Below, piece by piece: positions 1-64,000 of a stretch of 64,000 nt of DNA; the stretch's first letter is position 1; each line of letters starts with the position of its first letter. Made by a program: the position numbers and the translations under genes. Location: positions 3,472,001 through 3,536,000 of the forward strand of contig NZ_CP142523.1 of the NCBI RefSeq assembly GCF_036885605.1. The letters are read 5' to 3'. The stretch comes from Janthinobacterium sp. TB1-E2 (GTDB lineage: Bacteria > Pseudomonadota > Gammaproteobacteria > Burkholderiales > Burkholderiaceae_D). The notes under the pieces were generated by a model. It was not told the origin of the DNA, did no database searches, and saw only the letters and a list, made by a program, of their open reading frames with translations.

Positions 1-230
1 ACATTCCAGATGCTGCGCCCGTCCGCATCGACGTGTTCGGAAACGATCTGGCGGATCGCCTGCGAGATCGACAAATTGCCGGCCGTCATCAGGACCAGCA
101 TGCGGTCGCCCGGGTTTTCAAACACGCTCATCTTGCGGAAGGTGCCTACCTGGTCCACGCCGGCGTTGGTGCGGGAGTCGGACAGGAAGACCAGGCCTTC
201 GTTCAGGCGCATGCCTATGCAATAAGTCAT
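1..230 (-). CDS. Anbu-type proteasome-like peptidase (partial, cut by window edge)
   Basis: Only the N-terminal 76 residues are in the window; the gene runs off the left end. Translation from the ATG at 230 begins MTYCIGMRLNEG. After removal of Met the first residue is Thr, with Asp at mature position 17 (LSDSRT) and Lys at about 32 (FRKM), the Thr/Asp/Lys arrangement of the N-terminal-nucleophile HslV/proteasome/Anbu peptidases. It lies 91 bp downstream of the transglutaminase gene and follows ATP-grasp and alpha-E genes, the published company of Anbu (ancestral beta subunit). The family forms cytoplasmic self-assembled rings with a poorly known substrate. The family call is strong; the distinction from other bacterial proteasome homologues rests on context. 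Confidence 0.85.
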   Translation of the reverse strand, partial: MTYCIGMRLNEGLVFLSDSRTNAGVDQVGTFRKMSVFENPGDRMLVLMTAGNLSISQAIRQIVSEHVDADGRSIWN

Positions 231-321
231 CGTCGTAAATCAAATCAAAAGGGGAAGCATTTTACACCAGCCGGGCCCGGCATACCGCTGGCAAGGCCCG
301 GCCAGCCTCATTCCTGCCTGT

Positions 322-1131
322 TTACACGGGCACGATCTGCACATCGACTCTTAAGGTTTCCGTGCCACCACCCTGGCGCACGCCGCGCACGGGGGCCGCC
401 GAATCGTAATCGCGCCCGATGGCCAGGCGGCAATACGCATCCGTCATCAGCCGCGCATGCGTGACGTCAATGCTGACCCAGCCCGCGAAATCCGTGTCTT
501 CGGCCCACGCGTCGACCCAGGCATGGCTGGCCGCATGGCCCGTCGTGCCCGGATCGATATAGCCGGACACATAGCGGGCCGGGATTCCCCAGGCGTGGCA
601 GCAGGCAAGGAACAGGTGGGCGTGATCCTGGCACACGCCGCGTCCCAGGGCCAGCGCGTCGCCGGCCGTGGTGGTGACCATGGTGGCGCCGCTTTCATAC
701 GCGACCTTGCCGACGATGTGCTCGGCCAGGCGCAGCAGATGGCCCGTGCCCGCCGTCACGCTCCGGTCCGGCAGGCTGGCGGCCGCCAGGTCGAGAATGG
801 CGGGATCGGCCTGCGTCAGCGGCGTCGGCATGGTAAACAGCAACGGCGACAAGGTGTCGATCAGGTTCAGCCGTCCCTTGTGCGGGTAGATGGTTTCCAC
901 CACGCCATGCGCCACCAGGCTCAGGGAGTGATGGCTACCGTTAATCGTCAGCATGTGCGACAAGTTGCCGTAGGCATCCGTGTAGGCGTGGCACTGGCCC
1001 GGCGTCGTGATTTGCCAGGACAGGGCGCGCTGCTGCGGCTCGATACGCGGCGTCAGGTGCAGCTGCTGGATGGTGTAGGCCAGCGGCGCACTGTAGGCGT
1101 AATGGGTTTCGTGGCGGATGGTGAGCTGCAT
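322..1131 (-). CDS. Transglutaminase-like cysteine protease of the Anbu operon
   Basis: 269 aa. The N-terminal part (about 1-80) looks like the bacterial transglutaminase N-terminal beta region. The catalytic core follows, with Cys167 (GRGVCQDHAH), His203 (ASHAWVDAW) and Asp222 (SIDVTHA), a complete papain-like triad. There is no signal peptide, so it is probably cytoplasmic. Its ATG shares one base with the TGA of the upstream alpha-E gene (TGATG), implying translational coupling. With the ATP-grasp and alpha-E neighbours it matches the COG1305/COG2307/COG2308 set thought to make and cleave a peptide or isopeptide product. The exact reaction is unknown. Confidence 0.9.
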   Translation of the reverse strand: MQLTIRHETHYAYSAPLAYTIQQLHLTPRIEPQQRALSWQITTPGQCHAYTDAYGNLSHMLTINGSHHSLSLVAHGVVETIYPHKGRLNLIDTLSPLLFTMPTPLTQADPAILDLAAASLPDRSVTAGTGHLLRLAEHIVGKVAYESGATMVTTTAGDALALGRGVCQDHAHLFLACCHAWGIPARYVSGYIDPGTTGHAASHAWVDAWAEDTDFAGWVSIDVTHARLMTDAYCRLAIGRDYDSAAPVRGVRQGGGTETLRVDVQIVPV

Positions 1132-2075
1132 CAGGCCGCCAAGGGAACGAGGAAGTCGCGGCTGACCCGGTTGCCCAAGTCATAGATGTTTTCCAGAAAC
1201 TCCGTCAAAGTCAGGTGCAAGCCCGCCTTCATGATGTCGTCGATATGTCCGAATTTCAGTTCCGCGTGCAATTTGCCGGCAAACCGCTCCGTATCGGCCG
1301 ACACATCGTTGCGGATGTGCTTGAGGTTTTCCACCACGTCATCCATGCAGGCCAGGAGCGACCTGGGCATGTCGCCGCGCAGCATCAGCAATTCCGCCAC
1401 CCGTGCCGGGGTGATCACGTCGCGGTAAACCTTGCGGTAGATCTCGAAGCCGGAGACGGAGCGCAGCAGGGCCGCCCAGTAGTAAAAATCGCGCTGGGTG
1501 ATGTCTTTCGACGTGTCCCGCGCGCCGTGGAATTTCACGTCCAGGATGCGCGCCGTGTTGTCGGCCCGCTCGAGGAAGGTGCCGAGGCGAATGAAATGGA
1601 TGGCCTCATCCTTGAGCATGGTGCCCAGGGTCACGCCGCGCGACAGGTGCGAACGGTACTTGACCCACTCGAAGAACTGGCTGGGGTCCGTTTCCAGCAG
1701 ATTGCTTTTCAAACGCTTCTGCATGTCGAGCCAGGTGGCGTTCTGGATTTCCCACACTTCCGTCGTCAAAGTCCCCCGCACGGCGCGGGCGTTTTCGCGC
1801 GCCCCCGTCAGACAGGCAAGGATGGACGACGGGTTGTTCGGGTCGCGCACCATGAAGTCGAGCACGTCGCGCGTATGAAAACGGCCATATTTGTGATCGT
1901 ACGCGCTTTGCAGCTCGGAAATACCCAGGGTGGCGCGCCAGCCTTGCTCCGCGTCCTGTTCGGACTGGGGCAGCATCGAGGTCTGCATGTTAACGTCGAG
2001 CATGCGCGCCGTGTTTTCCGCCCGCTCCGTGTAGCGGGCCATCCAGAACAAATGATCTGCGGTGCGGCTCAGCAT
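1131..2075 (-). CDS. Alpha-E domain protein (COG2307)
   Basis: 314 aa starting MLSRTADHLFWMARYTERAEN, the typical N-terminus of the alpha-helical alpha-E family (PF04168). An in-frame extension up to about 2480 exists, but it would overlap the ATP-grasp gene extensively and reads as out-of-frame sequence, so the ATG at 2075 was chosen. It overlaps the ATP-grasp stop by 7 bp and the transglutaminase start by 1 bp, giving a tightly coupled operon. The family is predicted to act with the circularly permuted ATP-grasp enzyme; its biochemical role is not established. Confidence 0.9.
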   Translation of the reverse strand: MLSRTADHLFWMARYTERAENTARMLDVNMQTSMLPQSEQDAEQGWRATLGISELQSAYDHKYGRFHTRDVLDFMVRDPNNPSSILACLTGARENARAVRGTLTTEVWEIQNATWLDMQKRLKSNLLETDPSQFFEWVKYRSHLSRGVTLGTMLKDEAIHFIRLGTFLERADNTARILDVKFHGARDTSKDITQRDFYYWAALLRSVSGFEIYRKVYRDVITPARVAELLMLRGDMPRSLLACMDDVVENLKHIRNDVSADTERFAGKLHAELKFGHIDDIMKAGLHLTLTEFLENIYDLGNRVSRDFLVPLAA

Positions 2076-3523
2076 GTTTTCTCTCCTGCAAAAGCGGAAG
2101 TGGCTTCCAGTACCCAGGTATCCTTGGTGCCGCCCCCTTGCGAGGAGTTGACCACGAGCGAGCCTTCGCCGAGCGCCACGCGGGTCAGGCCGCCGGGCAC
2201 CATGGAAATCGTCTTGCCGGACAGCACGAACGGGCGCAAATCGATGTGGCGCGGCGCGATGCCGGCCTCGACATACGTGGGGCAGGCGGACAGGGCCAGG
2301 GTCGGCTGGGCGATGTAGCCGCCCGGATTGGCCAGCAGGCGCTGGCGGAAATCCTCGATCTGGGCCAGGCTGGACGCCGGCCCCACCAGCATGCCGTAGC
2401 CGCCCGCGCCATGCACTTCCTTGACGACAAGTTGCGCCAGGTTCGCCAGCACGTAGGACAAATCGGCGCTCTTGCGGCATTGGTACGTGGGCACGTTGTT
2501 GAGTATGGGTTCCTGCGACAGGTAAAACTTGATCATGTCGGGCACGAACGGGTAGATCGACTTGTCGTCGGCCACGCCCGTGCCGATCGCGTTGGCCAGG
2601 GTCACCCGGCCGGCGCGGTAGACGGACAGCAGGCCCGGCACGCCCAGCGACGAGTCCGAGCGGAAAGCCAGCGGGTCGAGGAAATCGTCGTCCACGCGGC
2701 GGTAGATCACGTCGACTCGCTTGGGGCCGCGCGTCGTGCGCATGTACACCGAGTTGTCGTTGACGAACAGATCCTTGCCTTCCACCAGTTCCACGCCCAT
2801 CTGCTGGGCCAGGAATGCATGTTCGAAATAGGCGGAGTTGTACATGCCCGGCGTCATGACGACGACCGTGGGGTCATCGACGCCCATCGGCGCGACCGAG
2901 CGCAAGTTGTCGAGCAGCATGTCGGGGTAATGGTCGACGGGGGCGATGCGGTTGCGGGCGAACAGTTCCGGGAACAGCCGCATCATCATCTTGCGGTCTT
3001 CCAGCATGTAGGACACGCCGGAGGGCACGCGCAGGTTGTCTTCCAGCACATAGAATTCGCCCTGTCCGGCCCGCACGATGTCGACGCCGGCGATGTGGGC
3101 GTAAATGTCGGAGGCGACGGAAATACCCTGCATTTCCGGGCGGTACTGGGCATTCTTGTAGATTTGCTCGGCAGGAATGATGCCCGCCTTGATGATGTTT
3201 TGCTCATGATAAATATCATGGATGAACATGTTCAAGGCTTGCACGCGCTGCACCAGGCCCGTCTGCATCTGTGCCCATTCGGCGGCGGGAATGATGCGCG
3301 GGATGGTGTCGAACGGAATCAGGCGTTCCGTGCCGGCATCGTCGCCGTAGACGGCGAACGTGATGCCGACCCGGCGGAACGTCAGGTCGGCTTCGGCCCG
3401 CTTGCGGGCGATGGTCTCGGGGGATTGCTGCTCCAGCCAGTTGCTGAATTCACGATAGTGTTCACGTACCTTGCTGTCCGTACCCACTTCATTTGCAGTC
3501 ATTTCATTGAAAAAATTTGCCAT
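2069..3523 (-). CDS. Circularly permuted ATP-grasp protein (COG2308)
   Basis: 484 aa from the ATG at 3523, which has an AAGGGA ribosome site about 10 bases upstream; an in-frame extension to 3640 lacks this. Internal segments such as EDNLRVPSGVSYMLEDRK and the Gly-rich KEVHGAGGYGMLVGP are characteristic of the CP_ATP-grasp family, predicted to form peptide-like bonds by acyl-phosphate chemistry. It is the first gene of the leftward operon ATP-grasp / alpha-E / transglutaminase / Anbu. Substrate is unknown; a small-peptide tagging or synthesis pathway coupled to proteolysis has been suggested for this gene set. Confidence 0.92.
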   Translation of the reverse strand: MANFFNEMTANEVGTDSKVREHYREFSNWLEQQSPETIARKRAEADLTFRRVGITFAVYGDDAGTERLIPFDTIPRIIPAAEWAQMQTGLVQRVQALNMFIHDIYHEQNIIKAGIIPAEQIYKNAQYRPEMQGISVASDIYAHIAGVDIVRAGQGEFYVLEDNLRVPSGVSYMLEDRKMMMRLFPELFARNRIAPVDHYPDMLLDNLRSVAPMGVDDPTVVVMTPGMYNSAYFEHAFLAQQMGVELVEGKDLFVNDNSVYMRTTRGPKRVDVIYRRVDDDFLDPLAFRSDSSLGVPGLLSVYRAGRVTLANAIGTGVADDKSIYPFVPDMIKFYLSQEPILNNVPTYQCRKSADLSYVLANLAQLVVKEVHGAGGYGMLVGPASSLAQIEDFRQRLLANPGGYIAQPTLALSACPTYVEAGIAPRHIDLRPFVLSGKTISMVPGGLTRVALGEGSLVVNSSQGGGTKDTWVLEATSAFAGEKTC

Positions 3524-3696
3524 GTTGTGATTTCCCTTGAGCCGTGTCTGACTATAGCTCAGCAGAAATCGTGCCAGTGCCGCGCACCCGAAAGTATGTA
3601 AAAAATGACCATTTTTGTGGCGTAAAACCGTCATCCGCACCGTATTGGTGCGTTACTGCGCGGAAAATGCCGGTGTTGGGGCAGTTGGCGGCGAGC

Positions 3697-4824
3697 TCAA
3701 GCGTCCGGCGTGACGAAGGGCCGGCAGTCGATGGGCAGGTCGATGGTAAACGTGGTGCCTGTTTCCGGCGCACTGTCGACCAGCGCGCTGCCGCCGTGGC
3801 TTTCCGCCACGTTTTGCACGAAGGGCAGGCCGATGCCCCAGCCGGGCGCGCTGCCCTGATGTTCGCGGCGCAGGTATTCGAAGATACGCTCGGTCTGCTC
3901 CGGGGCGATGGTGCTGCCCGTGTTGTGCACGGTGAGTATCATGCGTTCGCGCAGGGTGTTGATGTGGATTTTGATGGGGCCGTCATCGCCATACTTGAGG
4001 GCGTTGCCGACCAGGTTTTCCAGGGCGCGGCGCAGCGAATTTTCGCACCACCAGCCGGTGACGGACGCACCCGTGACCTGGCACTTGCCCGGATGGCCCG
4101 TATTCACGCTGTCGGCCACCTGCTGCGCCAGCGGCAGGATATCGAAGCGATGCAAGACCAGCGGCAGCTTTTGCCCCCGGTGGTAGCTGAGCGTATCGAG
4201 CAATTCCTGGATCATGTCGTCGAGGCGCTTGCCGTGTTCGATGATTTTCGACGCCAGGGCCGGCACGTCGAACTGCTGCGCGCGCCGCTGCAGCAGCTGG
4301 GCGCTGTTGAGCATGACGGAGAGGGGATTGCGCATGTCGTGCGACAGGCCGGCCGCGATGCGCCGCTGGAAGCTTTCATGCATGGCAGTAAATTCCAGGA
4401 TGGCTTCGCGGATGCCCGTATCGATCGAGGCATTGATCACCTTCCAGTCGCGGCGCCGCAGCGGCACGCCCGCGTCGAGGGCCGCATCGGCGAAACAGTC
4501 GCGGAAGATCTGGTATTCCTGGATCACCTGTTCCGGGCCATAGCTGGTCATGCGCGCCCGTTCGTTGCCGTGCACGGCCGGGGCATTGGTATTGCTGGTG
4601 GCATTGTCGCGCGGATAGCCTGGCGTCAGCGCTTCGGCCAGGTTGTCGAAGAAGGCGGGCAAGGTATTGATCAAGATGGGTGTCAGCAAGGCATCGGCAC
4701 CGCGCACCTTGGCGCGCACCTCGTGTTCCCATTGCGTCAGCACGGCATCGCGCATGCTGAAGATGCGCCGCGTACGCGCGGGCATGTCCAGCACGTGCAT
4801 TTTCTGGTCAGAGGCATAGGTCAT
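3697..4824 (-). CDS. Cytoplasmic sensor histidine kinase
   Basis: 375 aa from the ATG at 4824, preceded by GGAGAGC; an earlier in-frame ATG at 4851 has a poorer site. Residues about 15-150 form an all-helical N-terminal sensor region resembling RsbRD-type domains. The phosphoacceptor is His162 in the H-box SHDMRNPL, followed by an N-box (ENLVGNALKYG) and a G-box (GWGIGLPFV). No membrane segment is seen, so it should sense an internal signal or a partner protein. No response regulator is adjacent, making it an orphan kinase here. The H-box has Met-Arg-Asn-Pro rather than the commoner Leu-Arg-Thr/Asn-Pro. Confidence 0.88.
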   Translation of the reverse strand: MTYASDQKMHVLDMPARTRRIFSMRDAVLTQWEHEVRAKVRGADALLTPILINTLPAFFDNLAEALTPGYPRDNATSNTNAPAVHGNERARMTSYGPEQVIQEYQIFRDCFADAALDAGVPLRRRDWKVINASIDTGIREAILEFTAMHESFQRRIAAGLSHDMRNPLSVMLNSAQLLQRRAQQFDVPALASKIIEHGKRLDDMIQELLDTLSYHRGQKLPLVLHRFDILPLAQQVADSVNTGHPGKCQVTGASVTGWWCENSLRRALENLVGNALKYGDDGPIKIHINTLRERMILTVHNTGSTIAPEQTERIFEYLRREHQGSAPGWGIGLPFVQNVAESHGGSALVDSAPETGTTFTIDLPIDCRPFVTPDA

Positions 4825-4908
4825 CGCAGCTCTCCATCGACAGCTCGGCATCCACGCGGTGCAACGGCGGGAGCTAAAGTATCCTCCAAATCGGCGTGCA
4901 GGTGGTGT

Positions 4909-5784
4909 TCAATTCGGCGCGTCGGCGCCGGTCATGACGGCGCTCAAATGACCGAGGGTTGTATCCCATTGCTCCAGCGAAAAGTTCTGCGGATCGTCAT
5001 GGCCATTCGCATAGCCCGTATCGAGCACGGCGTGGAAGGCGGGGATCAGCCACGTGCCCTTGCGCACGCTGGCGGCGATGTACAGCAGGGCCAGGCGCTC
5101 GTATTGCGCAGGCGTAAAACCGGGATCGGGCGCCAGCCCGTCGTTGCCTTTGCCGCCGCCGGGCACGGAGTTGCGCGGCTGCACCAATTCCACGTGCAGG
5201 AACAGGCCCGTCAGCGACGGCTTGTCTTTTTCCAGCTTGCTCGCGTAGCTGGCCGTGCCGAAGTCGCGCACGGCCAGGGAGCCGCCCAGGCGGTTCACGT
5301 ACACATGGCCTTTCGGACCGCCGCCCAGCGCGGGGTTACGTAGATTGAAATCGTTGAAATCCCAGCTGGCGTCGTTGATGTGGCCGGGAATGGGTTCCAG
5401 CAGAAAATTCGGGTAGCTGGTGTCGTGGATGACGAAATAGCGGGCAATGGGGGCGGCCAACCGGCCCACGGCGCGCGACAGCGGTGCATCGACGGCGCCG
5501 CCCACGTCCGCTTCGGCGATGCCTTGCTCGGCAAGCCAGGTACGCAGCCTGGCCGGCGCGATGCCCGTGCGCTGGCCGATGCGGGCGGCAAGAAAGTCCG
5601 GCAGCGGCGCGCTCTCGCCCAGGCGCGCATACAGTTTCACAGGACGCAGCAAGCACGTGGCTTGCGCCCGCGCATCGCCCTTGAAGCCGCTTTTCCAGGC
5701 GGCATACGGGCAGGCCGCTTGCTTCTGCGCGGCGGCCGGCAGGGACAGGCAAAACAGGAGCAGCAGGGAAGGGTATCGTTTCAT
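4909..5784 (-). CDS. Secreted protein, probable N-acetylmuramoyl-L-alanine amidase-like
   Basis: 291 aa with a clear signal peptide (1-19, cleavage after AAA-Q). The middle contains FVIHDTSYPN and later HVELVQPR and a C-terminal GHDDPQNF; the spacing and context of these His residues resemble the zinc ligands of Amidase_2/PGRP-fold amidases. About 70 residues before this could be a small cell-wall-binding helical domain. It is probably periplasmic and acts on peptidoglycan, but the assignment rests on motif resemblance only. It stands alone between a kinase and a TonB receptor, both on the same strand. Confidence 0.45.
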   Translation of the reverse strand: MKRYPSLLLLFCLSLPAAAQKQAACPYAAWKSGFKGDARAQATCLLRPVKLYARLGESAPLPDFLAARIGQRTGIAPARLRTWLAEQGIAEADVGGAVDAPLSRAVGRLAAPIARYFVIHDTSYPNFLLEPIPGHINDASWDFNDFNLRNPALGGGPKGHVYVNRLGGSLAVRDFGTASYASKLEKDKPSLTGLFLHVELVQPRNSVPGGGKGNDGLAPDPGFTPAQYERLALLYIAASVRKGTWLIPAFHAVLDTGYANGHDDPQNFSLEQWDTTLGHLSAVMTGADAPN

Positions 5785-5829
5785 GGGGGCATTGTCGCCG
5801 AAGCACGGCTTGCGGCACAGGCGCGCACG

Positions 5830-5853
5830 CGAAAAAAAAGCTGCCCGAAGGCA
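5830..5853 (-). terminator. Rho-independent terminator of the TonB receptor gene
   Basis: Read on the minus strand this is GCTGCC-TTCG-GGCAGC followed by eight T residues: a 6-bp stem closed by a stable UUCG tetraloop and a U-tract. It sits 30 bp after the stop codon of the receptor gene that ends at 5884. Confidence 0.92.
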
Positions 5854-5883
5854 GCTTTCGTGACGGCATGGGCTGCCAGCTCT

Positions 5884-8094
5884 TTAAAACGCCACGCTGC
5901 CCGAGACGACGAAGGTGCGCGGCGCGGCCAGCACCAGGCTGCCGGCGTCGAACGAGGAGACGGCCGAGGCCCAGTAGCTGCGGTCGGCCACGTTGTCGAT
6001 GCGCGCGCGCAAGGTTACGTCATGGCCAGCCACCTGCGTCAGGTAGCGCGCGCCGATGTCGACGCGGGTCCACGATGGCAGTTGCTTGCTGTTGGCCAGG
6101 TCAGCATATTGCGTCGACGTGTAGACAGTGCGGGCATTCAGGCTTAAGCCGGGCGCACCGGGCAGGTCCCATTCGCCGCCCACGCTGAGCTGTGTTTTTG
6201 GCGCGCCGATGGCATGCTTTCCATTGTTGGCCGGCTTGTCCGTCTTGCGCTGTTCCGTATCAAGCCAGGTCAGGCCGCCCAGCAGGCGCACGCCCGCCAT
6301 CGGCGTGCCGAAGATGGACAGTTCCAGGCCCTGGTTGCGCTGTTCGCCCGAGAGGGTGGCACGTGAACCGACCACGGCAGGCAAAGGCTTGGCCGTGGAA
6401 AACAGGGCGGCGCTCATGCCCAGCCTGCCGCCGTCATACTTGACGCCGATTTCCTTCTGCTTCGACTTGTAGGGCGAGAACACTTCACCCTTGTTGCTCA
6501 GTGGCACGTCATTCTTGCCATCAAAATAGGTGCCGCTGGCAACGGGACCCTTGACCAGCGCCTCGATGTAGTTGGCGTACAGCGACACGTTCTTGCTGGC
6601 CTTGTAAACGATGCCGGCCACGGGCGTCGTGGCGCTCTTGTCATAGCTGGAATATTGTACGGCCGTACCGTAGGCATATGCGGCGTCGCGGATGTGCTGG
6701 CGGCGCAGGCCCACGGTCAGCAGCAGCCGGTCGTCGAGGAAGGCCATGGTATCGGCCACGGCGTAGCTGCTGAGGATGGTTTTTTGCGTCAGGCGCGGGT
6801 CGCTCATCACGCCGCCCGAGTTCGCGGGCAGGGTGGCCGGCATGGCCACGTCCAGCGGACGGTAGATATTCGTCGGCAAGCCCGCGTAGTCGCTGATCGC
6901 GTACGCATTCTTCGCTTCGTTCCAGTGGCCGGACCAGCTGGCCACCAGGGTGTGCTTGACGGCGCCCGTCACGAGCTTGCCGCGGATGCCCAGTTCGCCC
7001 GTGCTGATTTCCTGCTTGCGCGCATTGTCGAAACGGTACACGCTGGCATCGCCATTGAGTGAGGTCAACGTCGGTTGGGCCAGGCTGTTCGATTCCTTCG
7101 TCGAGCGGCTGCCGAACGCGGCCCAGGCAACCACATCCTTGGCCAGGTCCACTTCGGCGCGCGCCGTGCCGAACACGTCGTGTTCCTTCGAATAGCTCCA
7201 CGGCTGGGCAAAGTTCTTCGACGCATCGGGCGCGCCCGGCAAGGCCGTCAGGCTGCCCGTGTTGACGGAAGGACGAGGCGCCGTCAGATCGAAATTCTGG
7301 TAGCCGGCATCGGCCGACAGGCGGTAGCCGCGGCCGCGATAATCGAGACCGACGGAAAACATGCCCACGTCGTGGTCTTCGCGCTGGATGCTGGTCTCGC
7401 CCTGGCGCTTGGCGGCATTCAAGCGCACGCCGAATTCCTTGTTTTCGCCAAAGCGGCGCGCCACGTCGATGGCCGCATAGGCGTGGCCGCCCGATTCCAC
7501 GCCCACCGTCAATTCCGTCAACGGCGTGTTGCCGGCGCGCTTGGGCATCAGGTTGATGGCGCCGCCGATGCCGCTGCCGCCCGGCGCCGCGCCGTTGAGG
7601 AAGGCGCTGGCGCCACGGAACACTTCCACGCGCTCGAGCAATTCCGGCGATACATATTGACGCGGCAACACGCCATACAGGCCGTTGTAGGCCACGTCGT
7701 CCGAATCGAGGGCGAAACCGCGGATCACATACACTTCCTGAAAATTGCCATAGCCGCGCGACATGCGCACGGCCGCATCGCTCTGCAGCAAGTCGCCCAC
7801 GCTGCGCGCCTGCTGGTCGGCAATGAATTGCTGCGTATAACTGGTACTGCCGAATGGCGAGTCCATCATGTCCACGGCCCCGAGGATGCCCATGCGCCCG
7901 CCGCGCGCCACCTGGCCGCCCGCATACGCCTTCGACAAGCCTTCCGCCGACGCATCGGCCGAGGCATTGACGACAACGGTCGGCATGGTTTGGGCGCCGC
8001 TGTCTGCCGGCGTGTTCTGGGCGTGGGCGGCGGCGCTGGCCAGGAGGAAGGCGGCCAGGGCGAACGGGGTAGGGACGAGGTGGAAGGAGCGCAT
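5884..8094 (-). CDS. TonB-dependent siderophore receptor
   Basis: 736 aa outer-membrane transporter. A signal peptide (1-25) is followed by a TonB-box-like MPTVVV at about 37-42, a plug domain containing VYVIRGFALDSDD and the segment VEVFRGASAFLNG, and a 22-strand barrel ending in Phe (SGSVAF), as expected for BAM-dependent proteins. It imports a ferric siderophore using TonB-ExbBD energy. A Fur-box lies directly upstream (8112-8130), so expression should be repressed by iron. The gene is monocistronic, with its own terminator. A paralogue with similar plug sequence lies at 61062-63230. The siderophore type cannot be told from sequence. Confidence 0.95.
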   Translation of the reverse strand: MRSFHLVPTPFALAAFLLASAAAHAQNTPADSGAQTMPTVVVNASADASAEGLSKAYAGGQVARGGRMGILGAVDMMDSPFGSTSYTQQFIADQQARSVGDLLQSDAAVRMSRGYGNFQEVYVIRGFALDSDDVAYNGLYGVLPRQYVSPELLERVEVFRGASAFLNGAAPGGSGIGGAINLMPKRAGNTPLTELTVGVESGGHAYAAIDVARRFGENKEFGVRLNAAKRQGETSIQREDHDVGMFSVGLDYRGRGYRLSADAGYQNFDLTAPRPSVNTGSLTALPGAPDASKNFAQPWSYSKEHDVFGTARAEVDLAKDVVAWAAFGSRSTKESNSLAQPTLTSLNGDASVYRFDNARKQEISTGELGIRGKLVTGAVKHTLVASWSGHWNEAKNAYAISDYAGLPTNIYRPLDVAMPATLPANSGGVMSDPRLTQKTILSSYAVADTMAFLDDRLLLTVGLRRQHIRDAAYAYGTAVQYSSYDKSATTPVAGIVYKASKNVSLYANYIEALVKGPVASGTYFDGKNDVPLSNKGEVFSPYKSKQKEIGVKYDGGRLGMSAALFSTAKPLPAVVGSRATLSGEQRNQGLELSIFGTPMAGVRLLGGLTWLDTEQRKTDKPANNGKHAIGAPKTQLSVGGEWDLPGAPGLSLNARTVYTSTQYADLANSKQLPSWTRVDIGARYLTQVAGHDVTLRARIDNVADRSYWASAVSSFDAGSLVLAAPRTFVVSGSVAF

Positions 8095-8111
8095 GGTGTT
8101 GTTTGGATATT

Positions 8112-8130
8112 AATGAGAATGATTATCATT
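8112..8130 (-). promoter_or_regulatory. Fur box upstream of TonB receptor
   Basis: The 19-bp sequence AATGAGAATGATTATCATT is an imperfect palindrome closely matching the Fur consensus built of GATAAT/ATTATC repeats. It is centred about 25 bp before the receptor ATG (8094), in the promoter position. Confidence 0.9.
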
Positions 8131-8327
8131 ATATTCCAGCGTGGCGCACAGCGTGAAAAAGTGTGAGAAAGCGATCAAAAAGTCGCCATTTGTACAACAC
8201 GCGGCAAGTGAGGGTGGCGGAATCTGGCGCAAAAAGGCGCGCCAGACGGTACCTTGTGGATTTATTAATGCCTATGGTCAAGTTTCGCTAGAATGGGCCA
8301 TCGCGCCCGGCGCCCACAGGAATCCGC

Positions 8328-9014
8328 ATGCCATTGCTCCGCCATCTACCGTCCGCTTCCATGCGCCTGCGCATACGGCGGGGCTTGAGCCTGAAAGGCG
8401 CGGCCGTCGCGCTGATCCTGGCCATGCATGCGCTGGGCCTGTATTTCCTGCTGCTGCCGGCGCGGCAACTGAAGCAATACACGGAAGTGGCCTTCATGAC
8501 CTTGCTGCCGCCCCGGCCAGCGCCGCCGACGCCGCCGCTGGCCTTGCCGCTGCCGATGCCGGCTCCCATGCCGCGCGCACGGGCTACAGTACCGTCCCAA
8601 ATTGCCGCGCCGCCCGCCGTGGCCGCAGAAATCATCACCGTTCCCGCCGAGGAATTGCCTGCCGCATCCGCCGCACCCGCCACGGTACCGTCCGCCGGAG
8701 ACTTGCGCACGCGCGCCCGGCTGGCCGCAGGCGCCGCCGACAAGGCCCTGCGCGGCGAAACCAGGCAAGACAAGCCGTGGCTGGCCACGGCCGAACTCAA
8801 GAGCGAAAGCACTTTCCAGAAGCTGGTCGCCTCAGCCTGGCGCGGCGGCCCCGTCATCCGCGTGGAAGAATACCTGACGGCCGACGGCCGTCCCGCCACG
8901 CGCGTCGTCAGCGCCGGCGGGGCCACGTGCTTTGGTCTCGACGCGAATCCGGGCGCGGGCGCCGACCCGTTCAAGACGGGCGGCAAGGTCAAAAGAGTGC
9001 CTTGCCCGGGTTGA
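8328..9014 (+). CDS. Hypothetical single-pass membrane protein with Pro-rich stalk
   Basis: 228 aa. One transmembrane helix at about 23-43 follows a basic N-terminus (RLRIRRG). Next come a Pro-rich stretch (about 60-85, PPRPAPPTPP) and a small C-terminal periplasmic region. The layout (short inner tail, TM, Pro-rich spacer, small C-terminal domain) is TonB-like, but no conserved TonB C-terminal motif is visible. It is divergent from the TonB receptor gene across 233 bp. Function unknown; a possible accessory to the adjacent receptor is only inference. Confidence 0.7.
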   Translation: MPLLRHLPSASMRLRIRRGLSLKGAAVALILAMHALGLYFLLLPARQLKQYTEVAFMTLLPPRPAPPTPPLALPLPMPAPMPRARATVPSQIAAPPAVAAEIITVPAEELPAASAAPATVPSAGDLRTRARLAAGAADKALRGETRQDKPWLATAELKSESTFQKLVASAWRGGPVIRVEEYLTADGRPATRVVSAGGATCFGLDANPGAGADPFKTGGKVKRVPCPG

Positions 9015-9033
9015 GTCGGATGGAAGGCTGTGC

Positions 9034-9077
9034 AGGTCAGATTAGCTGTAGGTCAGATTAGCGCAGCGTAATCTGAC
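9034..9077. repeat. REP-like element 1 (direct repeat plus hairpin)
   Basis: The 13-mer AGGTCAGATTAGC occurs at 9034-9046 and 9050-9062. The second copy opens a hairpin with 9-bp arms, GTCAGATTA (9052-9060) and TAATCTGAC (9069-9077). This is the style of intergenic REP elements in many proteobacteria. Confidence 0.75.
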
Positions 9078-9096
9078 ATGCTGCGTGGCGGCGCAC

Positions 9097-9126
9097 GTCG
9101 GCTTACGCCCGTTGGGCTAAGCCGAC
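9097..9126. repeat. REP-like hairpin 2
   Basis: Arms GTCGGCTTA (9097-9105) and TAAGCCGAC (9118-9126) are perfectly complementary, with an inner GCCC/GGGC stem and a short loop. It lies next to the element at 9034-9077 with a related sequence pattern (GTCNGNTTA...). It could also act as a transcription terminator. Confidence 0.75.
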
Positions 9127-9272
9127 CTACGATTCGATGGGGTAGCCCCACGCGGGAAAAGACCGTGCGCCGGGCAGGGTTTTAGGGGTGGTAATAGGGC
9201 AGTCACCCCCGGCGTGGCATCAAATATGCTAAGTTGCGTCTGCAAATCCTGCCGATACCGACCCGGACGCCC

Positions 9273-10226
9273 ATGCCACCCGACCTCCTCATCCTCGCTC
9301 CCAGCCCTTCGGCTGCCGTCAACGCGCAGCTGGAACAGCAATACACCTGTCATCACGCCTGGCAAGTGCCGGCGGACGAGCGCCACGCCTGGCTGGCCAA
9401 GCGCGCGCCGTCTGTCCGCGCCGTCGTCACGACGGGCGCGCTGGGCTTGAACGCCACCGACATGGGCTTGCTGCCGAATCTGGAAATTGTCGCCGTCAAT
9501 GGCGTGGGTCTCGATGGCGTGGCGCTCGACGTGGCGCGCGAACGGGGCATCGCCGTCACCACCACGCCGAACGTGCTGACGGACGACGTGGCCGACGTGG
9601 CGTTGGCCCTGCTGCTGGCCAGCGCGCGGCACATCGTGGCGCTCGACCGCTTCGTGCGCGACGGCGGCTGGGAGCGCCGCGAGGCCATCGCCCCGGCATC
9701 GAGCCTGCGCGGCAAGACGGCCGGCATCTTCGGTTTCGGCCAGATCGGCCAGGCCATCGCGCTGCGCCTGGCCGCTTTCGGCGTCCATGTCCGCTACTTC
9801 CAGCCGCGCGCCATTGCCGATACTACTGTGCCGCGCGCGGAATCGCTGCTGGCCCTGGCGCAGGAAAGCGATTACCTGATCGTCTGCGCGCCGGGCACGC
9901 CCGCCACGCGCAAGATCGTCGACCGCACCATACTCGACGCGCTCGGCCCGCAAGGCACCCTGATCAACATCGCCCGTGGCGCGCTGATCGATGAAGACGC
10001 CATGACCGCCGCCTTGCAGGATGGCCACCTGGGCGCGGCCGGTCTCGACGTGTTTGCGGACGAACCGCGCGTACCAAATGCCTTGCGCGTCTTACCCAAC
10101 GTCGTGCTCACGCCGCACGTGGGCAGCCTGACCGTGGAAACGCGGCACGCCATGGGCCAGCTGGTCGTCGATAACCTGGCCGCGCACTTCGCCGGCTTGC
10201 CCTTGCCGACACCCGTAAAGCCATAA
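9273..10226 (+). CDS. D-2-hydroxyacid dehydrogenase (NAD(P)-dependent)
   Basis: 317 aa from the ATG at 9273; an in-frame TTG at 9234 is a less likely start. The Rossmann fold is marked by GIFGFGQIGQAIA (GxGxxG). The catalytic set is visible: Arg in NIARGALID, Glu in DEPRVP and His in TPHVGSLT, as in hydroxypyruvate/glyoxylate and 2-ketogluconate reductases. It reduces 2-oxo acids to D-2-hydroxyacids in the cytoplasm. The physiological substrate is unresolved. It stands downstream of the REP-like elements and 28 bp before ltrA. Confidence 0.92.
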   Translation: MPPDLLILAPSPSAAVNAQLEQQYTCHHAWQVPADERHAWLAKRAPSVRAVVTTGALGLNATDMGLLPNLEIVAVNGVGLDGVALDVARERGIAVTTTPNVLTDDVADVALALLLASARHIVALDRFVRDGGWERREAIAPASSLRGKTAGIFGFGQIGQAIALRLAAFGVHVRYFQPRAIADTTVPRAESLLALAQESDYLIVCAPGTPATRKIVDRTILDALGPQGTLINIARGALIDEDAMTAALQDGHLGAAGLDVFADEPRVPNALRVLPNVVLTPHVGSLTVETRHAMGQLVVDNLAAHFAGLPLPTPVKP

Positions 10227-10254
10227 AGTCCAGAATCAACCGTTTTAATCAAGC

Positions 10255-11463
10255 ATGAATGAAAGAGTAGCTATGGAATTGACAAAATCGCTGTTGCGCA
10301 CGCGCGGCGGGCTGGACAGCGGCAAGGTGGGCATGATCGAGCTGTTCTTCGACCTCGTGTTCGTATTTGCCGTGACGCAACTTTCGCACGGCTTGCTGGC
10401 CCACCTGAGCGCCATGGGCTGGCTGCAGACGGGTCTGCTGCTGATGGCCGTCTGGTGGGTATGGATCTTCACGTCGTGGATCACCAACTGGCTCGACCCC
10501 GAACGCATTCCCGTGCGCATCAGCCTGTTTGCGCTGATGCTGGGCGGCCTGATCATGTCGGCCTCGATCCCCGAAGCGTTCGGCACACGGGGCCTGGCCT
10601 TTGCCGGCGCTTACGTCGCCATGCAGGTGGGCCGGCCCCTGTTTGCCTGGTGGGCCGTGCGCCATGAAGCGCTGTCGCGCCGCCGCAATTTCCAGCGCAT
10701 CGCCCTGTGGGCCGTGCTGTCCGGCATCTTCTGGATCGCCGGCGGCATGGCGTCGCCCGAAGAGCGCATCTTCTGGTGGATGCTGGCACTGGCGATCGAC
10801 CTGGCCGGCCCCTGGATGCAGTTCGGCCTGCCGGGCCTGGGCCGCTCGACGACGGCCGACTGGGACGTCGACGGCAGCCACATGGCCGAACGCTGCGGCC
10901 TGTTCGTCATCATCGCCCTCGGTGAATCGTTGCTGGTGACGGGCGCAACGTTCGCGGGCCTGGAATGGACGGCCGCCAACTGGCTGGGCTTCATGTCGGC
11001 CCTGGTCGGCAGCATCGCCATGTGGTGGATCTACTTTGACACGGGCGCCGAGGCGGGCCACCACCGCATCGCCCACTCGAAAGACCCGGGCCGCATCGCC
11101 CGCAAGGCCTACACGTATATCCACGTGCTGATCGTGGGCGGCGTGATCGTCAGCGCCGTGGCCGATGAACTGGCCCTCGTGCATCCGGACGAAGCGAGCT
11201 TCGCCGGCATCAGCGCCTTGCTGGGCGGCCCGATCCTGTATTTGCTGGGCAATGCGCTGTTCAAATGGGTCAGCAGCGAGCGCGCCGCGCCGCCGCTGTC
11301 GCATCTGCTGGGGATTTTGATCATCCTGGCGCTGATCCCGATGGCCTACGGCCGCCTGTATTCGCCCCTGACCCTGGCCTCCATCACCAGCTGCGTGCTG
11401 GTGTTGGTGGCCGTGTGGGAACATATGGCGCTGCGCCGTCCGCCACCGGAGATCGATCCCTGA
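10255..11463 (+). CDS. Low temperature requirement protein A (LtrA) family membrane protein
   Basis: 402 aa, polytopic (about ten hydrophobic helices). The N-terminus contains the family signature VGMIELFFDLVFVFAVTQLS, and later AERCGLFVIIALGESLLVTG. LtrA proteins are inner-membrane proteins named from a Listeria cold-growth gene; the biochemical function is unknown. An alternative start at 10273 (MELTKS) has AAAGAG upstream and is about as likely as the one used. It is on the same strand 28 bp after the dehydrogenase gene. Confidence 0.93.
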   Translation: MNERVAMELTKSLLRTRGGLDSGKVGMIELFFDLVFVFAVTQLSHGLLAHLSAMGWLQTGLLLMAVWWVWIFTSWITNWLDPERIPVRISLFALMLGGLIMSASIPEAFGTRGLAFAGAYVAMQVGRPLFAWWAVRHEALSRRRNFQRIALWAVLSGIFWIAGGMASPEERIFWWMLALAIDLAGPWMQFGLPGLGRSTTADWDVDGSHMAERCGLFVIIALGESLLVTGATFAGLEWTAANWLGFMSALVGSIAMWWIYFDTGAEAGHHRIAHSKDPGRIARKAYTYIHVLIVGGVIVSAVADELALVHPDEASFAGISALLGGPILYLLGNALFKWVSSERAAPPLSHLLGILIILALIPMAYGRLYSPLTLASITSCVLVLVAVWEHMALRRPPPEIDP

Positions 11464-11470
11464 TGCTTGC

Positions 11471-12001
11471 TTAGCCGGGCGGCGCGATGCCGTCCGGATC
11501 GCTGCGCGTATCGAGCTGCAGCTGCAGGAACGCCAGGTCCAGCCAGGCGCCGAACTTGGTACCCACCTGGCGCATCAATCCCACTTCCTCGAAGCCCAGC
11601 TGCTTGTGCAGGGCGATCGAGCCGGCATTGCCCGCCTCGATGCCCGCCACCATCACGTGCTTGCCCAGGCCGCGCGCCCGCGCGATCAATTCCACCATCA
11701 AGGCCTTGCCGACGCCGGCACCCCGGCGATCGGCGCGCACGTACACGGAATGCTCGACCGTATGCCGGAAACCCTCGAACGGGCGCCAGTCGCCGAACGA
11801 GGCGTAGCCGGCCACATTTTCCTCTGCATCGATGGCGACGAGCACCGGGTAGCCGGCCCGCTGGCGGTCGGCCAGCCAGGCGGCGCGGTTGGCCGCATCG
11901 ACCGTGCGTTCATTCCAGATCGCCAGGGTATTGCTGACGGCATCGTTGTAGATGGCCAGTATGGCCTCGATATCGCCCGCATGGGCATCGCGTATCTGCA
12001 T
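11471..12001 (-). CDS. GNAT N-acetyltransferase, phosphinothricin/methionine-sulfoximine type
   Basis: 176 aa cytoplasmic enzyme. The sequence follows the Pat/MddA subfamily closely: start MQIRDAHAGDIEAILAIYND, core RHTVEHSVYVRADRRGAGVGKAL with the acetyl-CoA pyrophosphate loop (RRGAGVGK), and NAGSIALHKQLGFEEVG. This subfamily acetylates phosphinothricin, methionine sulfoximine or related toxic amino acids. It is divergent from the XRE-cupin gene at 12093, which may regulate it, and ends 7 bp from the convergent ltrA gene. Confidence 0.9.
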   Translation of the reverse strand: MQIRDAHAGDIEAILAIYNDAVSNTLAIWNERTVDAANRAAWLADRQRAGYPVLVAIDAEENVAGYASFGDWRPFEGFRHTVEHSVYVRADRRGAGVGKALMVELIARARGLGKHVMVAGIEAGNAGSIALHKQLGFEEVGLMRQVGTKFGAWLDLAFLQLQLDTRSDPDGIAPPG

Positions 12002-12002
12002 G

Positions 12003-12067
12003 TTGCTCTCCTCGTCAAGCGTCTACTATAATGGACAAATCATAGATTGCCGCTCACCGCTTGTCCA
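12003..12067 (+). promoter_or_regulatory. Promoter and spaced inverted repeat between GNAT and XRE-cupin genes
   Basis: TTGCTC (12003-12008) and TATAAT (12027-12032), 18 bp apart, make a plausible sigma-70 promoter for the rightward regulator. An inverted repeat, TGGACAA (12032-12038) and TTGTCCA (12061-12067), overlaps its -10 box and is a candidate operator for the regulator. Confidence 0.5.
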
Positions 12068-12092
12068 ATAAAATCCGAATGGAAGCCGATAC

Positions 12093-12659
12093 ATGTCCAC
12101 TAAACCAGACGAATTGAATCAGCGCATCGGCGCCAGGGTGCGCCTCGAGCGGGAAAACCTGGGCTGGTCGCTGACGGACCTGGCGGCCCGCTCGGGCGTG
12201 TCGCGCGCGATGGTGCACAAGGTGGAGCGGGGTGATTGCAGCCCCACGGCCACCTTGCTGGCGCGGCTGTCGGGCGCCTTCGACCTGAGCATGTCCGAGC
12301 TGATCGCCCGCGCCGAGATGCGGGCCGGGCGCTTGCTGCGTCAGGCCGAGCAGCCCGTGTGGGTCGACCCGCAAAGCGGCTATGTGCGGCGGCACGTGTC
12401 GCCCGCGTCCGACATGCCGCTCGACCTCGTGCATATTACCTTGCCGCCGGGCGCCGTGGTGGCCATGCCGGCCGCCGCCTATGTATCGCGGCGACAACTG
12501 ATATGGTCGCTCAGCGGCAGCCTCGTCTTCATTGAAGGGGAGACCCGCCACGTGCTGGACGAGGGCGATTGCCTGGAACTGGGTCCGCCCGCCGACTGCG
12601 TGTTCAAGAATGAAACGGCCACCGCCTGCACCTACGCCGTGGCGGTATTGAAGAACTGA
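12093..12659 (+). CDS. XRE-family regulator with C-terminal cupin domain
   Basis: 188 aa. A helix-turn-helix at about 12-66 (LGWSLTDLAARSGVSRAMVHKVERG) precedes a cupin beta-barrel (about 110-185, with PPGAVV, SGSLVFIEGE and LEEGD-like turns). Such proteins (PuuR/SutR-like layout) bind DNA as dimers and sense small molecules, often amino acids or amines. Divergence from a toxic-amino-acid-type acetyltransferase suggests it controls that gene and itself, probably through the inverted repeat at 12032-12067. The effector is unknown. Confidence 0.92.
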   Translation: MSTKPDELNQRIGARVRLERENLGWSLTDLAARSGVSRAMVHKVERGDCSPTATLLARLSGAFDLSMSELIARAEMRAGRLLRQAEQPVWVDPQSGYVRRHVSPASDMPLDLVHITLPPGAVVAMPAAAYVSRRQLIWSLSGSLVFIEGETRHVLDEGDCLELGPPADCVFKNETATACTYAVAVLKN

Positions 12660-12661
12660 GG

Positions 12662-13537
12662 TCAATCCAGCGCCGCCACGCGCAGCTGGGCAATGAAGGC
12701 GCGCGTGGCGGGCGCCTGTTCGTGGCGGCGGAAGGCCACGGCGATTTCCGAGCTGATCTGCGGCCCTGCCAGCTCGCGGAACACCACGCCCGGCAATTGC
12801 ACGCTGGCCATCACGGAGTGGGGCACGATGGCGCAACCGACGCCCAGCGACACTTCCGTCAGCACGGCCACCAAGCTGCCCGGGCGCGACACCACCTGCG
12901 CCGCAAAGCCGCCGCGCCGGCTCACTTCCAACGTTCCCAATTCCTGTTCCGGCACGATGAACGCCTGCTGCGCCAGCGCGGCCGGCGCCGCCGCATCAAA
13001 CGAAGCCAGCGGGCTGTCCGCCTGCACGGCCAGCACGAAGCGGTCGCGCAGCAAGACCACGCTGTCCAGTCCGTCCGGCAGGTGCAGGGGCGGGCGCACG
13101 AACGCCAGGTCCACGCGGCCCTGGTCCAGCAAGCCGGGCAGGGTATCCATCGCGTATTCGCGCGCACCGATGTGGATGCCGGGGTGGCTGGCGCGAAAGC
13201 GGGCAAACTGGTCCTGCAGCACGCCGGAGTAGGCGGCCGAGGCCACGTAGCCAATTTCCAGCCGTCCCAGTTCGCCCCGTCCCGCCCGCCGCGCCACTTC
13301 CTGCGCCTGCGCCAGCTGCCCCAGCGCGCGCGTGGCTTCGATGACGAACAATTCTCCGGCGGCCGTCAGGGACACGGCGCGCTTGCTGCGCTGGAACAAG
13401 CGCGTGCCCAGCAGCTGCTCCGTTTCCTGCACCTGCTTGGTCAGCGCGGGCGGAGAAATACCGAGTTCCGCGGCGGCCCGCGCGAAGTGCAGGCTGTGCG
13501 CGACGGCCAGCACGCAGCGGAAATGCCGCAGTTCCAT
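12662..13537 (-). CDS. LysR-family transcriptional regulator
   Basis: 291 aa from the ATG at 13537; an upstream in-frame ATG at 13558 sits almost on a TATAAT sequence and is less likely. The N-terminal winged HTH (MELRHFRCVLAVAHSLHFARA ... LGISPPALTKQVQ) is followed by a periplasmic-binding-protein-like effector domain. It is divergent from the DHA2 efflux gene at 13622, 84 bp away, so it probably controls that pump. It converges on the XRE-cupin gene with only 2 bp between stops. Confidence 0.93.
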   Translation of the reverse strand: MELRHFRCVLAVAHSLHFARAAAELGISPPALTKQVQETEQLLGTRLFQRSKRAVSLTAAGELFVIEATRALGQLAQAQEVARRAGRGELGRLEIGYVASAAYSGVLQDQFARFRASHPGIHIGAREYAMDTLPGLLDQGRVDLAFVRPPLHLPDGLDSVVLLRDRFVLAVQADSPLASFDAAAPAALAQQAFIVPEQELGTLEVSRRGGFAAQVVSRPGSLVAVLTEVSLGVGCAIVPHSVMASVQLPGVVFRELAGPQISSEIAVAFRRHEQAPATRAFIAQLRVAALD

Positions 13538-13621
13538 CTCTTTATCTGTATTCACCATGGGTAAATTATAAGGTGGCTGTCTTATAACAGGAAATAATAC
13601 AAGCGTGCTTACAATCGGGGC

Positions 13622-15118
13622 ATGAAGAATACCAACTGGACCTTATATACGTGCTCGGGCGTGTGCGCGCTGATCATGCTCGACACCAACGTCGTGGCCG
13701 TCTCCCTGCCGTCGATCGCCCGCTCGCTCAACGCCAGCTTCGTCGACGTGGAATGGGTGGTCAGCGCCTACATGCTGGCGTTCGCCTCGTTCCTGCTGCC
13801 GGCCGGCAGCATCGCCGACCGCCTGGGCCGGCGCACGGTGATGCTGTTCGGCTTGGCCGTGTTCGCGCTGGCGTCGCTGCTGTGCGGCTTGGCGTGGACG
13901 CCGTTCGTGCTCAACGTGGCGCGTGCCGTCAAGGGCCTGGGCGCCGCGCTGCTGCTGACCTCCGCCTTGGCCGTCATCGGCCACACCTTTCATGCGGAAA
14001 AGGAGCGGGCGCGCGCCTGGTCCGTATGGGGCGCGGCCATGGGCGTGGCCATGACGGTGGCGCCCTTGCTGGGCGGCCTGATCACAAGCGCCATCAACTG
14101 GCGCTGGATTTTCTACCTGAACCTGCCCGTCGTCGCTATCCTGATGTGGCTCGTAGGCAAGCACGTGGACGAATCGAAAGATGCGTCCAACGCCAGTTTC
14201 GACCCGCTTGGCGCGGCATTATTCTCCGCTGGCCTGTTCGCCATCATCTGGGGCTTGATCGACGCCAGCGTGGCGGGCTGGTCCAGCCGCGCCACCGTGC
14301 TGCGTTTTGTGGCCGGTGCGGCCCTGTTGGCCGTGTTCGTGCTGGTGGAACGGCGCCAGCGCGCACCCATGGTCGATCTGTCGCTGTTTGGCCGCCGCGT
14401 GTTCGTCGGCGCCGTGCTGGGCATGTTCGGCTATGCGATCGCCGCGCAAGTGATGATGACCTTCCTGCCGCTGTACTTGCAGAACGCCTTCGGCTTTTCC
14501 GCCGTGCTGGCCGGCTGCGCCATGCTGCCGTTTGCCGTCGCCATGGTGGTGCTGTCCCGTCTGGCGCCGCGCGCCATGCGTCATCTGGACGACCGCGGCA
14601 TTCTGGTGACGGGCTTGCTGATCGTCGCCGTGGGCAACGTGGCCACGGCGCTGGCCGCCGCCAGCCTGCAGTACGGATGGGTGGCGGCGGGCATGATCGT
14701 CACGGGCGCGGGAGCGGGATTGCTCAACGGCACCACGCAAAAAGCCATCCTTGCCTGTATCCCGCGCGAGCGCACGGGCATGGGCTCGGGCATCAGCACG
14801 ACGACGCGCTTTGTCGGCATCATGCTGGCCGTCGGTGCGCTGGGCGCCGTGCTGGCCATGCGCACGGCAGCCTCGTTCGACAAGCTGGCGTGGCTGCACG
14901 GCTTGAAGGCCTCGCCTGAAATGATCGGCCGTATCGTCGCCGGCAACGCGGCCGACGCTTTCGGCCAGCTACCGCCCGCGATGCAGGCCGTGGCGCAGGA
15001 AGCGGCGCGCCACGCCTTCATCGACGGTTTTGCCAGCGTGCTGTACCTGGCTGGCGGACTGGCGGCCGTGGTGGCGGCGCTCGTGTTCGTGCTGGCGCGA
15101 CCGCTGGAAAAGATGTAA
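13622..15118 (+). CDS. DHA2-family (14-TM) MFS drug efflux transporter
   Basis: 498 aa inner-membrane protein. TM1 carries the drug/H+ antiporter motif MLDTNVVAVSLPSIA, and the first cytoplasmic loop carries motif A (DRLGRRTVM). Length and the fourteen hydrophobic segments fit EmrB/QacA-type proton-driven exporters. No membrane-fusion partner is adjacent, so it may work alone at the inner membrane. Its expression is likely set by the divergent LysR regulator. Substrates cannot be predicted. Confidence 0.93.
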   Translation: MKNTNWTLYTCSGVCALIMLDTNVVAVSLPSIARSLNASFVDVEWVVSAYMLAFASFLLPAGSIADRLGRRTVMLFGLAVFALASLLCGLAWTPFVLNVARAVKGLGAALLLTSALAVIGHTFHAEKERARAWSVWGAAMGVAMTVAPLLGGLITSAINWRWIFYLNLPVVAILMWLVGKHVDESKDASNASFDPLGAALFSAGLFAIIWGLIDASVAGWSSRATVLRFVAGAALLAVFVLVERRQRAPMVDLSLFGRRVFVGAVLGMFGYAIAAQVMMTFLPLYLQNAFGFSAVLAGCAMLPFAVAMVVLSRLAPRAMRHLDDRGILVTGLLIVAVGNVATALAAASLQYGWVAAGMIVTGAGAGLLNGTTQKAILACIPRERTGMGSGISTTTRFVGIMLAVGALGAVLAMRTAASFDKLAWLHGLKASPEMIGRIVAGNAADAFGQLPPAMQAVAQEAARHAFIDGFASVLYLAGGLAAVVAALVFVLARPLEKM

Positions 15119-15210
15119 CTGTTCAGCAATATCCGCGTGCGCAGCCTGCACTTGTAATATGATGCCAGCGAGCAATACATAGCAATCATATAACTACCGC
15201 AGGTAATCAC

Positions 15211-16794
15211 ATGCGCAGAAAACGGATCATCATTACCAGTGTGCTGGTGGCAGTCATCGGCGTGGCCGCCCCCCTGAGCCTGGCCTTCTATTTGTCGTCC
15301 GTGCGCGCCGAGCAGGGCGAGCAGGAACGCCTGCGCCTGCTGGCAGGCTATGCGCTCGAGCGCGCCCACCGGTCGATCGCCTCGGCCAGCATGGCCCTGC
15401 GCAGCGCCGATGCGCTGGACCTGGCGCCGTGTTCGGAAGCGCATGTCCAGCAGTTGCGCCGCATCACCATCACCACGCGCAGCATCGACGATATCGGCTA
15501 TGTCGAAAACGGCTTGCTCAAATGCACGTCGAACGGCATGGAGGAAGCGCGCATCGCCGTCACGCCCGCGGACTTTACCCTCGACAATGGTATGGGCCTC
15601 GATTTCAACCTGCGCCCCGTCGTCAGCGGCGGCAAGCGCATGGTGGGCTTGTCCTACCGCGCCTATAAGGTGTTGATCGATCCCGTGCGCTTTTCCGACG
15701 TCATCGTCGACAACGACATCCAGATGGCCGTGGCCATCGGCAAGGGTGGCGTGCTCGACACCTTGCACCATCCGGACCCGGCACTGGTCAAGACCCTGCT
15801 CGCCGGCAAGGGAGAGACGGGCAATGGGACGGCGGACACGCTGGCGCGCGAGGACAGCATTCATGCGACGCTGTACCGCGATGGCTTGACGGCCGTCATG
15901 ATCGAGCCACGCAGCAAGCTCAGCGAAAGGCTGCGCCGCGAACAGTTGCTGCTCTTGCCGCTGGGCCTGTTGATGGCCGCCTTCATCGTCGGCATCGTCG
16001 TGTGGCTGTCGCGCCGCCGGCTGTCGCTGCGCGGCGAACTGGAAACGGCCGTCGAGCGGCGTGAATTCTTTGTCCACTATCAACCGATCATCGCGCTCGA
16101 CACGGGCGTGTGCGTGGGCGCCGAGGCGCTGATACGCTGGCGCCGCCCCGACGGCAGCATGATACGCCCCGACCTGTTCATCCCCGTGGCCGAAGAGGCC
16201 GAACTGATACTGCCCATCACGGACCAGGTCATCGCTTGCGTGATCGCCGACATGCGCGCCGCGCTGCTGGCCGACCGCGAGCTGCACATCGCCATCAACC
16301 TGTGCGCCAGCGATATCGAAACGGGCCGGGTGCTCGACGTGCTGGAACGCGCCCTGGCCGGCACCGGCATCGAGGCGCAGCAGATCTGGCTGGAAGCAAC
16401 GGAGCGGGGCTTCATCAACGTGGAAGCGGCCCGCGCCACCATCGAAAAGGCCAGGGCACGGGGCCATGCCGTGGCCATCGACGACTTCGGCACCGGTTAT
16501 TCCAGCCTGTCGAGCCTGCAAAACCTGCCGCTCGACGCCTTGAAAATCGATAAATCCTTCGTCGACACCATCGGCACGGACGCGGCCACCAGCAGCGTCA
16601 CGCCGCACATCATCGCCATGGCCCGCACCTTGAACATGCTGATCGTGGCCGAAGGCATCGAAACGCAGCAGCAAGCCGATTATCTGCTGGAACGCAAGGT
16701 AGAATTCGGCCAGGGCTGGCTGTTTGCGAAGGCGCTGCCGGCCGCGGAATTCCTCACCTTTTACCGGGCGCGCCGCGCCCCGTCGTCCACATGA
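15211..16794 (+). CDS. CSS-motif-type EAL-domain cyclic-di-GMP phosphodiesterase
   Basis: 527 aa. TM1 (about 7-29), a periplasmic domain (30-245), TM2 (246-266), then a cytoplasmic EAL domain. In the periplasmic part, Cys74 and the Cys105-Thr-Ser motif match the disulfide-sensing CSS domain, with Thr in place of the first Ser. The EAL domain looks active: EAL at 305-307, NLCASD, EATERGF, DDFGTG, EGIE and QGWLF. It should hydrolyse c-di-GMP when the periplasmic thiols are in the right redox state, linking envelope redox to motility or biofilm. It overlaps the next gene by 4 bp (ATGA). Confidence 0.93.
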   Translation: MRRKRIIITSVLVAVIGVAAPLSLAFYLSSVRAEQGEQERLRLLAGYALERAHRSIASASMALRSADALDLAPCSEAHVQQLRRITITTRSIDDIGYVENGLLKCTSNGMEEARIAVTPADFTLDNGMGLDFNLRPVVSGGKRMVGLSYRAYKVLIDPVRFSDVIVDNDIQMAVAIGKGGVLDTLHHPDPALVKTLLAGKGETGNGTADTLAREDSIHATLYRDGLTAVMIEPRSKLSERLRREQLLLLPLGLLMAAFIVGIVVWLSRRRLSLRGELETAVERREFFVHYQPIIALDTGVCVGAEALIRWRRPDGSMIRPDLFIPVAEEAELILPITDQVIACVIADMRAALLADRELHIAINLCASDIETGRVLDVLERALAGTGIEAQQIWLEATERGFINVEAARATIEKARARGHAVAIDDFGTGYSSLSSLQNLPLDALKIDKSFVDTIGTDAATSSVTPHIIAMARTLNMLIVAEGIETQQQADYLLERKVEFGQGWLFAKALPAAEFLTFYRARRAPSST

Positions 16795-17144
16795 AACAGC
16801 CACGCTTTCCCTATCCCTTGCAGCCGCTGCGCGTCCCCGGCGGCTGGCATATCACCGTCAACACCCTGTTCGAAGTGGAGCCTGGCCCCGATACCATGGA
16901 ATGGTTCAGCAGCGCATTGTTGCTATGGGGCAGCTGCCGCGACACCGGCTACTGCTTCAATTCGCATTTTGAACCGGAAGACGATCCGCAGGGCGAATTC
17001 GTGCTGGAGATGGGCAAGGTGGCATACGACCGCCATGGCAAGATTGTCCAGGGCAGCGACGCCTTCCTCGGCGAGTTTCGCACACGCAGCAAGGCGGCGT
17101 TTGTCGCCCGGGTCGAGCAATTCATGCAGGACCCGGCAGCTTGA
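16791..17144 (+). CDS. Hypothetical protein coupled to the EAL gene
   Basis: 117 aa, soluble, no signal peptide, not recognised. It is rich in aromatic residues, with two Cys in WGSCRDTGYC. Its ATG overlaps the stop of the EAL phosphodiesterase gene (ATGA), so it is translationally coupled and may work with it. It ends 3 bp before the convergent AmpH-like gene. Confidence 0.75.
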   Translation: MKQPRFPYPLQPLRVPGGWHITVNTLFEVEPGPDTMEWFSSALLLWGSCRDTGYCFNSHFEPEDDPQGEFVLEMGKVAYDRHGKIVQGSDAFLGEFRTRSKAAFVARVEQFMQDPAA

Positions 17145-17147
17145 TTT

Positions 17148-18500
17148 TTACGGCTTGCGCGGCAAGACGACGTCCTGTCCGCCTTGCTTGAGCACGGCGC
17201 CGGCGATCTTGCCCGCCGCATCGCGTGTAAATGCCAGTTCCGCCTCGATGGCGCGGAAGAAAAACTGGTCCTTGGCGCTGGCAAACAAGGGGGCTGATCC
17301 GAGACCCGTGCCGGCCGCTTCCAGGCCGTTCTTGCCCAAGGTCACCGTCAACGTGAATTCCGCGCCCAGCGGATACTCGCCCACGTACTCGGCCAATGTT
17401 GTGCGCGGCAGCTCGATGGCGGCCTGCGGCTTTTTCAGCGGCGGCAACGGTGTGCCGGGCAGCAAGGCGGACAAGCCCAGCGCATCGACCTCGCGCACCG
17501 TGTTGGTCAGCACTATCACGCCCCGCTTGCCGTCCGTCGTGAACGCCGCATAGCTGGCGTAGCCGCCCGTCTGGCCGTTGTGCCAGGCGTAGGTTTGCCC
17601 CTGTTGCTGTTCCAGCAGCCAGGCCAGGCCGATTTTCGAGCCGCTGTCGGGCGCCAGCGGACGCTGCGGCTGGATCGCCAGCGCGTACGGGCGCAGCGGC
17701 TTGAACATATACGCTTGCAAGTAGGAAATCATGTCGCGCGCGCTCGAATACACGCCACCGGCCGGCGCCACCACGTTCATATTCCATGCCGGCGTCAGTT
17801 CGCCCGACAGCAAATGGCCGGGCGCCAGGCGCGCCAGCATGCCGTGCGTGGGCTTGTTCGAGGTGGAACGCATGCCCAGCGGCACGGCGATGCGCTTTTG
17901 CAGCTGCGCTTCAAAGCTGGTACCGGCCTGTGCCGCCAGGGCCGTGCCCAGCACGGCGTAGCCGATATTGGAGTATTCAAGTTTCGTGCCCGGCGCATAC
18001 GGCAGATGATAGGCGGCGAGAAACTGCCGCTGTTTGGCTTCCGTGTAGTCGGCATACGGATTGGCCGGGTCCTTGGGCGCGAAGTTGTCGGGCAGGCGCG
18101 GCAGTGAGGAGTAGTGCGTGGCCAGGTCGAGCAGGCTGATCGTCTTGCCCTCGAACGCAGGCACCGTATAGCCGGGCAATAATGCCGCGACCGGCTCATC
18201 GAGTTTGACCTTGTTTTGGACGACGGCGTCGGCCAGCAGCAAGCCCGTCATGGTCTTGGTGACGGAACCGATCTGGTAGACGGTATCGGCGCCCGGCTTG
18301 ATGTTCTTGCCGGCGTGTACGCTGCCAAAGCCGTACACAGCGCTGTCCTTGCCATCGATGATGGCGATGACGATGCTCGCGTGCATGCCCGTGCGCGTGA
18401 GTTCCTCGGCGCGCTGGCGCACGGCATCGTCCAGTACGGGGGCGGCCAGCGCGGCGCTGCCGAGCAGGCAAAGGGGGAGAAAAGTAAATGCGGGTGTCAT
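17148..18500 (-). CDS. AmpH-like serine hydrolase (class C beta-lactamase / DD-peptidase fold)
   Basis: 450 aa with a signal peptide (1-19). The catalytic motifs are present: SxxK in QIGSVTKTMTG, YxN in EYSNIGYAV and a third-motif HNGQTGGY in place of KTG. These are the motifs of D-alanyl-D-alanine carboxypeptidase/endopeptidase AmpH and other penicillin-binding beta-lactamase-family hydrolases. It has a C-terminal extension of about 100 residues, probably a lipocalin-like beta domain. Periplasmic peptidoglycan trimming is likely; an esterase role is the alternative. Confidence 0.85.
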   Translation of the reverse strand: MTPAFTFLPLCLLGSAALAAPVLDDAVRQRAEELTRTGMHASIVIAIIDGKDSAVYGFGSVHAGKNIKPGADTVYQIGSVTKTMTGLLLADAVVQNKVKLDEPVAALLPGYTVPAFEGKTISLLDLATHYSSLPRLPDNFAPKDPANPYADYTEAKQRQFLAAYHLPYAPGTKLEYSNIGYAVLGTALAAQAGTSFEAQLQKRIAVPLGMRSTSNKPTHGMLARLAPGHLLSGELTPAWNMNVVAPAGGVYSSARDMISYLQAYMFKPLRPYALAIQPQRPLAPDSGSKIGLAWLLEQQQGQTYAWHNGQTGGYASYAAFTTDGKRGVIVLTNTVREVDALGLSALLPGTPLPPLKKPQAAIELPRTTLAEYVGEYPLGAEFTLTVTLGKNGLEAAGTGLGSAPLFASAKDQFFFRAIEAELAFTRDAAGKIAGAVLKQGGQDVVLPRKP

Positions 18501-18641
18501 GGGAACCTTGTCCTGGGTGGGCCGGATGCACGCCAGCGCCTCGATAGGGTATCTGGCATGTCAAGTGAAGGATACGGCGCCAACATGAAGGTTGCCTGAG
18601 TTTTATGATATGCTTATCGGCTTGGCAATGCTTGTGCCTGC

Positions 18642-19550
18642 TCAATTGTCAGCCGCCGGCGCTTCCAGAAAATCCGCCAGCTGCGCGCGCATGCCGTCGG
18701 CCATGTCTTGCAGCAATTCGCCGCGCCGCCGCGCATCGGCGCGCTTTTTCGATGGCACACCGGCCAGGTCTGGCGCACGGTAGGGCGCGCAGGGCAAGTG
18801 ATAATTGCCGTCGCGCATACGCAAGGCGTGCAACTCTTGCCACGCCAGGTCGTAGTCGGCGGCGATATGGCGCCGGCGCCGCGCATTCAGGGCGATGCGG
18901 TTGTCATTGCTGATCAAGAACAGGTTATTGCAGGCAAAAAAGTCGCCGAAATCGCGCAAGGCCGCCACTATCAGGTTTTTCGGGCGGCAACCGTGCAGCG
19001 CCCGCGTGGCTTCCTTGACGGCCAGCTTGCCCGCCTCCGAGCGCAAGCCTTGCAGCGCGCCCAGCTGCAGCGAAACGCCATCGGCCCGCGGCACGAACAA
19101 AAAACTGGCCAGGTACAGGGGCTGGCCGTCGCGCGTCAGGCGCAGGCACAGTTCGCCTTCGCGGTAGCTGTCATGGATGGCCGTCAGCTGCAAGCGGTAC
19201 AGCGCCCCGTCCTTGCCTTCGAACGCGGCCAGCACCACGGACCCGCGCGCGGCCCGCTCGACCAAGGCGCGCGCACCGGCTTGCCACAGGAAGCGATAAT
19301 GTCCCTCCAGCAAGGCCAGACGATCCGCGCAGCCGAGCTGGCGCGAGGCGTAAGGGCGGTAAATCTTGAAGCGCAGGCACGGGTGCAGCTGCGCCAGCGA
19401 GTGCAGGCCCGGCATGCTGCCCAGGAAAGCTTGCCAGCGCGTGCGCTGGCGGGGAAAGAAGAGGGCGCCCAGCGCCGCTTTCAAGCGGTGGCCGCTGGCG
19501 GGGAACGTCACGGCGGCACCGTGGCGCAGGGTTAACGCGATGTCATTCAT
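18642..19550 (-). CDS. VirK/YbjX (DUF535) family protein
   Basis: 302 aa from the ATG at 19550; an in-frame GTG at 19580 is possible. Family features include FGDFFACNNLFLISNDNRIAL-type sequence in the C-terminal third and YRFLWQAG mid-protein, with a final segment rich in basic residues. VirK/YbjX proteins are cytoplasmic and linked in enterobacteria to virulence-protein expression and peptide resistance; their biochemistry is unknown. It stands alone, with 140 bp between it and the AmpH-like gene. Confidence 0.85.
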   Translation of the reverse strand: MNDIALTLRHGAAVTFPASGHRLKAALGALFFPRQRTRWQAFLGSMPGLHSLAQLHPCLRFKIYRPYASRQLGCADRLALLEGHYRFLWQAGARALVERAARGSVVLAAFEGKDGALYRLQLTAIHDSYREGELCLRLTRDGQPLYLASFLFVPRADGVSLQLGALQGLRSEAGKLAVKEATRALHGCRPKNLIVAALRDFGDFFACNNLFLISNDNRIALNARRRRHIAADYDLAWQELHALRMRDGNYHLPCAPYRAPDLAGVPSKKRADARRRGELLQDMADGMRAQLADFLEAPAADN

Positions 19551-19738
19551 GGTTCTGCCGGTAAAGGGCAGGCGCTGCACAATGAGAGCCTTGCCAACAT
19601 GAATGCTACGTGGGCCAGGTGAAGTTCATATTAAGAAGCTATCTCATGGGTATTTAGAGGATGGCAACTAAACATTTGCCTTCTGGCAATGTAGACGGTT
19701 ATGCTCGCCGTACCTTGACTCGATGACTGACGCCTCTC

Positions 19739-20347
19739 ATGAACCACCGCCATGTGCTTGCCATCCCCGTATTGCTCGCGACACTGGGCGTCCACGCGCA
19801 AGACCGCACGGCCGATCCTTTAGCGCCCTTGGCGCAATGCATCAACCGCAGCCAGTTCCAGTTCAGGACGCAGGACCGGCTGCCAGCCGGTGCGACTACG
19901 CGCATCGTCAAGATGGCGGCGGGTGATCGCCGGATATCGACGGCCGATGGCTATCGGCTGATGCTGTTCCGCAAGAGCAGCTTGCCTTTCGTGAATCTGA
20001 AGATCGAACGCAGCGCCGAAGGCCACTTCGCCGCCGACCGCGAGACCATCGTGGCGCAGATGCGGGAAATGGCCGCCAGGGGCAAGCTGCCGCAGCAACT
20101 GCCGCTGGAAACGGACGCGCGCGATGGCGTGGAAGTGCTAGGATTGAATAACGCCAGTATCGCGCAAGCGCAAGGCATCATCAGTTTGTATACACTGCTG
20201 CACGCCGCCAGCGGCACGGTCGCCACCGCCTACATACTGAACCAGCCGGCCGATCCGCGCGACTTTGCGACGGATGCGCAATACCAGGCGCTGCGCGCAC
20301 AATTGATTGCCTCGCTTGCCAGCTGCATGGCCGATCCTGCGCAGTAA
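19739..20347 (+). CDS. Hypothetical secreted protein
   Basis: 202 aa with a signal peptide (MNHRHVLAIPVLLATLGVHA, cleavage near residue 20). The mature part is a soluble alpha/beta-type sequence with two Cys (QCINRS and ASCMAD) that could form a disulfide. It is not recognised. A weak ribosome site precedes the ATG, and an out-of-frame ATG lies 16 bp upstream. It is 21 bp before the DUF1801 gene, possibly the same transcript. Confidence 0.7.
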   Translation: MNHRHVLAIPVLLATLGVHAQDRTADPLAPLAQCINRSQFQFRTQDRLPAGATTRIVKMAAGDRRISTADGYRLMLFRKSSLPFVNLKIERSAEGHFAADRETIVAQMREMAARGKLPQQLPLETDARDGVEVLGLNNASIAQAQGIISLYTLLHAASGTVATAYILNQPADPRDFATDAQYQALRAQLIASLASCMADPAQ

Positions 20348-20368
20348 GGCAAGCGGGCAGGGAAGGAA

Positions 20369-20812
20369 ATGTCAGCCATGAAAAAAACAGTACCGGGCAC
20401 GGCGCCCGATAATGACGCCGAAAACGCCGAGCCCGCCGCCAGCCAGATCGACGCGAAGATCGCCTCGCTGGCGGACTGGCGCGGCAAAACCCTGGCCGCC
20501 GTGCGGGCGCTGATCCGCCAGGCGGACCCGGACGTGGTCGAGGAAGTCAAATGGCGCGGCGTGCCCGTCTGGTCGCACGCGGGCATGATCTGCACGGGCG
20601 AAACCTACAAATCGGCCGTGAAACTCACCTTCGCCAAGGGCGCCGCCTTGCCCGATCCGGCCGGCCTGTTCAATGCCAGCCTGGACGGCAACACGCGCCG
20701 GGCCATCGATATCCACGAAGACGAGCATCTCGATGCCGCGGCGTTCAAGGCGCTGATACGCGCCGCCGTGGCCGCAAATACGGCGCCAAAACCAAAACGG
20801 ACTTCTACTTGA
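20369..20812 (+). CDS. DUF1801 (YdhG-like) domain protein
   Basis: 147 aa, cytoplasmic. The core KIASLADWRGKTLAAVRALIRQ ... VVEEVKWRGVPVW and ETYKSAVKLTFAKGA follow the DUF1801/YdhG fold (iron-chaperone-like by structural similarity, function unproven). GGGAAGGA-type sequence precedes the ATG. The stop overlaps a TTG start of the next gene (TTGA at 20809-20812). Confidence 0.85.
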   Translation: MSAMKKTVPGTAPDNDAENAEPAASQIDAKIASLADWRGKTLAAVRALIRQADPDVVEEVKWRGVPVWSHAGMICTGETYKSAVKLTFAKGAALPDPAGLFNASLDGNTRRAIDIHEDEHLDAAAFKALIRAAVAANTAPKPKRTST

Positions 20813-21360
20813 GACATTATCTGTACCTCTGGCACGACCCGGCCGAGCGCATGCTGGTCGCTTCCGGCATCGAATTCAAGGATTGTATTGCTGCCCTCGG
20901 CGAAGCGGACGGCATCGTGCTGCGCAAGGGCAGCGCCGGCACAATCAAAAAGCCTGCCGCCTTTCATATCTTGGCGCCGCAACAGCTGCCGGCCCTGGCG
21001 CTCGAAGACATGCACGCGTGGGGCAGCCATGCCTGGGCCGATTGGCAGGGCAAGCCACCCGCGTCCAAGGATGCTGCCGTGGCCGAGATGCTCGATCACC
21101 GTGCCGCATTGGCGCCGCTGCCCGCCCTGCAGGGCCGCTTTCTCGCCTTTGCCCACGACGACGGCTGGTATCTGAAACTGTTTTATGGGGAATGGGACGA
21201 CGTGGCGGCCTTGCTCGCCAGCACCATCCCGCCACCCCTGGGCACGCTCGATCTGGCGGCACTGCGGCAGGGAGGTGACGGCTACTGGTTGCAAGACGGC
21301 ACAGTCCAGGTAGAACTGAAAACCCACGATATCGACAGCGTGCTGAATCGCCGCCTGTAA
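20809..21360 (+). CDS. Hypothetical protein, probably TTG-started and coupled to DUF1801
   Basis: 183 aa beginning (M)RHYLYLWHDPAERMLVASG. No ATG lies near the start of the conserved-looking frame; the TTG at 20809 overlaps the preceding stop and gives a natural translational-coupling start. Trp-rich (WGSHAWADW, WYLKLFYGEWDD), soluble, family not recognised. A longer in-frame reading from 20551 would lie wholly inside the DUF1801 gene and is rejected. Confidence 0.65.
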   Translation: MRHYLYLWHDPAERMLVASGIEFKDCIAALGEADGIVLRKGSAGTIKKPAAFHILAPQQLPALALEDMHAWGSHAWADWQGKPPASKDAAVAEMLDHRAALAPLPALQGRFLAFAHDDGWYLKLFYGEWDDVAALLASTIPPPLGTLDLAALRQGGDGYWLQDGTVQVELKTHDIDSVLNRRL

Positions 21361-21381
21361 GCAACGGATAGCGCGCCAGCC

Positions 21382-21810
21382 ATGTGCCTGATTCGTCCTT
21401 TCTCCAGCGCGGACACGCAGTCCTGCACCGCCATCCTGGCCCTGGCCGGGCGCGACGCCTTCGGCCCTGTCGCCGGCAGCGCTACTTTCATGGCGGCGAC
21501 GCAGGGCGAAGCTATCCTCGTTGCCGAGCGCGGCGGCATCGTCACCGGTTTTGCCGCCGTGTACACGGGCGATGCCCCCGACTATTTCCTGCACCACCTG
21601 TATGTGCACCCGGCGCACAGCGGCTCGGGCATCGGCGGGCAACTGCTGGCGGCCGTCGTGGCGCGCTATGGTCCCCGCCTGAGCCTGAAAACGCAGCTGA
21701 GCAATACGGGCGCGCGGCGCTTTTATGCGCGCGCGGGCTGGGTCGAAGATGCGGCAGACAGCGGCGTGGACGCCATCGGCGCGTGGATACGGGTGCGCTA
21801 CCGGCAGTAA
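21382..21810 (+). CDS. GNAT-family N-acetyltransferase
   Basis: 142 aa. The acetyl-CoA site is GSGIGGQLL after LYVHPAHS, and NTGARRFYARAGWVE is the usual C-terminal GNAT segment. Substrate unknown. It is 21 bp after the previous gene on the same strand, so it may be the last gene of the 19739-21810 run. Confidence 0.9.
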   Translation: MCLIRPFSSADTQSCTAILALAGRDAFGPVAGSATFMAATQGEAILVAERGGIVTGFAAVYTGDAPDYFLHHLYVHPAHSGSGIGGQLLAAVVARYGPRLSLKTQLSNTGARRFYARAGWVEDAADSGVDAIGAWIRVRYRQ

Positions 21811-21855
21811 AACGTCAGATTCAGCGAGGCGCGCAAGGCAGCCATATAGACAGGT

Positions 21856-22911
21856 TCAAACATCGCGCTTCTCCTTGCTATCCGAAAGCAGGGCCATACG
21901 CGCCGCCATACCGGCATTCTCGCGCAGCAAGCCATCGCGTTCCTGCGCCAGGCTTTCCGCCTTCAGTTGCGACGCCTGCGCATTTTCCGCCAGCATGTCG
22001 AGCTGCCGGTCTTGCGCCGCCAGCGCTACTTTGGCGTCGTTCAGCGCCAGCAAGGCCGTATCAAGCTTGGCCAGCAAGGCGTCGGCCGACGCAGCCGCCT
22101 GCAAGTACTGAAATTCGAACTGGTCGCGTTCGGGACGTACGGTAGCCAGCGCTGCGCGGTCGGCGACCGCTTCATCAGCCAGGCGCGTGTGCTCCGCCTG
22201 CAGCTGTGCCAGCCGCATGTCTTGCTGCACCAAGGTCGCTTGCTGGCCTTGCAGGCGCTGCTGCAACTGGGCGTTCTCCTGCTCCAGGCGGCTCTCGCGT
22301 TGCTGCGCCTGAGCCCGTTCCTCGTTGCGCTGGGCGGCGGCCGCTTCCTGGTAATGGTCGAACTGCGAGCGCACTTGCGCCAGTTGGCGGTTCAGGGCCG
22401 CGATTTCCTCGCCCCGGTCGGCCAGGCGCTGCGTCAGGCCAGCGTTGTCGCTGTGCAGGGTGGCCAGGGTGACGGCGCGAAAATGGTGCTCTTCCTTCAG
22501 TTGTGCCAGCGCGTGCTGGGTGGCGCGCAATTCCTGGGTGAGGGCGGCGCGCGCGTCCGTCAGTTTCAACCGCTCCGTTTCCGTCTTTTTCAATTTTTCC
22601 AGTGCCGCGTCGAGTTCGGCGCGGTTCTGCTGCATGCCCGTTTCCAGCTGCTGCGCCACGTCGCGCTGCTGCTTGTCATAGACACCGCGCATCGCTTCCA
22701 TCAGCTCGGCCGGCAAGCCCGCTTCCGTTTTCACGGCGCCCGCGCCCTGGAACTCCTCTTTCCAGCGTTTCAACAAGGGCGCGATGGTGCTCTTGCTGCC
22801 CGTGCTGCCCAGCGCTTCGCGCACGCTGTCGACCGTGGGATTGCGCCCATCGGCAGCGACGATTTGGGCTGCTTTCATAACATCAGAGTACAAAATGCCG
22901 GTGCGGGCCAT
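21856..22911 (-). CDS. KfrA-like coiled-coil DNA-binding protein
   Basis: 351 aa. Residues 1-65 are a KfrA-type N-terminal DNA-binding domain (DVMKAAQIVAADGRNPTVDSVREALG, then GSKSTIAPLLKRWK), followed by a very long alpha-helical coiled coil (about 70-345) rich in Gln, Glu, Arg and Ala. KfrA of IncP plasmids is an autoregulator and partition accessory. Here it is chromosomal and divergent from a tyrosine recombinase gene across an AT-rich spacer full of inverted repeats, the likely binding region. It probably regulates or architecturally assists the recombinase. Confidence 0.88.
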   Translation of the reverse strand: MARTGILYSDVMKAAQIVAADGRNPTVDSVREALGSTGSKSTIAPLLKRWKEEFQGAGAVKTEAGLPAELMEAMRGVYDKQQRDVAQQLETGMQQNRAELDAALEKLKKTETERLKLTDARAALTQELRATQHALAQLKEEHHFRAVTLATLHSDNAGLTQRLADRGEEIAALNRQLAQVRSQFDHYQEAAAAQRNEERAQAQQRESRLEQENAQLQQRLQGQQATLVQQDMRLAQLQAEHTRLADEAVADRAALATVRPERDQFEFQYLQAAASADALLAKLDTALLALNDAKVALAAQDRQLDMLAENAQASQLKAESLAQERDGLLRENAGMAARMALLSDSKEKRDV

Positions 22912-22935
22912 AAAACCACCTATGAGCGAAATTTA

Positions 22936-23029
22936 GTAATGTATTACATGATACGTAATATCAAATAATATTACGATATAAATTTTCGTGATTTTCGAAA
23001 AATATAAGTCACGATAAGATCGCTTATCG
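22936..23029. promoter_or_regulatory. AT-rich operator region between kfrA-like and recombinase genes
   Basis: Very AT-rich spacer in GC-rich surroundings. It contains GTAAT-GT-ATTAC (22936-22947), a perfect 8-bp inverted repeat CGTAATAT (22954-22961) / ATATTACG (22968-22975) that repeats the same GTAAT/ATTAC units, and CGATAAG (23012-23018) / CTTATCG (23023-23029). These are candidate KfrA-like sites or recombinase core sites. Confidence 0.6.
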
Positions 23030-23099
23030 CGTGTTATGGGGGTGTTTGGCATGGTATTCTGCGTGTCTCCCAGTACAAAACCGCGATTTCGCCGCTGCC

Positions 23100-24119
23100 A
23101 TGCCCGATTTGCCCCTCTCGAAACGCCGTGCCGCCGCGTCCAAAAGCACCGCTATCGCTCCTGCCCCATTACACGGCGCCCTGATCGACGCCGAACTGGC
23201 CGCGCGCCACCAGGCGTTTCTCGCCGCCGCCACGTCGGACAACACGCGCCGCACCTACCGTTCCGCCATTCGCCACTTCCAGGTATGGGGCGGGGCGCTG
23301 CCCGCCGACGAGTCCACCGTCATCCGCTACCTGCTGGCCTATGCGGACAGCCTGAACGCCCGCACCCTGGCCCTGCGCCTGACGGCCCTGTCGCAATGGC
23401 ATGTGTACCAGGCCTTTGCCGACCCCGCGTCCACGCCCACCGTGCGCAAAACTTTGGCCGGCATCGCCCGCCTGCACGGCAAGCCAAAGAAGAAGGCCAA
23501 GGCCCTGCCTCTGGAAGATCTGGAAGTGATCGTTGCCAAACTGGCCGCGCTGGGCACCAACAAGGCCTTGCGCGACAGCGCCTTGCTGCAGCTGGGATTT
23601 TTTGGCGGTTTCCGGCGCAGCGAACTGGTGGGATTGACTGTGGAAGACGTGAGCTGGGAGCCGCAGGGCATGGTGATCACCTTGCCCCGCTCGAAAACGG
23701 ATCAACTGGGCGAGGGCATCGTCAAGGCGATCCCGTTCGGCGACGGCGTCTGCTGCCCGGCGACGGCCTTGCGCGCGTGGCTGGCTGCGGCGCACATCCG
23801 TACGGGGCCGCTCTTGCGCACGGTGAACCAGTGGGGACACGTGGGCGCGAAAGGATTGCACGCGAGCAGCATCAACACGATCTTGGAAGCTTGCGCCAGG
23901 CTGGCGGCGCTCGATTACGTACCGGAACTATCGAGCCACAGCCTGCGCCGCGGCATGGCCACCAGCGCGCACCGGGCCGGCGCCGATTTCCAGGCCATCA
24001 AGCGCCAGGGCGGCTGGCGCCACGACGGCACCGTGCATGGCTATATAGAAGAGGCGGGGCGTTTTGAGGAAAATGCGGCGGGGAGTTTGTTGAAGGGGAA
24101 GAGGAAGGCGGCGGGCTGA
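23100..24119 (+). CDS. Tyrosine recombinase / site-specific integrase
   Basis: 339 aa from the ATG at 23100; an in-frame GTG at 23031 would add 23 residues. The SAM-like N-terminal core-binding domain is at about 35-110, the catalytic domain at about 135-320. The active-site set is complete: Arg172 (FRRSEL), Lys199 (RSKTDQ), His280 and Arg283 (HSLRRG), Trp306 (GGWRHDG) and Tyr315 (HGYIEE). No flanking phage or element genes are seen apart from the divergent KfrA-like gene, so its target is unclear. Confidence 0.92.
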   Translation: MPDLPLSKRRAAASKSTAIAPAPLHGALIDAELAARHQAFLAAATSDNTRRTYRSAIRHFQVWGGALPADESTVIRYLLAYADSLNARTLALRLTALSQWHVYQAFADPASTPTVRKTLAGIARLHGKPKKKAKALPLEDLEVIVAKLAALGTNKALRDSALLQLGFFGGFRRSELVGLTVEDVSWEPQGMVITLPRSKTDQLGEGIVKAIPFGDGVCCPATALRAWLAAAHIRTGPLLRTVNQWGHVGAKGLHASSINTILEACARLAALDYVPELSSHSLRRGMATSAHRAGADFQAIKRQGGWRHDGTVHGYIEEAGRFEENAAGSLLKGKRKAAG

Positions 24120-24158
24120 GGGCGCGCGCCAGCGCGTCGGCTGAATGACTGGCTGCGC

Positions 24159-24698
24159 TTACTCCGGCAACTCCGCGATCAGCAGAAGATCGAAATATTG
24201 CTCGCGGAGCTTGGCGAGCCGCGCCATCTGCGGCGGAACAGGACGCATCTGCAAAGCCTCCCGCATGTATTCGAGACGAGACTCCGCATCGTCATGGTGT
24301 TCTTCGTCGGGTTCTGTAAAGTAACCGATTGCCTCTTCCTCTTGATATACCAACTGCTCCAAGGAGTACCAGCCGACGTAGTAGCCCAAATTAAAGAATT
24401 CCTCAAAGGACTCGGCGATTACTAGGTTATTTTCGTCCGCGCTTGGCAGAGTCATTATGATCGGCAAAGCTCCGTTAGCGGATACAAAGTCTTTGAGATA
24501 ACTGTAATGGACACCGTCCCCGCCTGTGCTTGCAAAGGTAACGACGTTAGCAGGGGTGCACCAGTATTGCTGTTCCATTTGAGGCGTTTCCAGGATAAGG
24601 CCACAAGGCTCGAAGACCATATCGGCGGAAGTTTCAAACTGAATTGCGGCGGCATCAGCGACTTGATGCAGTTTTTCAAGCTGAACGGGTAGTTTCAT
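24159..24698 (-). CDS. Hypothetical immunity-like protein
   Basis: 179 aa from the ATG at 24698 (MKLPVQLEKL). Acidic, soluble, lower GC than its neighbours. The segment TGGDGVHYSYLKDF and the later EEFFNLGYYVGWYSLEQLVY recall SUKH/immunity-type proteins that neutralise contact-dependent toxins, but no exact family is recognised. It lies just downstream of the recombinase gene on the opposite strand, consistent with acquired cargo. The long in-frame extension to 24770 has no ribosome site. Confidence 0.6.
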   Translation of the reverse strand: MKLPVQLEKLHQVADAAAIQFETSADMVFEPCGLILETPQMEQQYWCTPANVVTFASTGGDGVHYSYLKDFVSANGALPIIMTLPSADENNLVIAESFEEFFNLGYYVGWYSLEQLVYQEEEAIGYFTEPDEEHHDDAESRLEYMREALQMRPVPPQMARLAKLREQYFDLLLIAELPE

Positions 24699-24861
24699 TT
24701 TTTTAGACCCAACGTGTTCTACATTGCAAAACGACGAGTTAACATGGGCGCCTGCGTTATAGCATCTCATGCTGTCGATTCAGGGACACAGCATGGTTTA
24801 GTGTATGGCATTGTTACTTCTTTGGCAAGTAAGAGATATGGATACAGCTTTGTGAGGTATT

Positions 24862-25287
24862 TCAAGGCAGCGGCTTGATGAAATGAATGCGCTCCCTGGC
24901 CGTGTCGCCAAAGTGCTCCACCAGCCGGATCTGGTATCCATTGCGGATCAGCAAGCGCAGCATGGCGGGATAGCGGTTCATCGATTTCACCGTGATGGCC
25001 GAAAAGCCGCCCTCCGCAGCCCGGCGCTCCTGAAATTCCAGCAGGCGTTGCGCCAACCCAGCCTTGCGGTGCGCGGGCAGCACGCCGCCGAGCCAACTGT
25101 AGAAAGAATCGTCCTCGGCCGCATACCCCAGCTTGCATCCGACGGGCTGGCCGTCCGCTTCCGCGATCAGGATCAGGGCGCCGGCGGGCAGCCGCTCCTG
25201 CAGCTGCCCCAGGCTGTGCCGCTGGTCGAACTCGGGTATCGCCTGCAGCACGTGCCAGGCTTCCTCGATGGTGCCGGGCCGTATCAT
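24862..25287 (-). CDS. GNAT-family N-acetyltransferase
   Basis: 141 aa. GGVLPAHRKAGLAQRLLEFQ is the acetyl-CoA-binding motif, and NRYPAMLRLLIRNGY the downstream helix-strand. The ATG at 25287 overlaps the thioesterase stop by 4 bp (ATGA), so it is coupled to that gene. Substrate unknown. A longer frame starting at 25521 reads antisense-like sequence inside the thioesterase gene and is not used. Confidence 0.88.
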   Translation of the reverse strand: MIRPGTIEEAWHVLQAIPEFDQRHSLGQLQERLPAGALILIAEADGQPVGCKLGYAAEDDSFYSWLGGVLPAHRKAGLAQRLLEFQERRAAEGGFSAITVKSMNRYPAMLRLLIRNGYQIRLVEHFGDTARERIHFIKPLP

Positions 25288-25736
25288 GCGGCCGCTTGTT
25301 CCCGGGGGCGGATGATCATGCAGGTGGCCGTCGCGTGCGCGTACACTTTGCCGGCTTCGTCGCGGATCGTGCCTTCGGAAATGACCAGGTTGCGTCCCGC
25401 ATTGATGACTTTGCCTTCGGCGTAGACCGTCACGTTGAAGGGCAGGGGACGGCACATCTTGATGTTCAGGTCCGTCGTGCCGTAGCTTTCGCCGGCCGGC
25501 AAGACCGTGTGAGTGGCGCAACCCGTGACGGTGTCGAGCACGGTGGCCGCGAAACCGCCGTGCACGCCGCCCATGGGATTGGTGTGCGTTTCATTTGCCG
25601 TCGCCGTGAAAATGACACGGCCATGCTCGACAGTATGCGCATCCATGGGCATGGTCTTGGAAATGCCGGGCCGGGGAAACAGGCCTTGCGCGAAAGCTTG
25701 CATCAGTTGCAAGCCGGTCATGTCGTTCGGGTGCAT
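25284..25736 (-). CDS. PaaI-family hotdog thioesterase
   Basis: 150 aa. The hotdog core is recognisable: NPMGGVHGGFAATVLDTVTG holds the helix with the catalytic acid, and DLNIKMCRPLP the following strand. It hydrolyses acyl-CoA thioesters in the cytoplasm; the acyl group is not predictable. It is the middle gene of MarR-thioesterase-GNAT, 33 bp after the marR-like gene, and is probably controlled by that regulator. Confidence 0.9.
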   Translation of the reverse strand: MHPNDMTGLQLMQAFAQGLFPRPGISKTMPMDAHTVEHGRVIFTATANETHTNPMGGVHGGFAATVLDTVTGCATHTVLPAGESYGTTDLNIKMCRPLPFNVTVYAEGKVINAGRNLVISEGTIRDEAGKVYAHATATCMIIRPREQAAA

Positions 25737-25769
25737 GGGTAACTCCTGTGGTGGTGATGTGGGGATGCG

Positions 25770-26261
25770 TCAGACGTCCTGCGCAAAACGCAGGCGCGAG
25801 GCGTGCAGCAGGAAGCGGGCGACGACGGCCAGTTCTTCCTCGCTGAAACCTTGCTTCAGTTGTTCATTCAGGCTGTCGAGCAGGGGCAGGGCGGCGGCCA
25901 GCACCTCACCGCCCTTGGGCGACATGTGCAAGGTGCCGGCGCGCGCATCGAGCGCCGACTGGCCGCGCACGATCAGGCCGTTTTCCTCCATGCGCGCCAC
26001 CAGCCCCGTGACGGCCGAATTTTTCAGCTGCAGCGCCCGCCCGAGATCCTTCAATTGACAGCCTTCCTCGCCCTTCAGGGCAAACAGGGCGACCACTTGT
26101 GTGCCGGAAAATCCCAGTTCACTGGTGAAGACGGCATCGGCCGAGCGAAACAGGTTCTGGCGCGCCAGATTGAGCAGATTGAACAGCCGCGGCGAACGCT
26201 CGCCCAGCGGGCAGGCTACGGTATCGGGACCGTCTGGAGTAGGGGAGGTATTGGTACGCAT
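25770..26261 (-). CDS. MarR-family transcriptional regulator
   Basis: 163 aa winged-helix protein. The recognition region is CQLKDLGRALQLKNSAVTGLVARMEENGLIVR, followed by the wing (SALDARAGTLHMSPKG). A dimeric repressor is expected. It is the first gene of a leftward operon with a thioesterase and a GNAT. An inverted repeat overlaps its start codon (26255-26287), suggesting autorepression. Confidence 0.92.
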   Translation of the reverse strand: MRTNTSPTPDGPDTVACPLGERSPRLFNLLNLARQNLFRSADAVFTSELGFSGTQVVALFALKGEEGCQLKDLGRALQLKNSAVTGLVARMEENGLIVRGQSALDARAGTLHMSPKGGEVLAAALPLLDSLNEQLKQGFSEEELAVVARFLLHASRLRFAQDV

Positions 26262-26287
26262 GCGAAGTATACTACTACGTATGCGTA
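26255..26287. promoter_or_regulatory. Inverted repeat at the MarR gene start
   Basis: TACGCAT (26255-26261) and ATGCGTA (26281-26287) are perfect complements around an AT-rich centre containing GTATAC. Placement over the start codon and upstream region fits a MarR autoregulatory operator. Confidence 0.5.
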
Positions 26288-26306
26288 ATAAATCAAGTGG
26301 ATATTG

Positions 26307-27482
26307 TCAGTCGCGCTGGTGGCACCCGATGTAGCGGGCGCGGGGGCGTATCAGGGCCGCGCTGGCGGCTTGCTCGTTGGCATGCGCGATCCAGCCGGCC
26401 GAGCGGGCCAGCGCAAACACGCTCACGCCTGCGCTCTCGGGCCAGCCGAACGCCAGCTCCATGGCGGCCAGCGCCAGGTCGGCATTTGGCTTCGCATCGA
26501 GCAACTCACCCGCCATGGCACAGACGGACAGGATGGCGTGCAGTCGCGGGTGCTCGTGCGACAGCGCTACCAAACGGTCCAGCAGATACGCGGCGCGCGG
26601 GTCGCCTTGCGGATACAGCGGGTGGCCAAAGCCGGCGAATTCCGGCGCGATGGTCTTGTAAAAGGCGCCGATGGCGTCCCTGGCGTCCGGCGCGGCCAGC
26701 GCCTGCATCAACATGCACCTGGCCGCCGCGCTGCCGCCGCCGTGCCTGTCTCCGGACAAGGCCGCCAGCCCGGCGCCCAGCGCGGCGGGCAAACTGGCAC
26801 CCGTCGAGGCGACGCAGCGCACGGCAAAGGTGGACGCATTCAATTCATGGTCGGCCAGCAGCACGAGGGCGGCGCGTAGCAATTCAGTCTGGTCCGTGTC
26901 GGCCTGCCACGCCTGGGCCAGCTGCCGGTGCAGCGGCAAGGCGGACGGCGCCGTCTGGAGCAAGGCGGCGGCCAGGATGCGCATCAAGGCGGGGCCGGAC
27001 TGCAGCAAGTCCGCAGGCGCAGGCAGGGACGACAGCATGGCCATGGCCAGCATGGCGCGCGCCAGCGGCGTCGCACCCGGCGCGCTGGCCAGCCCCTGTG
27101 GCAGGGTCGGCGCATCTTGCTGGAAATAGTCGCCCGCACCGTCGTCCCACAGCAGGCTGGCGGCCGCTTCCAGCGTCGCGGACTCGGCCAATGTCGTCGC
27201 ATCGCAGCCACGGTACAACAGCCGGCCATCGAGAATGTGGGAAATCTTTGTTTCCAGCACGGGCAAGCCCCAGTGCATGGCGGCCACGGCTGTCTGACCG
27301 CCGCGCTTGGCGTCATTCTTGCGGGCCGCCAGGCGCAGCACGTCTTCCTGCGGATAGCGCTTGCGGCGCGAATCTCCATTGCTGACGGAAGCCAGCAAGC
27401 CCCGGCTCACGTAGGAATACAGGGTGGGCAGGCTGACGCCCAGCAGGTGCGCCGCGTCGAGGGCGGATAAGTCGTTTTTCAT
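26307..27482 (-). CDS. Citrate synthase-family protein with N-terminal helix-turn-helix
   Basis: 391 aa. Residues 1-55 look like a MerR/excisionase-type DNA-binding helix-turn-helix (LLGVSLPTLYSYVSRGLL). The rest is a citrate-synthase fold with the active-site His segments ADHELN and GFGHPLYPQGDPRA and the Asp in KPNADLALAAMELAFG. The enzyme would condense acetyl- or propionyl-CoA with a 2-oxo acid. The fused HTH is known for a subset of proteobacterial citrate-synthase-like proteins and could make it a metabolite-sensing regulator or simply a degenerate domain. It is 45 bp upstream of the MarR gene on the same strand. Confidence 0.9.
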   Translation of the reverse strand: MKNDLSALDAAHLLGVSLPTLYSYVSRGLLASVSNGDSRRKRYPQEDVLRLAARKNDAKRGGQTAVAAMHWGLPVLETKISHILDGRLLYRGCDATTLAESATLEAAASLLWDDGAGDYFQQDAPTLPQGLASAPGATPLARAMLAMAMLSSLPAPADLLQSGPALMRILAAALLQTAPSALPLHRQLAQAWQADTDQTELLRAALVLLADHELNASTFAVRCVASTGASLPAALGAGLAALSGDRHGGGSAAARCMLMQALAAPDARDAIGAFYKTIAPEFAGFGHPLYPQGDPRAAYLLDRLVALSHEHPRLHAILSVCAMAGELLDAKPNADLALAAMELAFGWPESAGVSVFALARSAGWIAHANEQAASAALIRPRARYIGCHQRD

Positions 27483-27573
27483 GGCGGCGATTGTATCTGT
27501 ATATTGATTCGTGGAATCAAGATTGACGGGCCGCGTGGCGCTTCACTAGACTCATGCCTTTGCAGGAGTCCCC

Positions 27574-28116
27574 ATGAGTACACACACGATACGCACCCTG
27601 CGCCTTGATGACGCCGCGTCCTTGCTGGCCTTCGAACTCGCCAACCGGGCCTGGTTCGAGCGCCATATCGACCGGCGTCCGGACGCTTTTTACAGCATCG
27701 AAGGCGTCCAGGCGCACCTCGCGCAATTCCTGGACGAGCACGCACAGGGGCGCATGCACCCCTGCGTCATCGTCGACGAGCGCGGCGAGCTGATCGGCCG
27801 CGCCAACCTCAAGGATATCGACAAGCAGGCCCGAACGGCCGAAGTCGGCTACCGCATCGGGGAGCATCAGGCGGGCAAGGGCCTGGCCACGGCCGCGCTG
27901 CGCTACCTGATCACGCTGGCGCAAGACGAATGGCGGCTGGCCAGCCTGTGCGCCTATGCCATCGATGGCAATGCGGCCTCGATTCGCGTGCTGGAACGCT
28001 GCGGTTTCGTGCAGGGAACGGCCGTGCCCGATATTGCCATCGTGGAAGGCACCGTTGTCGATGGCCATGCCTATGCGCTGGATTTGCGGACGGCTGGGGT
28101 AGACTCTGCCCTGTGA
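27574..28116 (+). CDS. GNAT acetyltransferase of the RimJ/RimL type
   Basis: 180 aa. The acetyl-CoA motif is GEHQAGKGLATAAL, and NAASIRVLERCGFVQG is the typical RimJ/RimL C-terminal segment. CAGGAG precedes the ATG at a good distance. These enzymes acetylate N-termini of ribosomal or other proteins, or small molecules. It lies 22 bp before the FAD oxidoreductase gene on the same strand. Confidence 0.9.
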   Translation: MSTHTIRTLRLDDAASLLAFELANRAWFERHIDRRPDAFYSIEGVQAHLAQFLDEHAQGRMHPCVIVDERGELIGRANLKDIDKQARTAEVGYRIGEHQAGKGLATAALRYLITLAQDEWRLASLCAYAIDGNAASIRVLERCGFVQGTAVPDIAIVEGTVVDGHAYALDLRTAGVDSAL

Positions 28117-28138
28117 TAAATAAACAAAATTGCTAGAT

Positions 28139-29194
28139 ATGAATCGTGAAAAGCCCCAGCACATTATCGTCATCGGCGCCGGCATCGTCGGCGCGTCGCT
28201 CGCCTACCACCTGGCCAGCAAGGGTGAAAAAGTCACCGTTGTCGAGGCGGCTGGCATCGCGTCCGGCGTGACGGGCACCTCGTTTGCGTGGATTAACACG
28301 TCCTGCGCCGGGCCAGACCCCATTGCGGCCCTGCGCGGTGGCGCCATCGCGGCCTGGCGCCAGCTGGAAACGCAGGTGCCCGGATTGAAAGTGCGCTGGC
28401 ATGGCGCCTTGTCATACGGCACGCAGGATGGGCGGGTGTCGCCCGTATCCATATTGCTGGACCGCTCGCGCATCGTCCAGCTTGAACCGCATCTGCGGCA
28501 GCCGCCGGAACAGGCGCTGTACGAACCGGGGCAGGGCGCGGTCGACGCCGTTGCCGCCACACACGCCATGCTGGCAGCGGCCAGGGCGTTAGGTGCGACC
28601 ATCCGCACGCACACGCCCGTGCTGGGTTTTGCCGTCCAGAGTGCGAAGGTGACTGGCGTGGAAACGGCCGCTGGCCTCATCGAAGCGGACGTGGTCGTGC
28701 TGGCGGCAGGCACAGCGACTGCCGCACTGGCAGAGATGCTGGGCGCCAGTCTGCCCATCCACGCCTCGCCCGCCATTTTCATGCGCTACCAGGCGCCGCC
28801 CGGCTTGGTGCGCGGCATTATTTCCAGTCATGCAATGGAAGTGCGGCAGGCCGAGGATGGCACCATGCTGGCGGCGGAAGACTATGTGGACGACGCGCCG
28901 GACAACCAGCCCGCCGCCATGGCGCAGCGCACGGCCAGCGCGATCCGCAACGAACTTGCGGGCGCCGAGTCCATCGCGCCGGCATTCGCCTGCATCGGCC
29001 TGCGCCCCATGCCCTTTGACGGCGTGCCCATCATCGGCTATTTGCCGCAGGTGGGAGGCGCGTACGTGTGCGCCATGCATCCAGGCGTCGTGCTGGCGGC
29101 CATCGTGGGCCAGCTTGCCAGCGAGGAAATCGTCACTGGCCAGCCAAGGTCAGCCCTGGAGGCTTGCCGGCCCGCGCGCTTCCTGGCGTGCTGA
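28139..29194 (+). CDS. FAD-dependent oxidoreductase of the DAO family
   Basis: 351 aa from the ATG at 28139. The N-terminal Rossmann fold is IIVIGAGIVGASLAYHLASKG (GxGxxG) with an acidic ribose-binding residue in VTVVEAAG. The C-terminal GLRPMPFDGVPIIGYLPQ ... YVCAMHPGV matches the DAO (D-amino-acid oxidase/glycine oxidase) fold. It is a cytoplasmic flavoenzyme oxidising an amine or amino acid; substrate not predictable. The 3' end overlaps the convergent gene by 45 bp. Confidence 0.9.
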   Translation: MNREKPQHIIVIGAGIVGASLAYHLASKGEKVTVVEAAGIASGVTGTSFAWINTSCAGPDPIAALRGGAIAAWRQLETQVPGLKVRWHGALSYGTQDGRVSPVSILLDRSRIVQLEPHLRQPPEQALYEPGQGAVDAVAATHAMLAAARALGATIRTHTPVLGFAVQSAKVTGVETAAGLIEADVVVLAAGTATAALAEMLGASLPIHASPAIFMRYQAPPGLVRGIISSHAMEVRQAEDGTMLAAEDYVDDAPDNQPAAMAQRTASAIRNELAGAESIAPAFACIGLRPMPFDGVPIIGYLPQVGGAYVCAMHPGVVLAAIVGQLASEEIVTGQPRSALEACRPARFLAC

Positions 29195-29668
29195 TTCCTG
29201 GGGCACAGGCACGACAAACACGGGCAGGACGAACGGAGCTTGCTGGTGCTCATCGCCTTGCTCCGACGGGGCTTGCATATAATGTTCGTTGCGCCAGTCC
29301 CCGTTCACCACGCGGTCGGCGATCAGCGCCAGATCCTGCGTTTCGTGCAACTCGCAGCGAAACGGCAACCGCCCATGCGAGCGCGACACCAGGCTGAAGC
29401 GCAACTGCCGGCATTGCGCATCGTGCCAGCAATAGAACAGCATGTCCTCGCCTTTGACTGCGCTGCGGCGCGCCGCGATCACCTCACCAATGAACTCGAC
29501 GATATCGGCCGCATGGATCTGCGGCGTTTCCTCGTCCGTGGGCGAAAAGCTCCACATATTGTTTATCGCTTCGTGATTGATATCGTCGGGATCAATGAGC
29601 ACTTCATCATCTTGCGCCATTTCCAGCCATGCATTGAATGTCTTGCATTTCATCATGTCATTATGCAT
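29150..29668 (-). CDS. Hypothetical acidic protein
   Basis: 172 aa if started at the ATG at 29668; ATGs at 29656 and 29653 are also possible. The N-terminal region is acidic (EMAQDDEVLIDPDDIN) and the middle contains MLFYCWHDAQCRQLRFSL. Not recognised; no signal peptide or membrane segment. It overlaps the upstream gene by 8 bp and converges on the FAD oxidoreductase, overlapping its 3' end by 45 bp. With the next entry it looks like an accessory two-gene unit, perhaps immunity-type. Confidence 0.6.
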   Translation of the reverse strand: MHNDMMKCKTFNAWLEMAQDDEVLIDPDDINHEAINNMWSFSPTDEETPQIHAADIVEFIGEVIAARRSAVKGEDMLFYCWHDAQCRQLRFSLVSRSHGRLPFRCELHETQDLALIADRVVNGDWRNEHYMQAPSEQGDEHQQAPFVLPVFVVPVPQESARQEARGPASLQG

Positions 29669-30278
29669 CCCATGTTTCAAAAGCCGTCCATACCGACCTC
29701 CATGCGCCATGCGGAAGTTTGGCCTGCATGGAAAGTGACAGTGCACCTACGCCCAAACAATCACCTAGTTGCCATTGTGCATTTTCCAAACTAAGCGCCC
29801 GCGCTCTTCCCACGTCGACATTTTTCATTTCAGCTGTGTCATAGCCGATTTCCAGTACTGGATGCAGCACTTTTCCATTGGCTGTCAAATATAAAGTATT
29901 GACATGGACCTTGGGTTTGTCAAAACGTTCGTAGAGCCTTGTTGCGGCGGATTTGAAACCCAGGCCAATGGCGATGCTGACGGTCGTTGGACCATTGCAG
30001 CCCAGAAGCGATGCAAGCGCCCAATAGTCATGGTCAGCAGTGACAAGTCTGCTTAAACAGCGTTCTATCCATGCCGATTCATCAGCTCTGAATTCTTTCC
30101 GGTATGGAGAAAACGAATTTTGCAGGTAGCCAACTTCGTGCATCGCCCCAACCAGGTTAATCTGCTTGTCCACGCAGACTATATCTTGTAACAGATGGGC
30201 TGCGGCTGCGGCGACCGCATACTCGCCTTTGGCCATGGCTTTATCTTCGAGTTTTTTCAGTTTGGTGTTAATAGTCAT
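29661..30278 (-). CDS. Hypothetical protein, first gene of a two-gene unit
   Basis: 205 aa from the ATG at 30278, preceded by CAGGAAAAA; an in-frame TTG at 30311 is less likely. The N-terminal half is alpha-helical, with a Cys in DIVCVDK and the segment ASLLGCNGPTTVSIAIGLGFKS. Not recognised. GC is visibly lower than in neighbouring genes. The coupled gene downstream overlaps its stop. Possible roles include an immunity protein; this is inference from size, composition and setting only. Confidence 0.6.
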   Translation of the reverse strand: MTINTKLKKLEDKAMAKGEYAVAAAAAHLLQDIVCVDKQINLVGAMHEVGYLQNSFSPYRKEFRADESAWIERCLSRLVTADHDYWALASLLGCNGPTTVSIAIGLGFKSAATRLYERFDKPKVHVNTLYLTANGKVLHPVLEIGYDTAEMKNVDVGRARALSLENAQWQLGDCLGVGALSLSMQAKLPHGAWRSVWTAFETWDA

Positions 30279-30444
30279 TTTTTCCTGGTCATTTAATATG
30301 GCCGTTTTCAATCATTCAAGTTCAAATCATTGTGTCATACCTCGGCCTTTAACTCAGGTTCCTTGTCGTACCGGATCAGCTATCAGGAGCTGGCTTCTAT
30401 TGAGCGTTAAAAACCCAAGCGTTTCCACATTGACTTACATACAT

Positions 30445-31326
30445 TCACCCCCGCGGCCCATCCGCCAGCAACTCCGCCAACCTGTCCGTCAACCACAAAC
30501 TCGTCTCGCTCAGCTTTTTCCCATGGATCGACAGCCGCCGCACGGGCAGCCGCGACAAGGCCAGCGCAGGGCAGGGCACTTCCTGCAGATAGCCCTTGTA
30601 ATTGTCGTAATTGGCGATGTTCAAGGGGAGAATCGCCCAGCCTAGCCCGTCCGCGACCATCTCGGCAATACTGTAGAAGCTGTCGGAAAACCAGACGGCG
30701 GGGCTGAACGCGTGTTCGCGGTTGAGCTCGGAATCCATGATCAGCTGGCGGTAGCGGGTCAGCTCGTTGCGGCTCACTTCCTGGCCGTGGGCCATGGCGT
30801 GGCCTTTTGCCACGAACACGCCTTGCGCCACGCTGCCGATGTGCTGCTGTTCCAGGACGGGGGAGATCGGGCCGCGGTCGAAGTGGAAGGCCACGTCGGC
30901 TTGCTGCTGTTCCACGTATTGCGCCACTTCCGACGCCGTGGCGTTGAGCATCACGAGTTCCAGGGCCGGGTAGCGCGCCGCCAGTTCCTTGACCAGGGTG
31001 CCGATGGCCAGGTAGGGCAGGGCTTCGTCCAGGGCCAGGGTCAGCTGGGCTTCGGGAGCGGCGCTTAGCAGTTGGGCGCGCAGCTGCAATCGCTCGGCCT
31101 GGCGCAGCAGTTCGCATGCTTCCAGGTGCATCACCTTGCCCGCTTCCGTCAGCACGGCGCTGCGGCGCGAGCGGTCGAACAGTTCCACGCCGAATTCCGC
31201 TTCCAGCAGTCCGATCGAGGTACTGACCACCGATTGCGCGCGGCCCAGCCGGCGCGCCGCGCCCGAGAAAGAACCGGCCGCGACGGCCGCTTCAAAGTAG
31301 CGCATTTGTTCCAAAGTCCATTGCAT
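30445..31326 (-). CDS. LysR-family transcriptional regulator
   Basis: 293 aa from the ATG at 31326, with AGGTGG upstream; an in-frame GTG is present at 31335. The winged HTH is MRYFEAAVAAGSFSGAARRLG ... SVVSTSIGLLE, followed by an effector-binding domain. It is divergent from the GNAT at 31424, 97 bp away, and likely controls that gene and perhaps the efflux pump after it. Confidence 0.93.
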   Translation of the reverse strand: MQWTLEQMRYFEAAVAAGSFSGAARRLGRAQSVVSTSIGLLEAEFGVELFDRSRRSAVLTEAGKVMHLEACELLRQAERLQLRAQLLSAAPEAQLTLALDEALPYLAIGTLVKELAARYPALELVMLNATASEVAQYVEQQQADVAFHFDRGPISPVLEQQHIGSVAQGVFVAKGHAMAHGQEVSRNELTRYRQLIMDSELNREHAFSPAVWFSDSFYSIAEMVADGLGWAILPLNIANYDNYKGYLQEVPCPALALSRLPVRRLSIHGKKLSETSLWLTDRLAELLADGPRG

Positions 31327-31423
31327 GGCATCCACCTATCTGTTTTACAGATGGATTTTAACTTGAATGCCATTCAGGGGCGACATAAAATGTCTTTAGA
31401 TTTTCAACAACACGAGATCCGCC

Positions 31424-32008
31424 ATGAAAAACGCTCAAGCCAATTCACCCGCCATCAGCTTCAGCTGGTGCCACGACGCCACCGCCGAAGACACCTTGTG
31501 CAAGCTCTACCTCGACAACGTCAGCGCCGACTATATCTCCCATTCGGAACTGCAGGGCGAACGCGCCGATGCGCCCGGCAATTGGCGCGCGGACTTGCCT
31601 GAGGTCATACGCGGCGAAATCCACGCCGCCCTGTCGCACGACTGGGCGCATGGCGATTCGACCCTGCTGGCCGTCGCCACGTCAGGCGAGGCCATCGTCG
31701 GCATGGCGTTGGTCTCCATCGACACGCGCCAGCGCGCCTCGAAATCGTTCGCCGCGCTCGATGACCTGGTCTTGCTGCCCTCCGTGCGCAGCAGCGGCAT
31801 CGGCAGCCAGCTGGTGGAATGGGTGGCAAGCGAGCTGCACAGCCACGGCATCGCCCGTCTGTTCCTCGAATGCGGCGCGCACAACCTGACGGCGCAAAAA
31901 TTCTTCCAGGGCCGTGGTTTCAAGCAAGTGTCCGTCGTCATGCTGCGCGAACTCGACGTACCGGCAATAACGGCTGCTGTGGATGACAAGGATGGCGACC
32001 GTGGCTGA
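31424..32008 (+). CDS. GNAT-family N-acetyltransferase
   Basis: 194 aa. The acetyl-CoA motif is LPSVRSSGIGSQLVEW, and NLTAQKFFQGRGF the C-terminal part. The N-terminal region (about 1-70) is longer than usual. It is the first gene rightward from a divergent LysR regulator and precedes the efflux pump at 32127 by 118 bp; the trio may be a drug- or metabolite-resistance unit. Confidence 0.88.
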   Translation: MKNAQANSPAISFSWCHDATAEDTLCKLYLDNVSADYISHSELQGERADAPGNWRADLPEVIRGEIHAALSHDWAHGDSTLLAVATSGEAIVGMALVSIDTRQRASKSFAALDDLVLLPSVRSSGIGSQLVEWVASELHSHGIARLFLECGAHNLTAQKFFQGRGFKQVSVVMLRELDVPAITAAVDDKDGDRG

Positions 32009-32126
32009 CGCCCGCCGCCCCCGACAAGCCCAGGCCCGTGGCAGCCTGGAACGTAAATATTTGCGCAGCACCCGCTTTATCCATACCGATAGTTGTTAAA
32101 AGTTACACTAAATCCATGAGTTGTTT

Positions 32127-33614
32127 ATGCATCCAATGAAAAAATGGCTGACGCTGACCATCGTCTCCAGCGCCTTGTTCCTCATCGTGGTCGACATGAC
32201 CGTGCTCTACACAGCCTTGCCCGCGCTGACGCGCGACTTGCAGGCCTCCTCCTCGCAAAAACTGTGGATCATCAACGTCTACGCGCTGGTCGTCTCCGGT
32301 CTGTTGCCCGGCTTCGGCACCCTCGGTGACCGTCTGAGCCACAAACCCGTTTTCCTTGCCGGCCTGGCCGTGTTCGGCATCGCATCGCTGTGCGCCGCGT
32401 TTTCGCCCGCGCCCGAACTGTTGATTTTTTCGCGCATCCTGCTGGCCATCGGCGCTGCGCTGATGATGCCGGCCACCTTGTCCATCATCCGCCTGACCTT
32501 TACGGACAACCGCGAGCGCTCGTTTGCCATCGGCGTATGGGCGGCGATTGCCTCGGGTGGTGCCGCGTTCGGTCCCGTGCTCGGCGGTTTCCTGATGGAG
32601 CATTTCTGGTGGGGTTCCGTGTTCCTCATCAACGTGCCCATCGTGCTGCTGACCCTGGTGCTTGCCGCTGTCGTCCTGCCGAAACGGGCCGGTAACCGCG
32701 ACAAACCGTGGGATCTGGTGGGCTCGCTGCAAATCATGATGGGCCTGCTTGGTGGCGTGTATGCGATCAAGGAGCTGGGCAAGTCGCAGCCGTCGTATGC
32801 GCTGGCTGCCCTTGCTTTCGCCGTGGGCGCCTTCTTCATGCTCAAATTCGTGCGTCGCCAGAAGCGGCAAGCCAAGCCGCTGATCGATTTCGCCCTGTTC
32901 CGCGAACTGCCGTTTTCCAGCGCCGTGGCCGCCGCCATGGTGGCGTCCGCCGCGCTGATCGGCATGGAACTGGCGCTGAGCCAGCACATGCAGCTGGTGC
33001 GGGAACTGTCGCCGCTGGAAGCGGGTCTGCTGCTGTTGCCGCTGCCGCTGGCATCCGTGTTTGCCGGGCCGTTGACGGGTTTCATGCTGCCTCGCGCCGA
33101 CAAGGCCAAGGTACTGTGGGGTTCGCTGCTGCTGTCCGGTATCGGTATGGCGTCGTATCTGGTGCTGCATGACGCCGCCGTTTCGGCGCAAGTGGCCAGC
33201 CTGGTAATCCTGGGTCTGGGCCTGGGCGCCGTCATGACGGCCGCGTCCAGCGCCGTGATGCTGAACGTGGCTCCCCAGCAAGCGGGCATGGCCGCGTCGA
33301 TTGAGGAAGTGTCGTATGAGCTGGGCGCCGTGATCGGCGTGACGGTGCTGGGCACCATCTTGTCGGCCGTCTACAGCGCCACCCTGGTGATACCGGAAAG
33401 CGCGGGCCTGTTGCCGAATGCGCATGACACGCTTGATGCAGCGTTGCTGGCCGCCGAGCAATTGCCGGCCGAACTGGGCCTGCAAGTGTCGGACCTGGCC
33501 CGCTCGGCCTTCGACAAGGCATTTATTGTCGTGCTGGCCACGGCTTCGGCCATCCTGATGGCGGCTGCTGCCACCATCCGCCACCTGCACCTGCGGGCGC
33601 GCCGGGCGGTTTGA
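32127..33614 (+). CDS. DHA2-family MFS efflux transporter, SmvA/QacA-like
   Basis: 495 aa from the ATG at 32127 (an in-frame TTG lies 6 bp upstream). TM1 has VVDMTVLYTALPALT, and the first loop DRLSHKPVF is a motif-A variant. Fourteen hydrophobic segments fit a proton-driven exporter of cationic dyes and quaternary ammonium compounds of the SmvA/QacA branch. A hairpin follows directly after the stop (33619-33634). It is a second DHA2 pump in this window, distinct from that at 13622. Confidence 0.92.
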   Translation: MHPMKKWLTLTIVSSALFLIVVDMTVLYTALPALTRDLQASSSQKLWIINVYALVVSGLLPGFGTLGDRLSHKPVFLAGLAVFGIASLCAAFSPAPELLIFSRILLAIGAALMMPATLSIIRLTFTDNRERSFAIGVWAAIASGGAAFGPVLGGFLMEHFWWGSVFLINVPIVLLTLVLAAVVLPKRAGNRDKPWDLVGSLQIMMGLLGGVYAIKELGKSQPSYALAALAFAVGAFFMLKFVRRQKRQAKPLIDFALFRELPFSSAVAAAMVASAALIGMELALSQHMQLVRELSPLEAGLLLLPLPLASVFAGPLTGFMLPRADKAKVLWGSLLLSGIGMASYLVLHDAAVSAQVASLVILGLGLGAVMTAASSAVMLNVAPQQAGMAASIEEVSYELGAVIGVTVLGTILSAVYSATLVIPESAGLLPNAHDTLDAALLAAEQLPAELGLQVSDLARSAFDKAFIVVLATASAILMAAAATIRHLHLRARRAV

Positions 33615-33618
33615 TGGA

Positions 33619-33634
33619 CGGGGCCTTCGCCCCG
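33619..33634 (+). terminator. Hairpin after the MFS gene
   Basis: CGGGGC-CTTC-GCCCCG forms a perfect 6-bp GC stem 5 bp after the MFS stop codon. No T-run follows, so it could be a weak terminator or an mRNA 3'-end stabiliser. Confidence 0.5.
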
Positions 33635-33782
33635 ACAATATTGAACTGGATACTGGCTCGCCGCGCAAACGGTGGGCCAATTGCATTTTCGCTCCTCGGC
33701 CCCGTAGTTGCCTGATGGCAAGACTTGCCGGATCGACGCCAGGACGACCTCCGGCGACGTCAGCGCTACTTGGTGGCCGAAG

Positions 33783-34535
33783 CTACATGGCCCGGAACAG
33801 GTGGACGAAGGCGCGGCTCACGGGCAGCTCGCCAGCGTGGTCGCGCATGCGCAGGAACAGACGGCTGGCGTCGTCGCGGCGCGTGCCTTCCAGCCAGGCC
33901 AGGTTGACCAGGGTGGAGCGGTGGACTTGCCAGAATAGCTCAGGATCAAGCTGGGCCGCCAGTTCCGTGATGGGCGTGCGGATCAGGAATTCACCATCCA
34001 CGCTGGCGACAACCGTGTACTTGTCGTCGGCATGGAAAAAGCGCACCTTTGCCACGTCGAGGTGGTGCGTGCGCTCGCCACGGGACGCAAGTATGTAGCG
34101 CAGCCGGGGGCGGGCCTGGCCGGGTGCGGCCGTCAGTTGCCGCAGCGTCTGCGCCATGGCCGCACCGGCGTGGGGCAAGACCGGCGTCGCACGCAGGCGC
34201 GCCACGGTGCGAGCCAGCCGTTCGGTGGTGACGGGTTTCAATACGTAATCGAGCGCCGCGTGGTCGAAGGCTTGCAGGGCAAATTCGTCGTAGGCGGTGA
34301 CGAATACCACGCGGGTTGGGCCTTCGATACCTTGTGCTACCTCCAGCCCGGTCAGTCCCGGCATCTGGATATCGAGAAAGGCGATATCGGGTTCCAGCTC
34401 GGCGATGCAGGTAGCGGCCTCGACGCCGTTGCGCGCCATGTGGATGATCTGCAAGTCCGGCCACAGGGCCAGCAGCTGGTCGCGCAGGTAGAGCGCCAGG
34501 TGCGGTTCATCGTCCGCGATCAGGGCGCGCGTCAT
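33783..34535 (-). CDS. LytTR-family response regulator
   Basis: 250 aa. The receiver domain has Asp8/Asp9, phosphoacceptor Asp55 (IAFLDIQMPG) and Lys in YVLKPVT. The C-terminal LytTR domain (about 148-250) has FFHADDKYTVV and FWQVHRSTLVNL. It binds DNA as a beta-strand-type transcription factor. The start codon overlaps the stop of the sensor kinase gene (ATGA), making a standard LytS/LytR-type pair. Confidence 0.94.
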   Translation of the reverse strand: MTRALIADDEPHLALYLRDQLLALWPDLQIIHMARNGVEAATCIAELEPDIAFLDIQMPGLTGLEVAQGIEGPTRVVFVTAYDEFALQAFDHAALDYVLKPVTTERLARTVARLRATPVLPHAGAAMAQTLRQLTAAPGQARPRLRYILASRGERTHHLDVAKVRFFHADDKYTVVASVDGEFLIRTPITELAAQLDPELFWQVHRSTLVNLAWLEGTRRDDASRLFLRMRDHAGELPVSRAFVHLFRAM

Positions 34536-35692
34536 GCGACCGCCGGCACTGTGGAGCCGGCACCCAGGTACGGCAGCTCCAGCACGGCTTCGACGCCAGG
34601 CCCGCTCTCGCGCTCACGCAGGCTCAGCCTGGCGGCGGCGCCGAACTGAGCCTGCAGGCGCGAGCGCAGATTGGCCAGCGCCATGCCGCTGCCCGGACGC
34701 GGTGGCTTGCCTGGGGCCGTCAAGCCCACGCCATCGTCAAGCACGCGGATTTCCAGGCGGCCCGCGCGTACCTCGGCATGCACGACGACGCTGCCGCCGT
34801 CCAGCTTGGGCGCCAGTCCGTGCTGGACGGCGTTCTCGACCAGCGGCTGCAGCATCAGCGTGGGCAGGCTGGCCAGGCGCGCTTGCGCGCTGGCGTCGAT
34901 GCGGAAACGCAGGCGCTCCTCCATGCGGATCTGCATCAAGCACAGATACTGGCTCGCCATGTCGAGTTCCGCTTCCAGCGTGCTGTCGCCCTGGCGCAGC
35001 TGCGACAGGCTGGCGCGCAGGTAGCCGGAAAACGTTTCCAGCATGCGTTTCGCGCGCGGCGGGTCGTAGTCCATCAGGCTCTGGATGTTGGCCAAGGTAT
35101 TGAACAACAGGTGCGACTCGATCTGTCCCTGCAGCAAGCGCAGGCGCGCATCCGTCACCTCGCTTTGCAGCTGCTGCTGGCGCAGGCGCGAATGCCACCA
35201 GGCCCAGTTAGCCGCCATCACAAACAGGATGAACACGGCAAACTTGGTCAGCGCGGCGGGCAGCGAGACGAACATGCCCCACAGCTTGAAACCGACCAGT
35301 ATTGGCACGATGGTAAAGCCGATGCTCATGCCCAGGATGATGGCCGCCAGGGACAGCGCGCCCAGCACCATGCCGGCGCGCAGGTCGCGCACGTTCGACA
35401 TGCGCTCGACCAGCGGCGCCGGCAGGCAGCGCCCGGCCAGGCGCAGCACGCCAAACAGGGTATGCACGATGCACAGGCAGATGCCGATGTTCGGCAGCAG
35501 TGATGCCCACCACCAGAGCGGCCGGTCGACCCGGCCGAAGATGGCGACGATGGTCATCAGGACCAATGCCAGGGCGACACCGATCAGGGAAACGACCAGC
35601 AGGCGGGTCAGGGTGGACACATCGTGCCGGGGGCGCAGTTCCCAAAGTGAACGCCAGCCCTGTAGCAAAGTCGTTTTTCTGATCATGGGCAT
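34532..35692 (-). CDS. LytS/YehU-type membrane sensor histidine kinase
   Basis: 386 aa from the ATG at 35692; 35686 is also possible. Four hydrophobic helices occupy the N-terminal half (about 30-160). The His_kinase domain (PF06580 type) has the phosphoacceptor in QGQIESHLLFNTLANIQ, followed by the ATP-binding part with VENAVQHGL and LDDGVGL. It transfers phosphate to the LytTR regulator encoded just downstream with a 4-bp overlap. Signal unknown. Confidence 0.93.
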   Translation of the reverse strand: MPMIRKTTLLQGWRSLWELRPRHDVSTLTRLLVVSLIGVALALVLMTIVAIFGRVDRPLWWWASLLPNIGICLCIVHTLFGVLRLAGRCLPAPLVERMSNVRDLRAGMVLGALSLAAIILGMSIGFTIVPILVGFKLWGMFVSLPAALTKFAVFILFVMAANWAWWHSRLRQQQLQSEVTDARLRLLQGQIESHLLFNTLANIQSLMDYDPPRAKRMLETFSGYLRASLSQLRQGDSTLEAELDMASQYLCLMQIRMEERLRFRIDASAQARLASLPTLMLQPLVENAVQHGLAPKLDGGSVVVHAEVRAGRLEIRVLDDGVGLTAPGKPPRPGSGMALANLRSRLQAQFGAAARLSLRERESGPGVEAVLELPYLGAGSTVPAVA

Positions 35693-35830
35693 AGTGTAGC
35701 GGCCCGTTGCCTGATTGACCAGAACATGGCTTGCCATTCATCGGCCCCATTGTCGATTCGTCGCATGCGTGCGGCCATCCGCTGGCCCGGCTGTCAATCT
35801 GTGTTCTCACCCACCGATTACAGGAGCCAC

Positions 35831-36832
35831 ATGAAGCACAGCATACTTATCGTTGCCTGCGCCATCTTTTGCAGCGCCCAGGCAGCTGCCGCCCCCTTCC
35901 TCCCGCCCATGGCCAGTATTCCCGCCGGCGTGTTTACCATGGGCAGCACGGAGCCGCGTATCGGTGACGGCAGCCATAATCCGGCCGAGGGGCCGCCCCA
36001 CGAGGTGCGCGTGGCCGCATTCCGACTTGCAAAATACGAGACGACGGTGGCGCAGTTCCGGCAATTCGTTGCCGCCAGCGGCTATCGGGCGGCTGGCGAA
36101 TGCTGGGAATTCGACCGCACTGACGGCATCGCGCTCAAGGCGTCGGGCTGGGACGCCCCTGCGCATGCGCCAACGGACTATCACCCCGTCATGTGCGTGA
36201 GCTGGGACGATGCCGCGGCCTATGTGCAATGGCTGGCGCGGGAAACGGGGCGCCCATTCCGCCTGCCCAGCGAGGCGGAATGGGAATACGCGGCGCGCGC
36301 CGGCACCCGCACGAAATACTCGTCCGGAGATGCGCCTGAACAATTATGCAAGTACGCCAACATGAAGGACCGGCGTTTCAAGGCGGCTGCGCAGCGCGAT
36401 CACGGCCTCGATATGCTGGTCACCGATTGCGATGACGGCACCGAGTACACGGCCGTCGTGGGCATGTATGCGCCCAACGGCTACGGCTTGCACGACATGA
36501 TGGGCAACGTGGCGGAATGGGTGGCCGATTGCCAGCATCCCGACTACCGGGGTGCGCCCGTCGACGGGGCGGCCTGGCGCAGCGGTTGCGAGGCGGAAGG
36601 TGACTATTTCATCACGCGGGGCGGCAGCTATTCGTCCTCGCGCCAGGTACTGCGCAGCGCAGCGCGCGGGCATGGCGGCCGCGGCAATGCCAGCAGCCTG
36701 GGCGAAGGTTTTCGCATTGCCGAGGACCTGGGCGGCTGCACGGCCAGCACCTGTGCCGGGGGGGATGCCGCATTCATCCAGGCGCTGCACGCCGCGCAGC
36801 AGGCGGAACTGCATCGCCGCGCACGCCACTGA
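35831..36832 (+). CDS. Secreted SUMF1/FGE-fold protein
   Basis: 333 aa from the ATG at 35831, which has AGGAG 7 bp upstream; a reading from 35726 has no such site. Signal peptide at 1-20. The formylglycine-generating-enzyme fold is marked by IPAGVFTMGS, the central PVMCVSWDDAAAYVQWLA and RLPSEAEWEYAARAGT, then GLHDMMGNVAEW and FITRGGSYSSSR. The active-site Cys pair of true FGE, expected near the C-terminal RGGS region, is missing, so it is unlikely to make formylglycine. Periplasmic; partner unknown. Confidence 0.88.
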   Translation: MKHSILIVACAIFCSAQAAAAPFLPPMASIPAGVFTMGSTEPRIGDGSHNPAEGPPHEVRVAAFRLAKYETTVAQFRQFVAASGYRAAGECWEFDRTDGIALKASGWDAPAHAPTDYHPVMCVSWDDAAAYVQWLARETGRPFRLPSEAEWEYAARAGTRTKYSSGDAPEQLCKYANMKDRRFKAAAQRDHGLDMLVTDCDDGTEYTAVVGMYAPNGYGLHDMMGNVAEWVADCQHPDYRGAPVDGAAWRSGCEAEGDYFITRGGSYSSSRQVLRSAARGHGGRGNASSLGEGFRIAEDLGGCTASTCAGGDAAFIQALHAAQQAELHRRARH

Positions 36833-36840
36833 AGGCTTGC

Positions 36841-37890
36841 TTACTGCAGCAGCGGCGCCACCTTGTCGCGCAAGACCGTCCATTGGGCGTTGAGCACGGC
36901 CTGGTTGGGGTCGTGTCCGGCGCGTTTCACCAAGGTAAAATCCTTGGCCGGCGCCGTGATGCTGTCGAAGTAGGTACGCGCGATGGCGGGCGAGGTCAGC
37001 AAGTCCGCTTCGCCCATGATGAAAAACACGGGCAAGTCAAAGCGCGTGCCCAGCGCGGGCAGGTTGACCTTGGCGAACATGCCGTCGCCGCGCAGGCCGA
37101 TAAACTGGATGTAGGAATAGTCATCGGCGGCCTCGGCCGCCGCCAGGGCTTGCGGCGTGGCATAGAACGGCGCCGGCTGCCACCAGTGTTTCGGCGGCGG
37201 ATCCGTTGCCAATCCTTCATATTTGCGGTCGAAGCGGCGCAAGATGCCGAAGTTGCGCGGATCGCGCCACGGCGGCGCACCGAGCGCCGTCAGCTTGTCC
37301 ACCGTGGTGGTATCGCCAGCCGCTTGCGCCAGCGCCATCACTTCCCGGTACATGCCCGTTTCATTGTCCCGCGCATTGACCACCTGCGCCGTGCCGATAT
37401 ACACATGGAACAGGTCGGGGCGCGCCTTGGCCATGTGCACGCCCAGTATCGATCCCCAGGAACTGCCCATCAAAATGACTTTCTGCTGGCCCAGATGCTG
37501 TTCAATATGGCGGGCCACGGCGATGCCGTCGTCACGCATCTGTTCCACCGTCAAGGGCACATCTTCCGCCGGTTGCTGTTTCGCATACGTCATGCCGGCG
37601 CCGCGCTGGTCCCATTGCACCAGGGTGTAGTGGCGTTCCCAGCCGGCGTAGATGGCGTCCGCATACGGACTCAACGCATTGCCGGGGCCGCCATGAATGA
37701 ACAGGATCACGGGATTGCCGCAGGCGGCGCCTGTGACCGTGATCCATTGTTCGATGCCATTGATGGGCACATAGCCTTGTTCGCGGATGGACTGTGCGGG
37801 CGAGGCGCAGATGGACGGGGAGGCGGGCGGTGCCGCTTGCGCCACGCCGCAACAAGATAACAGCAGCAATGCCAGGCTCGTGATGCGCAT
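36841..37890 (-). CDS. Secreted alpha/beta hydrolase, proline iminopeptidase-like
   Basis: 349 aa from the ATG at 37890 with GAGGA upstream; signal peptide at 1-19. The fold is marked by the oxyanion segment FIHGGPGN, the nucleophile elbow MGSSWGSILG, Asp in GEADLL and His in RAGHDPN, a complete triad. HGGPG is typical of prolyl iminopeptidases and related S33 peptidases. It is 28 bp downstream of another hydrolase gene, in the same operon, and converges on the SUMF1 gene. Confidence 0.9.
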   Translation of the reverse strand: MRITSLALLLLSCCGVAQAAPPASPSICASPAQSIREQGYVPINGIEQWITVTGAACGNPVILFIHGGPGNALSPYADAIYAGWERHYTLVQWDQRGAGMTYAKQQPAEDVPLTVEQMRDDGIAVARHIEQHLGQQKVILMGSSWGSILGVHMAKARPDLFHVYIGTAQVVNARDNETGMYREVMALAQAAGDTTTVDKLTALGAPPWRDPRNFGILRRFDRKYEGLATDPPPKHWWQPAPFYATPQALAAAEAADDYSYIQFIGLRGDGMFAKVNLPALGTRFDLPVFFIMGEADLLTSPAIARTYFDSITAPAKDFTLVKRAGHDPNQAVLNAQWTVLRDKVAPLLQ

Positions 37891-37918
37891 ATCGTCCTCT
37901 TTTATATCGTTTTGGGTA

Positions 37919-39358
37919 TTACAGGGTGCAATCCTGCGCCGGTTTGCCGGCAATAAAACGGGTGCTGGCCTGTTCAAAGCAGGCGGGCGCCGTCCATAAA
38001 ATGAAATGCGGGGCGTTCTGCACGGTGGACAGGGCCACCTTGCCAGCCTTGCTCAGTGTCAAAGCCCGCACTTGCGCCTGCGCGCCCGCGTATGGCGTCT
38101 TCGGGTCCAGCGTTCCCTGCAGTACCAAAGTTGTCGGCATTTTCTCCGGCAAGACACCGAAATAGGCGTCGCGCGGGTAGGTGGGCAAGCCGCCGCCCAG
38201 CAGGATGCGGGGCAGGGGACTGGTAAACAGCAAATCCGCCTCGTCTCGGGCGATGTCCGCGGCCGTCCAGCCGGGCCGCAACGACGGCTGCAGATTGTTT
38301 TCCGAATTGCTGATGATATTGACCAGCGGAATCGACAGCGGCGACTGGGGATAGCTGCCCAGGCTGGCCGCCGCGTCCGCCAACGTGGCGCGCACGGACG
38401 CCAGTTCCGCTTCGCCGCCCCGGTCCAGGTCTTGCAGCAGATACGGGATGCGTGCGCGCGCGGCAGGCACGTCAAGCATGCCGCCAAGGAAGTTTTTCAG
38501 GTTCTTGCCGGGAATGGTCGCCAGCAGGGCCGGGTCCGCTTGCGCCTTGTCCAGCACGCGGCGGTACAAGGTGGCAGCCGGCTCGCCCAATGCCGCGTGA
38601 CAAGCCGCATCCGCATCGCAGCGGGCCAGTACCTGCATGCCGACCGTGTTGACCACGTGCGAGCGCTGGCTCAAGTCCCAGCGCGCATCCGTTTGCGGCG
38701 GCACCAAGGAGTCGAGGATGACGCCCTGGACGGGCAGCGGCCCCAGCTGCAAGGTGCGCAAGACCAGCTGCGTGCCATACGACACACTGTATATATACAC
38801 GGGCGGCTTCTTCTTGCCCTGTTCGCCTTCGATCAGGGCTTTCAAGTCGCGCGCCGCCATGGTGATGGAAAACTGGCCCGCGTATTCCGGCACGAGGTTG
38901 ATGCCGGCAAAACAGCTGCCCCATTCGGCCCCGGCCAGGGCGCGGCCGCCGGGACTTTGTTCGGATTCCTCCACCTTGCACAGGCGCGAAGAATGGCCCG
39001 TGCCCCGGTGGTCGGGAATCAGGAATTCAAAGCCGAGAAAGCTGCGGCGCAAGGTGGGCAGCAAGCTGTAGAACGCGGCGCCCGATTCGCCGGGACCGCC
39101 CGCCACCAGCCACAGAGTGCCTTTGGCCGGCTTGCCGGCAGGCACATCGGCAGCAAATTTGCGCACGAAGACGTGCATGGCATCCGCGTCGCCGATGGCA
39201 CGACCCTGGGCATCGTAGCTGCCGGGCACGTTCAAGCCCGAGCACAGGCTGCCGGGAGCGGCCGTATCGGAGCAGGGCGTGAAAACCAGGGGTTCGGCAT
39301 GCAGGCAGGTGTTGGCAAGCAAGGTAGACAGCAGGGTCAGGCGGGGCAGGAAGGTCAT
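37919..39358 (-). CDS. Secreted alpha/beta hydrolase, TAP-like S33 peptidase
   Basis: 479 aa with a signal peptide (1-21). The oxyanion turn is VAGGPGESG, the nucleophile elbow SVSYGTQ, the acid in QGTLDPKTP and the His in QNAPHFI, so the triad is complete. The long cap and TAP-like C-terminal domain fit the S33 tripeptidyl-aminopeptidase group. It is probably periplasmic or secreted and acts on short peptides. It is upstream of and co-transcribed with the hydrolase at 36841-37890. Confidence 0.88.
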   Translation of the reverse strand: MTFLPRLTLLSTLLANTCLHAEPLVFTPCSDTAAPGSLCSGLNVPGSYDAQGRAIGDADAMHVFVRKFAADVPAGKPAKGTLWLVAGGPGESGAAFYSLLPTLRRSFLGFEFLIPDHRGTGHSSRLCKVEESEQSPGGRALAGAEWGSCFAGINLVPEYAGQFSITMAARDLKALIEGEQGKKKPPVYIYSVSYGTQLVLRTLQLGPLPVQGVILDSLVPPQTDARWDLSQRSHVVNTVGMQVLARCDADAACHAALGEPAATLYRRVLDKAQADPALLATIPGKNLKNFLGGMLDVPAARARIPYLLQDLDRGGEAELASVRATLADAAASLGSYPQSPLSIPLVNIISNSENNLQPSLRPGWTAADIARDEADLLFTSPLPRILLGGGLPTYPRDAYFGVLPEKMPTTLVLQGTLDPKTPYAGAQAQVRALTLSKAGKVALSTVQNAPHFILWTAPACFEQASTRFIAGKPAQDCTL

Positions 39359-39443
39359 CGGCTACTTTGGCGGCGGTGGAGATCAAGCGCCAAAGTAGCG
39401 TTTTTTACAGCAATTGTCCAGATGGAAATATTTCTGTTAGGGA

Positions 39444-41759
39444 CTATGCTTGCTGGCTCTTGCGCAGCAAGCGCAGGCCGTTCGCCACCACGAGCAGACT
39501 GGCGCCCACGTCGGCGAACACGGCCATCCACAAGGTCGCCATGCTGGCCAGGGCCAGGCCGAAGAAGACGGCCTTGATGCCGATGGCAAAGCTGATGTTT
39601 TGCACGAGGATGCTGCGTGTGCGCTGGCTCAGGCTGATAAATTCAGGCAATTTGCCCAGTTCATCATCCATCAGGGCCACGTCCGCCGTTTCGATGGCCG
39701 TGTCGCTGCCGGCCGCGCCCATGGCAAAGCCGATGTCGGCCTGCGCCAGGGCCGGAGCGTCGTTGACGCCATCACCGAGCATGGCGACCACGCCGAACTG
39801 CTGCTGCAAGGCCTTGATTTCATCGAGTTTGTTTTCCGGCAGCAACTCCGCCTTGACCAGGCTGACACCGACTTCGGCGCCGATGCGCTGCGCCGTCAGC
39901 GCATTGTCTCCCGTCAGCATCACGGTGGTGACGCCCAGCGCATCCAACTTGGCGATGGCGGACGCCGCAGTCGGGCGCAGCACGTCGGCCACGGCGATCA
40001 CGCCCAGCGCACCGGCTGAGGTGGCCAGCACCATGGCTGTGTATGCCTGCTGTTCCAGCCCGACCAAAATGGCTTGCAGTGCCGGAGTCAGTATCTTCAA
40101 TTCCGTCATCAGACGCGCATTGCCCAGGTAATACGTCTGGCCATTGATCGTGCCTTGCACGCCGCGTCCATGCAGGGCGGCAAACTGGGTCACGGGCAAG
40201 TGGCTGCTGGCGGGCGGGCCGGCCTTGACGATGGCGGCAGCCAGGGGGTGGGCCGAGTTCGCATCAAGGCTGGCAGCCAGCAGCAGGATGGTGTCGCGGC
40301 TGCCGCCATCGAGCGCCACCACGTCCGTGACCGCTGGTTTGCCCATGGTCAAGGTACCTGTCTTGTCGACGGCGATGGCCTTGATCCGGTAGCCCGTTTC
40401 CAGGAATTGCCCGCCTTTGACCAGAATGCCGCGCCGCGCGGCCGCCGTCAGGCCGCTGACGACGGTCACTGGCGTGGAAATGACGAGCGCGCAAGGGCAG
40501 GCGATCACCAGCATCACCAGCGCTTTATACACCCAGGCCATGAATGGCTGGCCCAGCAGCAGTGGCGGCAGCACGGCCACGAGGATGGCGAAGACGACGA
40601 CGGCCGGCGTGTAGTAACGGGCGAAATTGTCGACAAAGCGCTGCGTGGGCGCCTGTTTGCCCTGGGTTTCCTCGATCACCTTGACGATTTTCGCCAGGGT
40701 GCTGTTGCCGCTGTTGGCCGTCACGGTGACGTCGAGCAAGCCCCGTTCATTGATGGTGCCCGCATACACGACGTCACCCACGGCCTTGTCCACGGGCATG
40801 CTTTCACCCGTGATCGGCGCCTGGTTGACGGACGATTCGCCGCTGGCCACCACGCCATCGAGCGCGATGCGTTCGCCCGGCTTAACGCGCATCAAGGCAC
40901 CGATGGCCACCGTGGCGACGGATACTTGCTGCCAGGCGCCACTGGCGTCGGCCACTGTCGCCGTATCGGGCGCCAGCTGCATCAGGCTGTGCACGGCGTT
41001 GCGTGCGCGGTTCAGGGACAAGCCCTCGATCAGTTCGGCGATGGCGAACAGGAAGATGACCATGGCCGCTTCCGGCCACTGGCCAATGGCGACGGCGCCG
41101 AAAACCGCCAGGCTCATCAAGAAATTGATGTTCAGCGTGAATGTTTTCAGGGCAATCCAGCCCTTTTTCAGGGTCGGCCAGCCGCCCGTGGCGATCGACA
41201 GCAGGGCCAGGGCGATGACGAGGGGCGAACTGTCTTCATGCGTGGTCCACGCCAGCGCTTCGGCGGCCGCTGCAGCGAGGCCGGAGACGACCAGCAAGCC
41301 TTTTTGCAGGCCGCTCAGGCTGCCTTCGTTCGGATCCCGCGCGACGGTGGCGTTCGCTTCCATGGGAATGGCCTGCATGCCGATGCCGTGCAGGGCCGCT
41401 TCCACCGTGGCCAGCGAGGGCAGGGTGTGGTGCACGTCGAGCACGCGGTTCATCAGGTTGAAATCGAGGCCCACGACGCCGGCCATATTGCTTAGCTTGT
41501 TGCGGATCAGCCGTTCTTCCGTGGGGCAATCCATGTTCGCGATGCGGTATTTGGCCGTGTTCGCGCCGGCAATGGCGGTGCTGGGGAGGGCCGGGCCAGA
41601 CGGGGCGGCTGGCGTGGACGAGCACGCATGCTGGCTGGAACAGCAGCTGACCGCCTTGGGCGCATGGTCATGCTTGTGCTCATGCTTGTGCTGATGGTCG
41701 TGCTTGTGCTCATGGTCGTGCGCATGGGTGTGGTCGTGATCGTGGCTATCGTGTGGCAT
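39444..41759 (-). CDS. cadA: Heavy-metal P1B-type ATPase (Cd/Zn/Pb exporter)
   Basis: 771 aa. A His/Asp-rich N-terminal tail (1-33) is followed by a metal-binding domain with MDCPTEE. Eight membrane helices are expected, with the ion-site CPC in VIACPCALVIST. Catalytic motifs are DKTGTLT (phosphorylated Asp), AHPLAAA and GDGVNDAPAL. It exports Cd(II), Zn(II) or Pb(II) across the inner membrane. The divergent MerR-type gene and the 19-bp-spacer promoter at 41792-41822 show metal induction. The exact metal preference is not certain. Confidence 0.93.
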   Translation of the reverse strand: MPHDSHDHDHTHAHDHEHKHDHQHKHEHKHDHAPKAVSCCSSQHACSSTPAAPSGPALPSTAIAGANTAKYRIANMDCPTEERLIRNKLSNMAGVVGLDFNLMNRVLDVHHTLPSLATVEAALHGIGMQAIPMEANATVARDPNEGSLSGLQKGLLVVSGLAAAAAEALAWTTHEDSSPLVIALALLSIATGGWPTLKKGWIALKTFTLNINFLMSLAVFGAVAIGQWPEAAMVIFLFAIAELIEGLSLNRARNAVHSLMQLAPDTATVADASGAWQQVSVATVAIGALMRVKPGERIALDGVVASGESSVNQAPITGESMPVDKAVGDVVYAGTINERGLLDVTVTANSGNSTLAKIVKVIEETQGKQAPTQRFVDNFARYYTPAVVVFAILVAVLPPLLLGQPFMAWVYKALVMLVIACPCALVISTPVTVVSGLTAAARRGILVKGGQFLETGYRIKAIAVDKTGTLTMGKPAVTDVVALDGGSRDTILLLAASLDANSAHPLAAAIVKAGPPASSHLPVTQFAALHGRGVQGTINGQTYYLGNARLMTELKILTPALQAILVGLEQQAYTAMVLATSAGALGVIAVADVLRPTAASAIAKLDALGVTTVMLTGDNALTAQRIGAEVGVSLVKAELLPENKLDEIKALQQQFGVVAMLGDGVNDAPALAQADIGFAMGAAGSDTAIETADVALMDDELGKLPEFISLSQRTRSILVQNISFAIGIKAVFFGLALASMATLWMAVFADVGASLLVVANGLRLLRKSQQA

Positions 41760-41791
41760 CGCATCGTCCTTCCGGTTTCGTGTATGCTTCC

Positions 41792-41822
41792 ATTAGAAAC
41801 CCTGTAGCCGCTACAGGGTCAA
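41792..41822 (-). promoter_or_regulatory. MerR-type promoter and operator of the metal ATPase gene
   Basis: On the minus strand TTGACC (-35, complement of 41817-41822) and TCTAAT (-10, complement of 41792-41797) are 19 bp apart. The spacer holds the perfect 9-bp inverted repeat ACCCTGTAG-CCG-CTACAGGGT (41799-41819). This is the classic overlong-spacer arrangement activated by CadR/PbrR/ZntR regulators through DNA untwisting. Confidence 0.93.
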
Positions 41823-41856
41823 GCGCAATTTGCGCGAAAGAATGAAAGGGGATGCC

Positions 41857-42288
41857 ATGCGTATCGGAGAACTGGCCAAACGGACAGATTGTGACGTGGA
41901 AACCGTGCGTTATTATGAAAAGGCGGGCTTGCTGCAGGAACCGGGCCGCAACAGCGCCGGCTACCGCGAATACCGCGAAGAACACCAGGAACGGCTGCAA
42001 TTCATCCGCCATTGCCGCTCCCTGCAGATCGGCTTGACCGATATCCGCGCCTTGCTGGAATTCAAGAATAATCCGGCAGAAGGGTGCCAAAGCGTCAATG
42101 AATTGCTCGACCACCATATCTTGCGCATTGCCGAACAGATGGCGAATTTGCAGATATTGCAGCAGCAATTGGTGACCCTGCGCCACCAGTGCGACCAGCC
42201 GCAGCCGTCGCAAGACTGCGCGATCCTGCAAAACCTGTCCGAAGCGGCCAGCGGCCACGACTGCGCCTGCCATACCGAACTTCATTGA
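41857..42288 (+). CDS. cadR: CadR/PbrR-type MerR regulator (Cd/Pb-responsive)
   Basis: 143 aa from the ATG at 41857 with AAAGGGG upstream. The MerR HTH is MRIGELAKRTDCDVETVRYYEKAGLL. Cys77, Cys112 and Cys121 match the three metal-binding Cys of CadR/PbrR, and the C-terminal HDCACHTELH resembles the second Cys/His site of CadR. As a dimer it should repress, and with metal activate, the ATPase promoter at 41792-41822. Confidence 0.93.
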   Translation: MRIGELAKRTDCDVETVRYYEKAGLLQEPGRNSAGYREYREEHQERLQFIRHCRSLQIGLTDIRALLEFKNNPAEGCQSVNELLDHHILRIAEQMANLQILQQQLVTLRHQCDQPQPSQDCAILQNLSEAASGHDCACHTELH

Positions 42289-42298
42289 CGATTGCTGC

Positions 42299-43381
42299 AT
42301 GTTGAAACTGACACCTGGAAGAACTTTACTGGCTTTATCCCTGCTGTCGCCGCTCAGCCATGCCGCCGATACGCCTGCGGCAGCCGTCCACTACCTGACC
42401 CTGTACGCCGCGCCCGGCGTGCCGCAGGACGATGACCCGTATACGTGGAGCACGGCTGGCGGCAAGCAGCTGGCGAAAGGCGTAACGAAGGCCGACGGCC
42501 GCGCCTATGTCAAAGGCGAGGAGGGCGAAGACACGTATATTCTGAAAACCGTCAGCATGCGCTGGCAGCTGAAGGTCCCCGCCCAGTGTTGGCAGGGGGC
42601 GCCGGACGCCTTCCAGCAATGCATGCAACTGGCCAAGACCACAAGCCGCTATGATGAAGAGCAAGAAGCGCGCAAGCTGGCGGAGCAGCAGAAAGAAGTC
42701 ACGATGCAGGCCAGGATCGCCGCTTATGCGGTGCAGGCCCGCGCCAACGACGATGATCTGGCTTGGCTGGGACGCTTGCCTTCGAGCTGGACCCTGGAAA
42801 GCTATGGCAAGCGCCTGCTGGGCATCGGCGACAAGGTGGCCGGGCAGATTAGCAACGCGCTCAAGGATGGCGGGCCCGATGCGCGCCAGTTCGTCTGCCG
42901 CGCGCCCGCTGACTATGGCCCCGTGCCGGACCAGGCCTTTGTTGAAGCGTGGATGGCATTGCCGGGCGATGTGCGCAAGGTACGCGCCGGCCCCGCCTGG
43001 GATGCGCTGGTGGCGGCCGGCGAAAAAGGCAACTGGATGGCCCGATTGGAACTGTATTACGCCTTGTCCAGCGTCAATGTTCACGCACTGAGCTTGCTGG
43101 AACAGTACCGCATCGTGCAATTGATGGAATGGTTGCACAAGAAACAGGTGGGCGGCCTGTATGGCTACTTCAGCGCCGGCATACCTGTCACCCCCGGCAA
43201 TTTGCCTAGCGCCACCTGGCGCAAGCAGGACCAGGCCTCGCTGTATGCTGCCATGCTGGGCAGTTACGAGGATCAGAACAGCCGGGGTAGCGCCTTGCAG
43301 ACGGACCTGGACCCCGCGCTGGCCGAGGCGGGCAGGAAAATGCTGGCCTGCGCCAAGGCTGCCATGCCGCAACGTTACTGA
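42299..43381 (+). CDS. Hypothetical secreted protein
   Basis: 360 aa with a signal peptide (1-22, cleavage after SHA). A helical, charged segment (about 110-150) is followed by a helical C-terminal half with [14 protein letters not shown] and GLYGYFSAG that vaguely recalls Sel1/DUF6396-like proteins. It follows the cadR stop by 10 bp, so it may share a transcript, but there are no metal-binding features and the functional link is doubtful. Confidence 0.65.
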
Positions 43382-44928
43382 CGGGGCAGCAACGGCGGGC
43401 CGCCATCGCCCAGGCGGAAGGCGTCAACCACGCGCAGCAAGTCATGCGCCTGGTCTTGCATGCTTTGCGCGGCGGCGGCCGATTGTTCGACGAGGGCGGC
43501 ATTGCGCTGGGTCAATTCGTCCATTTCCGTGATGGCATTGTTGACTTCCTCGATGCCCTTGCTCTGGCGCTGGCTGGCCGCCGTGATGTCGTTCATGATT
43601 TCCGTCACCTGCTGGACGGAGGCGACGATATCTCCCATGGTGCGCCCGGCGCTGTCGGCCAGCTCGCTGCCCGTTTCTATCCTGGCCACGGAATCCTCGA
43701 TCAGCTGCTTGATTTCGCGTGCCGCCGTGGCTGAACGCTGCGCCAGGCCACGCACCTCGGTGGCGACGACGGCAAAACCGCGCCCCTGTTCGCCCGCGCG
43801 CGCCGCTTCCACTGCCGCGTTCAAGGCGAGGATATTCGTCTGGAACGCGATGCCGTCGATAACGGCGATGATGTCGACGATGCGTCCGGAACTGGCCTTG
43901 ATCGAACCCATCGTCTCGACTACCTGGCCCACGACGCGCCCGCCCTCGAGCGCCACGTTCGACGTCGACAGTACCATCTGGTTGGCCTGGTGTGCGTGGC
44001 TGGCGTTTTCGCGCACGGTATCCGTCAAGGCATGCATGGACGACGCCGTTTCTTGCAAGGAATGGGCCTGCGACTCGGTACGGGCCGACAAGTCCGCATT
44101 GCCCAGCGCGATTTCACTGGCTTCCACCGTGATGGTAGAGCCCGCCTGGCGTATATCGCCCAATAAAGTGTTCCAGTTCTTCAGTACGGTGGCCAGGGCC
44201 CGGGTCAGCTTGCCCACCTCGTCGTCGCCCCGGGCTTCGATGCGCGTGGTCAGGTCGCCGGCGGCCAGGCTTTCAGCGGCGCGGCAGGCGTCATCGATGG
44301 GCCCGACCACGGAGCGCGCCACCCATGTGGCGATCAGGGCCAGCAAGGCAAAGCCAACAGCCATGGTGCCCAGCGACAGCCAGCCGGCGCGTTGGCCCGC
44401 ATTTTTTGTTTCCTGCAAGGCCACAACCGTGCGCTGGTCGAGGTTGAGCAGTACCTGGCGCAGCTGCCCGCGCACTTGCTGGTAGTGTCCGGCGGCATTT
44501 TGCATCGCGGCCACGCCCGTATTCGGGTCCATGGACGCCAGATCCAGCGCCTGCGCCACGCTGGCACGGTAGCGCTCGACACCGGGCAAGGCCTGGCCCG
44601 CTTCCGTGGCGGCGCCCGAGAATTTCTGCAGCTCCTTCAATCCTTGCGCGATGGCGTTCAACTGGCCATCCGTTTGCGCGCCGAATTGCTTGAACTGCTC
44701 TTCGGACAGGCTGGCCGCGATGGCGATCTTCGCATACACGTCGGCATGTACCTGGCCCAGGGCAATAGCTTGCTGGTTAGCAAGCCGTTCGGCCGTCAGG
44801 GTGACGTCTTTCAGTTCGCGCATGCGCTGCTCATTCTGCTGCATGGCGAAGTAGGACAAGGCACCCATGGCCAGCAGGCAAGCCAGCGCGACCACCGGGA
44901 CGATCAACATCTTCTGTGCGATTTTCAT
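43375..44928 (-). CDS. Methyl-accepting chemotaxis protein
   Basis: 517 aa. TM1 (about 7-28), a mostly helical periplasmic domain (about 30-183), TM2 (about 184-208), a HAMP domain (about 210-262) and the cytoplasmic signalling hairpin with tip [20 protein letters not shown] and [16 protein letters not shown]. No C-terminal CheR-docking pentapeptide is present. The 3' end overlaps the convergent gene by 7 bp. The periplasmic region looks like a four-helix bundle. A secreted Cache-domain gene lies just upstream. Confidence 0.94.
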
Positions 44929-45000
44929 TGAGGCCCGTAGCGTTGAAAAGTTCGTTGAGAGATCGGCGTGCCATCCCGGCGCTGGCCGCGCGGCGGCCGG

Positions 45001-45468
45001 CTACAGGTAGATGCCGCCGCAGACGACGGAATCGGCCAGCTTTTCGCAGTACATCACCTTTGGCTCGATCTTCTTGGTTTCCGGGTTCGTGAATTTGTAT
45101 TCCTGCCAGAACGTCCCCTTGCTCTTGGCCAGGTCGACTCGTTCCTTGACGAAGGCCTTGCCATCGATATCCTTCAGCTCGAGCAAGTTCTTGCCGACCA
45201 TTTTCGGATTGGCGCCATGCGCGGCGACCGTACCGTCGAGTTTATAGACGACCAGGTACAGGTCGTGCAGGATGAATTGGGGTGACTTGGCCGTGATCTC
45301 GCCATACGCCTTGGCGTCGCCGGCGCTCTTGATATAGGCCACGCCTTTCTTGACCATCGCTTCGGCGTCGGCGCGCGTGGCGCCGCCTTCGGCAGCGCTG
45401 GCGATACCGGGCAGCATCGCGGCGGCAAGCATGGCCGACAGGCAAATTGCAGGGGTGAACTTGGGCAT
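45001..45468 (-). CDS. Secreted single-Cache-domain protein next to a chemoreceptor
   Basis: 155 aa from the ATG at 45468, with AAGGAGA upstream; an in-frame ATG at 45483 is poorer. The signal peptide runs to about residue 25 (GIASAAEG). The mature protein is a Cache-type sensor fold: AEAMVKKGVAYIKS, FILHDLYLVVYKLDG, AHGANPKMVGKNLLELKDIDGKAF-type sequence and a final Cys pair (YCEKLADSVVCGG). It is 72 bp upstream of the chemoreceptor gene on the same strand, suggesting a soluble periplasmic ligand-binding partner. That partnership is inference. Confidence 0.82.
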   Translation of the reverse strand: MPKFTPAICLSAMLAAAMLPGIASAAEGGATRADAEAMVKKGVAYIKSAGDAKAYGEITAKSPQFILHDLYLVVYKLDGTVAAHGANPKMVGKNLLELKDIDGKAFVKERVDLAKSKGTFWQEYKFTNPETKKIEPKVMYCEKLADSVVCGGIYL

Positions 45469-45707
45469 GAGAATCTCCTTCACATTGCGGCAGGGGAAAG
45501 CCGGCGGGGAACCGGTGCGGTGAGGCGGCGCCTATCGAAGTGCCGACGTTTCATAGTAGCGCGATGCCAGCAGACATGCGCTGGTGCAACAGTATTTTTT
45601 TGAGTGGGGCGTTTTTGCAACGTCGCGTGCAGGTGGCCGCAATCGCGTTGACAGAGGGAAAAAGCGGCGGGAAGCTATCGTATCGATAGTGTGGCGGCGG
45701 CGCCGCG

Positions 45708-46145
45708 CTACCAGCTGACCGGGTCTTCCGCCGCAGCGCGCGCCAGGTCGTCGCGCCAGTCCTGCTGCACCAGCCGGTAAATGTCGGCGAAAAAGGCACG
45801 CGGATCGTCCATTTCATCCCACAAGGCGGGCAGGGCGTATGTGCTCTCGGGGTCGTGCTCGAGGATGGCCTGGAAATCGAAAGCGGGGTCTTGCAACGCC
45901 TGCGCCAGCACGGCCACCAGCGCATGGCGGTGGCGGTAGCTGAGTTCCTTGTATTGGGACGTGATGTCGCGGCGTATCAGCGCCGCGCGCTGGGCTGGAT
46001 CGTTCATGTTCCAGGTGGCGAGTTCCACGCCCAGGGTGTGTTCGCGGTCATACACGTCGAAGGGACCGAGGAAATGATAGAGCGCGGGTTCATATGGCAC
46101 GTCAACCCAGGGGCCGCGCAGGCCATTTTGTTTTGCTTCTTGCAT
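45708..46145 (-). CDS. Hypothetical protein
   Basis: 145 aa, acidic and soluble, no signal peptide. It contains PALYHFLGPFDVYDREHTLG near the start and is otherwise unrecognised. It is 13 bp downstream of the small membrane protein gene at 46159-46545, so the two form an operon. No assignable function; the size and acidity would fit an immunity protein, but nothing else supports this. Confidence 0.65.
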   Translation of the reverse strand: MQEAKQNGLRGPWVDVPYEPALYHFLGPFDVYDREHTLGVELATWNMNDPAQRAALIRRDITSQYKELSYRHRHALVAVLAQALQDPAFDFQAILEHDPESTYALPALWDEMDDPRAFFADIYRLVQQDWRDDLARAAAEDPVSW

Positions 46146-46158
46146 GATTACTTACCGT

Positions 46159-46545
46159 TCACGCGCATTCGGGCAAGGTCCAGCCTTCATCACCGAGGTC
46201 CGTCGGGTAGATGGCGCGGTTCTGGTTCTGGCCCCAGCGTGCATGGTCGAGGATGCCGTCTTCATGCATGTCGAGCACCCATTCCGTGCTTTCCAGCAAG
46301 GTGCCATCCTTGTGGTAGACGCGGAAGAAGGTGGACGTGCTCAGCGCGCGCACGATGTTCTGCGGCACGCCGTTGCCGTAGTGCGGCACATAGGTCTTGA
46401 TCACGCACGTGCCCTGGTCGTTCCACTGCTGTGCATACACGGTGGCATTGCGCGCCGCGCTGACTTTGATGAAGAGCCAGCCTGCCAGCAGGAAGATGAG
46501 CAGGAAGGCGGCGGCGATCAGGCCGGTTTTCTTGAGTAGCTGCAT
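46159..46545 (-). CDS. Hypothetical single-pass membrane protein
   Basis: 128 aa from the ATG at 46545. One hydrophobic helix at about 8-28 (GLIAAAFLLIFLLAGWLFI) is followed by a small extracytoplasmic domain with two Cys (GTCVIKTYV and LPECA). Not recognised. An in-frame start at 46581 is possible but lacks a ribosome site. It heads the two-gene unit with 45708-46145. Confidence 0.7.
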   Translation of the reverse strand: MQLLKKTGLIAAAFLLIFLLAGWLFIKVSAARNATVYAQQWNDQGTCVIKTYVPHYGNGVPQNIVRALSTSTFFRVYHKDGTLLESTEWVLDMHEDGILDHARWGQNQNRAIYPTDLGDEGWTLPECA

Positions 46546-46656
46546 GAGGTCATGGCATGGCCGAAAACGAAGTTGCCGCATTGTATGTCAAGAGCAGACA
46601 TGCTTGCCGTACGGCACGTACAGCAAGCATGTCCCCGCTAATTGCCGTCAACTTGG

Positions 46657-47208
46657 CTATTTGCCCACTGCCGCATGCAAGGTATTCGCCATTTCCAGGT
46701 GATGTTGCAACGCTGGCAAGGTCTTCGCGGCAAAGGCCTTGATCTCGGGATCGCTGGCCTTTTGGCTAGCATCCGTAAACAGCTTCACGGCATCCTTGTG
46801 CGCCGCCACGCCGATGGTGGCTGCATATTCCTTGTCGAACTGCGCACCTTCCAGGCGGCTCAGCTTGTCGATCTGCGCCTGGTGTTTCTTGCCGGGCTGG
46901 TCGCTGACCTCGATCTGCTTGCTGCTGGCCAGCTGTTTCAGCTCGTCAGCCACTTTCGTGTGGTCGGTGACCATGGCATCGGCGAATTTCTTCACTTCCG
47001 CATTGGTGCTCTTGCTTTGCGCTACTTTGCTTGCGGCAATTTCCGTGCTGCCCGCATCAGCGGCCTTGCTGAGGAATTGCTTGTCGTACGCGCCCGGTGC
47101 GGCAGCGGCGATGCTGTTGATGGCGATACCGCTCAATAAGGCCACGGCGGCGCCGATGGCCACGCTTTTCAGGGAGGGCGTGCGGGAACTGGTGGTAGGG
47201 ATAGGCAT
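46657..47208 (-). CDS. DUF4142 (PF13628) periplasmic protein
   Basis: 183 aa with GAAAGGA upstream of the ATG. The N-terminal signal segment ends at about residue 36 (SIAAAAPG). The mature protein is a four-helix ferritin-like bundle typical of DUF4142: AADAGSTEIAASKVAQSKS, KKFADAMVTDHTKVADELKQLA and the closing LPALQHHLEMA. Members are periplasmic and often stress-induced; function unknown. It stands alone between unrelated genes. Confidence 0.9.
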   Translation of the reverse strand: MPIPTTSSRTPSLKSVAIGAAVALLSGIAINSIAAAAPGAYDKQFLSKAADAGSTEIAASKVAQSKSTNAEVKKFADAMVTDHTKVADELKQLASSKQIEVSDQPGKKHQAQIDKLSRLEGAQFDKEYAATIGVAAHKDAVKLFTDASQKASDPEIKAFAAKTLPALQHHLEMANTLHAAVGK

Positions 47209-47308
47209 GGCAAATCCTTTCTGGTGTGGTTTTTTCTACAAGCTGATGACAATGTTAAGCCAGCAGCCTGCGCACACCCATAGGACAGTCGCGATTATGT
47301 CCGTAGGA

Positions 47309-47962
47309 CTAGTCCTGTTCGTTAGCGCACAATTCGACTTGTTTCAGCGCAAACAAAGCGGTGATGCCCGCATCGCGGCGCCAGGCGGGCATGCCGATAT
47401 CGAGCCATTCTGCCATCGCGTCCAGGTGCGATGGTTCCGAAACGCTGTGTTCGAGTTCATCGAGCACCGTGTCTCGGTCGATGTACAGGCTGTCCAGCCA
47501 GGCGTCGAACGATGGCGCCAGTTCCATCAGGCCGTGGGCGCGCTTGCCCGTCCAGTCCGGCAATTCCTGCACATAGGCCAGCACGCGGCCGCCGCCTTCG
47601 TCCGTCAGGTCCAGGTAGACCATGGAATTGCCGCCATCGCGGGCGAACGGCAGGATGCGCACGGGCATGTCCGTGTGCTTGCGCGCGGCGCGGATTTCGC
47701 CGACCAGTGTTTCATCGCAGAAATCGCCTTCATCGGCGCTGAAGAAGGTATTGAAGCCCATTTTTTCTACGCCGCCATTGCCGTCCGGCACATCACAGGT
47801 GTAGTCAAAACAGGCGCCGTTGGCCACTTTCAAGAACGCCAGGAAGGCCGCCGGCAAGGGCGCTTCCAGCAAGGCCTCGATGGCGGCGATCTGCCGCGCC
47901 GTGGGGGCTGGCTTGGCGTCCTCGATCGCCAGGTGGCGGTAGCGCGTGTAATAGTTGCTCAT
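47309..47962 (-). CDS. SMI1/KNR4 (SUKH) family protein
   Basis: 217 aa. The SUKH core is visible: APTARQIAAIEALLEAPLPAAFLAFLKVANGA followed by a variable region and FARDGGNSMVYLDLTDEGGGRVLAYV. SUKH proteins are commonly immunity proteins against polymorphic toxins, but many chromosomal ones are orphans. It overlaps the MerR gene stop by 4 bp (ATGA), an unusual pairing. No toxin gene is visible nearby. Confidence 0.88.
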   Translation of the reverse strand: MSNYYTRYRHLAIEDAKPAPTARQIAAIEALLEAPLPAAFLAFLKVANGACFDYTCDVPDGNGGVEKMGFNTFFSADEGDFCDETLVGEIRAARKHTDMPVRILPFARDGGNSMVYLDLTDEGGGRVLAYVQELPDWTGKRAHGLMELAPSFDAWLDSLYIDRDTVLDELEHSVSEPSHLDAMAEWLDIGMPAWRRDAGITALFALKQVELCANEQD

Positions 47963-48363
47963 TGATTGTCCTTGTATTTATTCTTGTATTCCACTGGCGC
48001 CACATCGTTGCAGCCCGTCTCCACCTTGGCCAGCGCATCGACGAGGCCCGCGCGCAGCACGGCCATCGAGCGGGCCTTGTCGTCGATCTGGGCAATTTTC
48101 GTTTCCAGCATAGCTCGTTTGGTCTGCGCATCGAGCGCGTTTTCCTGCCAGACGGCAATCACGTCGGCGATTTCCTTCAAGGTAAAGCCCAGCGCCTTGG
48201 CGTGGCCGATCAGCTCGATGCGCCGCAAGGCTTGCGCCGAATATTCCTTGTAGTTATTCGTCAGGCCCGGCTGCGGCGCTTCATCCAGCAATCCCTGGCG
48301 CTCGTAGAAGCGGACCGTGTCCTTGCTGACGCCTGTCAGGCGGGTGATTTCTCCGATACGCAT
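47959..48363 (-). CDS. MerR-family regulator
   Basis: 134 aa from the ATG at 48363 (MRIGEITRLTGVSKDTVRFYERQGLL). The DNA-binding domain is clear; the effector part is a short coiled coil with one Cys (ETGCNDV), so a metal site like that of CadR is absent. It is divergent from the short-chain dehydrogenase gene, whose promoter (48457-48487) has the 19-bp spacer expected for MerR control. The SUKH gene follows with a 4-bp overlap. Confidence 0.92.
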   Translation of the reverse strand: MRIGEITRLTGVSKDTVRFYERQGLLDEAPQPGLTNNYKEYSAQALRRIELIGHAKALGFTLKEIADVIAVWQENALDAQTKRAMLETKIAQIDDKARSMAVLRAGLVDALAKVETGCNDVAPVEYKNKYKDNQ

Positions 48364-48456
48364 GGTTTTTTGACTTTCTACTAATTTGTGGGACGCGAAA
48401 AATGTGCATGGCAAGCCTATGCAACGCAGCCATGTGCACTTTTTTGCATTCCACGC

Positions 48457-48487
48457 TTGACCGTGGACTAAAGTCTACAGTTTACAT
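48457..48487 (+). promoter_or_regulatory. MerR-type promoter of the SDR gene
   Basis: TTGACC (48457-48462) and TTACAT (48482-48487) are separated by 19 bp. The spacer has an imperfect inverted repeat, GTGGACT-AA-AGTCTAC. The arrangement matches promoters activated by MerR-family regulators; the divergent MerR gene ends its upstream region here. Confidence 0.8.
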
Positions 48488-48517
48488 TGAAAACTTCATC
48501 TACTCCACACCACTGCC

Positions 48518-49312
48518 ATGACCGCTTTCAATTTCACCAACCAGACCGTGCTGATCACTGGCGCCTCGTCCGGCATCGGCCGCGTCTTTGCGGAAACCCT
48601 GGCCGCGCGCGGCGCCCATTTGCTGCTGCTGGCCCGTTCCGGTGCCGTGCTCGATAACTTGGCGAAGGAACTTTCCCAGCGCCATGGCATCCGCGCCCAT
48701 GCGCTGGTGGCCGACTTGAGCCAGCCCGGTGCCGCTGAACAAGCTTATGCGCAAGCCTGGTCGCTGGGCATGGCGCCCGACGTACTGATCAATAACGCGG
48801 GATTCGCCACGCATGGCCGCTTCGAAAGCATCGACCTGGCGCGCCAGGCGGCTGAAGTGACCGTCAATTGCACGGCGCTCATGGAAATGACGCACTGCGC
48901 CTTGCCGCACATGCTGACAAAAGGGCGGGGCGCCATCATCAACGTGGCCTCCACGGCGGCGCTGCAGCCCGATCCCTACATGGCCGTGTATGGCGCCAGC
49001 AAGGCTTTCGTGCTGTCGTTCTCGGAAGCGCTGTGGGCGGAAAACCGCAGCCGCGGCGTGCGCGTGCTGGCCCTGTGCCCGGGCGCCACGGAGACGGCCT
49101 TCTTCGACGTCGTGGCCGCGCCCGAAGCGGCCGTGGGCAAGCGCATGGATCCGCAAGCCGTCGTCGATGAAGCGCTGCGCGCGCTGGACCAGGGCCGCAG
49201 CAGCCATGTGGCGGGCAGGCCGAACCGGCTGCTGGCGTGGCTGCCGCGCTTGCTGCCGCGCCAGACCGTGCTGGGTATCGTGGAAGGCATGCTCAAACCG
49301 AAGGCAGCCTAG
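48518..49312 (+). CDS. Short-chain dehydrogenase/reductase
   Basis: 264 aa. The NAD(P) motif is TGASSGIG (about 14-21). NNAG, the catalytic Ser region NVASTAAL and YGASK (YxxxK) are all present, so it should be active. DltE/YqjQ-like fatty or aromatic substrates are possible; the real substrate is unknown. It is transcribed from a MerR-type promoter and is divergent from the MerR-SUKH gene pair. Confidence 0.92.
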   Translation: MTAFNFTNQTVLITGASSGIGRVFAETLAARGAHLLLLARSGAVLDNLAKELSQRHGIRAHALVADLSQPGAAEQAYAQAWSLGMAPDVLINNAGFATHGRFESIDLARQAAEVTVNCTALMEMTHCALPHMLTKGRGAIINVASTAALQPDPYMAVYGASKAFVLSFSEALWAENRSRGVRVLALCPGATETAFFDVVAAPEAAVGKRMDPQAVVDEALRALDQGRSSHVAGRPNRLLAWLPRLLPRQTVLGIVEGMLKPKAA

Positions 49313-49315
49313 GGT

Positions 49316-50224
49316 TCAGAAGGCCATGATGCGTTCGCGCAACCAGCGGTGCGCCGGGTCCAGGTGCATGCGCTCGTGCCAAACCATGGCCATCTCGTAA
49401 TCGGGAAGGCTGACGGGCGGCTCCCACGTGCGCAGGCCGCCCAGCGCGTTTTTCAGCAGGCGCGACGGCAGCAGGGCCACCATGTCGGACGCCGCCAGCA
49501 AGGGCGGGACGATGAGGAAATGCGGCACGGACAGCACCACCTTGCGCGTCCGGCCCAGCAATTCCAGCGCCGTATCGACATTGCTGCGGAAACCGCCGCC
49601 GTTGGGCGAGACGACGATGAATTCCAGCGTGCAAAATTGATCGAGGTCGGGAGCTGTTTGCAGCAGCGGATGGTCGCGGCGGCCCGCCAGCACGTAGTGT
49701 TCGGTAAACAAGGTGCGGTGGCGCAAGCCGGGTGGCGCTTCTTCCTGTGCCAGAAAGCCCAGGTCGACCTGGCCATTTTCCAGGTCTTGCGCCATGCGCG
49801 CCGGCACGGCCTCGAACACGGCCATGCGCGACAACGGCGCCTGCGCGCGCAGGGCGGGCAGCATGGGCAGCAGGATCGCATATTCGGTGGCGTCGGCCGC
49901 CGCCAGGTTCCAGCGCACCTCGGCCGTGGCCGGGTCGAACGCCTGTTCCGGCTGCAAGACTTGCTCCAGCTGGGCCAGCACGGCTTGCAACGGTGCAAAC
50001 AGGGCCAGCGCCCGCGCCGTGGGCAGCATGCCGCGCGGACCGGGCAGCAGCAGCGGATCGTCGAAAGCCGCGCGCAACTTGCCCAGCTGCACGCTGACGG
50101 ATGGCTGGCTCAGGTGCAGCCGCGCGGCCGCCCGCGTCACGTTGCGCTCGATCAGCAAGGCATTCAGGGTCAGCAGCAGGTTCAAGTCCAGCTTGTGCAA
50201 ATCCAACTTATGTAGATTGTTCAT
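49316..50224 (-). CDS. LysR-family regulator, NodD-like
   Basis: 302 aa. The HTH is LDLNLLLTLNALLIERNVTRAAARLHLSQPSVS, a NodD/SyrM-like N-terminus. An oddity is the tandem LHKLDL-HKLDL at residues 4-14, which duplicates the sequence that normally forms the start, either a small duplication or an upstream start. It is divergent from the amidase gene at 50326, about 100 bp away, and probably controls it. Confidence 0.92.
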   Translation of the reverse strand: MNNLHKLDLHKLDLNLLLTLNALLIERNVTRAAARLHLSQPSVSVQLGKLRAAFDDPLLLPGPRGMLPTARALALFAPLQAVLAQLEQVLQPEQAFDPATAEVRWNLAAADATEYAILLPMLPALRAQAPLSRMAVFEAVPARMAQDLENGQVDLGFLAQEEAPPGLRHRTLFTEHYVLAGRRDHPLLQTAPDLDQFCTLEFIVVSPNGGGFRSNVDTALELLGRTRKVVLSVPHFLIVPPLLAASDMVALLPSRLLKNALGGLRTWEPPVSLPDYEMAMVWHERMHLDPAHRWLRERIMAF

Positions 50225-50325
50225 GACTATACCTTGTATATCAACTATTCATTTCCACTATGATAGCGCAAGCCCTACAGTAGTTCCTGTGATTCTCACT
50301 CTTCATCTTTTACAGGAACTAACTG

Positions 50326-51765
50326 ATGCAACTCCATGAATATACGAGCTTTGATGGTTTAGGGCTGTCCCAGCTGCTGCGCGATGGCGCCGTCTCTGCG
50401 GCTGAATTGCACGATGCGGCCGTGCGCGCCTGCGCCGCCGTCAACCCGCACATCAACGCCGTGGTCGAGTTGTGGCCAGCCGATTTCACGCACATCGACC
50501 ACACGGCGCCGTTCGCCGGCGTGCCATTTTTGATCAAGGATGTGGCCGTCACCATGGCGGGCAAACTCAGCGAAGCGGGCAGCCGCCTGGGCGCCGGCCA
50601 CGTCGCCGCGCTGGATTCCCACCTGATGACGCAGTTCCGCCAGGCGGGGCTAATCACCTTTGGCCGCACGAGCACGCCGGAAATGGCCTTTGCCACCACC
50701 ACGGAACCCGTGCTCTACGGCGCCACGCGCAATCCCTGGAACGTGGCATTGAGCGCGGGCGGTTCCAGCGGTGGCGCTGCGGCGGCCGTCGCGGCCGGCA
50801 TCGTGCCGCTGGCACATGCGACGGATGCGGCCGGATCCATCCGCGTGCCTGCCGCGTCGACGGGGTTGTTCGGCTTGAAGCCGAGCCGAGGCCGGGTCTC
50901 GAACGGCCCCGCCATGGATGAAATTTTCAGCGGCCTGGGCGTGCAGCTGGGCGTGAGCCGCACCGTGCGCGACAGCGCCGCCTTGCTTGATTGCGTGCAG
51001 GGTGTGCTGCCGGGCGAGCCATATGTAACGGCTGCGCCCGGCCACAGCTGGCTGTCGCAAGTGAGCGTGGCGCCGGGCAAGCTGCGCATCGCCGTGCAGC
51101 GCGCCGCGTGCAATGGCGCCCATCCCGTGCCCACCATCGATGCCGCGCTGGACACGACCGTGCGCCTGCTGGAAAGCCTGGGCCACCACGTGGAAGAAGT
51201 CCCGCCCGCGCTGGGCGTGTCGTGGGAAGCGTTCGTGCAGGCGAACGCCAGCATCTGGTGCGCCAACCTGGTGCCGTGGATAGACGCCTTGGCGCAGGAA
51301 AGCGGGCGCGCCGTGTCGCTCGACACACTGGAACCGGCGACCCTGGCCTGCTACCGCCATGGCAAGACGGTCTCGGCAGTCGATTTCGTGGCCGCCCTCG
51401 ACGTGCGCAATACCGTCACGCGCCAGGCCGGCGCCTTGTTCGGCCAGTACGACGTGCTGCTGACGCCCACCATGCCGGATGTGCCGTGGCAGCTGGGCCG
51501 CTATGGCGAAAAGGAGGAAAAACTTGACGGCCTTGGCTGGACGGCGCGCCTGTTCGAGCATTCGCCGTACACGCCGCTGGCGAACGTGGCGGGCTTGCCG
51601 GCCATGTCCGTGCCGCTGGCGCAGTCCGCAGACGGTTTGCCGATCGGCATGCAGTTCATGGCCGGTTATGCGAACGATGGAATCTTGCTGCGGCTGGCGG
51701 GACAGCTGGAGCGGGCGGCGCCGTGGGTGCAAAAAAGGCCTCCCGTGTGGGCGGGCAAGGTGTAA
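50326..51765 (+). CDS. Amidase-signature family hydrolase
   Basis: 479 aa cytoplasmic serine amidase. The Ser-cisSer-Lys triad is present: Lys71 (FLIKDV), cis-Ser147 in GGSSGG and nucleophile Ser171 in DAAGSIRVPA. It resembles 6-aminohexanoate-cyclic-dimer-hydrolase-type and other broad amidases; the natural substrate is unknown. CAGGAAC lies before the ATG. Control by the divergent NodD-like LysR gene is likely. A stable hairpin follows at 51827-51853. Confidence 0.93.
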   Translation: MQLHEYTSFDGLGLSQLLRDGAVSAAELHDAAVRACAAVNPHINAVVELWPADFTHIDHTAPFAGVPFLIKDVAVTMAGKLSEAGSRLGAGHVAALDSHLMTQFRQAGLITFGRTSTPEMAFATTTEPVLYGATRNPWNVALSAGGSSGGAAAAVAAGIVPLAHATDAAGSIRVPAASTGLFGLKPSRGRVSNGPAMDEIFSGLGVQLGVSRTVRDSAALLDCVQGVLPGEPYVTAAPGHSWLSQVSVAPGKLRIAVQRAACNGAHPVPTIDAALDTTVRLLESLGHHVEEVPPALGVSWEAFVQANASIWCANLVPWIDALAQESGRAVSLDTLEPATLACYRHGKTVSAVDFVAALDVRNTVTRQAGALFGQYDVLLTPTMPDVPWQLGRYGEKEEKLDGLGWTARLFEHSPYTPLANVAGLPAMSVPLAQSADGLPIGMQFMAGYANDGILLRLAGQLERAAPWVQKRPPVWAGKV

Positions 51766-51826
51766 GCATGCCATGAAGGCGGCTGAAACCTGCCGCCATA
51801 TCGGCTTTGGCCCGCGGCAAGAAGCC

Positions 51827-51853
51827 GGGGTCGGACCCGCCGGGTTCGACCCC
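51827..51853. repeat. GC-rich REP-like hairpin, possible terminator
   Basis: GGGGTCG (51827-51833) pairs with CGACCCC (51847-51853), and the inner ACCCG pairs with CGGGT around a single C: a nearly uninterrupted long hairpin. No T-run follows. It separates the amidase from the convergent DUF2061 gene and may serve both as terminator or be a dispersed repeat. Confidence 0.65.
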
Positions 51854-51878
51854 AGTCCTTGTTCTTGGGTGAAAAATA

Positions 51879-52307
51879 TCAGGTGGGCAGCGTCGCCAGC
51901 GGCGCCGCGCTGCGGCTTTCCAGGCGAAAGCGGGCTTTTTCCCACAGCCGGTCGTGGAAGGGCAGGACGATCACGTTGCAGATCGGCTCGACCACGGCCA
52001 GCAAGCCGCCAAACGCCATGGAACCGGTGGCCCAGTACATGACGCCGAAAGCCACGCTCATGTGCAGGGCCGTCTGGCTGAGCTTTTCACCGGCCAGTGC
52101 GGCAAAGCCCAGGCGGCTGGCGGCGTAGCGGCGGCGGATCGCATGCCAGGCTTTTTCATGCCACGGCAGCAGTGCTACGTTGATGACCGGCTCGATGATT
52201 GCTGCCAAGCCACCGAGCGCCAGGGAGCCCGTGAGCAAATAGGCGAGGCCGAAGGCGATCGACATATGCGTGCAAACCTGGCTGAATGTTTTGATGGCTG
52301 TAAACAA
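51879..52307 (-). CDS. Tandem DUF2061 membrane protein
   Basis: 142 aa. It contains two similar halves (about 1-62 and 70-135): each has an HMS(I/V)AFG helix, a GS(L/M)A(L/F)GGL segment, an EP helix (IIEPVINV, VVEPICNV) and LPWHEK/LPFHDR. This is an internal duplication of the DUF2061 domain, which has two TM helices per copy, giving four in total. Inner-membrane, function unknown. A possible Fur-like sequence lies upstream (52352-52369). Confidence 0.85.
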   Translation of the reverse strand: MFTAIKTFSQVCTHMSIAFGLAYLLTGSLALGGLAAIIEPVINVALLPWHEKAWHAIRRRYAASRLGFAALAGEKLSQTALHMSVAFGVMYWATGSMAFGGLLAVVEPICNVIVLPFHDRLWEKARFRLESRSAAPLATLPT

Positions 52308-52351
52308 GGGAGGCTCCTTTCTGTTGAATTCGCTTATCCTTGATTTGGATA

Positions 52352-52369
52352 GTAACGATTCTCATTTAC
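52352..52369 (-). promoter_or_regulatory. Weak Fur-box-like sequence
   Basis: GTAACGATTCTCATTTAC resembles the right half of the Fur consensus and shares GATTCTCATTTA with the stronger box at 61004. It lies 45 bp upstream of the DUF2061 gene on the minus strand, so it could also be a chance match. Confidence 0.4.
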
Positions 52370-52515
52370 AAAAGGAAGCAAAATATTTCAAACGGTTCAA
52401 TAGCTACAGACTATCGAAATATGAAATTGAATGATATCTGCCTGATCCCATCCAAAAACACGTATTTGCTGCCTATACGGTAAACCAGCATGTGCTGGGG
52501 TTTCTGGAGAACAGC

Positions 52516-53295
52516 ATGCCCACCCTTTTTGATGATGTACTGACCACGCCACAGCCCTGGTCGCAGCAAGTGATTGCCGAGTGGCGCGACGTCTTTCCTG
52601 CGCAACACGGCGCCAGCCTCGACGATTTCGTCGTGCGCGAGTACCGGCGGCGCAACGCTCTCATGGACATGCGCAGCGTCGTCGGGCAGTCGGAACACTA
52701 TGCCGGGCAATCATGGCGCGATGCGGCGCTGGCACCGCAATACAAACCGGGCAAGATGCGCGCCGTTTTTGCTCAATATGAACGCAATCCGGACTACTAT
52801 TTCAACGGCGAACTGGACAATGGCATCGTGCTCAGTTCCATCGATGGCCACGATTGGTACACGGACGGCGGCGGCAATCACCGCACGGTGCTGGCGAAGT
52901 TCGCTTGCGACCGCATTGCGCGCCGCACCGGCCGCTATCCGCTGGTGCAGGGCGTGTCGACCTGCCGCTATGAGCCGGACATGCAGGCCTGGCGCCTGTT
53001 CTGCCAGCTGCAGCAACGCCATGCGCAGCTCATTTCCGTGGCCGTCACGCGTGAAGACAGGCAAAGAACCGATGTGGCCGGCGCGACGGACATCAGCTGG
53101 CGCCTGCGGTTCTTCGTGCTGGACCGACGTTTTGGCGGTATCGGTATTCCTCGCGCCGGGCATCTCGACGCTGCCTGCTTTTGCGCCTATGCCCGCCATG
53201 TGCTTGCCCATGACGGCAAGCCAAGCTGGCGCGACCGCGTGTTGGACCGCCTGATTGGCGACCCGGACCGTCTCGTGTACCAGTCCGTAGCGTAA
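52516..53295 (+). CDS. Hypothetical protein with a ParB/Srx-like motif
   Basis: 259 aa from the ATG at 52516 (GGAGA upstream; an in-frame GTG at 52492 is less likely). The central motif WYTDGGGNHRTVLAKFAC resembles the ParB/sulfiredoxin-like nuclease motif (DGxHRxxA). The C-terminal third has several Cys (LDAACFCAYARH). No signal peptide. The neighbourhood gives no hint of function. Confidence 0.65.
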   Translation: MPTLFDDVLTTPQPWSQQVIAEWRDVFPAQHGASLDDFVVREYRRRNALMDMRSVVGQSEHYAGQSWRDAALAPQYKPGKMRAVFAQYERNPDYYFNGELDNGIVLSSIDGHDWYTDGGGNHRTVLAKFACDRIARRTGRYPLVQGVSTCRYEPDMQAWRLFCQLQQRHAQLISVAVTREDRQRTDVAGATDISWRLRFFVLDRRFGGIGIPRAGHLDAACFCAYARHVLAHDGKPSWRDRVLDRLIGDPDRLVYQSVA

Positions 53296-53317
53296 GCACG
53301 CCTATCTATATAGTATG

Positions 53318-53350
53318 CAGGCCGGCGGAGGATAGTGCTCGTCCGGCCTG
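53318..53350. terminator. Hairpin between two convergent genes
   Basis: CAGGCCGG (53318-53325) pairs with CCGGCCTG (53343-53350). It lies 23 bp after the rightward hypothetical gene and 10 bp after the leftward chitinase gene, in the position of a bidirectional terminator, though no T-run is present. Confidence 0.55.
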
Positions 53351-53359
53351 TATGCTCCG

Positions 53360-54742
53360 TTACGGCAAGGTCTTCAGCACGGTCTTCGTCGGCACGGAAA
53401 AATTATAGTTGTCGTGGCGGTCCCAGTTGATCGACCACGTCATCACGCCACGGAAGTCCGGATACGCCTGCAACGGCTTGATGGTGCCGCAGTTGAGCAG
53501 ACGCGTCAGGCAATTGAGGGCGTTGCTGACGTCGGCATTCGTCGTGAAACCCGAGCCGGCCGAGCTGCGCCCTGACGGCACGCCGAAGCCCACCTGGTCC
53601 GGACGCAGGCCGGCAAAGGTATTGCTGCCGTAATTGAAACCTTCGATCAGCATGCGCGCCGTGGCCACCAGCTGGTCGGCCGAGCCGGCCTTGATGGGAC
53701 CCGTGGCGTACGGCGTATAGATATCGCCATTGTTGTAGTACTGCGGGTGCAGCACCGTCAGCTCCGAGCGCAGGGCGTTGATGATGGGAATGTAGGCGCC
53801 CCAGATGCTGCCGTAACTGGTGTAACCACCTTCCACGTACACCCATTCCGGCGCCATCGACAGGTAAAAACTGCTGCCGACCTTGGCTTTCAGGTTTTTC
53901 ACGGCGATCGGCAGATAGGTCTGGATGGCCGCGCCTTGCGCCACGCCGTTTTCCAGGTCCAGGTCGATGCCGTCGAAGCCATATTTGGTGATGATGGCGT
54001 ACAGGCTGTTGGTGAAATTCGTCGCTTCGGCCGTGTTGCCGACGGAAACGGAGCCGTTCTGCCCGCCCAGCGACAGGATGACTTTCTTGCCCTTGGCACG
54101 CTTGGCGGCCACGTCGGCAATGAATTGCGCTTCCGTGCCGGCGCCCGGATCGATGGTCAGGCTGACATTGCCGCCGCCCGCGTTGTCGCCGAACGAGACG
54201 ACGATCACGTCCCAATCGTCGCTGACCTGGCTGATCGGATAGGTGGCGCCGCTGGGGTTGGTGAAGTTGTGCCAGTAGCCGATCAGCGCATGTTTCGCCA
54301 GGCCCGTGGGGGTAGGCGTCGGTGTTGGAGTTGGAGTTGGAGTTGGAGTAGGTGTCGGAGTTGGCGTAGGTGTCGGAGTGGGAGTCGGCGTAGGTGTTGG
54401 GGTAGGCGTGGGAGTCGGTGTTGGGGTAGGAGTCGGCGTCGGCGTGCCGCAGTCTCCCACCGCCGTCCAGGGCTGGCCGCTGCCGGCGCCGCCGCTGCTG
54501 GTCGACGGGTTATTGCCTTGCGTCCACCAGTTGGCCGTGTAATTGACGTTGTTGTAGCTGGCCTGGCCGCCACCGTTGTACGCCGTGCCGCTGTTCCACG
54601 GCGCGTAGCAGGCGACCGCTTGCGTGGCGCCGGCCAGCAGCTGGCTGGCGCCTGCGCTGGATCCTTCGCTGCCTCCGCCGCAGGCTGCCAACGTTCCCCC
54701 GAAGAGGGTAATGATGAGGGTATTCATGACTGTCCGGTTCAT
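53360..54742 (-). CDS. GH18 chitinase lipoprotein with CBM5/12-like domain and Thr-Pro linker
   Basis: 460 aa with AAGGAGA before the ATG. A lipobox (TLAAC, Cys21) suggests outer-membrane attachment. A small chitin-binding domain with the aromatic motif CYAPWNSGTAYNGGG and ANWWTQGN (about 45-97) is followed by a Thr-Pro repeat linker (about 100-147). The GH18 barrel has the catalytic motif GFDGIDLDLENG (DxxDxDxE). It hydrolyses beta-1,4-N-acetylglucosamine chains of chitin by substrate-assisted catalysis. It stands alone, with a 375-bp upstream region carrying two perfect hairpins. Confidence 0.93.
   Translation of the reverse strand: MNRTVMNTLIITLFGGTLAACGGGSEGSSAGASQLLAGATQAVACYAPWNSGTAYNGGGQASYNNVNYTANWWTQGNNPSTSSGGAGSGQPWTAVGDCGTPTPTPTPTPTPTPTPTPTPTPTPTPTPTPTPTPTPTPTPTPTPTPTGLAKHALIGYWHNFTNPSGATYPISQVSDDWDVIVVSFGDNAGGGNVSLTIDPGAGTEAQFIADVAAKRAKGKKVILSLGGQNGSVSVGNTAEATNFTNSLYAIITKYGFDGIDLDLENGVAQGAAIQTYLPIAVKNLKAKVGSSFYLSMAPEWVYVEGGYTSYGSIWGAYIPIINALRSELTVLHPQYYNNGDIYTPYATGPIKAGSADQLVATARMLIEGFNYGSNTFAGLRPDQVGFGVPSGRSSAGSGFTTNADVSNALNCLTRLLNCGTIKPLQAYPDFRGVMTWSINWDRHDNYNFSVPTKTVLKTLP
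54306..54446 (-). repeat. Hexanucleotide repeat encoding the Thr-Pro linker
   Basis: About 23 imperfect copies of a 6-bp unit, on this strand GGNGTN-type (coding strand ACNCCN), encode (Thr-Pro)n in the chitinase linker. The unit is a multiple of three, so length changes keep the frame and would alter the domain spacing. Confidence 0.9.
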
Positions 54743-55117
54743 TGCGTCTCCTTGTGTATTTTTTTGCCGGCCGGCTGGACACCGTCCGATTTTTCAGAGT
54801 GCAAGCATTGCAGGTGGTAGTCAACTGGTTTTATTATTTGCGCAAGATCACAATACCAGTTTCCATCTTTCCCCAGTAGACCGGCGATGCGGGCCATACC
54901 AGTGGCTGTTTTCCGGCGCGCTGGTATGGTGCCAGGATTGGCACCGGGAGCAGGGCGGGGAAGGGAGGTGGACGCCATGCAAAGCGGCTGGGTCAGCGTC
55001 TGCCCGGGGCACGGTGACAATTGTCGTAGATTTTCATTGTGACAATAAACGTATTTCCACGCTCATCTTCGGCGTATCGTAGCGCATATTGTTATTGCCT
55101 CAACACAGGGGATAAGA
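54743..55117. other. 375-bp intergenic region with two hairpins
   Basis: No gene is supported. It contains CCATACCAG (54894-54902) / CTGGTATGG (54921-54929) and GGTGCCA (54928-54934) / TGGCACC (54939-54945), perfect inverted repeats that overlap slightly and are therefore mutually exclusive. A known c-di-GMP riboswitch was considered but its conserved elements are not present. Confidence 0.55.
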
Positions 55118-55984
55118 ATGAAAACACTGCGCCCGCTGATCTTGTGGCTTTGTGCCATCGCCGCAAGCGCCATGCTTGCCGGTTGTGCAAGTTTGACTCC
55201 CGAGTTGACTCCCCAGCAAAAAAAGCTGGTCGGCGACGCGCAAGGCAGTTGTCCTGGCCTCACGGGAAAGGACGGCCGGCTGGCGTTCCAGCTCAAGGCT
55301 GTCATCGAGGGCAAGGAAATGAACCCCATCACGTCCAAGTGGAGTTCAACGGGCGTCGGTGACGAAGCCCTCGTCAAAACCCTGTTCGCGCAGCGTCTGT
55401 GCATCCTGGAAGAAGTTGTCGCGCGGCCTGACCAGGCGGCCATGACGCAGGTACATGAGCGATATATGGAGGAGATTTCCAAAGGCATCAATGCCTGGCC
55501 CGCCTACGATGCGGCGCAGTACGAGCAGCAGCTGGCGCGCTTGTCCGAGCAAAAAAAGGCGCACAAAGCGGCCGTCAACGCCAGCTTTTCAAACAAGCGC
55601 CATGAGATTGATTCCGTCGTGCTTGTTGCTGCGATTCCTTACTATGATTTCCTGCACATCAAGGAAGTGGATGTGGAGTGGAAAAAAGGAAGCTCGGCAA
55701 GCGGAACGAAAACAGTGAGTTCGGCTGCCAAGGTGTGTTTGACCAGGGACGATTTTTCCGTCGCCATCCGGCCAGCGCTCGACCAGACGCGCGCGATTGT
55801 CATCGGTCTGGGCATGGGAAAGTATGACGAAGCCCAGGCGCTGCGCCTGATGCTCGAGCAGATTTACGAGGCGGGCGGCCAGCGCCTGGTCAACGCGCGC
55901 GACGCCAGCAAGAATGCGCCGGCCGTCACATGCACGGTGTCCGGCGGCGACAGCGCCGTGGCCGCCGGCCCGGTCGCCAAATAA
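55118..55984 (+). CDS. Hypothetical lipoprotein, partner of an OmpA-like gene
   Basis: 288 aa. The lipobox is MLAGC (Cys23), so it is membrane-anchored by a lipid. The rest is mainly charged helical sequence in the first half with a beta-rich part later; not recognised. AGGGGATAAG precedes the ATG. Its stop codon shares a base with the next gene's ATG (TAATG), so the two products are coupled and probably work together in the envelope. Confidence 0.75.
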   Translation: MKTLRPLILWLCAIAASAMLAGCASLTPELTPQQKKLVGDAQGSCPGLTGKDGRLAFQLKAVIEGKEMNPITSKWSSTGVGDEALVKTLFAQRLCILEEVVARPDQAAMTQVHERYMEEISKGINAWPAYDAAQYEQQLARLSEQKKAHKAAVNASFSNKRHEIDSVVLVAAIPYYDFLHIKEVDVEWKKGSSASGTKTVSSAAKVCLTRDDFSVAIRPALDQTRAIVIGLGMGKYDEAQALRLMLEQIYEAGGQRLVNARDASKNAPAVTCTVSGGDSAVAAGPVAK

Positions 55985-56967
55985 TGAGTCCCTATCTGGA
56001 GGTAATCATCCCGGCGGCCCTCGCGCTGTATGCGGGTTTCCAGCACGAGGGCCGCTGCGGCATCGAACCGGCCGTGCATCCGTTGGCAGAAAACATGTGC
56101 CAAGGCTTGCGCGCCGCGTTTGAAGATGGCTGCAAGACACTGCTCGAGGTACCGCTAGGCAAGACCGGCATCTATCTGGCCGGTTCCTATTCCATCAAAC
56201 CCGTTGCGTTTGCGCCACTGGTCAGGGAGAAGGTCCAGGAAGGCTATTCGGCTTGCGTCGGCTTCTGGAGCGGTTCGATCGACTATGACACCTATCAAAC
56301 GGCGCTGGAACAAAAAGCCAGCGTCTTGAACGCGATGTTCAAGGCCGTGGGCAAACCGGGCAGCGCCGCACCGGTTCTCGACGCCGCCGTCGCCAACGGC
56401 GCCCGGCGCGACGACGTGTTGGACGCCAAGGTGGCGGCAGGGGACTTGCGGCAAGATTGCATGGGCCCGTCGGCCATCAAATGCGGGCACATCACGACGC
56501 CGCCGACAGACCAGGTGTTCATCCCGCCAGACCCGCAGACCGTCGATCGCCTGTCCGCCGCCGTGGCCGACCTTGCCCAGGAGATCAAACGCCAGAACGA
56601 GCGCGGCGCGCGCATCGTCGCCGGCGGCTCCGGAAAATGGACGTTGGCAGCCGAAATCAGCTTCGCGACGGGCAGTTCGACACCCAGGCAGGAAGAATGC
56701 GCACGGCTCGCCGCGAACGTGACAAAAGCGTCCCCAAGCGCCCAGCGCGTGCAGATTGCCGGCGCCGCCGACGAGCGCGGCACGCCGGCCGCCAACAACG
56801 CGCTCAGCCTGCAACGCGCGGCATCGGCAGCGCTATGCCTGGCCACGCACGCGCCGGCGAAACGCTGGAGCATTGAAATTACCGGCGCAGGCAGCCTGGC
56901 CACATCGCCAGCCGAATACGCCAGAGCACGCCGCGCAACCGTGTTTGTTTGGGAGCCGCAGCCGTAG
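55984..56967 (+). CDS. OmpA-like C-terminal-domain protein
   Basis: 327 aa from the ATG at 55984. The first two-thirds is not recognised and contains several Cys; only a weak hydrophobic stretch follows the N-terminus (IIPAALALYAG). The last about 110 residues have the OmpA-type peptidoglycan-binding pattern: ISFATGSSTP, IAGAADERGTPAANNALSLQRA and ARRATVFVW. A longer reading from 55930 is antisense-like and not used. It is coupled to the lipoprotein gene. An envelope-spanning role is likely; the secretion route is unclear. Confidence 0.72.
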   Translation: MSPYLEVIIPAALALYAGFQHEGRCGIEPAVHPLAENMCQGLRAAFEDGCKTLLEVPLGKTGIYLAGSYSIKPVAFAPLVREKVQEGYSACVGFWSGSIDYDTYQTALEQKASVLNAMFKAVGKPGSAAPVLDAAVANGARRDDVLDAKVAAGDLRQDCMGPSAIKCGHITTPPTDQVFIPPDPQTVDRLSAAVADLAQEIKRQNERGARIVAGGSGKWTLAAEISFATGSSTPRQEECARLAANVTKASPSAQRVQIAGAADERGTPAANNALSLQRAASAALCLATHAPAKRWSIEITGAGSLATSPAEYARARRATVFVWEPQP

Positions 56968-57219
56968 TGGCACGCGTGGACAGGCCGACGGGCGTGCTGG
57001 ACGATCTGCGAAGCGCGACGCAAAGCAGCAGCCGGAAGCGAACTGGAACAGCCAATACCAAAGATCGGGGAACGTACGGCTGTGTTCGAGCTGGGCGGTG
57101 CAGTGAGGCGCGAAGGAACCGTGCAAAAAGCCATAGCGCCACAGCGGTGCGTAGAAGGCTGAAATCGCATTTGCGATTGTACAAGTTGCAAAATGAGGGA
57201 TTTGACGAATCCACCCATA
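56968..57219. other. Intergenic DNA left of the dif-like site
   Basis: No supported gene. The sequence is of mixed composition and becomes AT-rich just before the dif-like site. Short readings on both strands show no recognisable domain. With the dif-like site (57220-57247) and the following 105 bp, it separates the OmpA-like gene from the TIR operon. Confidence 0.5.
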
Positions 57220-57247
57220 ACTTCGCATAATTTATATTATGTCAAAT
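57220..57247 (+). other. dif: dif-like XerC/XerD recombination site
   Basis: Arms ACTTCGCATAA (57220-57230, XerC-side) and TTATGTCAAAT (57237-57247, XerD-side) flank a 6-bp centre TTTATA. From memory the Neisseria dif (arms AGTTCGCATAA and TTATGTTAAAT, centre TGTATA) differs at three of 28 positions, and the E. coli XerD arm at one. This is either the chromosomal dif, placing the window at the replication terminus, or the dif-like end of an integrated element. The AT-rich island begins immediately to its right. Confidence 0.8.
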
Positions 57248-57352
57248 TATGGACGGAAGTGGACGATACTAATAGTTGCTGTGTTCTACCCTAAGTTAGT
57301 ACTTGAGAAACCGGAAAAATCAATGGTCTGCTTCTCAAGTGTTCTGCTAACT

Positions 57353-58309
57353 TCAGCTCTTCTCAGGCCCACGAATACTCACTGCCTTCGCCACCTCCAC
57401 TACAGCCTCAAGGAATTTTGGATCGAAATCAGCCACAGAGGGACTATTGAGGTTTGTCCCTCTATCAATGTTCCAGTGTTGAAAAACTTCTTTTACCTCA
57501 GGCCAGCTTGCATTCTCTCCGTAAACTCTAAGGAAAAATCGTCCAAAGGAAATCGCATGTATCCGATCCGCACTTTTAAGAGACTCGCTGACATACGATC
57601 GTCCAAGACTGAAGGCGTATTTTGAACAAGCACAAAGCAGACCAACGATCACTAACCCCTTTAATCCAAGGAACAAAAGGTCGGGCCACGCCCTATCATT
57701 AGTAGAGTTGGCACCAATCACACTTATTATTCCAAAAAAAATACCAGCAATAAGAGATAAGAAACCTGCTACGTACCAAACAAAACCTATATATCTATTC
57801 CTCTTTTCTAATCGTTCTAGCAAAATCATAGCTTCGTTAATATACTCAGCAGCATTTTTCTCCATGCGCTGTGATAAAGCTACTTTCTTCTCCTCCTCAG
57901 CCGCCTTCCTACCCACAAACCTAGCAATTGCCTCTTCTACTTTCCCCACTACCTCTGCAATATTAAATTCTAATGCGCCAATATAAAGCAAACTTTGAAT
58001 AGCGGGCGGAACTTGAACCTCATCAATTACAATTGGAATAACTAACATTCTATCTGATTCGCTCGCATAAGCTCTTGCTGCACCTATTTCAATTAATACG
58101 TTCTGCGATGTAACTGAATTTGATGAAATGAAAGCAATAAACACATCTGAAATTTTCAGCCCTTCTGCCAGCGTCTGTTGCCAATTTTGACCGGCAGAAA
58201 TAGAATCAACATCAACAACAATTTCGTGACCATTGAGTTTTAACTGGTCAACAATCTGCTCAACGTACGACCTATCTTTTCGACTGTATGAAACAAAAAT
58301 TTTTGCCAT
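57353..58309 (-). CDS. Membrane-anchored TIR-domain protein (TIR-1)
   Basis: 318 aa from the ATG at 58309 with AGGAAA upstream. Residues 1-133 are a TIR fold: MAKIFVSYSRKD, then GQNWQQTLAEGLKISDVFIAFIS and the putative NAD-cleaving Glu74 in VLIEIGAA. A charged helical segment (about 135-172) is followed by two TM helices (about 174-199 and 209-231) and a C-terminal soluble part of about 85 residues. It should be an inner-membrane effector. It is the last gene of the three-gene operon, 77 bp after TIR-2. GC is far lower than in the rest of the window. The catalytic role is inferred from the family. Confidence 0.88.
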   Translation of the reverse strand: MAKIFVSYSRKDRSYVEQIVDQLKLNGHEIVVDVDSISAGQNWQQTLAEGLKISDVFIAFISSNSVTSQNVLIEIGAARAYASESDRMLVIPIVIDEVQVPPAIQSLLYIGALEFNIAEVVGKVEEAIARFVGRKAAEEEKKVALSQRMEKNAAEYINEAMILLERLEKRNRYIGFVWYVAGFLSLIAGIFFGIISVIGANSTNDRAWPDLLFLGLKGLVIVGLLCACSKYAFSLGRSYVSESLKSADRIHAISFGRFFLRVYGENASWPEVKEVFQHWNIDRGTNLNSPSVADFDPKFLEAVVEVAKAVSIRGPEKS

Positions 58310-58386
58310 AATTAATTTCCTGATGTTCCGTTTAATTGTTGCTGCGTGCACAGATTTAATTTATAAAAATATTGCAACCAAAGATA

Positions 58387-59160
58387 CTAATTCCAAGTAA
58401 GTGGAATAGGCGCCCAACTCCCCTTTGTTCTCTCATGCAAAATAGAACGTAAGTCCATTACTACATCAATAGGAATTTTTATTGTTATATTTAATGAATG
58501 CCCAGGAACAATGGCACGATCAAGCCCAAGTGCTTTAGCCTGACCAGACGTCTGTTCGTCAATCTTTATGGAGTACGACTCACTGGAATTATAGGCGCAC
58601 TCATCTGGAATATCGAATTCAAATTCATCAATATTATTATTGAAAACAAGAAGAAAACTGGATATTGGCTCCATAAAACTTTTTGCCTCAATATTCAATA
58701 TGCACAAACCATTAGATTGAGTTGCATGTGAATGCAAATTCGAAAATAATTCAATTGGAGAGTAGGTGCTCTTCCCCGATATCACATCAACTGCTTGACG
58801 AATTGAGGCGTCAATTCCAGCACTATACAAATCAATATATAAACTCTGCATAAGCAGAATAGGCATTTCACTATTGTCAACTCTGATAGGTATGAATTTA
58901 ATTCCGTTCTTTGCCTTAGCCATAAGGGCATTCTGCCATTCTAATTGAACCATCTTGCTGTTTAGGCTATGTTTAGTAACGAAGAAAAGGAAAAATTTAC
59001 AGCTCGACAATCCGGAATTCATTCTGTCAATAATTCCGTCTCCTGGTTGAATTGACCAGGAATCATAAAAAACTTTCTCTTGGCCGAAAGATTCACTAAG
59101 CGCCACGGCAAATCGTTCAACAATTGCTTTATCGTTATAGTTGTGAGAGACAAAAATCAT
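58387..59160 (-). CDS. TIR-domain protein with unknown C-terminal domain (TIR-2)
   Basis: 257 aa. Residues 1-125 form a TIR domain of the TIR_2 type: MIFVSHNYNDKAIVERFA, FYDSWSIQPGDGIIDRMNSG and KFFLFFVTKHSL, with putative catalytic Glu74 in MVQLEWQNAL. The C-terminal about 130 residues (from about 128) are beta-rich and not recognised. No membrane segment. It is 13 bp downstream of the first operon gene and 77 bp upstream of TIR-1. Possible roles are signal producer or NAD-degrading effector. Confidence 0.87.
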   Translation of the reverse strand: MIFVSHNYNDKAIVERFAVALSESFGQEKVFYDSWSIQPGDGIIDRMNSGLSSCKFFLFFVTKHSLNSKMVQLEWQNALMAKAKNGIKFIPIRVDNSEMPILLMQSLYIDLYSAGIDASIRQAVDVISGKSTYSPIELFSNLHSHATQSNGLCILNIEAKSFMEPISSFLLVFNNNIDEFEFDIPDECAYNSSESYSIKIDEQTSGQAKALGLDRAIVPGHSLNITIKIPIDVVMDLRSILHERTKGSWAPIPLTWN

Positions 59161-59173
59161 ATATCATTCCATT

Positions 59174-59950
59174 TTAATTATCATCATCTGGGTTATAACG
59201 ATACTCAACCTTCAAAGGAAGTTCAGACATCGCATAGTGGACAAATTGTGAGCCAAGCTCGGTAAGTTCGTACAGTTCAGACATATCGAATGCCGACATT
59301 AATGTTTTAGTACTTCCAGCGGGGCTACGTTTAACTGGTTGCTTTGCCAAGAAATTCCCGTTGTAATCCGTTTCTCTATGCTGGCGCATAATTCCACCAG
59401 TCGTCAAATCTCGGAAAAGTAATTTATAGAGATCGGCATCTGCGGAGTCTTCACGCACATTGGGTCTGCCAAGTGAAGTCCAAATTGCCCCCCGTGATGT
59501 ACCTCGACCTCCGGAACGGTAAATGTTTGCAATAACTTCAAAGTGTAATTCTGAATAAGATCCGATCCAATCGATAAATAACCGAACAACGTCGTCACTA
59601 GCCTGGGCTGATGTTGCTGAATTTGATAAAATGTTACGTATCCAAACTCTCTTGGCCTCACTTTCAGCACCGGCCCACTCCCGGAAAGTTTTTCTGACCA
59701 AGCTTTGATATTCTCGACTTTCTACTCGATTTGAAATTCTTTCGTCGTGCAAATCAATTCTTGCCATTATTTCCAAAATTGTAGCTTCTTTTTCACGAAG
59801 CTCGTCATGCAGCATACGAACCCACTCCTCAATGAAGCGATTAACCTTTTCTTGGTCTTTATCGTTCCATTTTTTCACAACTGTCAATGATAAGGCGCCC
59901 AGTATTGCAGCCCCATTTTCTGAATTTATTTCATTAGACTGATTGGTCAT
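59174..59950 (-). CDS. Hypothetical protein, first gene of the TIR operon
   Basis: 258 aa, soluble, AT-rich coding. Residues about 30-75 are a charged helix; AESEAKRVWIRNILSN (about 95-110) and DDVVRLFIDWIGSYSELHFEVIANIYRSGG continue the helical part. The end, MSELYELTELGSQFVHYAMSEL (about 223-243), looks like the last helix of a winged-helix-type fold. Not recognised. Its position at the head of a tight operon with two TIR genes suggests a sensor, regulator or adaptor of the system. It could also be an autoregulator. Confidence 0.75.
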   Translation of the reverse strand: MTNQSNEINSENGAAILGALSLTVVKKWNDKDQEKVNRFIEEWVRMLHDELREKEATILEIMARIDLHDERISNRVESREYQSLVRKTFREWAGAESEAKRVWIRNILSNSATSAQASDDVVRLFIDWIGSYSELHFEVIANIYRSGGRGTSRGAIWTSLGRPNVREDSADADLYKLLFRDLTTGGIMRQHRETDYNGNFLAKQPVKRSPAGSTKTLMSAFDMSELYELTELGSQFVHYAMSELPLKVEYRYNPDDDN

Positions 59951-60392
59951 AATATATAGAAAGTTAATAGATCAAGAGGTTGTTAAACGGAAATAGCTTA
60001 ATGCGAAGTCGAAAAATATCAGCGTTACCACTGTATGCTCAGTCTTGCGGAAAAGCAAACAAACTTTCAAAAATCAGTCAAGAAAATTGAAATTTCTACC
60101 TAGGTATCGAAATACACTCACGTGCTAAAATCACCTCAATCTTGTGTGCCCCGGCCACACCAAAGCCGAAACGGTGTGGGGGCGCGGACGTGACTTGGCC
60201 TAGAAGAACAGCAAGCTGGACTCCAATATGACCATTGTAAAAATGGTCGGGACGGGGGCCGCCACATCAGCTTTTTTTTGGTGGAAATCAGCACGGGTCA
60301 AGGCTATGTGGATAAATTCTAATTTGGACAGACGGACTGGCCTGCTGCATTGACAGAGGCGTGACACCAACAGATAAAGATGAGGCAAGAAT
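59951..60392. other. Upstream region of the TIR operon with a strong hairpin
   Basis: No large gene. The AT-rich part (59951-60120) must hold the leftward operon promoter. A hairpin of CCACACC (60155-60161) / GGTGTGG (60173-60179), extended by GCCC/GGGC, lies at 60148-60183. A 41-residue reading frame on the plus strand (60228-60353) is listed separately as doubtful. Confidence 0.5.
60228..60353 (+). CDS. Possible small protein (41 aa), doubtful
   Basis: An ATG frame of 41 codons starting MTIVKMVGTGAATSAFFWWK, with a short hydrophobic centre and several basic residues. It is bounded by an in-frame stop 27 bp upstream. The ribosome site is weak and there is no recognised family. It sits between a strong hairpin and the small membrane protein gene, a setting reminiscent of small toxin genes, but that is speculation. 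Confidence 0.2.
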   Translation: MTIVKMVGTGAATSAFFWWKSARVKAMWINSNLDRRTGLLH

Positions 60393-60713
60393 ATGGGCTC
60401 AACAATACAACGTGTTGCTCAGTGGGCTGCGCTTCTCGGTGGCATATTCTTCGCCGGTACCTTCGTACTCGGTGGGGCCGTCACAATGCTGACTGATCAG
60501 GCACTCTACTCGAAGGCACTGGAACAAATTCCAGCGACAATTGGGCTACCGTTGGCTGCACTGTGTCTAGTGATGGTTCTTGAGAACACATCCGGTCCGA
60601 TCGAATTTGAAGGCTTAGGATTCAAATTTAAGGGTGCATCAGGGCCGATTGTCCTATGGTGCATAGTGTTCTTATGTATGGCTGCAGCCATTAAGCTGGT
60701 GTGGCTGAACTAA
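60393..60713 (+). CDS. Small conserved-looking membrane protein
   Basis: 106 aa with GAGG 7 bp before the ATG. Three hydrophobic segments at about 11-33, 47-64 and 83-103; the connecting part is ENTSGPIEFEGLGFKFKGASG. GC is intermediate between the island and the chromosome. Function unknown. It lies on the strand opposite the TIR operon and reads away from it, so it may be a separate cargo gene. Confidence 0.7.
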   Translation: MGSTIQRVAQWAALLGGIFFAGTFVLGGAVTMLTDQALYSKALEQIPATIGLPLAALCLVMVLENTSGPIEFEGLGFKFKGASGPIVLWCIVFLCMAAAIKLVWLN

Positions 60714-61061
60714 TCCATCCGTGGTGTATTGAACGGGATATATATCGCCAACCGGGCATGGACAGTTTCATGTTTCGACAAAATGCCTTCCAGACTTTGT
60801 CGCGCGTCTGCAGGTCGGCTCTCCGATGAACCAGCCCAATCCGCCACACCTATTATGGCGGCACCGAGACGAGGCACACTGCCTATGCCCCCATGAAGGG
60901 AGACGCCGGCAGATCAAACGGAAATTGCTGATCCTTGCAAAGCGAAGCCGAATCGGCTTCTCGACCAGCATTCAGAGCACCTCATGCCAGCAAATATAGA
61001 ACGTAATGATTCTCATTTATAGTATAGTGCGCACAGTTTTTCTTCTTATAACCTTGCGCCC
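60714..61061. other. Intergenic region with no supported gene; promoter of the second TonB receptor
   Basis: Short reading frames on both strands (for example a 67-residue one on the minus strand) show no recognisable domain and look like decayed sequence. The right end carries the Fur box at 61004-61020 and the receptor start. Confidence 0.5.
61004..61020 (+). promoter_or_regulatory. Fur box upstream of second TonB receptor
   Basis: TAATGATTCTCATTTAT contains AATGATTCTCATT, an imperfect palindrome matching the Fur consensus core. It is centred about 50 bp before the receptor ATG at 61062. Confidence 0.82.
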
Positions 61062-63230
61062 ATGCCATCGATGCCATCCTCACGCCCTACCCCATTCCCA
61101 GCCCATCATCCCCTCGCCGCCCGTCTGATTCTCGCCGGCCTGCTCATTGCCAGCGTGCCACCGTCCGTCTACGCGCAAGCAACGTCCAGCGCGCCCAACC
61201 CGCTCGCCACCGTGGTCGTTACCGGCCAGACCGAAGCGGATGCCGGCGGGCAGATTGCCAAGAGCGCGCGGGCTGGCTTGCTGGGGGAAAAAGACTTGCT
61301 TGATACGCCGTTCAGCGTCAACAGCTACACGAGCCAGCGCATGCTGGACCAGCAGGCGCTGACTCTGGCCGAGGTGCTGGGTGGCGATCCTTCCACCCGC
61401 TTCACGGGCCAGATCGGCGGCGTCACGGATTCATTTTTCATCCGCGGTTTTCCCCTCAACGAGGGCAATCTGAGTGAAGTGGCGTTCGACGGCGTGTATG
61501 GCGTGTCGCCCAATTACCATTTGTTTACGGAATACCTGCAAAGCGTCGAGGTGCTCAAGGGGCCGGCCGCCTTGCTGTACGGGATGTCGCCGAATGGCGG
61601 CGTGGGCGGTGTCGTCAATGCCGTGCCGAAACGCTCGCTGCCGCGCGACCTGACGCGATTGACGCTCGATTACGGCTCGGGCTCGCAGGCTGGCGCCGCG
61701 ATCGACGTCAGCCGCCGTTTCGGCGAGGAGCGGCGTTTCGGCATCCGCTTCAACGGCTTGCACCGCCAGGGCCATACGCCACTCGACCACCAGACCTCGC
61801 GCGCGGAAGTGGCGGCCGTCGCCCTCGACTACCAGGGCCAGCGGCTGCGCGCCTCGCTCGACGTGATCGAGCAATACCAGTGGATCGACGCGCCCACGCG
61901 CCCTTTCCTCGTGGCCGCGCGCCTGCCCGTGCCGGAAGCGCCTGATGGCCGGCGCAACATCGCCCAGTCCTGGGGCTGGTGGAAGTCCAACGACCTGGCC
62001 ACCTTGGGCAAGCTCGAATACGATGTGAACGACAAGGTGACCGTGTTCGCCGATGTGGGCGGCACGCGCTCCGACGTGTCACGCTATTCGGACCAGACGC
62101 CGACGATCACCAGCGCGGCCGGCGACATGACGGTCACGCCCATGAACTGGAAATTCCGCGTGCGGCGCGCCAGTGGCGACACGGGCGTGCGCACGCGCTT
62201 TCGCACGGGCGGCGTCGAGCATGCGCTGGTCGTGATGGGCAATGTCTACCGCGACGAGTTTGGCAGCGTGAGCAATTCAGGCAAGCTCATCACCTCAAAC
62301 ATCTACCATCCCGTGGCCGTGCCCGACCCCGGTATTGCCGCACCGGCTCGCGTGCCGAAGCTGTCCGCGTCCACCCTCTCCAGCCTGGCCGTGGCCGATA
62401 CGCTGGACATGCTGGACCAGCGCGTGCAGCTGACCCTGGGCGTGCGCCGCCAGCTGGTCGAATCGAAAAACTACCACGCCACCAGCGGCGCGCTGACCAC
62501 GCACTACAAGCAAGGTGCATTGACGCCGCTGGCCGGCATCGTTGTCAAGCCGCTGCGCCACGTGTCGCTGTATGCGAACTATATCGAGGGCCTGAGCAAG
62601 GGCGATATCGCCCCGAACATCGCCGACAACGCGGGCCAGGTCTTCGCGCCCTACAAGAGCAAGCAGTATGAAGTGGGCACGAAGGCCGATTTCGGCGTCG
62701 TGCTGGCGACCCTGGCCGTGTTTCAGGTGACCAAGCCCAGCGGCCAGCTGTATGGCAAGGTCTACAGCATGGATAGCGAGCAGCGCAACAGGGGCCTCGA
62801 GCTGAACCTGTCCGGCGCCGCCAGCAAGACCGTGCGCCTGCTGGCCGGCATTACCCTGCTCGACGGGCGCCTGGTGAAGACCAACAACGCCGCCACCATG
62901 GGCAAGCGCCCCGTGGGCGTGCCGACGTCGATGGCCAACCTGGGCGGCGAATGGGATCTGCCGCACTGGCCGGGCCTGACGGCCACGGGCGCCGTCAGCT
63001 ACACGAGCAAGCAGTTTGTGGATCAGACGAATCTGCAATCGGTGCCGTCGTGGACCAAGGTCGACCTGGGCTTGCGCTACCGCACGGCCATCGCCGGCAA
63101 GGCGACGACCTTGCGCGCCGGCTTGATGAACGCCTTCGACCGCCATTACTGGGCCGGCGTGGCCTCGTATGGCACCGTTTCGCAGTCGGCGCCCCGCACC
63201 ATGCAATTGTCGGCCGCCGTCGATTTCTGA
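61062..63230 (+). CDS. TonB-dependent siderophore receptor
   Basis: 722 aa. The signal peptide ends at about residue 39 (PPSVYAQ). A TonB-box-like ATVVVTGQ (about 49-56) precedes the plug (DSFFIRGFPLNEGN, VEVLKGPAALLYGMSP) and the barrel, which ends in VDF with a terminal Phe. It is a paralogue of the receptor at 5884-8094 with the same overall plug pattern (LLDTPFSVNSYTSQRMLDQQA). It takes up a ferric siderophore and is presumably iron-repressed through the Fur box at 61004. Confidence 0.94.
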   Translation: MPSMPSSRPTPFPAHHPLAARLILAGLLIASVPPSVYAQATSSAPNPLATVVVTGQTEADAGGQIAKSARAGLLGEKDLLDTPFSVNSYTSQRMLDQQALTLAEVLGGDPSTRFTGQIGGVTDSFFIRGFPLNEGNLSEVAFDGVYGVSPNYHLFTEYLQSVEVLKGPAALLYGMSPNGGVGGVVNAVPKRSLPRDLTRLTLDYGSGSQAGAAIDVSRRFGEERRFGIRFNGLHRQGHTPLDHQTSRAEVAAVALDYQGQRLRASLDVIEQYQWIDAPTRPFLVAARLPVPEAPDGRRNIAQSWGWWKSNDLATLGKLEYDVNDKVTVFADVGGTRSDVSRYSDQTPTITSAAGDMTVTPMNWKFRVRRASGDTGVRTRFRTGGVEHALVVMGNVYRDEFGSVSNSGKLITSNIYHPVAVPDPGIAAPARVPKLSASTLSSLAVADTLDMLDQRVQLTLGVRRQLVESKNYHATSGALTTHYKQGALTPLAGIVVKPLRHVSLYANYIEGLSKGDIAPNIADNAGQVFAPYKSKQYEVGTKADFGVVLATLAVFQVTKPSGQLYGKVYSMDSEQRNRGLELNLSGAASKTVRLLAGITLLDGRLVKTNNAATMGKRPVGVPTSMANLGGEWDLPHWPGLTATGAVSYTSKQFVDQTNLQSVPSWTKVDLGLRYRTAIAGKATTLRAGLMNAFDRHYWAGVASYGTVSQSAPRTMQLSAAVDF

Positions 63231-63273
63231 TTTGTCGATGCGCTTGCCGCGGGCTTGACTATCTTTCCTTGGT

Positions 63274-63690
63274 TTAATTTTTACTGCCTATGCCCATGCT
63301 TTCCATGACCCTGGCTGCATTGTCCTTGCAGTCCACATCGTCCGGTTTTGCATTGATCAGTTGAATCAGGGATAAAAGATGGGCCTTGTTCTGCGCCAGT
63401 CGCACTTCCAGCGATTCGATATCGGCAATCTTCTTTTTCAGTGCGGCCATCAGCTCATCATGTTTCCATGATGAGCTATCCTCGGGCAAGACTTGCTTGA
63501 TTTCGTCCAGGGAAAAGCCCGCCTGCTGCGCGTCGCTGATAATGGACAGTACCGCCACCGCTTCCAGAGGATAGTCGCGGTAGCCATTCGATTGCCGGCT
63601 CACGGCTTTCAACAGGCCCCTGGATTCGTAGAACCGAATCGTGGAGGCCGCCAAGCCGCTGCGCTTGGCCAATTCGCCAATTTTCATCAT
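63274..63690 (-). CDS. MerR-family regulator
   Basis: 138 aa. The HTH is MKIGELAKRSGLAASTIRFYESRGLL, followed by a dimerisation coiled coil (KKKIADIESLEVRLAQNK). It has a single Cys (VDCKDN), so it is not the metal-binding CadR type. It is divergent from the Old Yellow Enzyme gene at 63882, whose promoter has a 19-bp spacer, so it likely activates that gene in response to an electrophile or redox signal. Confidence 0.92.
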   Translation of the reverse strand: MMKIGELAKRSGLAASTIRFYESRGLLKAVSRQSNGYRDYPLEAVAVLSIISDAQQAGFSLDEIKQVLPEDSSSWKHDELMAALKKKIADIESLEVRLAQNKAHLLSLIQLINAKPDDVDCKDNAARVMESMGIGSKN

Positions 63691-63823
63691 TTCCCCGCTG
63701 ATTTTTTGTGCGTGCCTGTCTGTGTCATCACGACGCCATGCTCAACTATAAGCTTGAAGCCAGCTTGAATGTCAAGCGGCGGGTGATGGCGCAAGGGAGA
63801 TTGCAACTTTTTCGATTCAGGGC

Positions 63824-63854
63824 TTGACCTTCAAGTTAGCTTAAAGCTTATCGT
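63824..63854 (+). promoter_or_regulatory. MerR-type promoter of the OYE gene
   Basis: TTGACC (63824-63829) and TATCGT (63849-63854) are separated by 19 bp. The spacer has an imperfect repeat, CTTCAAG-TTAG-CTTAAAG, typical of MerR operators. Confidence 0.82.
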
Positions 63855-63881
63855 GGGGCTATCGCAACCTTGGAGATCAGC

Positions 63882-64000
63882 ATGAAACCCTTTACCGCAC
63901 TGACATTACCCAACGGGACAGTCATTCCGAACCGTCTTGCCAAAGCCGCCATGGAAGAGAACATGGCCGACAAGGACCACGCGCCTTCGGACGAGCTGAT
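63882..64000 (+). CDS. NADH:flavin oxidoreductase (Old Yellow Enzyme family), partial
   Basis: The first 39 residues (MKPFTALTLPNGTVIPNRL ... MEENMADKDHAPSDEL) match the N-terminus of OYE-family FMN reductases, where LPNG...PNRL is the start of the TIM barrel. The gene runs off the right edge. GGAGAT precedes the ATG. The family reduces alpha,beta-unsaturated carbonyls and nitro compounds. Control by the divergent MerR regulator is likely. Confidence 0.85.
   Translation, partial: MKPFTALTLPNGTVIPNRLAKAAMEENMADKDHAPSDEL

What the first reader, a model, noticed from the sequence alone, without database searches (positions are those of the whole stretch)
57220..57247. dif-like Xer site exactly at the border of the AT-rich island
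Seen: a 28-bp sequence with 11-bp XerC/XerD-style arms and 6-bp centre, three mismatches from the Neisseria dif as I remember it. It is followed at once by AT-rich DNA with the TIR genes. Known: dif is a hotspot for elements that use host XerCD (IMEX). Inference: the island may have entered by Xer recombination, and the window is at the replication terminus.
Basis: partly seen in the sequence, partly recalled or inferred. Interest (0 to 1): 0.78.

Follow-up and report, generated by a model that had tools for sequence, protein, structure and literature searches.

The report
Defence genes beside the chromosome's dif
The 28-base site is the bacterium's real chromosome-unlinking site (dif), and the immune-type genes next to it sit in the wreck of a virus of the kind that uses this site to enter chromosomes, a pattern already described in Vibrio and now seen across a second, unrelated genus.

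Summary
The site is the genuine, single chromosomal dif. It occurs once in the 6.31 Mb genome, once in each of the 36 genus members of the first survey, and sits where GC skew and KOPS polarity flip (28 of 28 KOPS motifs in 120 kb point towards it). The window is at the replication terminus.

Relatives carry textbook Xer-integrated prophages exactly at dif: an 8.6 kb filamentous phage (G018) and 11 kb PM2-like tailless phages (G007, G061), each ending in a half-degenerate dif. New phages insert next to dif and push older ones outward.

For the window's own TIR island the evidence is indirect. No second dif survives. A 30-bp flank shared with relatives separates dif from the island. Beyond the TIR operon lie fragments of a filamentous-phage Rep gene, in the same order and orientation as better-preserved remains in about ten relatives, which carry other cargo there, including predicted defence genes. 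So the TIR operon most likely occupies the accessory slot of a decayed dif-integrated filamentous prophage; later arrival is not excluded.

This is a known kind of locus (Vibrio, PMC11630473) in a new lineage.

The parts
57163..57178 (.). Palindrome AATCGCATTTGCGATT, 41 bp left of dif; only copy in the genome; conserved with changes at the same distance in most of the genus. Function unknown; candidate accessory protein site
   Evidence: Single genomic match to AATCGCANNTGCGATT; aligned dif flanks of the genus
57220..57247 (+). Chromosomal dif: XerC arm ACTTCGCATAA, centre TTTATA, XerD arm TTATGTCAAAT
   Evidence: XerC and XerD genes in the genome
57248..57277 (+). 'Class A' right flank: 30 bp shared with about 11 other species, also found beyond the distal half-dif of the G018 prophage; probably the left end of the old filamentous prophage
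   Evidence: PWM built without the window: 31.2 bits here, 14.3 next best in 120 kb; G018 distal flank
57353..58351 (-). TIR1: TIR domain plus a C-terminal part with two predicted membrane segments (332 aa from GTG; an in-frame ATG at 58309 starts MAKIFVSYSRKD)
   Evidence: Pfam TIR_2 3.4e-24; PADLOC TIR models, weak PycTM match over the C-terminal part
58387..59160 (-). TIR2 (257 aa)
   Evidence: Pfam TIR_2 2.5e-23; pairs with the 258-aa gene in Rugamonas L185
59174..59950 (-). 258-aa protein of no known family, first gene of the TIR operon; horizontally scattered homologues (56-70% identity)
60114..60203 (-). Relic of filamentous-phage rolling-circle Rep gene, C-terminal half (GQV..HRFGFGVAGAHKI)
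   Evidence: blastn 89% over 63 bp to G029, E 1.3e-14; tblastn 60% over 30 aa, E 5.9e-6 over 120 kb, next hit 0.085
60393..60713 (+). 106-aa membrane-type ORF, lying inside the broken Rep relic
   Evidence: position between the two Rep fragments; no family match
60769..60798 (-). Second fragment of the same Rep gene, more N-terminal (VWKAFCRN)
   Evidence: 21/21 nt identity to G014 and G019, 92% over 24 nt to G023; order and strand as in intact Rep
60973..61062 (+). Right border: sequence shared with G009, G025 and G006 resumes (promoter region of the TonB-dependent receptor gene 61062-63230)

Best explanation
57220-57247 is the chromosomal dif, where XerC and XerD, steered by FtsK along KOPS, resolve chromosome dimers (steering is established knowledge for dif; the KOPS pattern is shown here). 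In this genus dif is also the attachment site of small temperate phages without their own recombinase. A phage carrying centre plus XerD arm recombines at dif. The left junction stays a full dif; the right junction keeps a degenerate XerC arm with centre and XerD arm (shown in G018, G007 and G061; the enzymology is inferred). Because the functional dif stays at the left, each newcomer inserts next to it and pushes older residents rightwards (shown once, in G018). The window holds the remains of an old resident: dif, 30-bp phage end, accessory slot, then pieces of the rolling-circle Rep gene. The three-gene TIR operon (258-aa protein, TIR2, TIR1, transcribed towards dif) occupies the slot in which relatives carry other cargo (Gabija, SIR2/STALD, BstA-like, DUF4062 and unknown genes). 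The phage part decayed and the distal half-dif was lost, while the cargo stayed. That the operon arrived as cargo of that phage, and that it is an anti-phage system, are inferences.
For: dif and terminus. Xer-integrated prophages in relatives: G018 half-site GGTGCAGACTCTTTATATTATGTCAAAT at +8555 followed by the class A flank; G007 (+10651) and G061 (+10999) half-sites with the same right end; L249 with dif and half-site 7.2 kb apart around an inovirus. In near-complete genomes the only other hits of the half-site pattern outside dif lie in, or share the motif of, one conserved coding gene. Phage identity: Zot, secretin, G2P-type Rep; PM2 P2-type coat and GPA Rep. Layering in G018: new phage, half-site, class A flank, cargo, small gene (95.7% identity), Rep relic (96%). 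Rep relics in the same place and orientation in about ten relatives and in the window. Cargo between dif and Rep. G029 and G005 are colinear from dif through cargo to Rep.
Against: No distal half-dif in the window. The Rep relic is short (about 30 + 10 codons); the small gene next to Rep is not detectable and no other phage gene is found. No intact phage with this operon was seen, and the island matches nothing in the phage or plasmid collections. Rep identity between relatives does not follow host-gene identity, so whether one old prophage was inherited or related phages came repeatedly is open. Cargo differs between almost all species, so it has been exchanged after or independently of the phage.
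Confidence: 0.66

Rival explanations
1. The TIR operon was inserted later into the hypervariable, gene-poor DNA beside dif by homologous or illegitimate recombination or a lost transposon; the phage relic is just older debris in the same place.
For: Cargo differs in nearly every species while flank and Rep relic persist. Transposon-like ends land 20-60 bp right of dif in about eight relatives and one such element spans Gabija. No half-dif in the window.
Against: No transposon ends or target duplications found in the window. The operon lies between class A flank and Rep, in the same strand sense as cargo in relatives.
Confidence: 0.27
2. The TIR island is itself an Xer-integrated element (IMEX) bounded by dif and a distal dif-like site, as the first reader suggested literally.
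For: Full dif at one end; no recombinase in the island; such elements exist in relatives.
Against: No second site within 62 kb to the right. The class A flank between dif and island is also what lies beyond the distal site of the G018 prophage.
Confidence: 0.05
3. Chance dif-like sequence; real dif elsewhere.
For: None found.
Against: Unique in the genome, conserved in the genus, at the skew and KOPS switch.
Confidence: 0.01

Closest known systems
Chromosomal dif/XerCD of Proteobacteria (PMC2731167, PMC3025954)
   Same: 28 bp, 11-6-11, single copy, terminus, KOPS polarity, XerC and XerD genes present
   Different: Centre TTTATA rather than the TGTATA seen in order-level relatives; otherwise ordinary
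IMEX: filamentous phages integrating at dif (CTXphi type; reviewed in PMC5357621)
   Same: Relatives: full dif left, half-degenerate site right, no own integrase seen, inovirus genes
   Different: The window holds only a relic: no distal site, no structural genes
Tailless (Vinavirales/Asemoviridae) and filamentous prophages at dif in Vibrio, with accessory defence loci near the prophage border (PMC11630473, PMC9966536)
   Same: Both phage kinds at dif, variable cargo locus near the border, defence genes in it
   Different: Different host lineage; in the window the phage has decayed and the cargo remains; visible layering of successive insertions
IS1202-family 'dif site hunter' insertion sequences (PMC10132070)
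   Same: Elements of some relatives sit beside dif in one orientation
   Different: Ours lie 20-57 bp from the XerD arm, not 5 bp from the XerC site; transposase unknown; not present in the window

Membership tests
Chromosomal dif site | 28-bp 11-6-11 site, single copy, conserved in relatives | tested here: met
Chromosomal dif site | At the switch of GC skew and KOPS polarity | tested here: met
Chromosomal dif site | XerC and XerD encoded in the genome | tested here: met
   XerD 361 bits, over cut-off; best XerC candidate 327 bits, just under the cut-off of 335
Chromosomal dif site | XerCD bind and recombine it | not testable with these tools
   Needs an assay
IMEX (window island) | dif at one end and a dif-like, half-degenerate site at the other | tested here: not met
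   No second site
IMEX (window island) | Lacks its own integrase | tested here: met
   Only two TIR genes, a 258-aa and a 106-aa ORF in the island
IMEX (window island) | Phage or other mobile-element genes present | tested here: inconclusive
   Short Rep relic only
Filamentous prophage at dif (G018, L249) | Rep, secretin, Zot/pI and coat between full and half dif | tested here: met
   (G018); L249: dif and half-site around Rep, SSB and pI-like ORFs
PM2-like tailless prophage at dif (G061; G007 by homology) | Double jelly-roll coat, GPA-type Rep, packaging ATPase between full and half dif | tested here: met
   P2_N 3.2e-30, Phage_GPA 6.3e-75; ATPase phrog_2666; sites; G007 homologues
IS1202 dif hunters (elements in relatives) | 1.5-kb IS, 5 bp from the XerC site, 5-bp target duplication | tested here: not met
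   Ends 20-57 bp from the XerD arm; no transposase found

The most novel reading that the evidence does not exclude
The XerD side of dif works genus-wide as a conveyor for immune genes: small Xer-integrating phages bring defence cargo in a border slot, newcomers enter at dif and push older ones outward, phage parts decay and the defence genes are kept; transposon-like elements that hunt dif (and in one case a plasmid's resolution-type palindrome) add further defence cargo such as Gabija.
Probability: 0.4. Interest if true: 0.58.

Novelty: new member of a known kind. Interest (0 to 1): 0.42.

Why it matters
It shows in a second, unrelated lineage that dif is a standing entry point for small filamentous and tailless phages and that defence genes accumulate there. 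Because dif can be located in any genome, the neighbouring slot can be read systematically as a source of new defence systems, and the layering gives a relative age of insertions.

Tried and rejected
Second dif in the window: PWM scan of 120 kb, nothing above the shuffled null. Four extra half-site hits (G000:3369871, G015, G036, G002): G000, G015 and G036 lie in the same coding gene (..LQYDLYYVKNNS..), G002 has the same motif variant; set aside as chance. Flanking repeats around the island: only short chance-like families. Island DNA in phage and plasmid collections: no match. TIR1 and the 258-aa gene in relatives: no orthologous operon in the genus (TIR1) or in 145 family genomes (258-aa gene). 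Rep versus host identities to test vertical inheritance: not correlated, inconclusive. XerC half-site at the outer end of the mirror-image prophage left of dif in G009: not found. AlphaFold model of the 258-aa protein: mean pLDDT 67, too weak to search.

Full report
THE SITE. Window 57220-57247 reads ACTTCGCATAATTTATATTATGTCAAAT. The window is part of a single 6,313,111-bp contig, in which this is the only match with up to three mismatches. A survey of 60 relatives found exactly one match in each of 36 genus members, none with the reversed control pattern, and two order-level relatives with centre TGTATA. In twenty 20-kb stretches, GC skew is positive left of dif and negative right of it, apart from a near-zero stretch directly to the right. 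In 120 kb around dif, GGGNAGGG occurs 16 times on the + strand, all left of dif, and 12 times on the - strand, all right of it. The genome encodes XerD (361 bits) and an XerC candidate (327 bits, cut-off 335). This is the chromosomal dif and the window is at the terminus.

THE BORDER. The flanks of 38 relatives' dif sites were fetched and oriented, later joined by three more genomes. Left of dif about 95 bp are conserved in most of the genus, including a palindrome AATCGCATTTGCGATT that is unique in this genome. Right of dif there are several alternative flanks. In the window it is 'class A', about 30 bp (57248-57277), scoring 31.2 bits against a profile built from ten other sequences, next best in 120 kb 14.3. 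Homology then stops; it resumes at about 60973-60992 before the TonB receptor gene. So the variable island is about 57278-60972, and the first gene's stop is 106 bp from dif.

INTACT XER ELEMENTS IN RELATIVES. A profile scan showed in G018 a site GGTGCAGACTCTTTATATTATGTCAAAT 8555 bp right of dif, with centre and XerD arm intact and XerC arm degenerate, and in G007 ATGACGTTGTATTTATATTATGTAAAAT at +10651. A genus-wide search for TTTATATTATGTNAAA added G061 (+10999, same right end as G007). In near-complete genomes the only other extra hits are in one conserved coding gene or share its motif. The G018 element is a filamentous phage: Rep, secretin, Zot/pI and coat. The G061 element, with G007 homologous to it, carries a coat protein matching PM2 P2 (3.2e-30), a GPA-type Rep (6.3e-75), a packaging ATPase and an endolysin, so it is PM2-like. 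An IMG/VR contig (L249) holds dif and a half-site 7.2 kb apart around a filamentous phage; the homologue of the small gene next to Rep lies 30 bp from its dif. This is the anatomy expected of XerCD-integrated phages.

LAYERING. Beyond G018's distal half-site comes the class A flank, then 2.8 kb of cargo, then the small gene (95.7% identity) and a Rep relic (96%) of an older phage. So the newest phage entered at dif and displaced an older unit with the layout class A flank, cargo, small gene, Rep. The same unit lies directly at dif in G004, G005, G014, G016, G019, G023, G025 and G029; G010 and G024 keep a Rep relic behind other flanks. G029 and G005 are colinear from dif to Rep at 79% identity.

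THE WINDOW'S COPY. The window carries class A, then the TIR operon, then two pieces of the same Rep gene: 60114-60203 (60% over 30 residues, E 5.9e-6 in 120 kb, next best 0.085; the DNA is 89% identical to G029 over 63 bp) and 60769-60798, both on the - strand and in the right order. A 106-aa ORF lies between them. I therefore read 57248 to about 60800 as a decayed dif-integrated filamentous prophage whose accessory slot holds the TIR operon. Shown: order, strand, relic, and corresponding slots in relatives. Inferred: that the operon came with that phage, and loss of the distal half-dif. Rep identities between species do not follow host-gene identities, so one ancestral prophage and repeated arrivals cannot be told apart.

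CARGO. In relatives, the DNA between dif and Rep holds a PDC-S21 candidate and a BstA-like protein (G018), Gabija and a ThsA-like SIR2 protein (G024), DUF4062 (G023), and several genes of unknown function. In G002 and G012, Gabija lies beside dif without a detected Rep relic (for G012 by sequence resemblance to G002, not scanned). No enrichment test against control loci was made. The window's operon has two TIR proteins and a 258-aa protein without a family. Its homologues are scattered widely; in Rugamonas it is also followed by a TIR2 homologue, whereas seven others have a hydrophobic N-terminal segment and no adjacent TIR gene.

COMPARISON WITH WHAT IS KNOWN. Filamentous and tailless prophages at dif, with accessory loci near the prophage border enriched in defence genes, are described for Vibrio (PMC11630473; PMC9966536). 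The present locus is a member of that kind in another lineage.

SIDE FINDING. In about eight relatives an element end AGTACGCCGACA[T/G]CATTnTGAG starts 20-57 bp right of dif. Of the matches with 0-1 mismatches in 40 genomes, all are within 2.1 kb of dif except one, which lies about 36 bp from a palindrome next to a tyrosine-recombinase gene on another replicon of G010. In G002 two inverted ends enclose Gabija. It resembles the 'dif site hunter' IS1202 family (PMC10132070) but differs in side and spacing; no transposase was identified.

Noticed in passing
L084:9017+85 to +7423; also right of dif in L058, L067, L078, L065, L121, L122, L082; L170/L171 (G010:C2:194145): Transposon-like ends AGTACGCCGACA[TG]CATTnTGAG start 20-57 bp right of the dif XerD arm in about eight species and beside a resolution-type palindrome in G010; in G002 they enclose Gabija. 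Looks like a new kind of dif-hunting element; transposase not identified.
   Followed up: partly
L064 -9049 to -968 (G009) and L081 -4018 to -1223 (G001): PM2-like phage genes also lie LEFT of dif, in mirror order; no outer half-site was found, so how they entered is unexplained.
   Followed up: partly
window 57163-57178: Perfect-arm palindrome AATCGCATTTGCGATT at a fixed distance (41 bp) left of dif, unique in the genome and conserved with variation in the genus; possible accessory site for Xer recombination.
   Followed up: partly
window 59174-59950; L186-L192: Homologues of the 258-aa protein begin with a hydrophobic glycine-rich segment and lack a TIR neighbour; the window and Rugamonas versions lack that segment and have TIR2 next to them, as if an effector in cis had been swapped for one in trans.
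   Followed up: partly
L057 and L061 just right of dif; G024:C2:23248 (L172): A second recurrent end sequence (CGTTCGTTTGCACAAAGTTGTTCCCGAAATTTGCATAAATTTGTTCC) occurs right of dif in two species and again next to an AGTACGCC end on another replicon.
   Followed up: no
window 54980-57125: The left side is variable too: the lipoprotein and OmpA-like genes between chitinase and dif were found at this place in only one other species (G002, 71% identity).
   Followed up: no
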